A stretch of DNA of 37,843 bases from Hadesarchaea archaeon (GTDB lineage Archaea > Hadarchaeota > Hadarchaeia > Hadarchaeales > WYZ-LMO6): the NCBI GenBank assembly GCA_029259185.1, contig JAPDJF010000035.1, positions 1-37,843 on the forward strand, given 5' to 3'. Positions within the stretch are counted from its first letter, which is position 1, and the number at the start of each line of letters is the position of its first letter. The position numbers and the translations under genes are program-made. Shown piece after piece: positions 1 through 37,843 of the stretch. The notes beneath the pieces are model-generated. The model worked only from the letters and a program-made list of their open reading frames with translations, was not told the origin of the DNA and made no database searches.

Positions 1-123
1 CTGGGACGGCCCGAGCGAACGCCTGCGGAGATTGGGCCTCTACCCCGCGTTCCGGCTTCGGCTGTGGTCGCAGGGCATGTTCCGTCGCTGAGGCAGGAAG
101 CCCCCTGCGAGAGCTGGGGGTAG
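1..123 (+). CDS. tnpB: TnpB (IS605/IS1341-type) C-terminal tail, partial
   Basis: The window opens inside this reading frame, which runs 40 codons to a TAG at 121-123. No catalytic domain is visible; only the disordered C-terminal tail lies in the window. The assignment rests on the tail style (a TPxE-type stretch followed by PLP and a run of small residues) and on geometry: the last ten or so codons are encoded by a hairpin (97-126) of the kind that forms the right end of archaeal IS605-type elements. The same arrangement is seen at 27106-27136. A second open frame (2-91) also ends here but has no recognisable content. TnpB is an RNA-guided nuclease, and in known systems its guide RNA overlaps this 3' region. 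The call is inferred, because only the tail is present. Confidence 0.55.
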   Translation: MGRPERTPAEIGPLPRVPASAVVAGHVPSLRQEAPCESWG

Positions 124-126
124 TTC
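97..126 (+). repeat. IS605-type right-end hairpin
   Basis: CCCCC at 101-105 pairs with GGGGG at 116-120, preceded by GGAAG and followed by TAGTTCA. This is the hairpin plus TAGTT signature of archaeal IS200/IS605 right ends, and it includes the stop codon of the upstream tnpB tail. A degenerate relative lies at 27106-27136. The metallophosphoesterase start codon follows within a few bases, so the G-rich arm lies where its ribosome binding site should be. Confidence 0.6.
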
Positions 127-128
127 AT

Positions 129-917
129 ATGATGAAGGTCCTCCCGGTTATCAACCACCCCGCGCTTTCCGTTCAGTTGGACTCTGAGCGAGTATTGATA
201 GTGGCCGATCTGCACTTGGGGGTGGAAGGAGAACTCTCGACGAGAGGGGTCTCTCTTCCCAGTCAGGTTCCGAACGTTAAGCGGAGGCTTGAAGAGCTTA
301 TCCGGAAAGAAAAACCCGATCGATTGGTTCTCCTAGGAGATGTTAAGCACAACGTGCCTGCAAGCACTTGGCAAGAGTGGACCGAACTCCCATCACTCTT
401 CCGCGAGCTCTCGAAATTGACTGAGGTGGAAATCGTGAAGGGGAATCACGATGGAGACATAGAGGGGATGGTGGTTCCTGGCGTCACCGTTCATGGTGCT
501 CGGGGCATAGTGTTGGGTGGAAAAAAACGCGTGGGATTGATGCATGGTCACACTTGGCCTGCTCCGAGCCTGTGGAAAACAGAGCTCTTGATTTGTGCTC
601 ACAATCATCCGGCGGTAGAGTTCAGATTGGGGGGGAGGATCATAGAGCCGGTGTGGCTCAGGTGTCAGATTGACGTGTCGAAGTTACCGACGAAGCAGCG
701 CAAGCTAGTCCGAAAGGCCCCAAAGCTCTTGGTGATGCCAGCGTTTGGCGAGCTGGTCGGGGGATTCCCGGTTAACAGGTCTATTCCAGAAGGGCTTTTG
801 GGACCCCTCTTCAGATCGGGAGCAGTAAGGCTTTCCGAAGCCGAGGTGTACTTGCTAGACGGTGCCTATTTGGGCCGGGTAAGGCAGCTCCCGGGGGTTA
901 ATGACTTTGAGGACTGA
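129..917 (+). CDS. Calcineurin-like metallophosphoesterase (archaeal MJ0037-type)
   Basis: A 262-residue metallophosphoesterase. The dinuclear-metal motifs appear in order: DLHLG (residues 27-31), GDVKH (70-74), GNHD (105-108), HGH (139-141) and a further AHNH near 157-160. This is the complete calcineurin-like set with little N-terminal extension, so the N-terminus looks intact. The substrate is unknown; family members are nucleases or phosphodiesterases, and archaeal relatives often lie beside Lhr-type helicases, which is not the case here. The two starts at 129 and 132 (MetMet) cannot be separated. The only Shine-Dalgarno-like sequence is the GGGGGT of the hairpin at 116-121, so the gene may depend on the neighbouring transposon end for translation and on read-through or a displaced promoter for transcription. 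Confidence 0.85.
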   Translation: MMKVLPVINHPALSVQLDSERVLIVADLHLGVEGELSTRGVSLPSQVPNVKRRLEELIRKEKPDRLVLLGDVKHNVPASTWQEWTELPSLFRELSKLTEVEIVKGNHDGDIEGMVVPGVTVHGARGIVLGGKKRVGLMHGHTWPAPSLWKTELLICAHNHPAVEFRLGGRIIEPVWLRCQIDVSKLPTKQRKLVRKAPKLLVMPAFGELVGGFPVNRSIPEGLLGPLFRSGAVRLSEAEVYLLDGAYLGRVRQLPGVNDFED

Positions 918-951
918 ATTGGGTTCTGAGGGTGGTGAAGGATTCACTCCC

Positions 952-965
952 AAAAAAAGAAAAGA
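952..965 (-). terminator. Possible T-tract terminator between convergent genes
   Basis: An almost pure A-run on the plus strand (T-run on the minus strand) lies about 25 bases past the stop codon of the minus-strand surface protein gene, in the gap where it converges with the metallophosphoesterase gene. Archaeal RNA polymerase terminates at such T-tracts. No stable hairpin precedes it. Confidence 0.45.
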
Positions 966-988
966 GGGCGATGCGTGGTGTTGGGATC

Positions 989-1573
989 TCACCGTCTTCT
1001 CCGAGTTTTGTAGAAAACGAGAACAATGAGCAGGATCGCTGCGATTATCCCCACCGCGGTTCCTAGGGATGAAGTTCCACCTTCACCTTCTCCTATGTTC
1101 ACATAGATGTATTTCCAGTTCAGCAGGAGCCCTTCACCCCATGCACCCGTCCGGATCATGTACGTTCCGGGAGTAGAGGGGTTGACAACATCTCTTATGG
1201 TTATGGTGATCGTGCTCCCAGCGTCGATCGCATTGGAAGGATCGAGGCTCATTTTCACAGCTCTATACGAGTATCCATCCTCTTCGTAGTCGCTCACGGA
1301 GAAAGTCGGAATTCCAGAATAACCTGTTTGTGTGATGTCGAGGGCGTTGTCGACCGCACCCAAGTCGTATCCTTCCGGGAACATCACCACTAGCCAACCG
1401 TTTTCCGGAACACCGATGTCGAGTGTGAAGGTAATCGTGTAGGTAGTTGTCGCTCCGGTCCGTAGGTCTGTGGCTTCTACCGTGGAGGTAAGCGCACTCA
1501 CTCCAAGAGGTAGCGCGGAGATGAGCAGTAGCACGAGTAGCCACCTGATCGTGGTGGATGTCATCTCCCCCAT
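989..1573 (-). CDS. Secreted, membrane-anchored surface protein of unknown function
   Basis: About 194 residues. The N-terminus carries a short polar segment and a hydrophobic stretch ending near an Ala-Leu-Thr site, typical of a signal peptide. A Thr/Ser-rich beta-type ectodomain of roughly 130 residues follows, then a Gly/Glu linker, a transmembrane helix (GTAVGIIAAILLIVLVF) and a cytoplasmic KTRRRR stop-transfer tail. The protein is therefore probably extracellular and anchored by its C-terminus. No catalytic motif or specific family is recognised; the core resembles an Ig-like or cohesin-type beta sandwich, which is only an impression. I chose the ATG at 1573 because GAGGTG lies about six bases upstream; a GTG at 1582 and an ATG at 1564 are alternatives. 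The gene stands alone and converges with the metallophosphoesterase gene. Confidence 0.7.
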   Translation of the reverse strand: MGEMTSTTIRWLLVLLLISALPLGVSALTSTVEATDLRTGATTTYTITFTLDIGVPENGWLVVMFPEGYDLGAVDNALDITQTGYSGIPTFSVSDYEEDGYSYRAVKMSLDPSNAIDAGSTITITIRDVVNPSTPGTYMIRTGAWGEGLLLNWKYIYVNIGEGEGGTSSLGTAVGIIAAILLIVLVFYKTRRRR

Positions 1574-1641
1574 ATCCAACACCTCGGGCCCTCTTTAGAG
1601 GCTTCCGTGAGATAAGGGAGTGGGAGTATTTAACTTAACCC

Positions 1642-1841
1642 CTAACTCCGCACGATTTTAGGGAATAATTCTAGCTCTAGTCCGAGCGTTTCGGCAAGCG
1701 TCCTTGTCCTCTTTGGTATCTCGAAAATGATCATCCGATCTCCAACCTCAATGGCATAGATCTTGGAGAGTTCCAGAAGCGCGTCCCTCACACTAATCCG
1801 CTTGTTGACCCCGATCCCCATCAGCCGTTTGAGAAGGAGGC
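1642..1841 (-). pseudogene. Probable 3' fragment of an IS4-superfamily (IS1634-like) DDE transposase
   Basis: An open frame ending in TAG at 1642-1644, with an internal ATG at 1821. It reads ISVRDALLELSKIY..., then a GDR-type turn, FEIPKRTRTLAETLGL and a terminal FPKIVRS. That pattern resembles the C-terminal end of archaeal IS1634-like transposases as I remember them. No ribosome binding site precedes the ATG, and the frame runs straight into the inverted repeat at 1842, as expected for an interrupted gene. The matching 5' part may be the plus-strand fragment at 2595-3535. The alternative is a 59-residue free-standing protein once transcribed after ychF. The family assignment is from memory of C-terminal style, not from catalytic residues. 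Confidence 0.5.
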
Positions 1842-2084
1842 GAGTAACAGTTGCCGATAACTTCACAAATACTAATACAATTGATGGCACTAATGGAAAT
1901 AAAGGAGGCTGCAAAGTACACGAGATTACACCCCATACCCTACGGAAGTACATCGATCAAGGAGTAATAAAGGGAGTGAGAATCGGAAAACATCGTTACG
2001 TGGAGAAGGCGGAGCTGGACAGATTGATGGGAAGCCCGCTTGGGGTGGCCATTTACGCGAGGGTCTCGGCAAAGAAACAACAGG
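1842..2084 (+). repeat. Left arm of 243-bp inverted repeat (IS607 5' end)
   Basis: This segment matches the reverse complement of 3642-3884 almost perfectly; the one difference I found is A/G near 2079. It contains the upstream region and first 60 or so codons of an IS607 tnpA. Identity outside the coding part as well shows a recent duplication or gene conversion. Confidence 0.85.
1893..2084 (+). pseudogene. tnpA: IS607 serine-recombinase TnpA, truncated and frameshifted copy
   Basis: ATG at 1893 starts MEIKEAAKYTRLHP, a MerR-like DNA-binding helix-turn-helix. At CCCC (1931-1934) the protein continues only in the -1 frame (HTLRKYIDQG), then runs through RIGKHRYVEKAELDRL into the recombinase start GVAIYARVSAKKQQ, where Ser of YARVS is the expected catalytic nucleophile. 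The copy stops abruptly at 2084 with unrelated sequence. IS607 TnpA is a small serine recombinase that integrates without a defined target duplication. Nothing of the downstream recombinase core or a tnpB follows. The same frameshift is present in the inverted copy. Confidence 0.75.
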
Positions 2085-2226
2085 TTCGCTGCAACGGAGG
2101 CTACCGGAAATCCCTGGTATCCGGGGCTCTCCTTCGCGGGGAGCTTGAAAACCGACCTACCATGTATTCGGGTGGAGATATGTTAGGTTATTGGGACCAA
2201 GTGAGCAACAGGTGACTAGGTGGCCC

Positions 2227-2337
2227 TCACTTGAACTCCCGCCTGAGACGACGCAAAAAGATATAAATTACTGCCAACACTGCAGCCAAAATGAGGTATT
2301 CGATCGCCCTCGCCAGAGGTTGCACCTCCAAGATCAC
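2227..2337 (-). CDS. 36-residue single-helix membrane protein, unknown
   Basis: A GTG start at 2337 overlaps the stop codon of the upstream 64-residue gene, and a TGA at 2227-2229 ends the frame. The peptide has a short N-terminal segment, one continuous hydrophobic helix (EYLILAAVLAVIYIFL) and a basic tail (RRLRREFK), as in a small membrane anchor with its C-terminus in the cytoplasm. The stop-start overlap suggests translational coupling to the 64-residue protein and a shared function. No family is recognised. The pair sits inside the mobile island and could be cargo or displaced host genes. Confidence 0.5.
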   Translation of the reverse strand: MILEVQPLARAIEYLILAAVLAVIYIFLRRLRREFK

Positions 2338-2528
2338 CTCAACTCGCTCAGGAGGCGTGCAGCACGCTTTCTTCCGAGCAATTTCTCCAGTTCCTGTTCA
2401 GAGCCTTCTCGCCATCGCCTCAGTATTTCCTCCACCTGCTCCACTTGACCCGGGGCGAGATCCCTGACCGCCTTCAGCAAGCGCTTTTTATTCCTCAGCA
2501 CGTCTTCGGGTCTGAAAACCGCACCCAT
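2334..2528 (-). CDS. 64-residue charged helical protein, unknown
   Basis: Starts at ATG 2528. The sequence is rich in Glu, Arg, Leu and Lys and reads as two or three amphipathic helices (NKKRLLKAVRDL, QVEQVEEILRRW, EQELEKLLGRKRAARLL), possibly a short coiled coil. Cys is absent and no nuclease or DNA-binding signature is visible. The stop codon overlaps the GTG of the 36-residue membrane peptide. No strong Shine-Dalgarno or TATA box is seen upstream. A cytosolic helical partner plus a tiny membrane peptide resembles small regulatory or toxin-antitoxin modules only in size; I would not assign a function. Confidence 0.5.
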   Translation of the reverse strand: MGAVFRPEDVLRNKKRLLKAVRDLAPGQVEQVEEILRRWREGSEQELEKLLGRKRAARLLSELR

Positions 2529-2594
2529 ATTTCAAGGTTTCGATTTTGAACCTATTAGGCTTTGGCTCGCCATTCACATGTTGAGCTGGAATAA

Positions 2595-3535
2595 ATGAAG
2601 AAAACCAAGGGAATTGAGATAAAGAAGGTCGGCAACAACTACTACGCATACCGAGTCACGATGGTCTGGGACAAACAGCTCAAAAGGCGGAGGAAGATTC
2701 CCCGCTACCTCGGAAAGTGGATCAACGGGAAGATAGTCCGCACCACGAAGCGCAGACTCGGCGGAGTGTATGAGTTCGGGAACATCGCCTAGTCTGGCAG
2801 GAACTGGAAGACAGTGAACTGAACAAGCTGCTCGAGACGCACTTTCCCAACGTGAGTTCTTCAACGCGCTCATCACGACGGACGAAAAGCTCGTCTACGA
2901 CATGTCTGCGATCTTCAGCTACTCCAAGAACCTCAACCTCGCAAAGCTGGTTTCAAGGCGTGACAAGTTCCTCCTCCCGCGCATAAACTTGCTCCTCGCG
3001 TTCTCGAGATTCAAACGACAACCGTGCTACGTGAGGCTTGTTCCGGGCTCCGTGATGAGCGTGAAGACTCTGCGCGTTTTCGTCGAGGAAATCCGCGATA
3101 AATCGGCTTTTCTGATTCTCGACAAGGGATTTCTCGATCGGCACAACCTCGAGGTTCTGGACGGTGCTGGCTTCAACTTCATCCTGCTCTTGCGCCGGAA
3201 CAGCAGGCTCATCGACTACCGGAAGCGGATGTCCGGATGGTTCATCTTCAGGGGCGAGCCATCAAGTGCACTTCCTATCCTCGCGGGCGGTTCTACGTCT
3301 ACCTCTTTGAAGACATCCTCTGAAAGCCACGGAGGAGAACGAGTTCTACAACCAGAAGGCGAGCGGGGCCTCCCGACCTTCCACTTGGAGTGGGCTGGAA
3401 AGATCGCCCTGATCTCAAACGTCAAGCTCAGGCCCCAAGAAGCGTTTCAACTCTACAAGTCCAGAGACGATATCAAGCGAGCCTTCCATGTGTTCAAGAA
3501 CCTGCTCCAGGCCGACACGCCCCACCTTCCTGTTC
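2595..3535 (+). pseudogene. DDE transposase (IS4 superfamily, IS1634-like), frameshifted and truncated
   Basis: The N-terminal part (2595-2792) reads NYYAYRVTMVWDKQLKRRRK and ends GGVYEFGNIA before a stop; homologous sequence resumes one frame over (LVWQELEDSELNKLLETHFP). After another shift it continues EFFNALITTDEKLVYDMSAI with FSYS, the expected first catalytic Asp. It then passes RLVPGSVMSVKTLRVFVEE and FLILDKGFLDRHNL, the second Asp. It breaks again in the 3240-3340 region and resumes with WAGKIALISN and the SRDDIKRAFHVFKNLL helix that normally carries the catalytic Glu. The gene stops being recognisable at about 3535, where the antisense IS607 tnpA begins. At least three frame disruptions make it inactive. 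The missing C-terminus may be the fragment at 1642-1841. Confidence 0.75.
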
Positions 3536-3833
3536 TCGTTCACTCCAGAAGCCACGTCTTCGATTACATCGATAACTTTCAACTTGTTTGTTACGCAGTA
3601 GCTCAGCAGCCTTTCTCTCTGCCTGTTCAGGTTCCCGGCATCCTGCTGTTTCTTTGCCGAGACCCTCGCGTAAATGGCCACCCCAAGCGGGCTTCCCATC
3701 AATCTGTCCAGCTCCGCCTTCTCCACGTAACGATGTTTTCCGATTCTCACTCCCTTTATTACTCCTTGATCGATGTACTTCCGTAGGGTATGGGGTGTAA
3801 TCTCGTGTACTTTGCAGCCTCCTTTATTTCCAT
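3536..3833 (-). pseudogene. tnpA: IS607 serine-recombinase TnpA, longer truncated copy
   Basis: Begins at ATG 3833 with the same helix-turn-helix and the same -1 frameshift at the C4 run (3792-3795) as the copy at 1893. From there it extends further: YARVS catalytic segment, NLNRQRERLLSYC, then VIEDVASGVNENR, all standard for IS607 resolvase domains. Similarity ends after NENRK near 3536, where DDE transposase sequence begins on the other strand. About half the recombinase domain and all of any tnpB are missing. The shared frameshift means it was present before the copies became an inverted repeat, or was spread by gene conversion. Confidence 0.75.
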
Positions 3834-3884
3834 TAGTGCCATCAATTGTATTAGTATTTGTGAAGTTATCGGCAACTGTTACTC
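3642..3884 (-). repeat. Right arm of 243-bp inverted repeat (IS607 5' end)
   Basis: This is the reverse complement of 1842-2084. Its outer edge falls within the TGA of ychF (3883-3885), so the insertion sits exactly at the end of that gene. Confidence 0.85.
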
Positions 3885-5085
3885 ACCTTCCCTTAGCTGA
3901 GACGATGGTTATCACGTCCCCATCTTTGAGTTCGTGGTTTTCCCCCACCCTCCGTTTGGTGCGGGCATCAATAGCGTAGATGAACGAGTCTCCGAGTTCC
4001 GAGTGGATGGTGTAGGCGAATTCCCTCGCAGTGGTTCCCTTAGGCACCAAAAAGGCGTCGGGCAACACATTTCCTTTCTTATCGGTCAGCTTGTTTTCGT
4101 CGTCCACGGGGTAAACGGCTATGAGGTTGAGGAGCGTATACACGGCCTTGTCTATGCACTCTTGAACACCGGTGCTTCCCCATTTCTCCAAATACCTCTC
4201 TATGGATTTGAGAGCGTTCGCTTGCTGAGGTGTCAGAGATTCGGGTTTGAGGATCTCGAACCTTGAGTCTCCAGGAGCATAAGATATCAGCCCCTTTTCA
4301 GCGGCTTTCCTGAGCACGAGTTCGGCCTCTGAGCTCGTGGGTATCACGAGACGTCCATTTCCCTTCAATCTCTGCACGTTCTTTTCAGCGGTGCTTATGT
4401 CCATTTTGTTCGCCACGATCATCATAGGTTTGGAGATCCTCCGAAGCTCCCTCGCCAGCGCTAATAACTGGGAGTCCCCCCATGATTCGGGATTAGAAGG
4501 GTCGATTCCTGCTGACCGGATGGCCTGGGTTACTTGAAATTCACCCACACCCAATCCGCTGAGACGCGTGGCGAGTTCTTTCTCTAGAGCGGTTTGGCGG
4601 AGCTTTGCCGAGTGGGCGAATTTCTTCCACCCTCTCGCCAAGATCTCTTTGAGCCACAAGTCTATCTCGTTCTCCAAAGAAGTGACGTCTTCCAGCGGGT
4701 CGTGTGTCCCGGGGGGACATGGTTTTCCGTCTTCATCGGTTGAACCGGCGGCATCCACCACGTGGAGCAGAGCTGCAGCCATGCGCAGGTTGTCTAGAAA
4801 TCGATTTCCAAGACCTCTCCCCGAATGAGCACCTTTCACGAGTCCCGCGACATCGATCATGCGTACCGGGATGTACCTCGTGCCGTTCACACACTTCGAG
4901 TTTTGGGGGTTACACCTCACCTCGAACTCCCTGCACGGACACCGTCCCCGGACGTACGCTATTCCAACGTTTGCATCGATGGTGGTAAAGGGATAGCCCG
5001 CGGTAGGGGCGTTCGCGAGGGTGGCTGCGTTGAAGAAAGTGCTCTTACCGGTGTTTGGCTTCCCGACCAAGCCGAGTTCTATCAT
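3883..5085 (-). CDS. ychF: Archaeal YchF/OLA1-type P-loop GTPase/ATPase with TGS domain
   Basis: 400 residues. The N-terminal G domain has G1 GKPNTGKST (residues 8-16), a threonine-rich switch I (YPFTTIDANVG), G3 DVAG followed by LVKGAHSGRGLGN, and G4 NKMD. The tail (from about residue 325) is a TGS domain, with FLVPKGTTAREFAYTIHSEL and GDVITIVSAKGR. Family members bind the ribosome and hydrolyse ATP or GTP; a translation-related role is likely. A Cys-rich insert follows switch I (CPCREFEVRCNPQNSKC), a feature of the archaeal/eukaryotic branch. The ATG at 5085 overlaps the stop of the DUF2095 gene (ATGA), so the two are co-translated. The mobile island begins inside the stop codon; the C-terminus looks complete. 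Confidence 0.9.
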   Translation of the reverse strand: MIELGLVGKPNTGKSTFFNAATLANAPTAGYPFTTIDANVGIAYVRGRCPCREFEVRCNPQNSKCVNGTRYIPVRMIDVAGLVKGAHSGRGLGNRFLDNLRMAAALLHVVDAAGSTDEDGKPCPPGTHDPLEDVTSLENEIDLWLKEILARGWKKFAHSAKLRQTALEKELATRLSGLGVGEFQVTQAIRSAGIDPSNPESWGDSQLLALARELRRISKPMMIVANKMDISTAEKNVQRLKGNGRLVIPTSSEAELVLRKAAEKGLISYAPGDSRFEILKPESLTPQQANALKSIERYLEKWGSTGVQECIDKAVYTLLNLIAVYPVDDENKLTDKKGNVLPDAFLVPKGTTAREFAYTIHSELGDSFIYAIDARTKRRVGENHELKDGDVITIVSAKGR

Positions 5086-5423
5086 CTCGAACCCAGAAAC
5101 CGGAAATAGTACCCTAGTTCCTTTTTCTCCCCAAAGCTCCTCAGTCCCATCTCCTTCAGCTGTTTTTTCAGCCGCTCCGCATAGTTCGCGGTTATTTCCT
5201 TCCTCTGCCTCATGAACTCTATGATCTCCAATGCTTCGTCATCCGTTTCGCATCTTCGAATGAAATCTATGATGGTCGGACAGTAGCTATCTTTCTTCGC
5301 TTCCTCCTCAGCCTCATCGGTATCGGTTCGCACGCCCGAAATCCTGACGGTTCCAGCACCTCCGAGCTCCTTTGCGAGGTGAGGGAACCTTTTTCTGAAT
5401 TCTTCTGGAGAGAATTCTCTCAT
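5082..5423 (-). CDS. DUF2095-family archaeal protein
   Basis: About 113 residues beginning MREFSPEEFRKRFPHLAKEL. I chose the ATG at 5423 because it follows the glmU stop by two bases and has GGAGGAG just upstream; the longer frame would extend into glmU. Conserved-looking blocks are ISGVRTDTDEAEE, YCPTIIDFIRRCETDDEALE and RSFGEKKELGYYF. I recognise the style as the archaeal DUF2095 family, which has no known biochemical role. The gene is squeezed between glmU and ychF, overlapping the latter by ATGA, which suggests co-expression but not a shared pathway. Confidence 0.75.
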   Translation of the reverse strand: MREFSPEEFRKRFPHLAKELGGAGTVRISGVRTDTDEAEEEAKKDSYCPTIIDFIRRCETDDEALEIIEFMRQRKEITANYAERLKKQLKEMGLRSFGEKKELGYYFRFLGSR

Positions 5424-5425
5424 CC

Positions 5426-6748
5426 TCACTCCTCCGAAGTCCCCGCTTGGGTTTTCGTTATTCCCTTTGAACTCCACTCTCTCCGCTCCATGGTTGGTCT
5501 TGAGAGGACGATCTCCCCCGGAGGGACATCTTGGTAAATAACCGCTCCAGGGCCTATGGCTGCGTTTGGGCCTATCTTCACCCCCGGGTTTATCATGCAG
5601 TTAACACCGGTTTTGACGTTATCCGCTATGATGGTTCCCAGTTTTCTCCTTCTCGTGCTCACCCTGTTTCCTCCGACCTCCATCTCGATCTCCCCCTCGT
5701 CGAGACGTAGGTTCGCTATCGTCGTACCGGCGCCTAGGTTGCAGTAACTTCCTATGATCGAATCCCCAACGTAAGAGAGGTGGGCGATATTGGTGTGATC
5801 CATCACCACGCTGTTCTTTATTTCCACCCCATGCCCCACCCTGACGTGGTTTCCTATGTAAGTGTGGGGGCGGATGTAGCAGTTCGGTCCTATGTCGCAG
5901 TTCTCTCCTATGTATGTGGGTCCTTCGATGTAGGAGCCTGACCTGATCCTGGATCCATCCCCTACGTATACATTTTCCTGGATGTACGCTCCCACCTCTA
6001 TCTTCCCGTGGATCTCCCCGCTCTGTCGTTTGAGAAAATGTTCGTTCGCTGTCAGGAGATCCCAAGGTCTTCCAAGATCTGCCCAGAACTTAAGGGGTGA
6101 GGCGTAGAAGTGCTTCCCGGCGTCGAGCATGAGTTGGATGGAAGATGTTATTTCGTACTCCCCCCTCTCAGACTTCTCGGTTTTTTTAATGGCCTCGAAT
6201 ATCCCAGGAGTGAAGATGTAAATCCCCGCGTTGGCTATCCTGCTCCTTACCTCGGAGGGCTTTTCCACTATTCCCGCTACGCGATCTCCCTGAAGGGATA
6301 CTATTCCGTAGTGCTTGGGTTCGTCGACCTCGATCGTCGCTATGCATCCTCCGAAGTATTCGTCTCCTCTCTTCTTCTCGTAGAGTTCGACCAATGATCC
6401 CAGCGATTCGGGGTCTGTTAGGGTATCTCCGTTGATCACGAGAAAGTCTTTCCCCTCCACGAATCCTTCCACGAGTGAGATCGCGTTCGCTGTTCCGAGG
6501 AGTTCCTGCTGGTGGACGTATTCTATTTTGATCCCCATCACCGATCCATCGCCATACCTCTTCATGATCTCCTCCCTTCCGTACCCGACCACCATCATCA
6601 GCTCCTCGAATCCTTTCTCTTGGAGGAGGGATATCACCCGGTCGAGCGCGGGTTTTCCCGCCACCGGGAGGAGGAATTTGGGGCGCGTGAACGTCAGGGG
6701 ACGCATCCTCGTCCCCAGACCTGCCGCGAGGATTACAGCTTTCATCAT
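5426..6748 (-). CDS. glmU: Bifunctional sugar-1-phosphate nucleotidylyltransferase / acetyltransferase (archaeal GlmU-like)
   Basis: 440 residues. The N-terminal nucleotidyltransferase domain has the activating loop LAAGLGTRMRPLT with TRPKFLLP, the LLGTANA substrate loop and the metal Asp in VINGDTL. From about residue 250 a left-handed beta-helix follows, with hexapeptide repeats such as YIQENVYVGDGSRI and IGENCDIGPNCYI, and the GAGTTIANLR segment seen in acetyltransferase active sites. It is expected to make UDP-GlcNAc from GlcN-1-P in two steps; archaeal relatives can also use Glc-1-P and GalN-1-P. The phosphoglucosamine mutase gene is immediately upstream, giving two consecutive steps of UDP-GlcNAc synthesis, a precursor for surface glycans and N-glycosylation. 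The start is MetMet at 6748 or 6745. Confidence 0.88.
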   Translation of the reverse strand: MMKAVILAAGLGTRMRPLTFTRPKFLLPVAGKPALDRVISLLQEKGFEELMMVVGYGREEIMKRYGDGSVMGIKIEYVHQQELLGTANAISLVEGFVEGKDFLVINGDTLTDPESLGSLVELYEKKRGDEYFGGCIATIEVDEPKHYGIVSLQGDRVAGIVEKPSEVRSRIANAGIYIFTPGIFEAIKKTEKSERGEYEITSSIQLMLDAGKHFYASPLKFWADLGRPWDLLTANEHFLKRQSGEIHGKIEVGAYIQENVYVGDGSRIRSGSYIEGPTYIGENCDIGPNCYIRPHTYIGNHVRVGHGVEIKNSVVMDHTNIAHLSYVGDSIIGSYCNLGAGTTIANLRLDEGEIEMEVGGNRVSTRRRKLGTIIADNVKTGVNCMINPGVKIGPNAAIGPGAVIYQDVPPGEIVLSRPTMERREWSSKGITKTQAGTSEE

Positions 6749-6781
6749 TTAGCGTTGAACCTTCGGCTAATAAATTTAGAG

Positions 6782-8116
6782 TCATTTGAGAAGTTTCAAA
6801 GCCATGTCGATCCTCTCCTCCGCGATCTTCCTCTCATGGGCTTCAGAGGTAATCCTAATGTATGGCTCGGTTCCCGATGGCCTGACGAGGACCCAGCTGC
6901 CATCATCAAAAACCGTTCTGACCCCGTCCACCGTCTGGATCTCGGAAACTCTCCGGAGTTCGGTTTTCACCCTCGTTAGAAAATTTTTCATCACTTCAGG
7001 CTTTCGCTCTTGGGGGCAGGGAATCTTTTTCCTGAGGATCGGGTATTCTGGTACCTCCTCGACGAGTTCGGAAAGTCTCTTCCCAGTGGCATCGAGCATG
7101 CGTAGGATCATGATGGCCGAGAGGAGACCGTCCGGTGCGAGATGTGCGTTCGGAAATATCCAAGAGCCACTCGGTTCTCCTCCGAACTTTCCCCCAGTTT
7201 TACGCAGAGTCTGTGCCACACTCACGTCTCCCACCTTCGTGCGCACGACCTTTCCACCTTTTTTTTCGATAAAATCCTCCACAACCCTCGATGCGTCCAC
7301 CGTCGTTACCATGATCTCCCCCCTTTCCACAAGATAGGTGGAGATGAGGGCGAGGAGTTTGTCTTGGGGCACGAATCTCCCACGGTCGTCGATAGCAGCT
7401 ATCCTATCGGCGTCGCCGTCATGGGCGAGGCCCACCTCCGCCCCTGTAGATCTCACGATTTTTGCGAGATCCTGAAGATGCTCTGGGGTCGGTTCTAGTC
7501 CTCTTCCAGGGAAGAGCCCGTCCGGGTGAGAATTGAGTGAGGTGACTTTACATCCCATCTCCCGAAGTAGGTGGGGCGTGACGGAACAAGCAGCACCGTT
7601 TCCGCAGTCAATGATTACTTCGTGTTCTCTCTCTAATGGGAAGAGATCTTTCGCCCACTCTTCGTACTGAAGCGCGATCTCCTTTTCTCGGATCTTACCG
7701 ATCCTTCTCCACTCTACAACTTTGGCCTCATCGATCTTCTTCTCAAGTGCTTCCTCGCTCTCGGGCGTGAAAGCGGCGCCCTCCTCATCCCAGCACTTGA
7801 TCCCGTTGTACTCTGGCGGGTTATGGGAGGCGGTTATCATCACTCCGGCGGAGGCGCCCAGCTTTCGTGTACCAAACGCGAGCACGGGGGTCGGAACGAC
7901 TCCGACCTTGATCACGTCGCATCCACCAGCGAGTAGACCTGAGATCACAGCACATTCGATCATCTCCCCGGAGACACGTGTGTCCCTGCCGATGACGACT
8001 TCTCCCGAATTTCCCAAATGGGTTGCTATTCCCAATCCGACCCTGAGGGCCAGACTGGGCTCGATCTCGACGTTGACGACGCCCCTTATGCCGGAGGTAC
8101 CGAAGAGCTTGGACAT
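6782..8116 (-). CDS. glmM: Phosphoglucosamine mutase / phosphomannomutase family
   Basis: 444 residues with the four alpha-D-phosphohexomutase signatures: catalytic serine loop ITASHNPPEYNGIK, metal loop DGDADR, sugar loop GGEPSGSW, and phosphate loop RPSGTEPYIR near the C-terminus. The N-terminus FGTSGIRG is intact. It interconverts hexose(amine) 6- and 1-phosphates. The downstream glmU-like gene, 33 bases away, argues for glucosamine as substrate, though archaeal members are often dual-specific. It begins a few bases after the S3Ae stop codon, so it is probably transcribed with the ribosomal protein. Confidence 0.9.
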   Translation of the reverse strand: MSKLFGTSGIRGVVNVEIEPSLALRVGLGIATHLGNSGEVVIGRDTRVSGEMIECAVISGLLAGGCDVIKVGVVPTPVLAFGTRKLGASAGVMITASHNPPEYNGIKCWDEEGAAFTPESEEALEKKIDEAKVVEWRRIGKIREKEIALQYEEWAKDLFPLEREHEVIIDCGNGAACSVTPHLLREMGCKVTSLNSHPDGLFPGRGLEPTPEHLQDLAKIVRSTGAEVGLAHDGDADRIAAIDDRGRFVPQDKLLALISTYLVERGEIMVTTVDASRVVEDFIEKKGGKVVRTKVGDVSVAQTLRKTGGKFGGEPSGSWIFPNAHLAPDGLLSAIMILRMLDATGKRLSELVEEVPEYPILRKKIPCPQERKPEVMKNFLTRVKTELRRVSEIQTVDGVRTVFDDGSWVLVRPSGTEPYIRITSEAHERKIAEERIDMALKLLK

Positions 8117-8120
8117 CGCT

Positions 8121-8729
8121 TTATCCAGGTGGTCGGTGGAGGACCTCCGTTTTTTGAACTTCCACCCTCCTGATGGGGCAGTATTTCTTCGCCAGCTTGT
8201 ATATGTCCGCTGATAGTTTTCCTAGGACGGCCTCTTGAACGAATTGGTCGAAAGTGCGCTCCTTCGCTCGCCCCTCTATCAGAACACCGATCTCCGAGCG
8301 AATAGCCTTTACCTTCGCCCTCGAGACACGTCTGCCGGTAATGACCACGGAGGTGACTTGGATCTCCGTCCCATCCTTCGTTCTGACGGTCGTGATGTGA
8401 TCTACTTTGGTTGCCCTCCTTCGCACTTGGCTCCGCATGAAGTGTTGTGCCAAATCATGTCCCACGAACTCGGTAAATGCTTTCGTCCCATCGACCCTCT
8501 TTATCTGGAAGAAAAGTTTGATGTAGGATTTGGAGACATCCTGTACGAGGTCTCCCAGCGAGGTTTCCACTTTTCTTCCCAAGAGTTGAGCCGGTTCGGA
8601 GGCAGGTGTTTCCCCAACCTTTGTTTCCCCAAACATTGATGGGGCATGGATGTCATACCAAGTTTTCTTCTTCCACATCTTTCCTGCCGCTGTGGACCTG
8701 GGTTTCTCAGCAGGCAACTTTTCACCCAC
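8121..8729 (-). CDS. rps3ae: Ribosomal protein S3Ae (eS1)
   Basis: 202 residues, a normal length for archaeal eS1. Recognisable blocks are KKKTWYDIHAPSMFGE near the N-terminus, DLAQHFMRSQVRRRATKVDH in the middle and KKYCPIRRVEVQKTEVL at the C-terminus. It is a small-subunit protein on the platform near the mRNA exit. The GTG start at 8729 overlaps the end of serS by eight bases. In many archaea pcc1 and rps3ae are close neighbours; here serS and a MITE lie between them. Confidence 0.93.
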   Translation of the reverse strand: MGEKLPAEKPRSTAAGKMWKKKTWYDIHAPSMFGETKVGETPASEPAQLLGRKVETSLGDLVQDVSKSYIKLFFQIKRVDGTKAFTEFVGHDLAQHFMRSQVRRRATKVDHITTVRTKDGTEIQVTSVVITGRRVSRAKVKAIRSEIGVLIEGRAKERTFDQFVQEAVLGKLSADIYKLAKKYCPIRRVEVQKTEVLHRPPG

Positions 8730-10215
8730 TAGGTTTGGAAGCTGTGGATAAAGACTTCACGCGCCCCCTCACGGGTGGAGGCCAAGAGCGAAAATCGAAG
8801 CCGTGCTGGGCCAGGAACCCAGCTACCCAGCGAGTGGTTCCGAACCCACAGCACCCGGTCCATATCTGTCTGTTTTTAACCTCTCTTATCTTGAAGGACT
8901 TAACGAACTTCTCTCCGTGAACGTTCAGGGATGCGATCTCTAGCCATCCGTTCTTATACGGCAGTTTCACCTCTAGGTCATACGTGGCCACTTCCGGGCC
9001 CTTCTCAGGTTCCTCGTCTTCACGCAGGTAGAAAGGAGTCGCCACGGTGAGACGCCATTCCATTTCGAGTTCTTCTAGGAGTTTAATGCTTTCATCTTTG
9101 ATCGAGTCCCGGATAAGCATTACATCTTCCGGCTTCCCTATGAATACGAACTCGATCCTCCTAAACTCATGGGTGCGGATGAGTCCCTCCGCTCCTCCCC
9201 CTTCCCATCGATAGGTCCAGCCACTGCGGTCGAAGAGTTTGATGGGCAGATCCTCGACTTCCACCGTAGACCTCTCGAACATGTGATAAAACGGTTCACA
9301 CTGGGCTGGGGCGAGCACATAGGATGGGGGTTCAACGACTCCTTTCAAGATGTCTCTGGACACCTCGTTCCTCAGTCTAAGTTCCTGTTTGAAGTCCTTG
9401 AACGATTCCGGGTTCCTGGGTGGAGGGCAGACGTAATACATCCCCTCAGGTATCCCATCTAGGTATCCCGGCATTCGTCTCATAACCTCAAGCGGGATGA
9501 GCTTTGGAAACATACCCTCCTCGAACCCGAGCGGGACGGCGATGTGCTCGATTATCAAATCCTCGATCGCCCGCAGTATCCTGGCGTACGGGGGAGCGTA
9601 CGTCCATTGCCCCCTTCCTGGGAATTCACGCACCCATCCTTCTCGCTTCATGAACTCAAGTGGATCTTCCCTAAACTTCACCTTCGCCCTACCCCCCTGT
9701 TTGACCACAAGTGATCCGGGTGCTTTGGGGGGAAGAGATCGGGCCATCGACTCCAAATGGGACACGAGTCTATCCACCATCCCCTTTCTCAGATCGGCTT
9801 CACTGATGTCGCGGAGGGTCACGATGAGCTTCTCGCCCCTTTGGACTTCACAAGGTAGCTTCCGGAGTTCAGATTCTATCCTTTCGGTGGGTGTGATGGG
9901 GAGTTCGATCCGATATTCTAGAGTCTCTATCCCTCTTAGGCCTATCTTGTGTTTTTCGCCCAATCGCGTCTTGAGTTCTTTGGCGATCCTGAGAAGCGCG
10001 CTGTGGGCTCTTACGTATCTCCCCGACTCAATAGAGATCTCTATCTCCTTTCCCTTCATCCTCCATCCGGCTACTCTTGCCGCTTCGTCTTCTTTCCCTC
10101 GCGGTGCCCCTTTGGTCAAGAGAGGTGTTGATCCCTCCATCACGTTTTTCACCGTTTCTTCGGCTTTCCCAAGCTCCCCTCCGAACCTCATTCTTGCGGA
10201 TAGATGAAATCTCAT
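8722..10215 (-). CDS. serS: Type 2 (methanogen-type) seryl-tRNA synthetase
   Basis: 497 residues. This is not the common SerRS but the rare zinc-dependent archaeal form. An N-terminal tRNA-binding domain of about 160 residues precedes a class II core that includes the putative zinc ligands known from the Methanosarcina enzyme: a Cys in LAPAQCEPFYHMFE, a Glu in the RRIEFVFIG strand and a Cys in WTGCCGFGTTRWV. The C-terminus ends LAQHGFDFRSWPPPVR. It charges tRNA-Ser. The ATG at 10215 would have lain about 35 bases after the pcc1 stop before a 306-bp MITE landed between them. The MITE now separates serS from the upstream operon, so serS and the downstream genes may need a new promoter or read-through. 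Confidence 0.93.
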   Translation of the reverse strand: MRFHLSARMRFGGELGKAEETVKNVMEGSTPLLTKGAPRGKEDEAARVAGWRMKGKEIEISIESGRYVRAHSALLRIAKELKTRLGEKHKIGLRGIETLEYRIELPITPTERIESELRKLPCEVQRGEKLIVTLRDISEADLRKGMVDRLVSHLESMARSLPPKAPGSLVVKQGGRAKVKFREDPLEFMKREGWVREFPGRGQWTYAPPYARILRAIEDLIIEHIAVPLGFEEGMFPKLIPLEVMRRMPGYLDGIPEGMYYVCPPPRNPESFKDFKQELRLRNEVSRDILKGVVEPPSYVLAPAQCEPFYHMFERSTVEVEDLPIKLFDRSGWTYRWEGGGAEGLIRTHEFRRIEFVFIGKPEDVMLIRDSIKDESIKLLEELEMEWRLTVATPFYLREDEEPEKGPEVATYDLEVKLPYKNGWLEIASLNVHGEKFVKSFKIREVKNRQIWTGCCGFGTTRWVAGFLAQHGFDFRSWPPPVRGRVKSLSTASKPSG

Positions 10216-10250
10216 CTCAATCCCATGTCTCCCTCAGGTGATAAGTTTTT

Positions 10251-10576
10251 CCCACTATTCTGCTTTGCACAAAAATACCGCAAAAGTCAAATGGACCCCA
10301 AAAGGTCGTGGTTGAGTTGGCCTCCAAGCGATAAGGGCTGAACCCTACGGCCTCCGATCCAAGCCGTGTCGACGAGCTTGAAGGAAACCCCCACCCATCG
10401 CCAGCCTTCCAAGCCAAGCACGGCAGTAGTAAGAGGGCAGCCTCGTTTGCTCTCTCAGAGTCCGGTAATCCTTCTCAAGGGCCTGGGCCGAGGGCTTTCG
10501 GCCCTTAGGGGACCCCGAGCCCCCAAGCACGGAAATTGGCCTCAGGGGCTAATTTTTGTGCAAAGCCCCACTATTC
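10251..10576 (+). mobile_element. 306-bp MITE-like element with 15-bp TIRs and 10-bp target duplication
   Basis: The element occupies 10261-10566. GCTTTGCACAAAAAT at 10262-10276 is repeated exactly as the inverted complement at 10552-10566. It is flanked by a perfect direct repeat CCCACTATTC (10251-10260 and 10567-10576). Its outer parts match the ends of the larger tnpB element at 34147-35272 in reverse orientation: the left end matches the 5' tnpB side (GGCCTCCAAG, GGGCTGAAC), and the right end matches the 3' tnpB tail (GCCCCCAAGCACGG, CCTCAGGGGCTAA). A middle block (about 10400-10485) also matches but is flipped relative to the ends. No coding capacity remains. It sits between pcc1 and serS, and the right duplication includes the pcc1 stop codon. 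Confidence 0.85.
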
Positions 10577-10804
10577 AATCACACTCTCAGCGGTTTCAGT
10601 ACACGCGAGCAGGTCGTCGAGTGTTGCGAGCAGGGTTTCTATTTTTCCTTCCATCTCCACCGTGGTGGTAATCGTCCCACCCGAGGTGGTCGTCTTCACT
10701 TTCACCATCCTCGATTGAAGGTTATCGGGTTTCAGCGCTCTCGCTACGGCCCTCGCCGTTTCCGGGTTTTCGTAAGAGCACTCGACTCTCGCTTTGAGTT
10801 TCAC
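10571..10804 (-). CDS. pcc1: KEOPS complex subunit Pcc1
   Basis: 77 residues from GTG 10804, with a G-rich Shine-Dalgarno upstream. The CTAG/Pcc1 pattern is visible: an N-terminal strand with a Glu-Asn pair, ARAVARALKPDN, a Thr-rich central strand and the C-terminal helix LLATLDDLLACTETAESVI. Pcc1 is the dimerising subunit of KEOPS, which with Kae1 makes the t6A modification at position 37 of ANN-decoding tRNAs. It lies 26 bases after radA. Its TAG (10571-10573) lies inside the MITE target duplication, so the gene was spared by the insertion. Confidence 0.85.
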   Translation of the reverse strand: MKLKARVECSYENPETARAVARALKPDNLQSRMVKVKTTTSGGTITTTVEMEGKIETLLATLDDLLACTETAESVIE

Positions 10805-10830
10805 CCCTTCCCCCCCGAGAGCCCGGATCT

Positions 10831-11784
10831 TCAGGGGTCCCTTACTCCAGCTTCGACCACCGAGAACAGGGCTTCGCTCTCTGGGAGGTTTGGGCTGTCC
10901 ACCACCCTCGCTATGCGTTTGTTCCCTTTGCTCTTCCTGAGGTAGACTCTAGTGGTGACGGAGTGGGCCAACACGTGTCCCCCTATCGGTTTAGTAGGAT
11001 CTCCGAAGAACATGTCTGGTCTAGCTTGGACTTGATTTGTCACAAAAATAGCGAGATTCCTGAGTTCGGCTATCCGGTGAAGGATCAACAGATGGCGCGC
11101 TAGTTTCTGCTGTCGCGCGGCCAGCGTCTCTCTCCCCACGAACTCGGCCCTGAATAAGGAGGTGAGTGAATCGATGATAAGGAGTTTAACCTCTTCTCGC
11201 TCCGCCAGCTCCTCCGCCTTCTCCGCTAGCAGGATCTGTTGATCCGTATTGTATGCTCTAGCGATCAAGATGTTTTTAAGAACTTCCCTGGGATCCAGAT
11301 CCAATCCGCGTGCCATGTCTTGGATCCTCTCGGGTCTAAACGTGTTTTCGGTGTCTATGAAGATGGCTTTGGCCTCCAACCCCCCTCGATCCGGAGGGAG
11401 TTGAACGTTAACACAGAGTTGATGGGCCAGTTGGGTCTTCCCCGATCCGAATTCCCCGAAAACCTCCGTCACGGCCCTCGTCGGGATCCCCCCACCGAGG
11501 AGGGTATCCAGTTGCTTGCTCCCAGTCGTAATCCATCCCAGTTCTTTCCTGAGTTCGAGTATTTCTTCTCCCGTGATGAACACCCCTATGTCTGCCATTT
11601 CCTTTGCAGCTTCGATGATCTTCTTCGCTTGGATTTCCCCTATTTCTGCTATTTCTCTCAACTCCTCCACAGTTGCGACTGCGATCGATTCGACAGTTCT
11701 ATAACCGGCTTCCCTTAGCCTTTCAGCCGTCGTGGGTCCTACTCCCGGAAGACTCTCTAGAGTTTTTTCCTTGTTTTCCACCAA
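10831..11784 (-). CDS. radA: DNA repair and recombination protein RadA
   Basis: 317 residues, typical for archaeal RadA. An N-terminal helix-hairpin-helix domain ([17 protein letters not shown]) binds DNA. The ATPase core has Walker [10 protein letters not shown], Walker [16 protein letters not shown], the RQQKLARHL segment, the loop around [16 protein letters not shown], and a basic C-terminal strand. No intein is present. RadA forms filaments on single-stranded DNA for strand exchange. It begins two bases after the stop of the RPA gene, pairing the recombinase with its single-strand-binding partner in one transcript. Confidence 0.96.
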
Positions 11785-11786
11785 AT

Positions 11787-13859
11787 CTATCTACCCGTAC
11801 TTCTGTTTTTTCCCACTTTAACTTTTTCCAGAAGCCTGTTCGCTTCTTCCCTCGCGTCGGGTGACTCCATCGCGCTCACCCTGAGTTCAAGCTGATCGGA
11901 GTACTTATCGTATCGGGTAACGCCCGTTAGCGTTACCTCTCTTCCCTCCAACCCAAGTTTTCGGTGAAACTCTCCACTGTTTGATCGGTAGGTCTCAAAG
12001 ATTCTTTTCGATTCCATGCCTGCGAGCTCCTCCGCGACCTTCCCGAAGAACACGGCCCTCATACTCCCGGTTCCGTCATCGAGGATCACGCTTAGCACTA
12101 CCCTGCGTTCGGGTGATACCACCTTGCCGCATTCCTCACAGAAAAGATTCGTGTCAACGCTTCCCAAACTCCTCCCACAGATGGGGCAGACATCGAAGGT
12201 CGGACGACGGCGGAGCACACGCACGATAGTACCCCTCACCCTCACCCGAACGTTCGGCTTGTCGATTTCTTGGATAGTTTTGATTTCAGGTGAGGCGGAG
12301 ACCATGGAGAGAACTTCAGCAGGAGGGATCTCCTCGTCTACGGGTGGGTTTATCTCAATCTCCCCCGCTCTCCCCACATGTAGTTCAGTTTGCCCGAAAA
12401 GTCCAACGGTGGTATAGGCGTTCCGGAGGATGATCACGTCACCAGTTTTCAAACTCTTTGCTTTTTCCGCATGTTCGTGCCACAAAGAGGTCCTTATCAC
12501 CCCGGTTCGGTCCCCTATACTCAGCGTAATGACCTTTCCTTTTTCCCCTTCTTTAGTGAATTCTCTCAGGGTCCCCACCTCTATCACTCTCCCCAAGACT
12601 TCGAGCGCATCCATCCCCGGCTCCAGTTCACCTATCATGACTTTGCTTGGTTTGAGCCTGCCCACCTCCATGTTCGGAGGGTTTATCTCGATTTTGGTCG
12701 ACCTCCCCACGTGGATCTCCGGTTTTCCGGTCAGACCAGTTTTGGTGTATGCCCCCCGCAAGAGGAGCACATCCCCTACCACGACCCTCTCGGCCACCTC
12801 ACTCGCATTGTCCCAGAACGATGCCTTCGCGAGGGATGTTTCATCTTCCAGCACCAAACTCGCTACTCTCCCCTTGCTCCCGTCGTCGCGTTTGAACTCT
12901 AGCACCGGAAACTTCCGTCTGACTCGAGCCACTACATCTATGGACGGCATGTCTGTCTCCAGTTCTTCAAGCTTCAGTAAGCGTTCCACGATTTCGGGGA
13001 GCTTCTTCACTTGAGGTGAATCGGGAGAGACGAGCACGCGCGAGGTACCCCCCACATTGAGTTCAGGTTTTCCGTGTAGACCCACCCTAACAGACGCGTT
13101 CTCTACCATAATCACATCACCCCTCCTCAGCTCCTTGGTGAGCTCAGCCTTTTCACCCCACAGCGAGACGCGGATCTTCCCGGTTTCGTCCATCAAAACT
13201 AGGGAAGCGACTTTGTCTGTGGTTCCGTCCGAGCGATCGAATGTCTTTATCTCGCTAACCGCAACGACTCTCCCGAGGACATCCACTTCCTTGAGCCCCT
13301 GTTTGAGTTCAGCGATCTTGACCGTGGACTCCTTTAAAGGTGGAAGCCGTGAGTCGACGGTCGGTTCTTTTGTGACTTCTACCGAACTTCGGGCCCCTAT
13401 GTGGAGTTCAGCTTGTCCGTTCGCCCTCTCCTGCACATATGCTCCTTTGATTCGTATCGCATCCCCCTTCTGAACAGCACCACTTCCGACCAGCGACGCT
13501 TTGTTGTCCCACAGTACAGCTCTGATGCTTCCACTCTCATCTTGGAGCACCATCCCCGCAACGTGTCCGAGCGATCCGTCCCATCTCGGGAAACTCCGCG
13601 GCTCGTATATCCTAATCACACGTGCGAGTAGATCCACGTTCGACATCCCCGGGACCAGATCCCCTATCTTCAACTCTCTCGGTTTCACCTCTTTCTGTTT
13701 GAGTTCCACCCCCAGCTCTCGGCCAACTATCATGGCTAGGCCCTCAGGCGTTACCAGAGCCCCGAGTTCTTCTCTTTTCTGGTTTATCCTAGCCATGAGT
13801 TCATCTCGGCTTATCTTTGCGTGTTTCATTATCTCTTGAATCAGCTGGTCAAAATTCAT
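11787..13859 (-). CDS. rpa: Replication protein A, single-chain with five OB folds and a zinc finger
   Basis: About 690 residues. After an N-terminal helical segment, four tandem OB folds of about 100-110 residues share a pattern of VxxRV, then VASLVLxDETG, then ELHVG. A fifth, C-terminal fold contains a zinc finger ([20 protein letters not shown]). Single-polypeptide multi-OB RPA is typical of some euryarchaea, for example the five-fold Methanothermobacter protein. It coats single-stranded DNA in replication and repair. I chose the ATG at 13859 because GGTG lies five bases upstream; a GTG at 13865 is also in frame. It heads the long minus-strand array with a clear TATA box at 13895-13904. 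Confidence 0.92.
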
Positions 13860-13894
13860 CTTCACACCGGTCTCTTCTTAACTTACTTCGAGAA

Positions 13895-13904
13895 GTTTAT
13901 AAAC
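13895..13904 (-). promoter_or_regulatory. TATA box of the rpa-radA-pcc1 transcript
   Basis: GTTTATAAAC, a perfect 10-base palindrome, about 36 bases before the rpa start codon. The spacing fits an archaeal promoter with a short leader. The nearest plus-strand gene is far away, so only the minus direction seems used. Confidence 0.65.
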
Positions 13905-13920
13905 AGAAATCGTCGGGTAT

Positions 13921-15189
13921 CTAGTGTCCAGCTCTCAGCTCAGCCAAAATCTCCTTAGCTCGGTCAAGTCTTATACAGCGTTCTTCGACCATACGTGCAG
14001 CGACGCGGTCTATGAGTTCTCCCTCTGCCCCCGCTGCTGCGGCCACGCTCCTAGCGTGAAGCTTCATGTGTCCTCTTTGGATACCTTCAGCCGCCAGTGC
14101 TCTGAGCGCTGCTAGGTTCTGGGCCAATCCCACCGCCGCCATGACCTCTGCCAGCTCACGGGCCGTTTTTACCCCCAAGATCTTCCTGCATACTTTGGCC
14201 ACGGGGTGAATGGCCGCGGTTCCTCCCACGATCCCAACGGCAATGGGGAGTTCTATCCTCCCTCTCAGATCCCCGTTCTCATCCACCTCCCAGACTGTGA
14301 GAGGTTTATATCCTTTCACTGCAGCATAGGCATGGGCTCCGGCTTCAAGCGCGCGCGTGTCGTTCGAGGTTGCGAGTGCAACTGCTATTATCCCATTCAT
14401 TATTCCCTTGTTGTGAGTCGCACAGCGGTAGGGATCGGCGGCAGCAAACGCGTAGGCGTGGATGATTCCATCAACTACCTCTTTTCCGCCCAGAGCCTCC
14501 TTTGGAAAGGTCGCTTCAGCCCTAGCCATACGATAGACGGCTAAGTTCGATATTATCCGTAGGTAGACTTTTCCCTCCGTCAGTTTCTCGATCGTTGGAG
14601 CCACGGCCTCACACATCGTGTTGACGGCGTTTGCTCCCATCGCGTCCCTCACATCCACAAGCAAATGGACAATGAGCATCGTTCCAGTGGAGGTGTCGAT
14701 CACTCTCGCTTCCACATCCTTCGCCCCGCCCCCGAGCTTCGTCAGCACCGGGTCTCGCTCATTGGCTTCCGCTAGGATTCTTGCTTTGTTCTCTAGGATG
14801 TTTTCCTTCGCCCGAACTGGATCCTTCGCTCCCACCACTTGAATTTGGCCGATCATGATGGGTTCATCGGCGCTTGCCTTGAATCCATACTTGAGCCTAG
14901 CCATCCGTGCAGCGTTCGAGGCCGCTGCGACTACACTCGGTTCTTCGATGGCCATGGGTATGAGATAGTCCTTCCCGTTTATAAGGAAGTTCGTGGCTAT
15001 ACCGAGGGGGAGATGAGTGGCCCCGATCACGTTTTCTATCATCCGGTTGGCGAGGTCAAGTTCGAGTGATCCAGTGTTTTTCAGGATTTCGACTTCTTCC
15101 TCACTCAGATCGGCGAACTCCTTCACCACCTTTAATCTCGCTTCCGGATCCATCTCTCTAAAGCCGGGTAACCTAGATGACTTCATCAT
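13921..15189 (-). CDS. hmgA: Class II hydroxymethylglutaryl-CoA reductase
   Basis: About 422 residues. The form is the soluble class II enzyme: ENVIGATHLPLGIATNFL with the catalytic Glu, then DAMGANAVNTMCE, the ATHNKGIMNGI segment, GGTAAIHPVAK and the C-terminal GHMKLHARS with the catalytic His. Most archaea use class I; class II is known in Archaeoglobus and Thermoplasmatales, where it replaces class I through transfer from bacteria. In an archaeon it should work in mevalonate synthesis for membrane lipids despite the family label degradative. I chose MetMet at 15189/15186 because the TATA element lies about 27 bases upstream; the longer frame would run through that promoter into uppS. Confidence 0.93.
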   Translation of the reverse strand: MMKSSRLPGFREMDPEARLKVVKEFADLSEEEVEILKNTGSLELDLANRMIENVIGATHLPLGIATNFLINGKDYLIPMAIEEPSVVAAASNAARMARLKYGFKASADEPIMIGQIQVVGAKDPVRAKENILENKARILAEANERDPVLTKLGGGAKDVEARVIDTSTGTMLIVHLLVDVRDAMGANAVNTMCEAVAPTIEKLTEGKVYLRIISNLAVYRMARAEATFPKEALGGKEVVDGIIHAYAFAAADPYRCATHNKGIMNGIIAVALATSNDTRALEAGAHAYAAVKGYKPLTVWEVDENGDLRGRIELPIAVGIVGGTAAIHPVAKVCRKILGVKTARELAEVMAAVGLAQNLAALRALAAEGIQRGHMKLHARSVAAAAGAEGELIDRVAARMVEERCIRLDRAKEILAELRAGH

Positions 15190-15215
15190 CTCAGTTTTTC
15201 TTTTAGGATACACCT

Positions 15216-15224
15216 TATTTAAAC
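15216..15224. promoter_or_regulatory. Shared bidirectional TATA element of hmgA and uppS
   Basis: TATTTAAAC contains the self-complementary TTTAAA at 15218-15223. It lies about 26 bases from the uppS start and about 27 bases from the hmgA start, so one TATA element probably serves both genes and yields nearly leaderless transcripts. Confidence 0.6.
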
Positions 15225-15249
15225 GGTTGAACACCTGAAGAATACAACG

Positions 15250-15927
15250 GTGAGGCCCCTCCACTTGGGATTGATACCCGACGGCAATAGGCGATGGGCG
15301 AGAGAGCGTGGGTTAGAGATCTGGCGTGGACACGAGGAGGGAGTAAGAGTTTTGGAGAATTTCTTGAAGTGGTGTCTCGATGAGGACATTCCTGAGGTAA
15401 CCGTTTACACGCTTTCCTTAGAGAATCTCGAGAAACGATCACCCGAGGAGCTGAGGCACCTCTTCAAGTTGATGAGTTCCCTCTTGAAGCGCCTCGAGAA
15501 TGATGAAACCCTCCATGAGCGTGAGGTGAGGGTGAGGGTTATAGGCAAAACATACAGGCTGCCTTCTCACTTGGTGAATGCGGCACGCAGGATCGTGGGA
15601 TCGACTCGGTCTTACAGTAAGAACTTCTTCAATTTTCTGATAGCCTATGGTGGCCAAGATGAACTTCTGAGGTGTGTGAGGTGTATGGTCAAGAGCAAAC
15701 CCGCGAGATTCACGAAGAGCGTGTTGGAGAGATATCTATGGGTTCAGAGGCCTGTGGATCTCGTGATAAGAACCGGGAAAGAGCACAGGCTCTCAAATTT
15801 CCTCCCCTATCAATCCGCCTACGCTGAAATAATCTTTTTGGACAAATACTGGCCAGATTTCACGCGGAAAGATTTCGATCATTGCTTAGCGGAGTTCGGG
15901 AGAAGACAGCGGAGAATGGGCAGTTAG
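15250..15927 (+). CDS. uppS: Cis-prenyltransferase (undecaprenyl/dolichyl diphosphate synthase family)
   Basis: 225 residues from GTG 15250. The family fingerprint is present: IPDGNRRWARERGL with the catalytic Asp, the GHEEGVRVL helix, VTVYTLSLENLEKR, FLIAYGGQDELL and the C-terminal VIRTGKEHRLSNFLPYQSAYAEI. It elongates an allylic diphosphate with isopentenyl diphosphate in cis to make the polyprenyl carrier for glycan assembly; product length cannot be read from sequence. Divergent pairing with HMG-CoA reductase places entry and exit points of isoprenoid synthesis on one promoter. Its 3' end overlaps ileS by four bases. Confidence 0.93.
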   Translation: MRPLHLGLIPDGNRRWARERGLEIWRGHEEGVRVLENFLKWCLDEDIPEVTVYTLSLENLEKRSPEELRHLFKLMSSLLKRLENDETLHEREVRVRVIGKTYRLPSHLVNAARRIVGSTRSYSKNFFNFLIAYGGQDELLRCVRCMVKSKPARFTKSVLERYLWVQRPVDLVIRTGKEHRLSNFLPYQSAYAEIIFLDKYWPDFTRKDFDHCLAEFGRRQRRMGS

Positions 15928-18902
15928 ATCACCAAGTCCAAGCGGAGCTTGAAGTGTTTTCCGTCGAGATCCCACTCCCTCGTGTACCCCCCGGCTTCCA
16001 CCTCGAAGAGGTGACAGACTCTCAGTTCCCTGACCCTGACTTCACGTTTTATGTATTCTAAGTGAGGTTTCAGCAGGTCGATGAACTCCGCATCCTCCAC
16101 ACCTATCATCACATCTACCCTCTCCTCCATCTGGAGATCCTTTTCTTTTCTCATCACTTGGAGACGTCTTACGAGCTCTCTCGCCATCGCTTCACCCTTT
16201 AATTCTGGTGTCATGCGTTTGCTCACCATGACTTTCCCATGCTCGAGCTGGACTACCGAGTATTCCCCCACGGGCTCTGGATCCCCGGGCCGGAGGATGT
16301 TGAGGATCTTACAGTTGGCCCTCTCTTTAAGAATTCCTCTCAGTTTTTCCAAGGAGTCGAATTCATTTTCGTTTGAGAGTTTGATCACGACTTCTTGTAC
16401 TGGCCACCTCAGCTTCAACTTGGCCTTCTGCCTAGCCTCCGCCACGGCTTCTCCGAAAAGGCGTACGAGGGCCATGGACTTCTCCAACTCCACATCGATA
16501 AGACTCTCATCCGGAGTGGGCCAATCTAGCATGTGTATGCTTTCTGGGGCCCTAGAGGTCGCGCTTTTGATCAATCCGGAATACATCACCTCACACATGT
16601 GGGGGATGAATGGGGCGAGCAAGCGTATCAGCACGTCGAGCGTTTCGTACAGAACAACATAGGCTGAGAGCTTCGACGGATGCTCTTTCTCTATCCAAGT
16701 TCGTTGGCGGATGGATCTGATGTACCACCTGCTCAGATCCTCTAGGATGAAGTTCATCAGGGTCCTCGCCGCCACGTGGAGTTCTAACCTCTCTAGGGCT
16801 TCCGTTACCTCTTTTATGGTGGTGTTAACCCTGGAGAGCATCCATCGATCTTCCGGGAGAAAGTTACGGGAGATGTCTTTGCGATTCACCACCCGTGGAT
16901 CGAAGGAGTCGAGGGACATGTAGGTAGTGGCGAAAACATAGGCGTTCCACAAGATGTTGAGGGTCCTAGAGACCTGTCTGAGCCCCACTAGATTGAACCT
17001 CAAGTCTTCCCAAGGGGGATTGGCAGAAAGAATGTACATCCTCAGCACATCTGCCCCGTACCTCTCCGCCATCTCAATGGGATCGACCACGTTCCCGAGC
17101 GATTTAGACATTTTCCTCCCTTGAGCGTCGAGGGCAAAGCCATGGGTCAAGACGAGTTTGTAGGGGACTTCACCGAAAGCTATTACCGAGGATACCTGCT
17201 GGGCGTAGAACCACTTGGTCACTTGGTCTTCCCCCTCGGTGATGAATGAGCTCGGCCAGAGATTTTTGAAGAGTTCTTCGCCCTTGGGGAATCCTAGACT
17301 GGCCCAAGAGGCGATGCTTGAATCGAACCACACGTCTAACACCTCAGGGATCCTACGCATTTCGGATCCACACTTGGGACACTTCGGTCTGAGCTTGTCC
17401 AGATCGGAGCGGTGTAAGTCTAACTCCTTAGCTTCCCCGGTGAGCTTCCTGAGTTCTTCAACGCTTCCCACAACCACGGAGTGCCTGCAGCCTCCACAAG
17501 TCCATATGGGGAAAGGTATCCCCCAGTATCGTTGCCGGGAGAGGCACCAGTCTCCCACCGACTTAACCCCGTTCGTGTATCTCCCTTTCATCCACGTGGG
17601 AACCCACCTCACTTTTTCGTTCCCTTCCAAGATGCGGGATTTTATTTCCGATACCTTAAGGAACCACTGCTCGGTGGCTCTGAAGATGAGCGGAGTTTTG
17701 CATCTCCAGCAGTGGGGATAAGCGTGGGTGATAATCGCATGCTTGAGCAACACCCTCTTCCTCCTTAAATCCCCCAGCACCAGAGGATCCGCATCTTTCA
17801 CGAAGAGCCCACAGTATTTTCCGGCATCCTCGGTGAACCTGCCATCTGGTCCCACTGGACTGAAGACAGGCAGTCCGTATTCCACTCCCACGATGAAGTC
17901 TTCCTCTCCGAACCCGGGTGCGGTATGTACGCAGCCCGTCCCTTCCTCGAGCGAGACGTGATTGCCACATATCACCCTGTGGTGTCGGAGGAACTCCTTC
18001 TGTTTTGGCACCTCTTCGATCAGGGGGTGTTCGTACCCGATTCCCTCCAGTTCCTTCCCCTCCATCGTCTCCAAGATCTCGTAATCGGATATCCCGAGTT
18101 CTCCCATCACCCGGGAGACGAGGGCTTTGGCCATCACGTATACTTCCTCCCCTACTTTCACCCTCGCATAGTCGTAATCGGGGTGGACGCATACCGCCAT
18201 GTTAGCGGGGATTGTCCAAGGGGTGGTAGTCCATATCAAGAGGTATTCGTTCGAGCGATCACGGATCTTGAACTTCGCGAAGAGGGACGGATCCTGGATA
18301 TCGTAGTACTCCCCACGAACTTCATGCTCAGCGAGAGCGGTTTCGCATCTTGGGCACCAGTGGATCACACGCAGATCTTTCCGGAGGAGTCCCTTTTCGT
18401 ATGCCAGTTTGAGGGTCCACCACGCTGACTCGATGTAATCGTTTTTGAGGGTCATGTAGGGAGATTCCCAGTCCATCCATATCCCCAGTCTCTTAAACTG
18501 CTTTGTCATGAGTTCAACGTGGTTCATCGCCCACCGTTTACACTCCTCCACGAAACGCTCCACCCCTATCACACGCTCTATGTCTTTTTTAGATTTGATT
18601 CCCAGCTTTTCCTCTACCATGACTTCTATCGGGAGTCCATGGCAATCCCACCCCGGCTGTCTCCGCACGTTTAGCCCACGCATGGTCTTGTATCGGAGGA
18701 CAACATCCTTGATGATTTTGTTCCACGCAGTTCCCAAGTGGATGGCACCACTGGCGTAGGGTGGGCCGTCCAAGAAATACCAAGGTGGACGATCGGATCG
18801 TTTCTCTTTTACCTTTTCATAGATCCTAGCTTCTTCCCACCACTGCTGGATTTTTCTCTCCATCTCCGGTGGATCGTACGTTTTCTGGGCGGGCTTGATC
18901 AT
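15924..18902 (-). CDS. ileS: Isoleucyl-tRNA synthetase
   Basis: 992 residues. The HIGH-type motif is HLGT (55-58) within YASGAIHLGTAWNK, as in archaeal/eukaryotic-type IleRS. The CP1 editing domain follows (TTPWTIPANM and GTGCVHTAPGFGEEDF), then WFDSSIASWASLGFP and KMSKS at about residue 597. The anticodon-binding region has RWYIRSIRQRTW and a C-terminal junction domain. Two Cys pairs (CPRC and CPKCG) suggest zinc binding. GGTGA lies just before the ATG at 18902. Confidence 0.96.
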   Translation of the reverse strand: MIKPAQKTYDPPEMERKIQQWWEEARIYEKVKEKRSDRPPWYFLDGPPYASGAIHLGTAWNKIIKDVVLRYKTMRGLNVRRQPGWDCHGLPIEVMVEEKLGIKSKKDIERVIGVERFVEECKRWAMNHVELMTKQFKRLGIWMDWESPYMTLKNDYIESAWWTLKLAYEKGLLRKDLRVIHWCPRCETALAEHEVRGEYYDIQDPSLFAKFKIRDRSNEYLLIWTTTPWTIPANMAVCVHPDYDYARVKVGEEVYVMAKALVSRVMGELGISDYEILETMEGKELEGIGYEHPLIEEVPKQKEFLRHHRVICGNHVSLEEGTGCVHTAPGFGEEDFIVGVEYGLPVFSPVGPDGRFTEDAGKYCGLFVKDADPLVLGDLRRKRVLLKHAIITHAYPHCWRCKTPLIFRATEQWFLKVSEIKSRILEGNEKVRWVPTWMKGRYTNGVKSVGDWCLSRQRYWGIPFPIWTCGGCRHSVVVGSVEELRKLTGEAKELDLHRSDLDKLRPKCPKCGSEMRRIPEVLDVWFDSSIASWASLGFPKGEELFKNLWPSSFITEGEDQVTKWFYAQQVSSVIAFGEVPYKLVLTHGFALDAQGRKMSKSLGNVVDPIEMAERYGADVLRMYILSANPPWEDLRFNLVGLRQVSRTLNILWNAYVFATTYMSLDSFDPRVVNRKDISRNFLPEDRWMLSRVNTTIKEVTEALERLELHVAARTLMNFILEDLSRWYIRSIRQRTWIEKEHPSKLSAYVVLYETLDVLIRLLAPFIPHMCEVMYSGLIKSATSRAPESIHMLDWPTPDESLIDVELEKSMALVRLFGEAVAEARQKAKLKLRWPVQEVVIKLSNENEFDSLEKLRGILKERANCKILNILRPGDPEPVGEYSVVQLEHGKVMVSKRMTPELKGEAMARELVRRLQVMRKEKDLQMEERVDVMIGVEDAEFIDLLKPHLEYIKREVRVRELRVCHLFEVEAGGYTREWDLDGKHFKLRLDLVI

Positions 18903-19004
18903 AGGTCACCCTTAGTTTTTGACTGGGTTTCTTAAAATAACATCTTTTTCACATCCGTTGAAATCCGTAAATAATCGAGCTTAGCCTTCGTTGGATAAAT
19001 TCAA
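18903..19004. promoter_or_regulatory. Divergent promoter region ileS / rfcS
   Basis: A 102-base AT-rich gap. On the minus strand TTATTTTAAG lies about 30 bases before ileS; on the plus strand GTAAATAATC lies about 30 bases before rfcS. The two TATA-like elements are separate, unlike the shared ones at 15216 and 22274. Confidence 0.45.
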
Positions 19005-20000
19005 ATGGTGAGAATCGGGAGTGTAGAAGGGAGTATGGAAGACACGGAGATATGGACGGAGAAATACAGGCCTAAGAAGCTGGATGAAGTAATCGGGCAA
19101 GAAGAGATAGTGGCTAGGCTTAAAAATTTCGTCCGGAGTAGGGCGCTCCCTCACCTCCTCTTCTCAGGGCCCCCTGGAACGGGAAAGACCACCGCGGCGT
19201 TATGTTTGGCTAGGGAACTGTTCGGTGAGGAGTACTGGCGCCAGAACTTGCTGGAGCTGAACGCTTCCGATGAGCGGAAGATTGAGACCATCCGCACGAA
19301 GGTTAAGGATTATGCACGCACGAGACCCATAGGGGATGTTCCATATAAGATAATCCTCCTGGACGAGTCCGATGCATTGACTTCCGAAGCACAGCAGGCT
19401 CTTCGGAGGATGATGGAAATGTATTCCAAAACGTGCAGGTTTGTTTTGGACTGCAATTACTCGAGCAGGATAATAGAGCCCATCCAATCGAGGTGTGCGA
19501 TCTTCAGGTTCAGAAAGCTTACTGATAAGGACATAAAGCAAATGCTCCACCGCATAGCCCGTGCTGAGAGGCTGACGGTGGATGATAAGGGGATGGAGGC
19601 AATAATCTACGTCAGTGAGGGGGATATGCGCCATGCCATAAACTTACTTCAAGCGGCAGCGGCACTGAGGAAACACGTGACCGAGCGCACGGTTTACGAG
19701 GTGGCGGCAGTAGCCCATCCGAAAGAAATCAGGGAGATGGTAGAACTCGCTCTCGGTGGGAAATTCGAGGAAGCTAGGAAAAAACTCCATCAGCTGATGA
19801 TCGAGGAGGGTCTTTCTGGGGAGGATGTGTTGGCACAGGTCCACAAAGAAATTTTGAATCTAAAGATCCCCGAAAAGGCCAAGGTACAACTTATAGATAA
19901 GGTCGGAGAGTTCGACTTCAGGATAGTGGAGGGAGCCAACGAGCGAATTCAGCTCGAGGCGATGCTTGCTCATTTCGCGGTCGTCGGTGGGCGTGCTTGA
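19005..20000 (+). CDS. rfcS: Replication factor C small subunit (clamp loader)
   Basis: 331 residues. Contains WTEKYRPKKLDEVIGQ, Walker A GPPGTGKTTAA, the NASDER block, Walker B IILLDESDALT, the SRC motif in IIEPIQSRCAIFRF and sensor 2 EGDMRHAINLLQ. No intein is present. It loads the PCNA clamp at primer junctions with the large subunit, which is not in this window. The start is uncertain: ATG 19005 fits the upstream TATA-like element, while ATG 19035 (MEDTEIWTEKYRP) gives a more usual N-terminus and follows a GGGAG. The last 31 bases overlap the 3' end of otsB on the opposite strand. Confidence 0.94.
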   Translation: MVRIGSVEGSMEDTEIWTEKYRPKKLDEVIGQEEIVARLKNFVRSRALPHLLFSGPPGTGKTTAALCLARELFGEEYWRQNLLELNASDERKIETIRTKVKDYARTRPIGDVPYKIILLDESDALTSEAQQALRRMMEMYSKTCRFVLDCNYSSRIIEPIQSRCAIFRFRKLTDKDIKQMLHRIARAERLTVDDKGMEAIIYVSEGDMRHAINLLQAAAALRKHVTERTVYEVAAVAHPKEIREMVELALGGKFEEARKKLHQLMIEEGLSGEDVLAQVHKEILNLKIPEKAKVQLIDKVGEFDFRIVEGANERIQLEAMLAHFAVVGGRA

Positions 20001-20761
20001 AGTAGCCTCCTGATGAACTCTCCCACCTCTGATACATTCCGGACGAAAAATTTGGCCGCGGAGTTCTTCCACCTCCGGGAAACCAAGATCGTTATTCCCT
20101 TTTCCTTGAGGGCGATGAAGGCATCTTCGTCGGTTCGGTCATCTCCAACGTAGACAGGTTTTAGCTCCCGCTTGGGGTCCAGAACTCTCCACAGCCAGAG
20201 AACGGCCTTTCCTTTGTCCCAATCGATATTTGGTCTTATCTCTAGTACCTTCTTCCCGTGGGTGATCCTCAGGTGACCAGATCTCAGGTAGGGTTCAGCG
20301 GTTTCTCTCAGTGTTTTCTTCACCTTCCCCACATCTTCTCTGGGAACCAACCGGTAGTGCAAACTTACCGTTAGTCCCTTGTCCTCGATGAGAACCCCAC
20401 GGATGGGGGCGAGCTCTTTCCGCAATTTTCGACAAAGCTCGGATAGGAAAGGTCTCACCTCACGAGCCTCAGATTTGACGAGATTTACTCCGGGTCCTCG
20501 AACCTCGAATCCATGGTTTCCAGCGTAGTAAATCCCTCGTAATCCCACGAATTTTCTCACATCGTGTAGACTCCTCCCACTAATTATCCCGAGCCTGTAC
20601 CGCTTGGAGGCGAGCATCAGCAATTCTTTCATCTCCGTTGAAAGGACGGCGAGTTCTGGTCTAGAAACTATGGGAGTAAGGGTTCCATCGTAGTCGAAGA
20701 GCAGGAGTGGGTTTCTCAGACCCCTGCTCACTTCTGCCCATCGATCAAAGAGGTGATTCAT
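19970..20761 (-). CDS. otsB: Trehalose-6-phosphate phosphatase
   Basis: 263 residues of the HAD superfamily: motif I LLFDYDGTLTPIV with the nucleophile Asp, motif II region LGIISGRSLHDV, NHGFEVRGPG, the lysine region RPNIDWDKGKAVLWL, and motif IV PVYVGDDRTDEDAF. This matches the trehalose-phosphatase subgroup, which removes phosphate from trehalose 6-phosphate. Its ATG overlaps the otsA stop as ATGA, so the two are translated together and form a complete OtsA-OtsB route. The 3' end overlaps rfcS by 31 bases in convergent orientation. Confidence 0.88.
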   Translation of the reverse strand: MNHLFDRWAEVSRGLRNPLLLFDYDGTLTPIVSRPELAVLSTEMKELLMLASKRYRLGIISGRSLHDVRKFVGLRGIYYAGNHGFEVRGPGVNLVKSEAREVRPFLSELCRKLRKELAPIRGVLIEDKGLTVSLHYRLVPREDVGKVKKTLRETAEPYLRSGHLRITHGKKVLEIRPNIDWDKGKAVLWLWRVLDPKRELKPVYVGDDRTDEDAFIALKEKGITILVSRRWKNSAAKFFVRNVSEVGEFIRRLLQARPPTTAK

Positions 20762-22242
20762 CCCTTCACGATGGAGCCGACTTCCGTTATGAAGTCAGCC
20801 AGCCACCTGTAAACATCGTTCTCCGCGACGTGTCTTCTCAAATTCTTCATCCTTCGCTTTCTCTCCTCCATAGGCATCTCCAGAGCCGTTTTTATAGCGT
20901 CGGCGAACCCCTCGATGTCGTACGGATTAACGAAGAGGGCATCACGGAGCTCCTCCGTCGCTCCTGCGAACTTGCTTAAAACGAGCACACCCGTGCAGTC
21001 TACGTTCGCCGCCACAAACTCCTTCGCCACTAAGTTGAGCCCATCGTGGATCGGACTCACTATGCACACGTCGGCAGTTCTGTAGAGGGCGAAGAGTCTC
21101 TTCCAGTCCATCTTCCCCTCGATGTAGATGAGCGGTTTCCAGTATCCCCTGAGATACTTCCAGTTTATCTCATCCGCGAGCTGGCGGATCCGCTCACCCA
21201 ACTCCATGTATGCGGGAACCCTGGTGCGACTCGGTGCTCCGGCTTCCACGAAGACGAAATTGTTCTGGTACTGGGGATACTTCTCGAGAAACCGGTCTAT
21301 CGCCCGGAAGCGTTCGATGATCCCTTTCGTGTAGTCTATCCTGTCCACCCCTACTCCAATGTACTTATAAGGTATGTACTGGGGAGCCCTCACCACCTTT
21401 ATTTCTTTCTTCACCTCAGGTCTCCGGGCTAACTTGTCGATGGTTTCGAAGTCGATGCTTATCGGAAAATTCTTCACGTGTGTGATGTGGCCGTTGTATT
21501 CAACGGTGTAGTTCTTGTAGTCAGCTTTGGCCCCTAAGATCTTCTCGGTGCTCGCGAGGAAATTCATGCAGTAGTTCCGGATGTGAAAACCTATGAGATC
21601 GTTTGCGAGCAGACCTTCCAAGATCTCTCTCGCCCAGGGAAGGTAAGAGAAAACATTCCACGTGGGCCACGGGATGTGCCAGAAGTGAGCGAGTACGAGC
21701 TTTCTCTTCTTAGGGAATCCGTTTCTCACCATTTTCGGAACGAGTGTCAGGTGGTAATCTTGAATCCACACGAAAGCTTTTTCAGCGCTCCCTATCTCTT
21801 CTCTTACCGCTTGCGCGAACAGCCGGTTCGAGTGGACGTATCCACTCCAGAACGATTTATCGAAAACAGGTTTCTCGAAAACGGTGTGACAGAGGGGCCA
21901 GAGGGTCTGGTTGGAGAAACCGAAGTAGAATTTGTCTACCTCGTTTTTGGACATCCACACTCTCCTCAGCGTGTACTTGGGATTCTGGGGGGGGACCCTC
22001 ACTCTATCGTGTTCGTCCACGTTTTCGCGGTCGGCGTCCCCGCTTCCCCCCGCAACCCACGTGCCACCCACCGCTTGCATCAATGGATCGAGGGCAGCTG
22101 TGAGCCCGCCAGCAGGGGTTTTTACCTTCACCCCTTCCGGAGTGTACATGTGGATGTATGGCTCTCGATTGGAAACTATGAGGAATTTATATCCTCGGAG
22201 CACCGATTGGACGAGCTTTTGGACGTCCTGAGCTGAGACCAC
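20758..22242 (-). CDS. otsA: GT20 glycosyltransferase, trehalose-6-phosphate synthase type
   Basis: 494 residues. Contains LIVSNREPY near the N-terminus, FVWIQDYHLTLVP, the acceptor-side HFWHIPWPTWNVF, the donor-binding GVDRIDYTKGIIERF, FVEAGAPSR and the DGLNLVAKEFVAA motif. These define the OtsA fold, which joins glucose from a sugar nucleotide to glucose 6-phosphate. The tryptophan-rich acceptor loop differs from the Escherichia coli enzyme, so a related product such as glucosylglycerol phosphate cannot be excluded, but coupling to otsB favours trehalose. The start is GTG at 22242; the palindromic TATA at 22274-22287 lies 32 bases upstream and is shared with the mechanosensitive channel gene. 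Confidence 0.85.
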   Translation of the reverse strand: MVSAQDVQKLVQSVLRGYKFLIVSNREPYIHMYTPEGVKVKTPAGGLTAALDPLMQAVGGTWVAGGSGDADRENVDEHDRVRVPPQNPKYTLRRVWMSKNEVDKFYFGFSNQTLWPLCHTVFEKPVFDKSFWSGYVHSNRLFAQAVREEIGSAEKAFVWIQDYHLTLVPKMVRNGFPKKRKLVLAHFWHIPWPTWNVFSYLPWAREILEGLLANDLIGFHIRNYCMNFLASTEKILGAKADYKNYTVEYNGHITHVKNFPISIDFETIDKLARRPEVKKEIKVVRAPQYIPYKYIGVGVDRIDYTKGIIERFRAIDRFLEKYPQYQNNFVFVEAGAPSRTRVPAYMELGERIRQLADEINWKYLRGYWKPLIYIEGKMDWKRLFALYRTADVCIVSPIHDGLNLVAKEFVAANVDCTGVLVLSKFAGATEELRDALFVNPYDIEGFADAIKTALEMPMEERKRRMKNLRRHVAENDVYRWLADFITEVGSIVKG

Positions 22243-22273
22243 CTAGACCACAAAAAGCTGGGGTTTTCAGGGG

Positions 22274-22287
22274 GATAAATATTTATC
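22274..22287. promoter_or_regulatory. Palindromic TATA shared by otsA and mscS
   Basis: GATAAATATTTATC is a perfect 14-base palindrome midway between the divergent starts, 22 bases from mscS and 32 bases from otsA. It can act as a TATA box in both directions, tying solute synthesis and the pressure-release channel to one promoter element. The short spacing implies leaderless or nearly leaderless mscS mRNA. Confidence 0.65.
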
Positions 22288-22308
22288 GACTCTTCCCGAC
22301 TAACGAAG

Positions 22309-23346
22309 ATGCTTCTCGAGGAGCTCCAGCGGTGGCTCCCCACGATTCTCGTGTTGGTAGGATTCGTGCTGGCAGGGTTCATCCTGAGGATCGTACTAGA
22401 CTTGGGGATGACTAGGGTGATCAGGAAAAGCAAGACGAAGATAGATGACATAATTGTCAACGCGATCAGGACACCCGTGCTCATAATATTCTTGATATTC
22501 GGTCTTGAGTTAGCTTTCGAAACAGCACCCTCCCGGCCCTCCGTGCTTGTGGACATCCTCCCTCTCCTCTTCCACACGTTAGTGGTGCTCGCCGTGGCGA
22601 TATCGGCGGTGAAGGCCATCAACGGATTGCTGAAGCACTATGGAACCATGCGCCCCGCCTTGAAGTCGGTCGTGCCGACCCTTCAGAAAGTCGTGAGGTT
22701 CATAATCGCGATCGTGACCCTCCTCTTGATTTTAGATGGGCTGGGTGTAAACGTGACCGCAGCTGCAGCTGCACTGGGGATAGCTGGTATAGCGATAGCG
22801 TTCGCCCTCCAGGGGACCCTTTCGGAATTCTTTGCAGGGTTGTACATAATGGCGGATCGGCCTATAAGGGTTGGTGATTACGTCAGGCTCGAGACTGGAC
22901 AAGAGGGTTATGTGGCGGATATAGGTTGGCGGAGCATAAAGATACGCGAACTTCCGAATAACATCATAGTCATTCCGAACTCCAAGGTCGCGAGCTCGAT
23001 AGTGACCAACTACTATCTCCCCGAGACCGAGATGGCATGCTTGGTTCAGGTGGGTGTCAGCTATGACAGCGATCTTGAGAAGGTGGAACGCGTGACGATC
23101 GATGTGGCCAAGAAAGTTTTAAAGAAGGTGAGCGGGGGCGTCCCCGACTTCGAGCCCTTCATACGGTACCACACCTTCAGCGATTTCAGCATAAACTTCA
23201 CGGTGATATTGAGAGTCAAGGAATACGTCGACAAGTATTTGGTTACCCATGAGTTCGTCAAGGAACTTCACAAACGGTACAAGGAGGAGGGAATAGAGAT
23301 TCCTTTCCCCATCCGTACGGTTTATTTGCGGAGGAAGAGAGCCTAG
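22309..23346 (+). CDS. mscS: MscS-family mechanosensitive channel
   Basis: 345 residues. Hydrophobic segments near residues 10-30, 55-70, 80-100 and 120-140 precede the pore-lining helix (AAAAALGIAGIAIAFALQGT), rich in Ala/Gly as in MscS. Then come the beta-domain hallmark GDYVRLETGQEGYVADIGWR, the IPNSKVASSIVTNY block and an alpha/beta C-terminal vestibule. It opens under membrane tension and lets solutes out after hypo-osmotic shock. It is divergent from otsA and convergent with a GT4 glycosyltransferase (four-base overlap), so it sits at the centre of a likely osmoadaptation locus. Confidence 0.9.
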   Translation: MLLEELQRWLPTILVLVGFVLAGFILRIVLDLGMTRVIRKSKTKIDDIIVNAIRTPVLIIFLIFGLELAFETAPSRPSVLVDILPLLFHTLVVLAVAISAVKAINGLLKHYGTMRPALKSVVPTLQKVVRFIIAIVTLLLILDGLGVNVTAAAAALGIAGIAIAFALQGTLSEFFAGLYIMADRPIRVGDYVRLETGQEGYVADIGWRSIKIRELPNNIIVIPNSKVASSIVTNYYLPETEMACLVQVGVSYDSDLEKVERVTIDVAKKVLKKVSGGVPDFEPFIRYHTFSDFSINFTVILRVKEYVDKYLVTHEFVKELHKRYKEEGIEIPFPIRTVYLRRKRA

Positions 23347-24722
23347 TCGCTTTTTCCTTCTTTGAACTTTTGGATGGCATCTTGGAAGACTTCAAGGATC
23401 TTCTTTATTCCTTCTCTCAGGGAGAGGATCCTCACGGTTTCCCTGCCCCTCTCACCCATCCTCATGGATGCTTCCGGGTTTTCTAACAACCAAGTCAGTT
23501 TTTCCGTCAACTCACCCACGTTCATGGGCTCGAAGGTGTATCCGTTCGTCCTCTCTATCACTATCTCCGAGGCCCCGGCCCCCCTGCTTACGACTACGGG
23601 CTTCTTGTAGATCCAAGCCTCGCCCACCACGAGTCCGAAGCCCTCTTTTACGGAGGGGAGAACTACCACTTCTGCTCGTTTGTATGCGGCTTTGAGGAGC
23701 CTATCGTGGAGGTAGCCCGTGAATATCACATGATCTTCGAGCTTCAGCTCCCTCACGAGGTTCTCAAGTTGGTATCTCCACATCACACCCTTTGGGAGGG
23801 ACAGCCCTCCCCGGGTGGAGCCTGAGAAGCTTCCATCCCCGATGAGCATCAATTTCAGGTTTTTGAACTTGTGCACGAGAGGAGCTAGCGATTTTATTGC
23901 CGTGTCCTGGCTCTTAACCCTGTCCATCCTCCCCACCACCAGAATGATCCTGTCTCCCTCCTTTATCCCGAACCTTGAGCAGAATTCTTCCACATCCGAA
24001 CTCTTTGGTTCAGTCCACTTCTCCTCGTCTATGTATGGGTATATCTGATAGGCCCTTCCATGATATCCGGCTCTGATCAATCCCTCTAAATCTCTCCTGC
24101 AACTGACGATCACCGCGTCAAACGATTCGAGGCATCGTATCATGAAATTTCTGATGTATGGGTCTATGGTGTCGAACTGGAGAGGAATGTGCCATCTGAA
24201 CACCGTGGGCGCCGCTAGTCCTATCATGCTTCCTATCTGAAGTTGCTGGAAATCGTGGATGTAAAAGAGGTCGATAGGTGCTAGCTCAAACATCTTGGTA
24301 GCACATGCCCAGTTATATTTCGCGTAGGCTTCGAACTCCTTCGGTCCCACTTGGCGTTTTTCCAAATCATGGATTTCCTCCCATATCCTCTCCTTCATGT
24401 GAGCGTAAGCAGAGAGTTCCTGAGGTCCTAGGGAAATGTTGTGGATGGAGATCTTCCCGATCGTCATCCGCTCTGGCCCGATTGGATTCAGCGACACCCA
24501 GTGCACCCGTTTGGCTATGTTCTGGCGGAGCATCTTTTTTAACAGCGGGAAGAGGAGCTTGGGAACTCCTCCGGGGGTGAGTTCGTAGTCTTCGCCTTCT
24601 TCGAGCATCTCGAGAGGGACGGGATCGGGTAAATCTCCATACTTCTCCAGTAGCTCAGAGTACTGGAGTTTGAAGCGAATGAGTGGGGTTTGAGAGTTAA
24701 CGCACAGAACCAATTTTTCCAT
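23343..24722 (-). CDS. GT4 glycosyltransferase, possibly for a compatible solute
   Basis: 459 residues. The C-terminal half has the GT4 donor site: ILVVGRMDRVKSQDTAIKSL, MLIGDGS, VIFTGYLHDRLLKAAYKRAE and the E-x7-E type motif in VLPSVKEGFGLVVGEAW. The N-terminal half has FYIHDFQQLQIGS and FRWHIPLQFDT, a histidine-containing acceptor loop reminiscent of TreT (trehalose glycosyltransferring synthase) and of some glucosylglycerate synthases. The position beside otsB-otsA and mscS favours a solute-related role, but a cell-envelope glycan enzyme is possible. It has its own AT-rich promoter (24730-24760) and converges on mscS. Confidence 0.75.
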   Translation of the reverse strand: MEKLVLCVNSQTPLIRFKLQYSELLEKYGDLPDPVPLEMLEEGEDYELTPGGVPKLLFPLLKKMLRQNIAKRVHWVSLNPIGPERMTIGKISIHNISLGPQELSAYAHMKERIWEEIHDLEKRQVGPKEFEAYAKYNWACATKMFELAPIDLFYIHDFQQLQIGSMIGLAAPTVFRWHIPLQFDTIDPYIRNFMIRCLESFDAVIVSCRRDLEGLIRAGYHGRAYQIYPYIDEEKWTEPKSSDVEEFCSRFGIKEGDRIILVVGRMDRVKSQDTAIKSLAPLVHKFKNLKLMLIGDGSFSGSTRGGLSLPKGVMWRYQLENLVRELKLEDHVIFTGYLHDRLLKAAYKRAEVVVLPSVKEGFGLVVGEAWIYKKPVVVSRGAGASEIVIERTNGYTFEPMNVGELTEKLTWLLENPEASMRMGERGRETVRILSLREGIKKILEVFQDAIQKFKEGKSD

Positions 24723-24769
24723 CCATTAAGTTTGAATTCGCGAAATAAAAAATTAATTTGGAACAGAGG

Positions 24770-26848
24770 CTATCTCCGTTTTTTTCTCCACTCGGATTTG
24801 GTCGGACATTTGGGATCCAGACACATCTTGTATGGTCTCATGCCAGGCCGATTCACTTGGATCATAGGAGTTCCGCACTCTTCACAAGTTTTGTTGAGAG
24901 TTATGATCATCCCTGAGTGGGGAAGCGGATACGAGTTCTTGCACCCCTTGCCGAAGTTCGAACATCCCGCGAAACGTTTGTGGGTGCTTCTCGAGACTAC
25001 TATCTTCAGTTCTCCTCCGCACTTCGGGCATTTTCCGAGGATCTTCTGAAGTCGCTTCGTTTTCCTGTAGACCTCGCTCAACTCCCTTCCTATTTTCAAC
25101 TCATTAGCTTTGAATTTTGATAGGATCTTGTTGAGTTCTTTCTTCGCTTTTTCGATCACCTCCTCCTTTTTGACCTTCCCAACTTGGATCGCATCCATCT
25201 TCCTCTCGAATTCGGCGGTCAGTTCTTCGCTCACGATTTCGGGACAATATTTCTGGAGGGTATTGACCACGTGGATTCCGAGCTCGGTAACGGTGATCTG
25301 GTTTCCGAAGATATACCCTCTCTCGTAAAGGTTTTGGAGGATCGGGGCCCTCGTGGCTTTGGTTCCTAGGTTGCGGGCTTCCATCTCTTTCACGATAGAT
25401 GCCGGATTGTAACGTGGTGGAGGTTGAGTCTCCTTCCTTTCGAAGAGAACTTCTTTCACCCTCAGCGTTTGACCCTCCTTAAGAGATGGCAAGATTATTT
25501 CTTCGGTTGCACCGTAGCGTCCGTAGTACGCGAGCCATCCTTCTTCCAGCACCCGTCTTCCTCTGAGATAAAAAGGTTCCTTCCCAACCTCGACCCTGAC
25601 ACGAAGACTCTCCACCAGAGCTGGGCGACCAAACACCGAGAAGAATCGTCGGACTATGAGGTCATACAGCCTCTGCTGGGGTCCGGTGAGTTTCCCGGGG
25701 TTTTCTCCCGTTGGGTATATGGCTGGGTGAGCAGGGTCGGTCTTTTTGCCCTCGTTAGGTTTCGGCTCTCGTGTGGAGAGGATTTCGTTGGATATCTCCC
25801 TATACGACTTTGAGATTTCCCCGAGTTGTTTTAGAATCTTCACGTAATCGATGGTCGGGGGAAGCTTCTGTGAACTGGTCCGAGGGTAGCTTATCAGGGC
25901 CGCTTGGTAAAGGGCTTGGGCTATTTGCTGGGTACGCATGGGAGTGTACCCAAAGCATCGGTATGCTTCCGATTGCAGACCTCCTAAGTCAAACGGGACG
26001 GGTGGCGGGCGTCTGTACTGGCGGATTTGGATCTCCCTGATTTCCGCAATCTCACTTTCGCATGCAGCCTTTGCCCTCTTCGCTTCCCCTTCGTCGAAGA
26101 AGCGCTGCTTTGCGTGTTCTGCCAAGATCTCCTTTCCCTCCACGTCTAAGAGAAGATTCAAGACCCAGAACGGCTTTGGCTTGAAACGCTTGATCTCGAG
26201 TTCTCTCTCCGTCAAGATCTTGAGGGTGGGGGTCTGCACACGTCCAGCGGAGAGTTTCGCGAACCTCTCGCTCGCTGCTTGTACGGAAGAGCTCAGAGCC
26301 TTGCTCACGTTCACCCCCCAATACCAGTCGAGAGTATGCCTCGCTATCCCAGCTTCTATGAGTTCGAAATCTAGGGTGGGCATGATCTCTTCATACGCTT
26401 TGCGTATGTCTTCAGCTGTTAGAGTGGAGAACTTCATGCGTTTGGCTTTCTTCAGGGAGTCCTCTCCGCACAGGTACTTCAAGATGCTCCATCCTATAAC
26501 GCTCCCCTCGATGTCGAAGTCCGTTGCTACTATGTAGTCGTCGCTTTCCCTTGCCAACTCCCTTATAGTTTCAACGAACACCCTGCTTTTTGCAGCCTTC
26601 TTGTCCACGGAATACGTAGGGACCCAGTCTACATCGTACACGGGGTAATCACGCATAGGTTTCACGTTTTTAAGCGTGAAGAGGTGTCCGAGGGCCGGAA
26701 CCACCACCATTTTTCTCCCATCCAGTTCCAACTCATAGTAGGGAACGTCATTGAGTTCCTGTCTCACAGCCCTCTTTCCACCTAAAGCGATCGCTATCTT
26801 AGACGCAGCCGTAGGCTTTTCGCACACGATGAGGGTTTTGTTCTTCAT
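24770..26848 (-). CDS. topA: Archaeal DNA topoisomerase I (type IA)
   Basis: About 692 residues. The Toprim domain starts KTLIVCEKPTAASKIA (catalytic Glu) and has the DFDIEG acidic triad. The active-site tyrosine is in ALISYPRTSSQ. SAGRVQTPTLK and RNLGTKATRAPI follow. At the C-terminus are zinc-binding elements CPKCGG, C-x6-C and CEECG with a final CxxxxC, ending in a basic tail. It relaxes negative supercoils; no reverse-gyrase helicase part is attached. I chose the ATG at 26848 because GGTGGT lies just upstream; an in-frame GTG at 26857 would overlap the stem of the hairpin at 26857-26898. Confidence 0.94.
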   Translation of the reverse strand: MKNKTLIVCEKPTAASKIAIALGGKRAVRQELNDVPYYELELDGRKMVVVPALGHLFTLKNVKPMRDYPVYDVDWVPTYSVDKKAAKSRVFVETIRELARESDDYIVATDFDIEGSVIGWSILKYLCGEDSLKKAKRMKFSTLTAEDIRKAYEEIMPTLDFELIEAGIARHTLDWYWGVNVSKALSSSVQAASERFAKLSAGRVQTPTLKILTERELEIKRFKPKPFWVLNLLLDVEGKEILAEHAKQRFFDEGEAKRAKAACESEIAEIREIQIRQYRRPPPVPFDLGGLQSEAYRCFGYTPMRTQQIAQALYQAALISYPRTSSQKLPPTIDYVKILKQLGEISKSYREISNEILSTREPKPNEGKKTDPAHPAIYPTGENPGKLTGPQQRLYDLIVRRFFSVFGRPALVESLRVRVEVGKEPFYLRGRRVLEEGWLAYYGRYGATEEIILPSLKEGQTLRVKEVLFERKETQPPPRYNPASIVKEMEARNLGTKATRAPILQNLYERGYIFGNQITVTELGIHVVNTLQKYCPEIVSEELTAEFERKMDAIQVGKVKKEEVIEKAKKELNKILSKFKANELKIGRELSEVYRKTKRLQKILGKCPKCGGELKIVVSRSTHKRFAGCSNFGKGCKNSYPLPHSGMIITLNKTCEECGTPMIQVNRPGMRPYKMCLDPKCPTKSEWRKKRR

Positions 26849-26856
26849 CTCGACCA

Positions 26857-27136
26857 CCGCGAGGAGACCCCGTCCGAAAGGGCGGGGGGGAACTGCGGAG
26901 GATTTTTAGGTGAAAATGCGCGTGCGATCTCTGAAAGGCAATCCCGCGGGGAGCGGCTCGGATGTGGGCCGGATGTCCGGAAGCCCGAATAGGGCTCCGG
27001 ACCGAAGCGGGCGGAGGAGTCGAGCAGGCTCGCTCTGGACGCGCCGCCGTCAACCGGCCTCGTGCGGGTCTGAGTGCGATGAGTTTCGAGCACCATGATC
27101 ACCTGCAAGTCCATTCCTTTAGGGAGGGGTAGTTGA
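26857..27136 (+). mobile_element. IS605-type remnant (PATE-like): left-end hairpin, tnpB tail/guide-RNA region, right-end hairpin
   Basis: At the left, a hairpin (26857-26898) with an outer stem CCGC/GCGG and an inner stem CCCCGTCC-GAAA-GGGCGGGG. It is the same 8-bp inner stem as at 37741-37760, where it precedes a tnpB start. An AT-rich stretch and about 190 bases of clearly GC-rich sequence follow, with a strong internal hairpin (GTCCGG...CCGGAC, around 26974-27001). One frame stays open from about 26940 to the TAG at 27130-27132, giving a tnpB-like tail ending HSFREG. At the right is a decayed right-end hairpin with TAGTTGAC (27106-27136). The core nuclease is missing, so this is an internal-deletion derivative that may still encode a guide-RNA-like transcript. 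It fills the 340-base gap between topA and the tRNA thiolase gene. Confidence 0.6.
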
Positions 27137-27189
27137 CTACCTCCATACCGTCAAGCAAATTTTTGGCTCTTCTGCCGAATATAGATTTG

Positions 27190-28062
27190 ATGAAATGTTC
27201 TAGGTGTTCTAGATGGGCGGTAGCGGAGGTAGGATGGAAGGGGAGAGCGTATTGTTCAGATCATTACCGGGAATACTTCTTGGGGCAAGTTCGGAAGGTC
27301 ATGGATAAGTTTAGGGTGGGGGGAAAGGTGTGTGTTGCCGTCTCAGGGGGGAAGGACTCTGCCGCTTGTTTAGAGGCTCTTACCCATTTCAGGGGCATCG
27401 AATTAGAGGCGTTTTTCTTAGACCTTGGTATCCCTAGGTTTTCGAGGGGGAGCTTGAAGAAAGTCTCCGAGCTTTGTGAAGAATTGGGGGTGGATCTCAC
27501 AGTGGTTTCCCTCAAGGAAAGGTGGGGAAAGTCGATCCCCGAGATATTGAAGGAGCGGAAGGGGAAAGCGTGTAGCCTCTGCGGGACGGTGAAGAGGTAC
27601 GTGATGAACGCGTATTCTTACGAGGGACGATTCGACTTTCTGGCTACCGGGCATACGCTCTCCGACGTTGTTTCGTCAACTCTCAACAACCTAGCTAATG
27701 TGTACGTGCAGGCGTTTAGGGGGGTGGGCCCGTTTTTGGAGGCCAAAGAGGAGTTCAAACTCAGCCGAAAGATCAAACCCCTGTACTACCTCACCGATGA
27801 GGAGTGCAAGCTGTACTCCGAGCTTTTAGAGCTTCCATTCTATACGGGGAAGTGTCCGTATGTTTCGGACGCTCCGACGAAGCGGATCAAGGCTTGGCTT
27901 AACAGACTGGAGCGGGACCAACCCGGTGTGCTCAGAAACTTTGCAAAATCTTTCACCCTTCTAGAATCCTCGATGGAGAATAGGGGGGAGATCTTGAAAT
28001 GCAAGAGGTGTGGGTACGCAACGACTACGAGGATTTGCAAATTCTGCAGGCTGATGAACTAG
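27190..28062 (+). CDS. ttuA: TtuA/NcsA-family tRNA 2-thiouridine synthetase
   Basis: About 290 residues from ATG 27190. An N-terminal zinc motif (KCSRCSRW, later YCSDHY) leads to the PP-loop VAVSGGKDSAACL. A cysteine in ACSLCGTVKRY and another in GKCPYVSDAP are positioned like the ligands of the catalytic 4Fe-4S cluster. The C-terminal zinc ribbon is CKRCGY and CKFC. The family thiolates uridine in tRNA (position 54 in thermophile TtuA, position 34 in NcsA/Ctu1); the choice cannot be made from sequence alone. An upstream in-frame TTG at 27133 would start inside the mobile-element end, so I prefer the ATG, which begins exactly at the zinc motif. It overlaps the cobalamin gene by four bases in convergent orientation. 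Confidence 0.88.
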   Translation: MKCSRCSRWAVAEVGWKGRAYCSDHYREYFLGQVRKVMDKFRVGGKVCVAVSGGKDSAACLEALTHFRGIELEAFFLDLGIPRFSRGSLKKVSELCEELGVDLTVVSLKERWGKSIPEILKERKGKACSLCGTVKRYVMNAYSYEGRFDFLATGHTLSDVVSSTLNNLANVYVQAFRGVGPFLEAKEEFKLSRKIKPLYYLTDEECKLYSELLELPFYTGKCPYVSDAPTKRIKAWLNRLERDQPGVLRNFAKSFTLLESSMENRGEILKCKRCGYATTTRICKFCRLMN

Positions 28063-28571
28063 TACTGGATTCCCTCGGTGGTGACAGCCTCTTTGGGGCT
28101 TTTCACCGGGAGAATCATGCTGACGAAATCTGCTCTCTCGATCAGTCTCTTCTTCGCGAACCTTCCCGTGAGGATCACGTTAGTTTTCTCCGGTAACCTT
28201 TCGATGAGTTCCAAGACATCTTCCACCCTTATAAGCTTGCAGTGAATGGCTAGGTTCACCTCGTCTAGGATGAGGAGATGAGGCTTTTTTTCCTCCGCGA
28301 TCTTTTTAGCGAATTCGATGGCCTTCTTACACAGCCTCTTGTCCCTCTCGTCGAGATTTTCGAATCCTTTCCATCCCCTTCTTCCGAACTGGTAGATCTC
28401 GTATTGGGGACCTAACTTCTTCTTTATTTTATACTCCCCAGTTTTTTTCCACCATTTGAGAAACTGGATTATTACTACTTTGTGTCCGTGCCCGATGGAT
28501 CTGAGAGCGAGTCCTAGAGCACTTGATGTCTTCCCAGCTCCGGTTCCGGTATAGATGTACACGTGCCCCAT
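28059..28571 (-). CDS. cobO: Cob(I)alamin adenosyltransferase, CobA/CobO/BtuR type
   Basis: About 170 residues from ATG 28571, which follows the nrdJ stop by one base; a longer frame would overlap nrdJ. The P-loop TGTGAGKTSSALGLALRSIG deviates from the usual GNGKGKT but keeps GKT. Further on are VVIIQFLKWW, YQFGRRGW, HLLILDEVNLAIHCKLI with the Walker B Asp-Glu, and ILTGRFAKKRLIERAD. It transfers adenosyl from ATP to cob(I)alamin to give adenosylcobalamin. The cofactor is exactly what the adjacent class II ribonucleotide reductase needs, so the pair is a functional unit. Confidence 0.88.
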   Translation of the reverse strand: MGHVYIYTGTGAGKTSSALGLALRSIGHGHKVVIIQFLKWWKKTGEYKIKKKLGPQYEIYQFGRRGWKGFENLDERDKRLCKKAIEFAKKIAEEKKPHLLILDEVNLAIHCKLIRVEDVLELIERLPEKTNVILTGRFAKKRLIERADFVSMILPVKSPKEAVTTEGIQY

Positions 28572-28572
28572 A

Positions 28573-30642
28573 TCAAAACGCACATGTGGGGGTGGGACAC
28601 CCACCCGAGTATTCGGGACCGGCCACGAGGTGCTTGGGCCTGCTTACGTAGAGTACCTGTTGTTCTTTGCTTCCGTACCGATACACCGTCACACCCTTAC
28701 ACTTCAACTTGTACGCTAACTCGAAAACTTTCCACACTTCTCTTTTCCTTGAGTTTTCAGGGAGGTTGACCGTTTTGCTCACACTGTTGTCTACATGTTT
28801 CTGGAATGCTGCCTGCATCCGTACATGCCACTCTGGCTTTATGTCGAATGCTGTTCGAAAGATTTTTCTCACCTCTCTCGGAACATCCTTCAATCCTTGC
28901 ACGCTTCCACGATTTTTGGCTATTTTTTCAAGCAAACCGATGCTGTAAAAACCCTTGCCCTTAGCGAGGTGTTCGAACACGGGGTTCACCTCGAACAGCC
29001 TGGTTCCCTCTAGGACGTTTCTCATGAATGAGACGGCGAATATCGGCTCTATCCCACTCGAGCACCCAGCTATAATGCTTATGCTACCCGTTGGCGCTAT
29101 GGTGGTGATGGTGGCATTCCTCATCGCGCCGTATTTTCCCCTCCAGATGCTCTCCTCGAAGTTCGGGAACGATCCCCTCCTCTCGCCGAGTTCGGCCGAG
29201 ACCCTTCTGCCAGTTTCGGTTATGAACTTCATGAGCTTTTCGGCGATCGAGATAGCCTCTTTCGTGTCGTAGGGAATTCCGAGTTTTATCAACAGATCTG
29301 CGAATCCCATCACACCCAACCCGATCTTCCGATTAGCTTTCGTCATCTCTTCTATCTCCGGTAGAGGGAACTTGTTAACTTCTATGACGTTGTCTAGAAA
29401 GCGAACTGAGATCTCCACAACCCGATGGAGTTTTTCCCAGTCCACCTCCTCCCCCCTTACCATCTTCGAGAGGTTGATGCTTCCCAGATTGCATGACTCG
29501 TGAGGGAGGAGCGGCTGCTCACCGCAGGGATTGGTCGCCTCTATCCTGCCCACCCCGGGGGTTGGGTTATGGCGGTTGATCTCGTCTATGAATATTATTC
29601 CAGGGTCTCCGCTTCTCCAGGCATTCTCCACGATGAGTTCCCAGATCTTTTTCGCCGCAACTTCTCGCACGGGCTTCCCAGTTCTGGGGTTGATGAGCCT
29701 GTATTCTTCGTCCCTCTTGAGCTTCTCCATGAAATCGTCGGTTATAGCCACGGAGATGTTGAAGTTGCTCAGTACCCCTTTCCTCGATTTCGCTGTTATG
29801 AACTCCTCGATGTCTGGATGGTCTACTCTTAAGATCCCCATCATCGCTCCCCTCCGTTTCCCCCCTGCTTTTATTATCTCCGTAGCGATATCGAACACAC
29901 GCATGAATGAAACGGGACCCGAGGCCACACCCTTGGTTGACTTCACGGTATCTCCCCGAGGTCTGAGTTTAGAGAAATCGAAGCCGACCCCCCCTCCAGT
30001 TTTTTCGATGAGGGCCATATTCTTCACGGCCTCAAATATGCTTTCCAACGAGTCCTCCACTGGCAACACGAAGCAGGCGGAGAGTTGTCCGAGTGGGGCC
30101 CCTGCATTGAAGAGGGTTGGAGAATTTGGGAGGAATTCAAGCCTGCTCATGACTCCGTAGAAATCTCGCTCCGCTCTCGTGGGATTTTCATCGACTTTCG
30201 ATACGGTTCTCGCGACCCTCCTCAGCATTTGGGCAGGGGTTTCGACGATTTCATTCCTCTCGTTTCTGAGGAGGTATCTCTTTCGCAAGACTGTTAAGGC
30301 GTTAACGGAAAGCTTCGGTTCCTCGATTCCCAGTTCCTTCCTCAGTTCTCGTATTTCAGCCTTCTTTTCTCTGTATTCCAAGTATTCTTTGGCGATCTCC
30401 TCGTAGCCCCGCTTCTGAAGAGTTTTTATGACGATATCTTGGATGTCCTCAACGGAAGGTATTCTCTCAACGAATTCCTTTTCGAGGGTTTGGAAAACTT
30501 CGTGCGAGATTTTCTTAGCGAGCTTTTCATCTCCCTCCCCCACTGCCACCATGGCTTTGTGGATGGCGTTCGTGATCCTCCTCAGGTCGAATTTTACTAT
30601 CTTTCCGTCCCTTTTCCGCACCTTGGATATCCGCATGGTCAT
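28573..30642 (-). CDS. nrdJ: Adenosylcobalamin-dependent (class II) ribonucleotide reductase
   Basis: 689 residues. An N-terminal ATP-cone (residues about 5-95: RKRDGKIVKFDLRRITNAI) gives allosteric control. The core has FLPNSPTLFNAGAPLGQLSACF with the first redox cysteine, KTGGGVGFDFSKLRP, the NPCGEQPLLPHESCNLGSIN finger loop and APTGSISIIAG. The C-terminus ends in a CPTPTC redox pair that would be re-reduced by thioredoxin. No intein and no separate small subunit is present, consistent with class II. It makes deoxyribonucleotides without oxygen. The adenosyltransferase gene follows one base after the stop codon. The start is ATG 30642, with ATG 30636 also possible. Confidence 0.95.
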   Translation of the reverse strand: MTMRISKVRKRDGKIVKFDLRRITNAIHKAMVAVGEGDEKLAKKISHEVFQTLEKEFVERIPSVEDIQDIVIKTLQKRGYEEIAKEYLEYREKKAEIRELRKELGIEEPKLSVNALTVLRKRYLLRNERNEIVETPAQMLRRVARTVSKVDENPTRAERDFYGVMSRLEFLPNSPTLFNAGAPLGQLSACFVLPVEDSLESIFEAVKNMALIEKTGGGVGFDFSKLRPRGDTVKSTKGVASGPVSFMRVFDIATEIIKAGGKRRGAMMGILRVDHPDIEEFITAKSRKGVLSNFNISVAITDDFMEKLKRDEEYRLINPRTGKPVREVAAKKIWELIVENAWRSGDPGIIFIDEINRHNPTPGVGRIEATNPCGEQPLLPHESCNLGSINLSKMVRGEEVDWEKLHRVVEISVRFLDNVIEVNKFPLPEIEEMTKANRKIGLGVMGFADLLIKLGIPYDTKEAISIAEKLMKFITETGRRVSAELGERRGSFPNFEESIWRGKYGAMRNATITTIAPTGSISIIAGCSSGIEPIFAVSFMRNVLEGTRLFEVNPVFEHLAKGKGFYSIGLLEKIAKNRGSVQGLKDVPREVRKIFRTAFDIKPEWHVRMQAAFQKHVDNSVSKTVNLPENSRKREVWKVFELAYKLKCKGVTVYRYGSKEQQVLYVSRPKHLVAGPEYSGGCPTPTCAF

Positions 30643-30731
30643 ATTCTTCTTCTCAAGAGAAAATAAACCGATTCACTAGGCGGTGAATTAAGGTTTTATT
30701 GAATTGAGGAAAAGAGAATTGGAGAGATGGT

Positions 30732-31916
30732 ATGGCTTGGGATCTGGGCATCGAAAGCTTGCTTGTGTGGCTATTGATATTTTTCATCTTCGGCATCCTG
30801 TGGAGCTACTTCACCCCTCAGCTCCTTTCACTCCAGTCGAACTTGATAGTCGGTAGAGTGCGCAAGTCACTCCGGGAGCTAGAGAATTGGGCGAGAGAGA
30901 CCCGCAGGATAGCACTGAGTTCACTCCTAAAACATGGTCGCACCAAGCGGGATATAGAGGAAGAACTCAACAACTTCCTGGAATTCTTCGCGATTGGGCC
31001 GGTCTCCGATGATCCGGTTGGGGTGTTGGGCAGACTCGATCACATTTTGGACGTGCGGAAGAAGAGATTCGAAGATGCTGTGGCGACTTTCGCGCCTAAG
31101 GCAGACCCTGAGACAGCAGCCACATTGGAGATGGTGATAGAGGGAGCGATCGCCAGTAACTTCCTCTACAGGGTGGTGAGACACTTTACCCTCCTAGCCG
31201 AGAAGACGAAGAGTTACCAGCTCATCATGGCTATCCAGATGTACATGCCGATATTCAGGGAATACGCCAAAGCGTACCGGGATGCGACGAGAACGTTTTC
31301 TCAGAACCAACCGATAGGTGACGGTGTGGGGTCTCTCGTGGCTGCTAAGCTGATGGGGGGAAGTAAACCGAGGGAGCTGGTGAAGGACACGGTGTTAGCC
31401 GAGACGGAGTTCGAAAAACGTAAATTACTGATCGTGAAGGCCAAGGGTCCGGGTGGGAGGGTCGGAAAACCCGGGGAACTGATAAACATGTTGGCCAAGA
31501 AGAGGCGCATCGACAGGATCATAATGATCGATGCGGCCTTGAAATTGGAGGGAGAACGTAGTGGGCACGTGATCGAGGGTGTGGGAGCGGCGATAGGTGG
31601 CCCACCCACCGAGAAATACAAGATCGAGCAAGTGGCGGTGAAGCACAAGATTCCCTTGGATGCGATCATCGTGAAAGAATCTTTCAGAGAGGCTATTACC
31701 CAAATGAATACCCGATTGGCAAGGGCAGCTGATATCGCACTAGAGCGGGTTAAGAAGGCTATAAGGGAAAGGACGAACCCTGGTGACTGTGTGGTGGTGG
31801 CTGGAATAGGAAACACGCTCGGGATCGGCCAAGGGGTGGGGGAGCTACCGAATAAATTCCCTCAGCCCAGCGAGGAAGGAGAAATAGAGTCGGATAAGCT
31901 ATTTATCCCCGTGTAG
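30732..31916 (+). CDS. DUF1512-family archaeal membrane protein
   Basis: 394 residues. One transmembrane helix near the N-terminus (SLLVWLLIFFIFGILW), then a long helical cytosolic region with RVRKSLRELENWARETRR. The second half is an alpha/beta domain with KAKGPGGRVGKPGELI, IIMIDAALKLEGERSG, GVGAAIGGPPTEKYKIE and CVVVAGIGNTLGIGQG. I recognise this as the archaeal DUF1512 family; its function is unknown. The glycine-rich strands and IDAALK block look like a ligand or catalytic site. GGAGAG six bases upstream supports the ATG at 30732. aEF-2 follows after 32 bases, so co-transcription is possible. Confidence 0.8.
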   Translation: MAWDLGIESLLVWLLIFFIFGILWSYFTPQLLSLQSNLIVGRVRKSLRELENWARETRRIALSSLLKHGRTKRDIEEELNNFLEFFAIGPVSDDPVGVLGRLDHILDVRKKRFEDAVATFAPKADPETAATLEMVIEGAIASNFLYRVVRHFTLLAEKTKSYQLIMAIQMYMPIFREYAKAYRDATRTFSQNQPIGDGVGSLVAAKLMGGSKPRELVKDTVLAETEFEKRKLLIVKAKGPGGRVGKPGELINMLAKKRRIDRIIMIDAALKLEGERSGHVIEGVGAAIGGPPTEKYKIEQVAVKHKIPLDAIIVKESFREAITQMNTRLARAADIALERVKKAIRERTNPGDCVVVAGIGNTLGIGQGVGELPNKFPQPSEEGEIESDKLFIPV

Positions 31917-31948
31917 CTTTAGAGTTTTCTACAAAAAAGGGATTTCGA

Positions 31949-34138
31949 ATGCATCGATACAAACACGTATCGGACATAGAGAAGTTAATGTGGAAGCCCT
32001 CCCACGTAAGGAACATCGGGATAGTGGCCCATGTCGATCACGGCAAGACGACCTTGACGGATTCGCTGGTGGCAGCTTCAGGCATAATAAGCTTTGAACT
32101 CGCGGGAGAGCAGCTCTTCACAGATTTTCTGGATATTGAACAGCAGAGAGGGATCACCGTCCAAACTTCGGCTGTGAGTTTGGTTCACACACTCGGGGGG
32201 GAGGAATACTTGATCAACCTCCTCGACACTCCTGGACACGTGGATTTCACGGGAGACGTGACGAGGGCTTTGCGTGCTATCGATGGTGTGGTGGTGGTGA
32301 TGGATGCCGTTGAGGGGGTGATGCCTCAAACGGAAACAGTCGTCCGCCAAGCACTCCAAGAGCGCACGAAGCCCGTGCTTTTCATTAACAAGGTCGACAG
32401 GCTCATAGATGAACTTAAACTCCCTCCCGAAGCCATGCAGGCTAGGTTGGCGAAACTTATCTCTCAGTTCAACGAAATAGTGAGGAAATACGCCCCTCCC
32501 GAACTTGCGGAGGGGTGGCAGGTTAAGGTTGAGGAAGGATCGGTGGCTTTCGGTTCGGCTAAGGAGAAGTGGGCCCTGTCCACATCTCAGATGCGGAAGA
32601 AAGGTATCACCTTCAAGGATATCTTAGGGGCTTCACGGGAGGGGGGAAGAGAAGAACTCGCCAAGCGAACCCCGCTCTACGAGGTGGTTTTGGATATGGT
32701 AATCCGCCACCTTCCAGATCCTAGGGAAGCCCAGCGACTCCGTATCCCGATCCTCTGGAAGGGCGATTTGGAAAGTGAATTAGGAAAAGCGATGCTCTCA
32801 TGCGATCCGAAAGGAAAGGTGTGCATGGTCATCACCGATATAATAGTGGACGAGCAAGCTGGGGTTATATCTACGGGGAGGGTTTTCTCAGGAACGCTGG
32901 AGAAAGGGAAGCCGGTGAGATTGGTTGGGTCGAAGCAGGAGGCCAGAGTTCAGCAAGTTGGGATCTACATAGGACCAAAGAGAGAGATAGTTGAAAAGGT
33001 TCCCGCAGGGAATATCGCGGCGATAATAGGGATGAAGGAGGCTTACGTGGGGGAGACACTCGTGGAAGCCGGGGTCGAGGGGGAAGGATTCGAAGAACTC
33101 AGGTACATAAGTGAACCCGTCGTCACCGTGGCCGTGGAACCGAAGAACTTCCAAGACTTACCCAAGCTCGTGAACTTCCTCAGTAAAATAGCGAGAGAAG
33201 ATCCCAATGTGAGGGTCAAAATAAACGAGGAGACGGGTGAATACTTGGTCTCCGGGATGGGAGAGGTCCACTTGGAGATAGTGGAGTACAAACTCAAGGA
33301 GGCTGGGCTGGAGATCAAAACCTCGGAGCCATTGGTGGTCTACAGAGAGACGATTGTGGGGAAGGCTGGACCCGTCGAGGGTAAGTCCCCGAACAGGCAC
33401 AATCGATTCCAGATAAGTGTGGAGCCCCTAGAGCAAGAGGTTCTGAAGGCTATCGACGAGAAAGTGGTTAAGACCAAGCAGGACAACAAGGAGCGCGCAC
33501 GAATCTTGAGGGATCTCGGCTGGAGCGCGGATGCTGCCAAGAATGTGATGGCGGTGGTTGGGGGGAACATCTTAGTAGACATGACTAAGGGTGTGCAGTA
33601 CATGCGGGAGGTGGAGGACTATATCGTGGAGGCCTTCAGCCAGGTGGCCAACGAGGGTCCCGTAATGAGGGAGCCGATGAGGGGAGTCAAAGTATTGATC
33701 AACGATGCGGTTCTTCACGAGGATTCCGTCCATCGTGGCCCAGCACAGATCATACCCGCGGTTAGACGTCCAATCCAAGCGTGCGTGCTCCTAGCGAATC
33801 CCGTGATCCTCGAACCTCTATTTAAGTTGGAGGTGCATGTCCCAACGGAGTTTATGGGTGGGGCAATAAAGGTGATCCAAGGGAGGAGAGGGAGGATCGT
33901 GGCCATGGAGCCGGAGGGGGAGGCTACTACGGTCATCCGGGCCCTGCTTCCGGTGGCGAACTCCTTCGGTCTTGCGGCAGAAATGCGTTCGGAGACGGAG
34001 GGGAGAGCGATCTGGGCCACCGAGTTCGAACGTTTTGAGCGTTTGCCCCCTGAACTCCAGAGCCAAGTGATCTCGAATACAAGGAAGAGGAAGGGCATGA
34101 GCCCGGAGCCCCCGAAGGCTGAAGAGTTTATGGAGTGA
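31949..34138 (+). CDS. fusA: Translation elongation factor aEF-2
   Basis: 729 residues, the usual archaeal length. G1 AHVDHGKTT (27-35), switch G3 DTPGHVDF, G4 NKVD, then domains II-V. The diphthamide target His is in the loop EDSVHRGPAQIIPAVRRP at about residue 594, and the final domain contains MGGAIKVIQGRRGRI. It translocates tRNA and mRNA through the ribosome. The TGA at 34136-34138 overlaps the target duplication of the downstream tnpB element, so the gene ends exactly where that element begins and is intact. Confidence 0.97.
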   Translation: MHRYKHVSDIEKLMWKPSHVRNIGIVAHVDHGKTTLTDSLVAASGIISFELAGEQLFTDFLDIEQQRGITVQTSAVSLVHTLGGEEYLINLLDTPGHVDFTGDVTRALRAIDGVVVVMDAVEGVMPQTETVVRQALQERTKPVLFINKVDRLIDELKLPPEAMQARLAKLISQFNEIVRKYAPPELAEGWQVKVEEGSVAFGSAKEKWALSTSQMRKKGITFKDILGASREGGREELAKRTPLYEVVLDMVIRHLPDPREAQRLRIPILWKGDLESELGKAMLSCDPKGKVCMVITDIIVDEQAGVISTGRVFSGTLEKGKPVRLVGSKQEARVQQVGIYIGPKREIVEKVPAGNIAAIIGMKEAYVGETLVEAGVEGEGFEELRYISEPVVTVAVEPKNFQDLPKLVNFLSKIAREDPNVRVKINEETGEYLVSGMGEVHLEIVEYKLKEAGLEIKTSEPLVVYRETIVGKAGPVEGKSPNRHNRFQISVEPLEQEVLKAIDEKVVKTKQDNKERARILRDLGWSADAAKNVMAVVGGNILVDMTKGVQYMREVEDYIVEAFSQVANEGPVMREPMRGVKVLINDAVLHEDSVHRGPAQIIPAVRRPIQACVLLANPVILEPLFKLEVHVPTEFMGGAIKVIQGRRGRIVAMEPEGEATTVIRALLPVANSFGLAAEMRSETEGRAIWATEFERFERLPPELQSQVISNTRKRKGMSPEPPKAEEFME

Positions 34139-35282
34139 TCAGCGAGGGCTTTGCGCAATTAGCCCCTGAGGCCAATTTTCGTGCTTGGGGGCTCGGAGTC
34201 CCCTAAGGGCCGAAAGCCCCACGCTTCCGTCCCTGGGGCAGTGGCCTAGGAACCTCTTTCCTATGTTTACGGCTCCGTTGAGGTCGGCGTTGTACTCCAG
34301 CCCACACGACGAGCATTTGAAGAAGCCTTGAGAGACCCTTCGTCCTTCGTTTCCACAGCGGTGGCACGTTCGGCTGGTGTACGCCTCGCCGGCGCACGCC
34401 ACGCGGACCCCTTCCGAGCCTTGTACTCGATGTACCTCGACAGCCGGTGGTGGGGCATCGAGTGCAAGATGCGCTTGAGCTTCCCTTTGCCCGCTTGTGG
34501 ATTCCCTTCAGGTCCCCTATCACGATGATCGAGTTTCGCTCCTTAGCTTCGCTGACGATAGCCTTCGAGATCTTGTGGCACAGGTCGTCTATTCGCCGGC
34601 TCCTTCCCGCCTACCCGATCGATCACTTTCAGCAATTTCTTTTCTCCAAGCCGCTTTCGGAGCCACGTAATGACGCCTTATCCCCCTTGCTTCCTTCCCG
34701 TAGAGCTTGGGGGAGGTGATGTTGGCCTCCTTCTGCAGCGCCACAGACGCCGCGAGAAAGCGCTCCCCCAAGTCCACTGCGGGGACGCCGGAGGGATGCA
34801 TCGGCTTGACCCTACGCTTGACCGTGAGGTGGAGGAAGAACCTCCCGTTGCGGTGGACGAGCTGTGAGTCGGAGAGCTCAACCCTACCCGAGGAGAGAAG
34901 CTCCTCGTGGGAGCGCCACATCCGCAGCGGGCACCAGATGCGCATACAAGGTTGAAACGGATACGAAAAACCTGGCGAACCTGTTTCCGGTTTCGGTGAG
35001 CTTGAATGAGTCCTTATCGATGAGGATGGGAGCCTTCCGCCTGTCCCCGGCCTTCCAAGCTAAAGCACGGCAGTAGTAGGAGGCAGCCTCGTTTGCTCTC
35101 TCAGAGTCCGGCCTCTCAAGGGCCTGGGCGCGATCCCACGCTTGGAGGTCCTCCAGAAGCTTGCGCTTGAACCGGGTGAGGCCGTAGAGTTCAGCCCTTA
35201 TCGTCTTGGAGGCCAACATCGAACGTGGTCCGTCGGAACCATTTTAAGTTTTCCGGTATTTTTGTGTAAAGCGATCAGCGAG
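34137..35282 (-). mobile_element. 1126-bp TnpB-carrying element with terminal inverted repeats and 10-bp target duplication
   Basis: The element occupies 34147-35272. The direct repeat GATCAGCGAG (34137-34146 and 35273-35282) is perfect. The ends are inverted relatives: GCTTTGCGCAATT at 34148 and, on the other strand, GCTTTACACAAAAAT ending at 35272; the short copy at 10261-10566 has the unmutated version GCTTTGCACAAAAAT at both ends. The only gene content is a broken minus-strand tnpB. IS605 and IS607 elements that normally carry tnpB have neither such inverted repeats nor 10-bp duplications, so this element was probably moved by a DDE-type transposase acting in trans. Confidence 0.8.
34150..35219 (-). 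pseudogene. tnpB: TnpB RNA-guided nuclease, frameshifted
   Basis: Starts at ATG 35219 (MLASKTIRAELYGLTRFKRK). After a frame change it continues WCPLRMWRSHEEL, the first RuvC motif in VPAVDLGERFLAASVAL, and SPKLYGKEARGIRRHYVAPK. Another change leads to DDLCHKISKAIVSEAKERN followed by IIVIGDLKGI, where the catalytic Glu of RuvC-II (normally ...EDL) is Gly. Then come SRYIEYKARK and, one frame over, the zinc ribbon TSRTCHRCGNEG...FKCSSCGLEYNADLNGA with the third RuvC Asp, and a tail. At least two or three shifts plus the Glu loss make it inactive. The C-terminal tail (LSALRGLRAPKHENWPQGL) is shared with the MITE at 10261-10566. Confidence 0.85.
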
Positions 35283-35329
35283 AAAACACCTTTTTAAAGC
35301 CCCCGAGTTCAGTTCCCATAAGGAAGAAG

Positions 35330-35863
35330 ATGGAGGCTTTAGCGAAAGCCCGGCTCTACAAGGATAAGGCGGTGGTCTGGGAAGAGGGTCAAGCCAACCA
35401 GCTGTATCAGCGAGGAGTTTTCGGAAAGCCATTGAGTGGGGGAAAACTTCAGCTCGCTCCAGTTGAAGTTCTTTACTTGGTGGAGAACGGAAAGTTGGAG
35501 GTGGTGGAGGGAAAGTCGGAGAGACCGATTTCCTTCGAGAAGTTGTGGGCGAGGTTCTCGAAGTCCGATCCAGATCTCATGCTGAAGTACAGGGTGTACT
35601 CAGACCTTAGATCGAGGGGATACGTGGTAAAAACCGGACTCAAGTTTGGTGCTCACTTCAGGGTCTATGGGAGAGGAGAAAAGCCAGGGGAGGTCCACTC
35701 AAGATACCTCGTTCACGCGATACCGGAAGGGACGAAGTTCACCCCTTCCGAACTCGCCAGGGCTGTGAGGTTAGCCCATTCGGTCAGGAAGACGATGTTT
35801 TTTGCCGTAGTTGACGATGAGGGAGATGTGACTTATTACTCCCTCAGGAGGGAAAAGCCGTGA
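35330..35863 (+). CDS. endA: tRNA-splicing endonuclease (EndA)
   Basis: 177 residues, the length of the homotetrameric archaeal form with a single catalytic domain. The catalytic domain has YRVYSDLRSRGYVVKTGLKFG with GAHFRVY, a catalytic His in EVHSRYLVHAI and the Lys in AHSVRKTMFF; a Tyr of the triad is expected in the YRVYSDL region. It cuts bulge-helix-bulge introns from pre-tRNA. Its 3' end overlaps trpS by ATGA, so the two genes are translated together. In several archaea the only intron-containing tRNAs include tRNA-Trp, which makes this pairing suggestive, but that is inference. Confidence 0.93.
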   Translation: MEALAKARLYKDKAVVWEEGQANQLYQRGVFGKPLSGGKLQLAPVEVLYLVENGKLEVVEGKSERPISFEKLWARFSKSDPDLMLKYRVYSDLRSRGYVVKTGLKFGAHFRVYGRGEKPGEVHSRYLVHAIPEGTKFTPSELARAVRLAHSVRKTMFFAVVDDEGDVTYYSLRREKP

Positions 35864-36969
35864 TGCCTTGGGTCGATCCTTGGGGGACTTCCATCCCTCC
35901 AGATTACGCTAAGTTGATGAGAGAATTCGGGATTCGGCCTTTCGAAGACGTTCTACCGCGGATCCCAAAACCACATCACTTGATGCGGCGGCGGGTGATC
36001 TTCGGACACAGGGACTTCGAGAGGGTCCTAGACCGGATACTAGAGAATCAACCCTATGCGGTGATGACGGGGCTGATGCCCAGTGGGGGTATGCACATGG
36101 GCCATAAACTCGTGATAGACCAATTGATATGGTACCAGCGAACAGGGGCGGAGATATTCCTCTGTGTGGCCGATATGGAGGCTTTTTCCGCTAGGGGCGT
36201 GCCATACGAGAAATCGAGAAAAATTGCGATCGAGGAGTATTTAGCGAACTACGAAGCACTTGGATTGGATTTGGAGAAGTGCAATGTTTACTTCCAGTCC
36301 AAGAGTCCTGTCGTTCAAGCGCTGGCTTACAGTCTTGCGAGGAAGGTCAATTTCAGCGAAGTGCGGGCCATTTATGGGTTCTCGGGTGAGACCCGTTTGT
36401 CCCATCTCTACTATCCGATGATCGACGTGGCGGATATCCTCCATCCCCAACTTGAGACATTTGGGGGTCCACGTCCAACTGTTGTACCCGTGGGGATCGA
36501 TCAGGATCCCCACCTCCGGTTGGCGAGAGATGTGGCGGCTAAGTTTCACGGTGAGTATGGTTTTTTGCCACCATCTTCCACCTATCATCGTCTGATGCGT
36601 AGCTTGGATGGAAAGAAGATGTCGAGCAGTAACCCAAAGTCTGCCATATTCTTAACCGATAGTCCCTCTGTGGTGGCGGAGAAGATCAAAAACGCTTTCA
36701 CGGGTGGGAGACCTACCGCGAGGGAGCAAAGGGAAGTGGGGGGGAGGCCGGATGAATGCGTCGTCTATGAACTCTGTGTCTACCACCTGCTGACCGATGA
36801 CGATGATTTGCTTGAGTTCCGGAGGAAATGCGAATCCGGAGAAGTGATATGTGGAGAGTGCAAGCAGAGGGTCATAGAGCTGATGGACAAATTCTTGAAA
36901 TCTCTCGGTCACAAGAGGAAATCCGCGAGATCGAAAGTGCAGAGAGTATTGGGGCGTATGGAGTTCTGA
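35860..36969 (+). CDS. trpS: Tryptophanyl-tRNA synthetase (archaeal/eukaryotic type)
   Basis: 369 residues. The HIGH-equivalent is MHMGH in LMPSGGMHMGHKLV, and KMSSS lies in DGKKMSSSNP at about residue 250. The block GIDQDPHLRLARDVA and the N-terminal PHHLMRRRVIFGHRDF are typical of the archaeal/eukaryotic enzyme. A CESGEVICGEC segment near the C-terminus may bind metal. It charges tRNA-Trp. The start overlaps endA (ATGATG). Confidence 0.95.
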   Translation: MMPWVDPWGTSIPPDYAKLMREFGIRPFEDVLPRIPKPHHLMRRRVIFGHRDFERVLDRILENQPYAVMTGLMPSGGMHMGHKLVIDQLIWYQRTGAEIFLCVADMEAFSARGVPYEKSRKIAIEEYLANYEALGLDLEKCNVYFQSKSPVVQALAYSLARKVNFSEVRAIYGFSGETRLSHLYYPMIDVADILHPQLETFGGPRPTVVPVGIDQDPHLRLARDVAAKFHGEYGFLPPSSTYHRLMRSLDGKKMSSSNPKSAIFLTDSPSVVAEKIKNAFTGGRPTAREQREVGGRPDECVVYELCVYHLLTDDDDLLEFRRKCESGEVICGECKQRVIELMDKFLKSLGHKRKSARSKVQRVLGRMEF

Positions 36970-36989
36970 CGCCTGTTCAGGGGGGAGGG

Positions 36990-36998
36990 TTTTTATTT
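36990..36998 (+). promoter_or_regulatory. TATA box of the eL41 gene
   Basis: TTTTTATTT lies 29 bases before the eL41 start codon, in the short gap after trpS, and GAGGAAGAGGGAG follows it as a Shine-Dalgarno region. It suggests a separate transcript for the ribosomal protein genes. Confidence 0.5.
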
Positions 36999-37026
36999 CG
37001 TTCGATCAGAGGAAGAGGGAGCCGAT

Positions 37027-37134
37027 ATGGGAAAGAGGCCACGGAAGTGGAAGAAAAAGGGGCGCATGCGCTGGAAATGGGTGCGTAAGCGGATGCGCCG
37101 AAAGATGCGTAGGTTGAAGCAGAGGAAAGGATGA
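37027..37134 (+). CDS. rpl41e: Ribosomal protein eL41
   Basis: A 35-residue, almost wholly basic peptide starting [20 protein letters not shown] and ending QRKG before TGA at 37132-37134. More than half the residues are Lys or Arg with several Trp, as in archaeal eL41, a single helix that bridges the ribosomal subunits. It is too short for common gene callers and is often missed. It lies between trpS and the uL16 gene, with its own TATA box, and fits a ribosomal context. Confidence 0.88.
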
Positions 37135-37186
37135 GGAAGTTCCAGAAAATCGTTTAAGGTTACAGAGCGAGTATTAAGGGAGTTCC

Positions 37187-37699
37187 ATGCCTTTAAGACC
37201 AGGACGTGCTTATAGGCATTTCAGCGGTCCGGCATACACGCGTAGGGATTTCGTTGAGGGCGTACCGGGGTCTCGAGTGACGTTCTTCGACATGGGAAAC
37301 CCCAGAGGTGATTTTCCCCTTGAGATCTCTCTCGTGGCCCTCCAGCAGGGGCAGATCAGGCACAACGCGCTCGAAGCCGCGCGGATGGCGGCCAACCGTT
37401 TACTCGAGACGAGAGTAGGGAGGAGCAACTACCATCTCAAGCTCAGGGTGTACCCTCACCACATCTTACGTGAGAACCCTATGGCGATAGGTGCCGGCGC
37501 CGACAGGGTGTCAGAGGGTATGCGTTTAGCATTTGGCAGACCTTTGGGAACGGCCGCCAGGGTGAGCAGGGAGCAGAAGGTGATAACCGTGAGGGTTCCG
37601 GAAGAATTTCTAGAGGTGGCCAAGGAATCCATGAGACGGGCGGCTAGCAAGCTCCCCCTGAAGTGGCGTATCATGGTGGAAAGGAAGGGGGGGAGCTAA
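37187..37699 (+). CDS. rpl10e: Ribosomal protein uL16 (L10e)
   Basis: 170 residues, full length for archaeal L10e/uL16: [29 protein letters not shown], the [18 protein letters not shown] helix, [15 protein letters not shown] followed by [20 protein letters not shown], and a C-terminal strand KWRIMVE. It sits near the peptidyl-transferase centre and A-site tRNA. A TTTAAG stretch and GGGAG precede the ATG at 37187. Confidence 0.95.
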
Positions 37700-37729
37700 G
37701 TCGTTTGTGGTCTTCCTTCACCTTACCAC

Positions 37730-37771
37730 CACCAAGGAGGCCCCGTCCGAGAGGGCGGGGAGGAATTGGTG
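37730..37771 (+). repeat. IS605-type left-end hairpin
   Basis: Outer stem CACCAA (37730-37735) with TTGGTG (37766-37771), a purine-rich internal loop, and inner stem CCCCGTCC-GAGA-GGGCGGGG (37741-37760). The inner stem equals that at 26868-26887. It precedes the promoter and start of a tnpB gene, so it is probably the left end of that element. Confidence 0.6.
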
Positions 37772-37776
37772 AAAAC

Positions 37777-37786
37777 TTTTTATGTA
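37777..37786 (+). promoter_or_regulatory. TATA box of the terminal tnpB gene
   Basis: TTTTTATGTA lies 22-30 bases before the GTG at 37808 and just downstream of the left-end hairpin. The spacing predicts a nearly leaderless transcript. Confidence 0.45.
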
Positions 37787-37807
37787 TTGAAGGAAATAAT
37801 CCCTACC

Positions 37808-37843
37808 GTGAAGCAGACGCTCTTGGTCAGGCTGAACCCCACG
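37808..37843 (+). CDS. tnpB: TnpB (IS605-type) N-terminus, cut by the window end
   Basis: GTG at 37808 begins VKQTLLVRLNPT, the usual first strand of TnpB proteins, and the frame stays open to the last base. It lies directly after a left-end hairpin and a TATA box. Only 12 codons are visible, so catalytic integrity is unknown. Together with the tail at the window start and the remnants at 26857 and 34147 it shows repeated TnpB insertion in this region. Confidence 0.6.
   Translation, partial: MKQTLLVRLNPT

Follow-up and report, generated by a model that had tools for sequence, protein, structure and literature searches.

The 306-bp repeat between pcc1 and serS in this hadesarchaeal genome is probably a MITE of a family that has terminal inverted repeats (TIRs) and a target duplication (TSD) and carries tnpB alone, moved by a DDE-type cut-and-paste transposase acting in trans and inserted in one orientation beside host promoters. 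As read from its copies, the family combines TIRs, a 9-bp TSD, a TnpB cargo with an alternative active-site glutamate, and an oriented promoter-proximal position. The window, i.e., the whole stretch of 37,843 nucleotides analysed here, corresponds to contig 15 in a 95%-complete draft genome of 1.27 Mb, whose genes mark it as archaeal. A preliminary description of the window had assigned the repeat to a TnpB-family MITE, which agrees with our results, and had missed that it lies at a fixed place, and faces a fixed way, with respect to host promoters.

Structure of the 306-bp element

The non-autonomous element lies at 10261–10567 (plus strand), with its 5′ end, corresponding to the start of tnpB, at the left and a terminal C at 10567. 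The perfect 15-bp TIRs reported earlier are present at 10262–10276 (GCTTTGCACAAAAAT, plus) and 10552–10566 (minus); GCTTTGCACAAAAAT has a single match in the window, at 10262, as does its reverse complement, at 10552. The family TIR is GGCTTTGCACAAAAAT, and the inverted repeats are 15–16 bp long. The element joins the two ends of a tnpB element around an internal tnpB segment that is inverted: its 5′ part (10262–10354, plus) is 79–80% identical to the 5′ end of the tnpB element in the window (34148–35272); a tnpB-derived segment (10398–10488, plus) follows in the orientation opposite to the outer parts; and in the 3′ part (10478–10566, plus), a candidate guide-RNA scaffold, the last ~75 bp match the 3′ end of the same element at 92%. 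The earlier derivation of both outer parts from this element, then placed at 34147–35272, is borne out by these matches. TIRs, a TSD, no coding capacity, several copies, and a longer relative are all found, and they support the reading of the 306-bp sequence as MITE-like, non-coding, and derived from a TIR/TSD element that encodes TnpB.

The sequence CCCACTATTC occurs in the window at 10251 and 10567 only, and had been taken for a 10-bp duplication. The direct repeat is real, but we dropped the 10-bp length, because the base following GCAAAGC is C in 18/18 of the 3′ ends in the family whereas its counterpart on the 5′, promoter side is variable; the C is thus part of the element and the TSD is 9 bp long (CCACTATTC, 10252–10260 on the promoter side and 10568–10576 on the pcc1 side, the latter containing the pcc1 stop codon).

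The family in the genome

BLAST of the 306-bp query against its own genome, the copy count that had been proposed as a check, gave 41 matches, four of them full-length (94–100% identity), which argues that the repeat is not a chance feature and that it has moved as a 306-bp unit, its four copies being 94–97% identical. The family comprises about 20 loci in the 1.27-Mb genome, and at the DNA level it had no BLAST match in 40 relatives. The remaining derivatives are mostly internal deletions with differing break points that retain both ends. Among the 15 copies with two ends, the TSD matches at 9/9 positions in six, which include the full-length and the decayed tnpB copies, at 8/9 in one, and with an indel difference in another; it is imperfect, degraded, or absent in 9/15. 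The maximum among 210 mismatched end pairings, used as a control, was 7/9. Of the other 306-bp copies, two have no recognisable TSD and a third matches at 6/9; given this loss and the 3–6% difference between 306-bp copies, the recent movement suggested earlier can be called recent only in a relative sense. TIR-like matches at C7:25063 and C26 were rejected as chance, being isolated and about as frequent as those of a reversed control pattern.

Two observations concern the surroundings of individual copies. At C13:32182, C14:36950, and C23:8810 (L107, L108, L109), the 15–20 nt beyond the 5′ end are identical (GTAAAGGTTCGAAAAG) and the 3′ flanks differ, and the C20 copy has a 3′ flank similar to the missing partner of these copies; the common flank points to gene conversion, or an ectopic exchange, among copies. 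Separately, a 64-bp repeat (89% identity) at C32:2866–2878 and C16 ~34320–34390 (L057, L061), which adjoins a lone 5′ TIR in C32 and lies beside a tnpB remnant in C16, hints at another small repeat family.

Full-length element and its TnpB

A full-length element of ~1.15 kb at C1:38408–39560 shares the 15-bp TIRs of the 306-bp form, is flanked by an exact TSD, and is the single intact copy of the family. Its only substantial gene encodes a TnpB of 361 aa, the stop codon of which abuts the 3′ TIR. The corresponding element in the window (34147–35273, minus strand, about 1.13 kb, 5′ end at right) contains a tnpB ORF decayed by several stops or frameshifts and is flanked by the TSD ATCAGCGAG at 34138–34146 and 35274–35282. 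Most family copies have no working tnpB.

The protein has the RuvC and zinc-ribbon domains of TnpB and matches the family profiles NF040570 (NCBIfam guided_TnpB, 170 bits) and PF07282 (82 bits). Its canonical RuvC-II glutamate site is occupied by glycine (IGDLKG), and a glutamate is instead found exactly six residues ahead of the CxxC zinc finger (GEAYTSRTCHRC; motif E-x6-CxxC), the alternative RuvC arrangement defined in PMC10711439. With the glutamate at this position and none at the canonical one, the protein falls within the alternative-glutamate TnpB clade; RuvC-I reads D-L-G (VDLGE in the L037 TnpB) and not DPG, which sets it apart from pro-Fanzor and Fanzor proteins. Relatives in contigs of other genomes amounted to one distant locus, and the G022 TnpB, at 45% identity, has no TIR or TSD at its locus. 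Viral contigs yielded no TnpB relatives and 18 scattered single matches to the family TIR pattern.

At L037, the element 5′ end (1708–1761) carries a BRE/TATA-like promoter of tnpB's own, CCGGAAAACTTAAAAT, and the ATG lies some 54 nt in from the terminus; because this promoter sits inside the 5′ end, tnpB would read divergently from the host promoter. The 3′ end, present in all resolved 3′ copies, has a stable predicted fold (z=−4.5); no pair in the predicted RNA shows compensatory changes, and an Rfam search gave no match.

Insertion beside promoters at two sites in the window

The pcc1–serS gap provides the empty-site comparison that had been proposed as a check. Two genomes of the sister genus (G001 and G003) have pcc1 and serS adjacent with no insertion, and the window flanks, when joined, align collinearly with their pcc1–serS junction, GAAAAACTTAT in the window corresponding to GAAATACTT(A)T in both. 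The serS promoter BRE/TATA GAAAAACTTATC (10240–10251, minus) stands 11 bp from the element end and is conserved in the sister genus, and its distance to the serS start is 35–36 nt in the window and in G001. The promoter is therefore native, the site is empty in relatives, and the insertion was precise, separating the pcc1 stop codon (retained within the TSD) from the BRE of serS. The targeted promoter serves serS (8722–10215, minus), which encodes a methanogenic-type SerRS, and on the other side lies the 3′ part of the gene named pcc1 in the preliminary description (10571–10708, minus), its stop codon within the TSD. The second copy in the window shows the same geometry between an EF-G/EF-2-like gene and endA: the endA promoter BRE/TATA GAAAACACCTTTTTAAAG (35282–35299, plus) adjoins the TSD, and endA, encoding the tRNA-splicing endonuclease, follows at 35330–35863 (plus).

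A common arrangement across the family

Nearly all resolved copies share one orientation and stop about 10 bp short of a host-gene promoter, on its upstream side; all those with a clear promoter are oriented alike. Outward from the element 5′ end come the 9-bp TSD, a BRE (RAAA, offset 10–13), a TATA box, and a gene reading away. Across 18 5′ ends, A occupies offsets 12, 13, and 14 in 16, 16, and 14 copies, respectively, T occupies offset 19 in 14, and offsets 17–22 form a T/A-rich block; AAA at 12–14 is found in 14/18 copies (p about 5e-13 against the mean AAA frequency in the same flanks). By its sequence this is the archaeal BRE/TATA promoter arrangement, and native promoters elsewhere in the genome look similar. 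Host genes start roughly 20–80 nt from the element, several start codons being uncertain, and are Pfam-confirmed for 14/18 copies; most are housekeeping genes, the set including serS, endA, TFS, SMC, thermosome, prefoldin, pyrF, pdxS, a MinD-like ATPase, a CN-hydrolase, and others. Judged by these positions, insertion is non-random, being both oriented and promoter-specific. Two copies have no promoter context: C23:20793, which lies close to the end of its contig, and C32:2878, represented by a 20-bp end only. The copies at C4 and C11:5038 match the rule weakly. At C3:5798 (L040; GTCACCCG x2) and C11:22758 (L111; CCGACA x2), the element end and the BRE are separated by a short tandem repeat that displaces the promoter by about 7 bp; it is possibly the trace of an earlier insertion and excision.

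One may postulate that the flank motif is only a TnpB TAM, with insertion occurring anywhere, persistence occurring where TTTY adjoins the target, since TnpB would cut emptied sites and so restore the element, and the promoter context arising as a by-product of compact intergenic regions. On the 5′ side, TTTY does adjoin the TSD, as expected of a TnpB TAM next to its guide target, which makes it a candidate TAM; orientation would be fixed, because the guide derives from the 3′ flank; and an intact TnpB copy with a plausible active site, judging by its residues, exists. To separate a promoter from the bare TTTY/RAAA motif, we counted 221 intergenic RAAA sites: a TATA-like run at the fixed spacing accompanies 25% of these, but 12/14 of the copies with RAAA at 10–13 (p=3e-6; p=4e-5 with the three flank-sharing copies collapsed to one). 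The downstream genes, moreover, read away from the 5′ end, and a working tnpB is missing in most copies, so that we regard a TAM-only explanation as improbable.

A general preference for AT-rich intergenic sequence, combined with purifying selection against genic insertions and with no promoter recognition, would fit the compact genome and its AT-rich flanks, and the archaeal ISH6 family does target an AT-rich motif (PMC3942029). The signal is, however, specific to offsets 12–14 and 17–22 and one-sided, the 18 3′ ends showing no comparable positional signal apart from the fixed C, and orientation is uniform in all copies with a clear promoter; AT richness as the cause is therefore very doubtful. 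Finally, an IS200/IS605- or IS607-type (PATE-like) TnpB element with a Y1 or serine transposase, in which the ends would be terminal hairpins and the direct repeats incidental, draws on the TnpB cargo, the strong hairpin at the 3′ end, and the usual classing of TnpB-only elements with IS200/IS605 (PMC3627910), but is scarcely credible given that elements of these groups are without TIRs and TSDs (PMC3627910; PMC6188088), that the TIRs of the family are perfect over 15 bp and its TSDs exact over 9 bp in six copies, features that place it outside both groups and argue against their ordinary mode, and that a 5′ counterpart of the hairpin was not noticed.

Helper transposase and proposed mechanism

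The preliminary description had expected an active transposase of the family elsewhere in the genome. Searches with six DDE profiles (DDE_Tnp_1, IS1, IS256/Mutator, ISLre2, MULE, ISKra4) found no helper with matching TIRs in the 95%-complete draft, the matches being confined to a decayed fragment of IS1634-like type and one IS6-like element; the IS1, ISLre2, MULE, and ISKra4 profiles were negative. The IS1634-like fragment (window ~2597–3540), the only DDE_Tnp_1 match in the genome, was rejected because it is truncated and decayed and has no matching TIR. The IS6/IS240-like element at C4 was rejected for its different TIR (GGTTCTCTTCGGAACT); it is complete (L117, about 820–2080), has a 9-bp repeat GATCGTAGC, and is flanked by glycosyltransferase-like ORFs that it may interrupt. 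A Mutator-like DDE transposase was found neither in the element nor, by PF06782, PF10551, and NF033572, in the genome. As the genome is a 95%-complete draft, these searches do not prove the absence of a helper, and a Mutator-like transposase could be supplied by an unassembled copy.

A TSD combined with TIRs is the signature of a DDE-type reaction. In our preferred reading, a transposase acting in trans would carry out such a cut-and-paste reaction and thereby generate the 9-bp duplication. In the copies, the element 5′ end faces the host promoter: the duplication directly abuts the BRE, and the TATA box and the gene lie beyond it. The transposase may recognise either the promoter sequence itself or the TFB/TBP bound there, and orientation would be set by the two unlike ends, as proposed for the Mutator-like transposases of TnGBS, ISLre2, and ISKra4. 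Because the oriented promoter-proximal insertion is an archaeal counterpart of theirs, we infer, by this analogy, a related trans-acting helper, presumably of the Mutator type. Since the core promoter is kept, insertions in the compact genome would be nearly harmless.

TnpB might add a further step. It would be guided by RNA drawn from the conserved 3′ end and the adjoining flank, its TAM would be TTTY, the other strand of the BRE, and it could cut emptied promoter sites and so favour retention of the element; MITEs with a retained 3′ end could act in trans as a source of guides. We offer this retention step as a hypothesis because the 3′ end folds well yet is without covariation support. The full combination, in which a captured TnpB acts alongside core-promoter targeting through TFB/TBP-bound promoters, the BRE doubles as TAM, and emptied sites are cleaved so that the element is kept, is a tentative and rather unlikely elaboration.

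Comparison with known systems

The closest parallels in insertion habit are the bacterial, Mutator-like TnGBS, ISLre2, and ISKra4-group elements, which insert in one orientation 15–17 bp upstream of sigma-A promoters with 8–9 bp repeats (PMC3942029); archaeal promoters as ISH6 targets are only a speculation of the authors of that study. Like p-MULT 3 (TnGBS/ISLre2) and p-MULT 4 (ISKra4 group), the archaeal family has direct repeats within 8–9 bp (9 bp) and inserts in one orientation at a fixed distance upstream of promoters, with BRE/TATA replacing sigma-A. Its inverted repeats, at 15–16 bp, are shorter than the 18–39 bp of those groups, and whereas they encode a Mutator-like transposase, it carries TnpB and no such transposase was found.

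In cargo, the family resembles the eukaryotic Fanzor1 and Fanzor2 DNA transposons, in which an alternative-glutamate TnpB-family nuclease resides in a TIR/TSD cut-and-paste transposon (PMC10711439; PMC3627910), but it is archaeal, its TnpB is small and has D-hydrophobic-G instead of DPG, and the element contains no transposase. IS1341/IS1136-type TnpB-only elements (IS200/IS605, IS607) likewise have TnpB as sole gene and a structured 3′ end, but lack the TIRs and TSDs (PMC3627910) that the archaeal family has. The 306-bp element is similar to prokaryotic MITEs in being short and non-coding, with TIRs, a TSD, several copies, and a longer family member as source; it differs in its inverted internal segment and promoter-directed insertion. 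Integration into safe havens, a constant distance upstream from a gene or promoter, is also known from the Ty3 and Dictyostelium TRE retrotransposons at Pol III genes, which share this habit but no homology with the archaeal family.

In a literature search beyond whose reach lay many subscription papers and preprints, we found no description of TnpB in a prokaryotic TIR/TSD element or of BRE-adjacent transposon targeting in archaea, and found the oriented promoter-upstream safe-haven habit described only for some bacterial transposons. The family thus unites a TnpB-type nuclease in a TIR/TSD transposon, so far seen in eukaryotic Fanzors, with an oriented promoter-upstream landing, so far bacterial. 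This suggests a route by which mobile DNA could spread harmlessly through very compact archaeal genomes, and opens to test whether an archaeal transposase recognises the BRE/TATA promoter or the factors bound to it.

Follow-up and report, generated by a model that had tools for sequence, protein, structure and literature searches.

In the window (the whole 37,843-nt stretch of Hadesarchaea archaeon DNA analyzed here), positions 26849-27137 are, judged by their sequence, a PATE-like, internally deleted IS200/IS605 (tnpB) element of 289 bp and of non-autonomous type. This element abuts the start codon of topA. We consider it probable that the target of the element resembles start codons and that its tip constitutes a ready-made Shine-Dalgarno sequence, such that insertion spares translation. 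A Y1 transposase acting in trans would have inserted the element into the topA template strand, on the 3' side of TTCAY, thereby splitting the native leader from the topA start codon. The tip would then supply a new Shine-Dalgarno sequence at a usable spacing, translation would go on, and the element would become the 5' leader of topA. Two features would keep translation going: TTCAY is the reverse of the common start RTGAA, and the tip can base-pair with the 16S rRNA 3' end.

What is new and testable in this reading is the position at start codons together with a built-in ribosome-binding tip. The literature that we searched, mostly outside the subscription journals, yielded no recognized description of an IS605 element that enters at start codons and brings its own Shine-Dalgarno sequence, and a term search found neither "start codon" nor "Shine-Dalgarno" in the available text of a review on MITEs. 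If the reading is true, a transposon could live inside essential operons and rewire the translation of many genes. Gene-dense archaeal genomes offer little space for harmless insertion, and a tip that replaces the ribosome-binding signal may explain how copies settle before working genes. It also follows that an intergenic "GC-rich guide-RNA candidate" may first need to be read as the leader of the neighboring gene.

Boundaries of the element and its descent from tnpB

With an E limit of 10, BLAST of 26845-27145 against its own draft genome (1.27 Mb) returned 50 matches. Two other copies, on contigs C10 (97%) and C25 (91%), were the best and covered nearly the whole query, and partial copies were found on C26, C2, C1 and others. 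Among 197 other genomes, matches were found in five only, each of them a right-end fragment of 21-42 nt. The interval is therefore a dispersed repeat specific to this genome. The left-tip pattern, allowing up to two mismatches, was matched in 10 of 60 other genomes, exactly in only one of them (the same-family relative G003) and with one or two mismatches in the rest; these latter matches were taken as chance because reversed-pattern controls match at a similar rate. The G003 element is not preceded by TTCAY.

The boundaries were defined from 18 copies with a left tip, 12 of them PATE-like or related and six of them tnpB elements; four copies that have no left tip (L006, L008, L009 and L018) were left out. 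The pentamer before the tip is TTCAY in 16 of these 18 copies (CTCAT in L003 and TCTTT in L017). At the unrelated sites of the six tnpB copies, TTCAC followed by CTTACCACCACC is common to all and the bases farther left differ. The right end closes in TAGTTGAC (TAGTTGAT in L006; altered in L009), so that copies end in TTGA(C), and the flanks beyond are unrelated. Moreover, the tnpB copy on C32 begins precisely where the GTAGTTCAC right end of a different IS605 element stops; that different element has eight more copies or near-copies, and other flanks follow them. Tips, pentamers, right ends and the C32 junction together set the element at 26849-27137 and its target TTCAT at 26844-26848. The earlier note had given 26857-27136 as the extent and had placed the remnant between topA and the tRNA thiolase: the element does lie there, but its boundaries are wider and it in fact touches the topA start codon.

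On the minus strand, the target reads ATGAA, which is the topA start codon (26848-26846) plus two bases. The left tip (26849-26858, minus strand) reads GGTGGTCGAG, is Shine-Dalgarno-like and stands directly before this ATG. The left end kept from the tnpB element (26849-26919, plus strand) contains the T-rich stretch before the old tnpB start and shares 86% and 83% identity with those of two tnpB-derived elements of 920 bp. At the other side, TTGAC (27133-27137, plus strand) parallels the target TTCAY and is the probable right cleavage site by analogy with the IS605 family. No inverted repeat joins the tips, the longest pair being internal (19 nt, 74%); terminal inverted repeats are thus absent. 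A target duplication is likewise absent from the flanks of seven copies. The longest plus-strand frame inside the element encodes 62 aa, and 289 bp is too short for a transposase.

We further traced the element to the tnpB elements of the same genome. Eight contig ends (the starts of C5, C20, C26, C35 and C43 and the ends of C4, C31 and C1) carry one identical sequence that encodes a TnpB C-terminus (DHVAALNIAARAAVNRP...) and closes in CCTTCCTTTAGGGAGGGGTAGTTGAC. Window positions 27043-27060 and 27106-27137 are colinear with this tnpB 3' end, and both ends of the element are common with the tnpB elements of the genome, which bears out the view that this is a PATE-like IS605 remnant. The similarity to a tnpB 3' region on which the earlier note had made its interpretation depend is thus present. 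The remnant of the tnpB 3' end, right end included, spans 27043-27137 (plus strand; frame RAAVNRP...SFREG*) and represents a possible omega-RNA scaffold. It is also true that the nuclease core is absent, since just the final part of tnpB is left.

The multi-copy tnpB element is represented in the window by its 5' part (left end and TnpB N-terminus; 37722-37843, plus strand), which is cut by the contig end. The tnpB left end has six copies in the genome at 99-100% identity, one of which is the end of the window itself (37716-37843). The copy on C6 retains an open TnpB N-terminus of at least 203 aa, which scores above the cut-off for TIGR01765 and below that for guided_TnpB (NF040570). The two 920-bp relatives, on C2 and C29, have lost the C-terminal nuclease part and consist of the left end, the N-terminal part of tnpB and the 3' end; the window element retains the left end, the GC-rich core and the 3' end only. 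The internal deletion is identical in both 920-bp elements (L012, C2:61722-62641; L011, C29:7316-6397), both are positioned at start codons, and L011 has an open frame of 281 aa without the C-terminal nuclease half. From their sequences, a truncated TnpB element of this type appears to have moved as such. Another copy (L004, C26:1867-) carries the left end and core of a PATE, lengthened by about 45 bases, joined to a right end of the multi-copy tnpB type; this chimera suggests recombination between element types.

The Y1 transposase family (PF01797) yielded four matches at three places in the genome; the two main Y1 genes, both broken, are part of another type of element that lacks PATE ends, and no PATE-type ends were found in a scan of the locus of the C34 fragment. 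No transposase with PATE-type ends was seen in the assembly, and none of the Y1 type was encountered within the element ends, hence the assignment to a non-autonomous type. The element would then have moved in trans, or by means of a copy lost at contig breaks. In Haloquadratum, PATEs are described as having spread despite broken IS200-type transposases (PMC3119063).

Insertion at start codons and the Shine-Dalgarno-like tip

On the opposite strand TTCAY reads RTGAA, a start codon followed by AA. In nine of the 18 tipped copies, the RTG is the start codon of an ORF that runs away from the element. These nine start genes are topA, Tsr3/DUF367, a 142-aa membrane ORF immediately after another gene, a phosphoribosyltransferase with a GTG start, a 262-aa membrane ORF, a metallo-beta-lactamase-fold protein, a prephenate-dehydrogenase-like protein (TyrA), a MinD/ParA-like ATPase and a 125-aa ORF at the C6 tnpB copy. 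Six of the nine are backed by profiles, and those at L003, L005 and L106 have no Pfam match. For Tsr3, TyrA and the MinD-like gene, the family profiles start at the first residues. The remaining nine tips lie in intergenic DNA: the tnpB copy of the window lies 25 nt after a ribosomal-protein-like gene, and others lie 39, 30 and 21 nt after genes. The multi-copy tnpB element is at a gene start in only one of its six copies.

We estimated the background frequency of such positions from the window and six sampled stretches (153 kb in total) using a crude gene caller. RTGAA sites fell at 15 starts, at 197 intergenic positions and at 583 genic positions, which gives a fraction of 0.071 starts among intergenic and start sites; in the window with hand-listed genes, this count was two of 26. 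The caller predicted 111 genes in 153 kb and classified just 76% as coding, so intergenic sites were over-counted and the true start fraction is probably above 0.071. When limiting the copies to those with a strict TTCAY (L003 not taken as TTCAT; L186 included), eight of 16 are at starts, which corresponds to P ~5e-6 at a background of 0.071 and to P = 0.001, 0.007, 0.027 and 0.074 at backgrounds of 0.15, 0.2, 0.25 and 0.3, respectively. The TTCAT copies are at starts in six of nine cases (P = 9e-6 at 0.071; P = 0.01 at 0.25) and the TTCAC copies in two of seven (P = 0.08 at 0.071). These results tentatively suggest that an enrichment at start codons beyond chance is likely, subject to the small numbers and the crude background.

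The tip itself resembles the anti-Shine-Dalgarno region. The 3' end of the 16S rRNA of this genome is CTGCGGCTCGATCACCTCCT. The PATE tip CTCGACCACC has nine of ten bases the same as the 16S tail, and its complement GGTGGTCGAG therefore pairs with this tail over ten bases with one G:U. The predicted duplex of the PATE tip with the 16S 3' end reaches -17.3 kcal/mol, a value attained by 0.4% of 4000 random 16-mers from the window. The tips of the L004, L005/L010 and tnpB types give -14.5, -11.7 and -11.6 kcal/mol (attained by 1.8%, 6.3% and 6.6% of random 16-mers, respectively). At topA, GGTGGTCGAG is followed immediately by ATG; ten pairs are hardly all usable with so close a start codon, and the GGTG core at a spacing of six bases should be the part that matters. 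We also joined the flanks of seven copies by script into empty sites, which are not natural alleles: native pairing there amounts to -10.7, -4.4, -11.6, -7.3, -8.3, -7.6 and -3.0 kcal/mol on a 12-nt 16S tail, and the PATE tip reaches -11.8 kcal/mol on the same tail. Tip sequence and position are associated: tips with CTCGACCACCGC are at starts in six of six cases and tips with CTTGACCACCGC in none of three (1 in 84, computed by hand). All six exact occurrences of GGTGGTCGAGATGA in the genome are element tips. The 16S rRNA 3' end (L174, C25) contains GGCTCGATCACCTCCT in place of the usual GGCTGGATCACCTCCT.

The most serious rival, to which we give somewhat less than an even chance, is that this is an ordinary PATE whose distribution reflects survival. 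It would insert at any TTCAY, the copies within genes would be lost, and those at starts would survive by means of their G-rich tip. This would account for the nine tips in plain intergenic DNA, for the finding that none of the 18 lies inside an identified gene, and for the TTCAC sites, which present no clear start bias. It fits less well with the TTCAT copies, whose excess at starts persists at a background of 0.25, and with the joint occurrence of tip sequence and start position. The two readings differ only in what drives the bias, and the tip must act as a Shine-Dalgarno sequence in both. Alternatively, the mobile unit might itself include the start codon (TCATCTCGACC...) and carry an ATG to new genes, as the identity of TCATCTCGAC in six copies at different genes could indicate. 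We consider this very unlikely: IS605 elements are described as entering on the 3' side of a target of 4-5 nt (PMC7290912), TTCAY is similar to TTGAC at the right cleavage site and the copies have nothing in common farther left, the tnpB copies away from genes still have TTCAC before CTTACC, and the ATG opens conserved proteins that have the same start in relatives. That the interval is a conserved cellular structured RNA or leader of topA, such as a riboswitch, seems to us extremely improbable. It is indeed GC-rich, folds stably and lies within the topA leader, but the same sequence precedes unrelated genes, it is absent from the 197 other genomes save for the short right-end fragments in five, and Rfam offers no match. 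It is contradicted by topA of five relatives: the proteins are 67-72% identical and the upstream DNA is unrelated in all five, none of which provides a true element-free allele.

Returning to insertion at start-like targets with a ribosome-binding tip, we would extend this reading only tentatively, to an IS200/IS605 lineage that may have evolved "start-codon-safe" insertion, with the TTCAY target and the tip CTCGACCACC imitating CTCGATCACC of the 16S rRNA, the complement of the tip then being a strong Shine-Dalgarno sequence at a fixed spacing. Such a lineage could enter the leaders of essential genes such as topA, leave these genes translated, become a common leader and, if its 3' end is transcribed, provide guide RNAs in trans.

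Hairpins, GC-rich core and a possible guide RNA

The earlier note had described a hairpin at each end and a GC-rich stretch between them. The left-end hairpin, CCCCGTCC-GAAA-GGGCGGGG at 26868-26887 (plus strand), is present and is common to the tnpB left end at 37716-37780; the DNA of 26849-26901 folds at -13 kcal/mol, and seven of 200 shuffles fold at least as well. The right-end hairpin (27111-27118 with 27122-27129, plus strand) is recovered in the RNA consensus, but the right end of the window copy as single-stranded DNA folds no better than shuffles (157/200). Palindromes are thus found near both termini (26868-26887 and 27111-27129), the right one in the consensus and weak as DNA in this copy. 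The GC-rich core is equally real: 26937-27080 (plus strand) has a GC-content of 71.5% relative to 52.7% for the window, and only four overlapping windows of 144 bases reach 71.5%, all of them here. The core is conserved in sequence among PATE copies and is traceable within tnpB only downstream of about position 27030. Three hand-edited consensus frames of this core matched no NCBIfam family; one of its frames may resemble TnpB C-terminal tails.

The plus strand of 26857-27136 folds at z = -2.83 (one of 200 shuffles as good) and the minus strand at z = -1.56 (14 of 200). The GC-rich island had been taken as a classic sign of structured RNA. This argument is weak here because a related tnpB element of 920 bp also has a GC-content of about 60% and because the core is conserved in sequence and not in pairing.

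A guide-RNA role of the element is nevertheless possible on sequence grounds, since the element derives from the tnpB 3' end and the right end, as a TnpB omega-RNA (reRNA) would. A plus-strand RNA might start at the tnpB promoter kept in the element and extend past the right end into the flank TACCTCCATACCGTCAAGCA (27138-27157, plus strand), guide TnpB made elsewhere to the empty site and help the PATE to persist; we think this unlikely. The retained 3' end and right-end hairpin, the T-rich stretch in the left end and the open tnpB N-terminus of the multi-copy elements are consistent with such an RNA. The flank would be its candidate guide according to the reRNA model described for ISDra2, in which the right end gives rise to the RNA and the flank contributes its last ~16 nt (PMC8612924). 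The examined loci contained no second near match (up to three mismatches) to the first 16 bases of this candidate guide with TTCAY directly before.

The evolution of the predicted pairing does not favor this role. We aligned nine right ends, all own-genome copies of one loop class (leaving out L004, L018, the multi-copy tnpB end, G003 and the ends from other genomes), and the covariance check failed to single out the structure: its score was reached by 153 of 500 shuffles and only one of 16 pairs changed on both sides. A full alignment was made of five copies, excluding the shortened L006 and L007. Two of the five have unpaired cells in the strong core stem (columns 141-152 with 158-168), in which no pair changed on both sides, such that pairs were lost uncompensated. 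An Rfam search (cmscan of 26500-27600, E up to 5) returned no match, and the window contains no tRNA or tmRNA. In addition, the loop region is unlike that of the multi-copy tnpB, and no intact cognate tnpB is readable across the contig breaks. The proposal of a stand-alone guide RNA thus keeps its scaffold region and its potential guide but gains nothing from covariation, stem conservation or Rfam.

Related systems and other mobile remnants in the window

The window element resembles the PATEs of Haloquadratum walsbyi (PMC3119063) in lacking terminal inverted repeats, in having palindromes near its ends, in its IS605-like ends and in leaving no room for a transposase. One of them, HqIRS71, also retains part of the tnpB C-terminal coding region (PMC3119063). 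They differ in that no link of the tip with a start codon or a Shine-Dalgarno sequence is made in the portions consulted, where "start codon" occurs 0 times. A PATE-like element of Halanaerobium hydrogeniformans (PMC7290912) is similar in size and composition (~271 nt, made up of 28 nt from the left end, 58 nt from the 3' end of tnpB and a complete right end); in contrast, it is a single copy, and "start codon" again occurs 0 times in the available text. The ISDra2 TnpB/reRNA system (PMC8612924) offers a parallel in its right-end scaffold followed by flank as guide and in its target pentamer TTGAT, which adjoins the left end, whereas here the target is TTCAY, the nuclease is missing and the RNA is predicted only. 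For archaeal IS200/IS605 elements, tnpB-associated omega-RNAs are reported to be expressed (PMC12558985); a term search of the accessible text of that paper found no terms for PATEs or for truncated or non-autonomous elements.

The gene whose 5' leader contains the element, topA (24770-26848, minus strand), encodes a type IA DNA topoisomerase (Pfam PF01131, E = 2e-123, plus Toprim). Its start agrees with the protein starts in relatives, the closest being Hadesarchaea MAGs (72% protein identity) followed by Hadarchaeum-type MAGs (67%). On the other side lies a PP-loop ATPase, tRNA-thiolase-like (27190-28062, plus strand; Pfam PF01171), whose start is likely the ATG at 27190 and not the TTG at 27133 inside the element.

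Other IS605-type remnants were observed. Positions 1-129 apparently represent another tnpB 3' end, inside which the window begins; its right end (GAAGCCCCCTGCGAGAGCTGGGGGTAGTTCAT) abuts the ATG of a same-strand phosphoesterase-like gene and is a second IS605-type end at a start codon. IS605 ends also cluster on C34 (L176/L186, C34:2143-2212), where a left tip reading TTCAT then CCTGACCACAGC stands 30 bases beyond the right end of another IS605 element. In the window, a TnpB zinc-ribbon (PF07282, 57.8 bits) in a 122-aa frame at 34262-34414 (minus strand) marks a tnpB remnant near GC-rich stretches. Finally, 1763-2215 (plus strand) holds what we take by eye to be an IS607-type serine-recombinase fragment, followed at 2902-3786 (plus strand) by a frame that we presume to be transposase-like.
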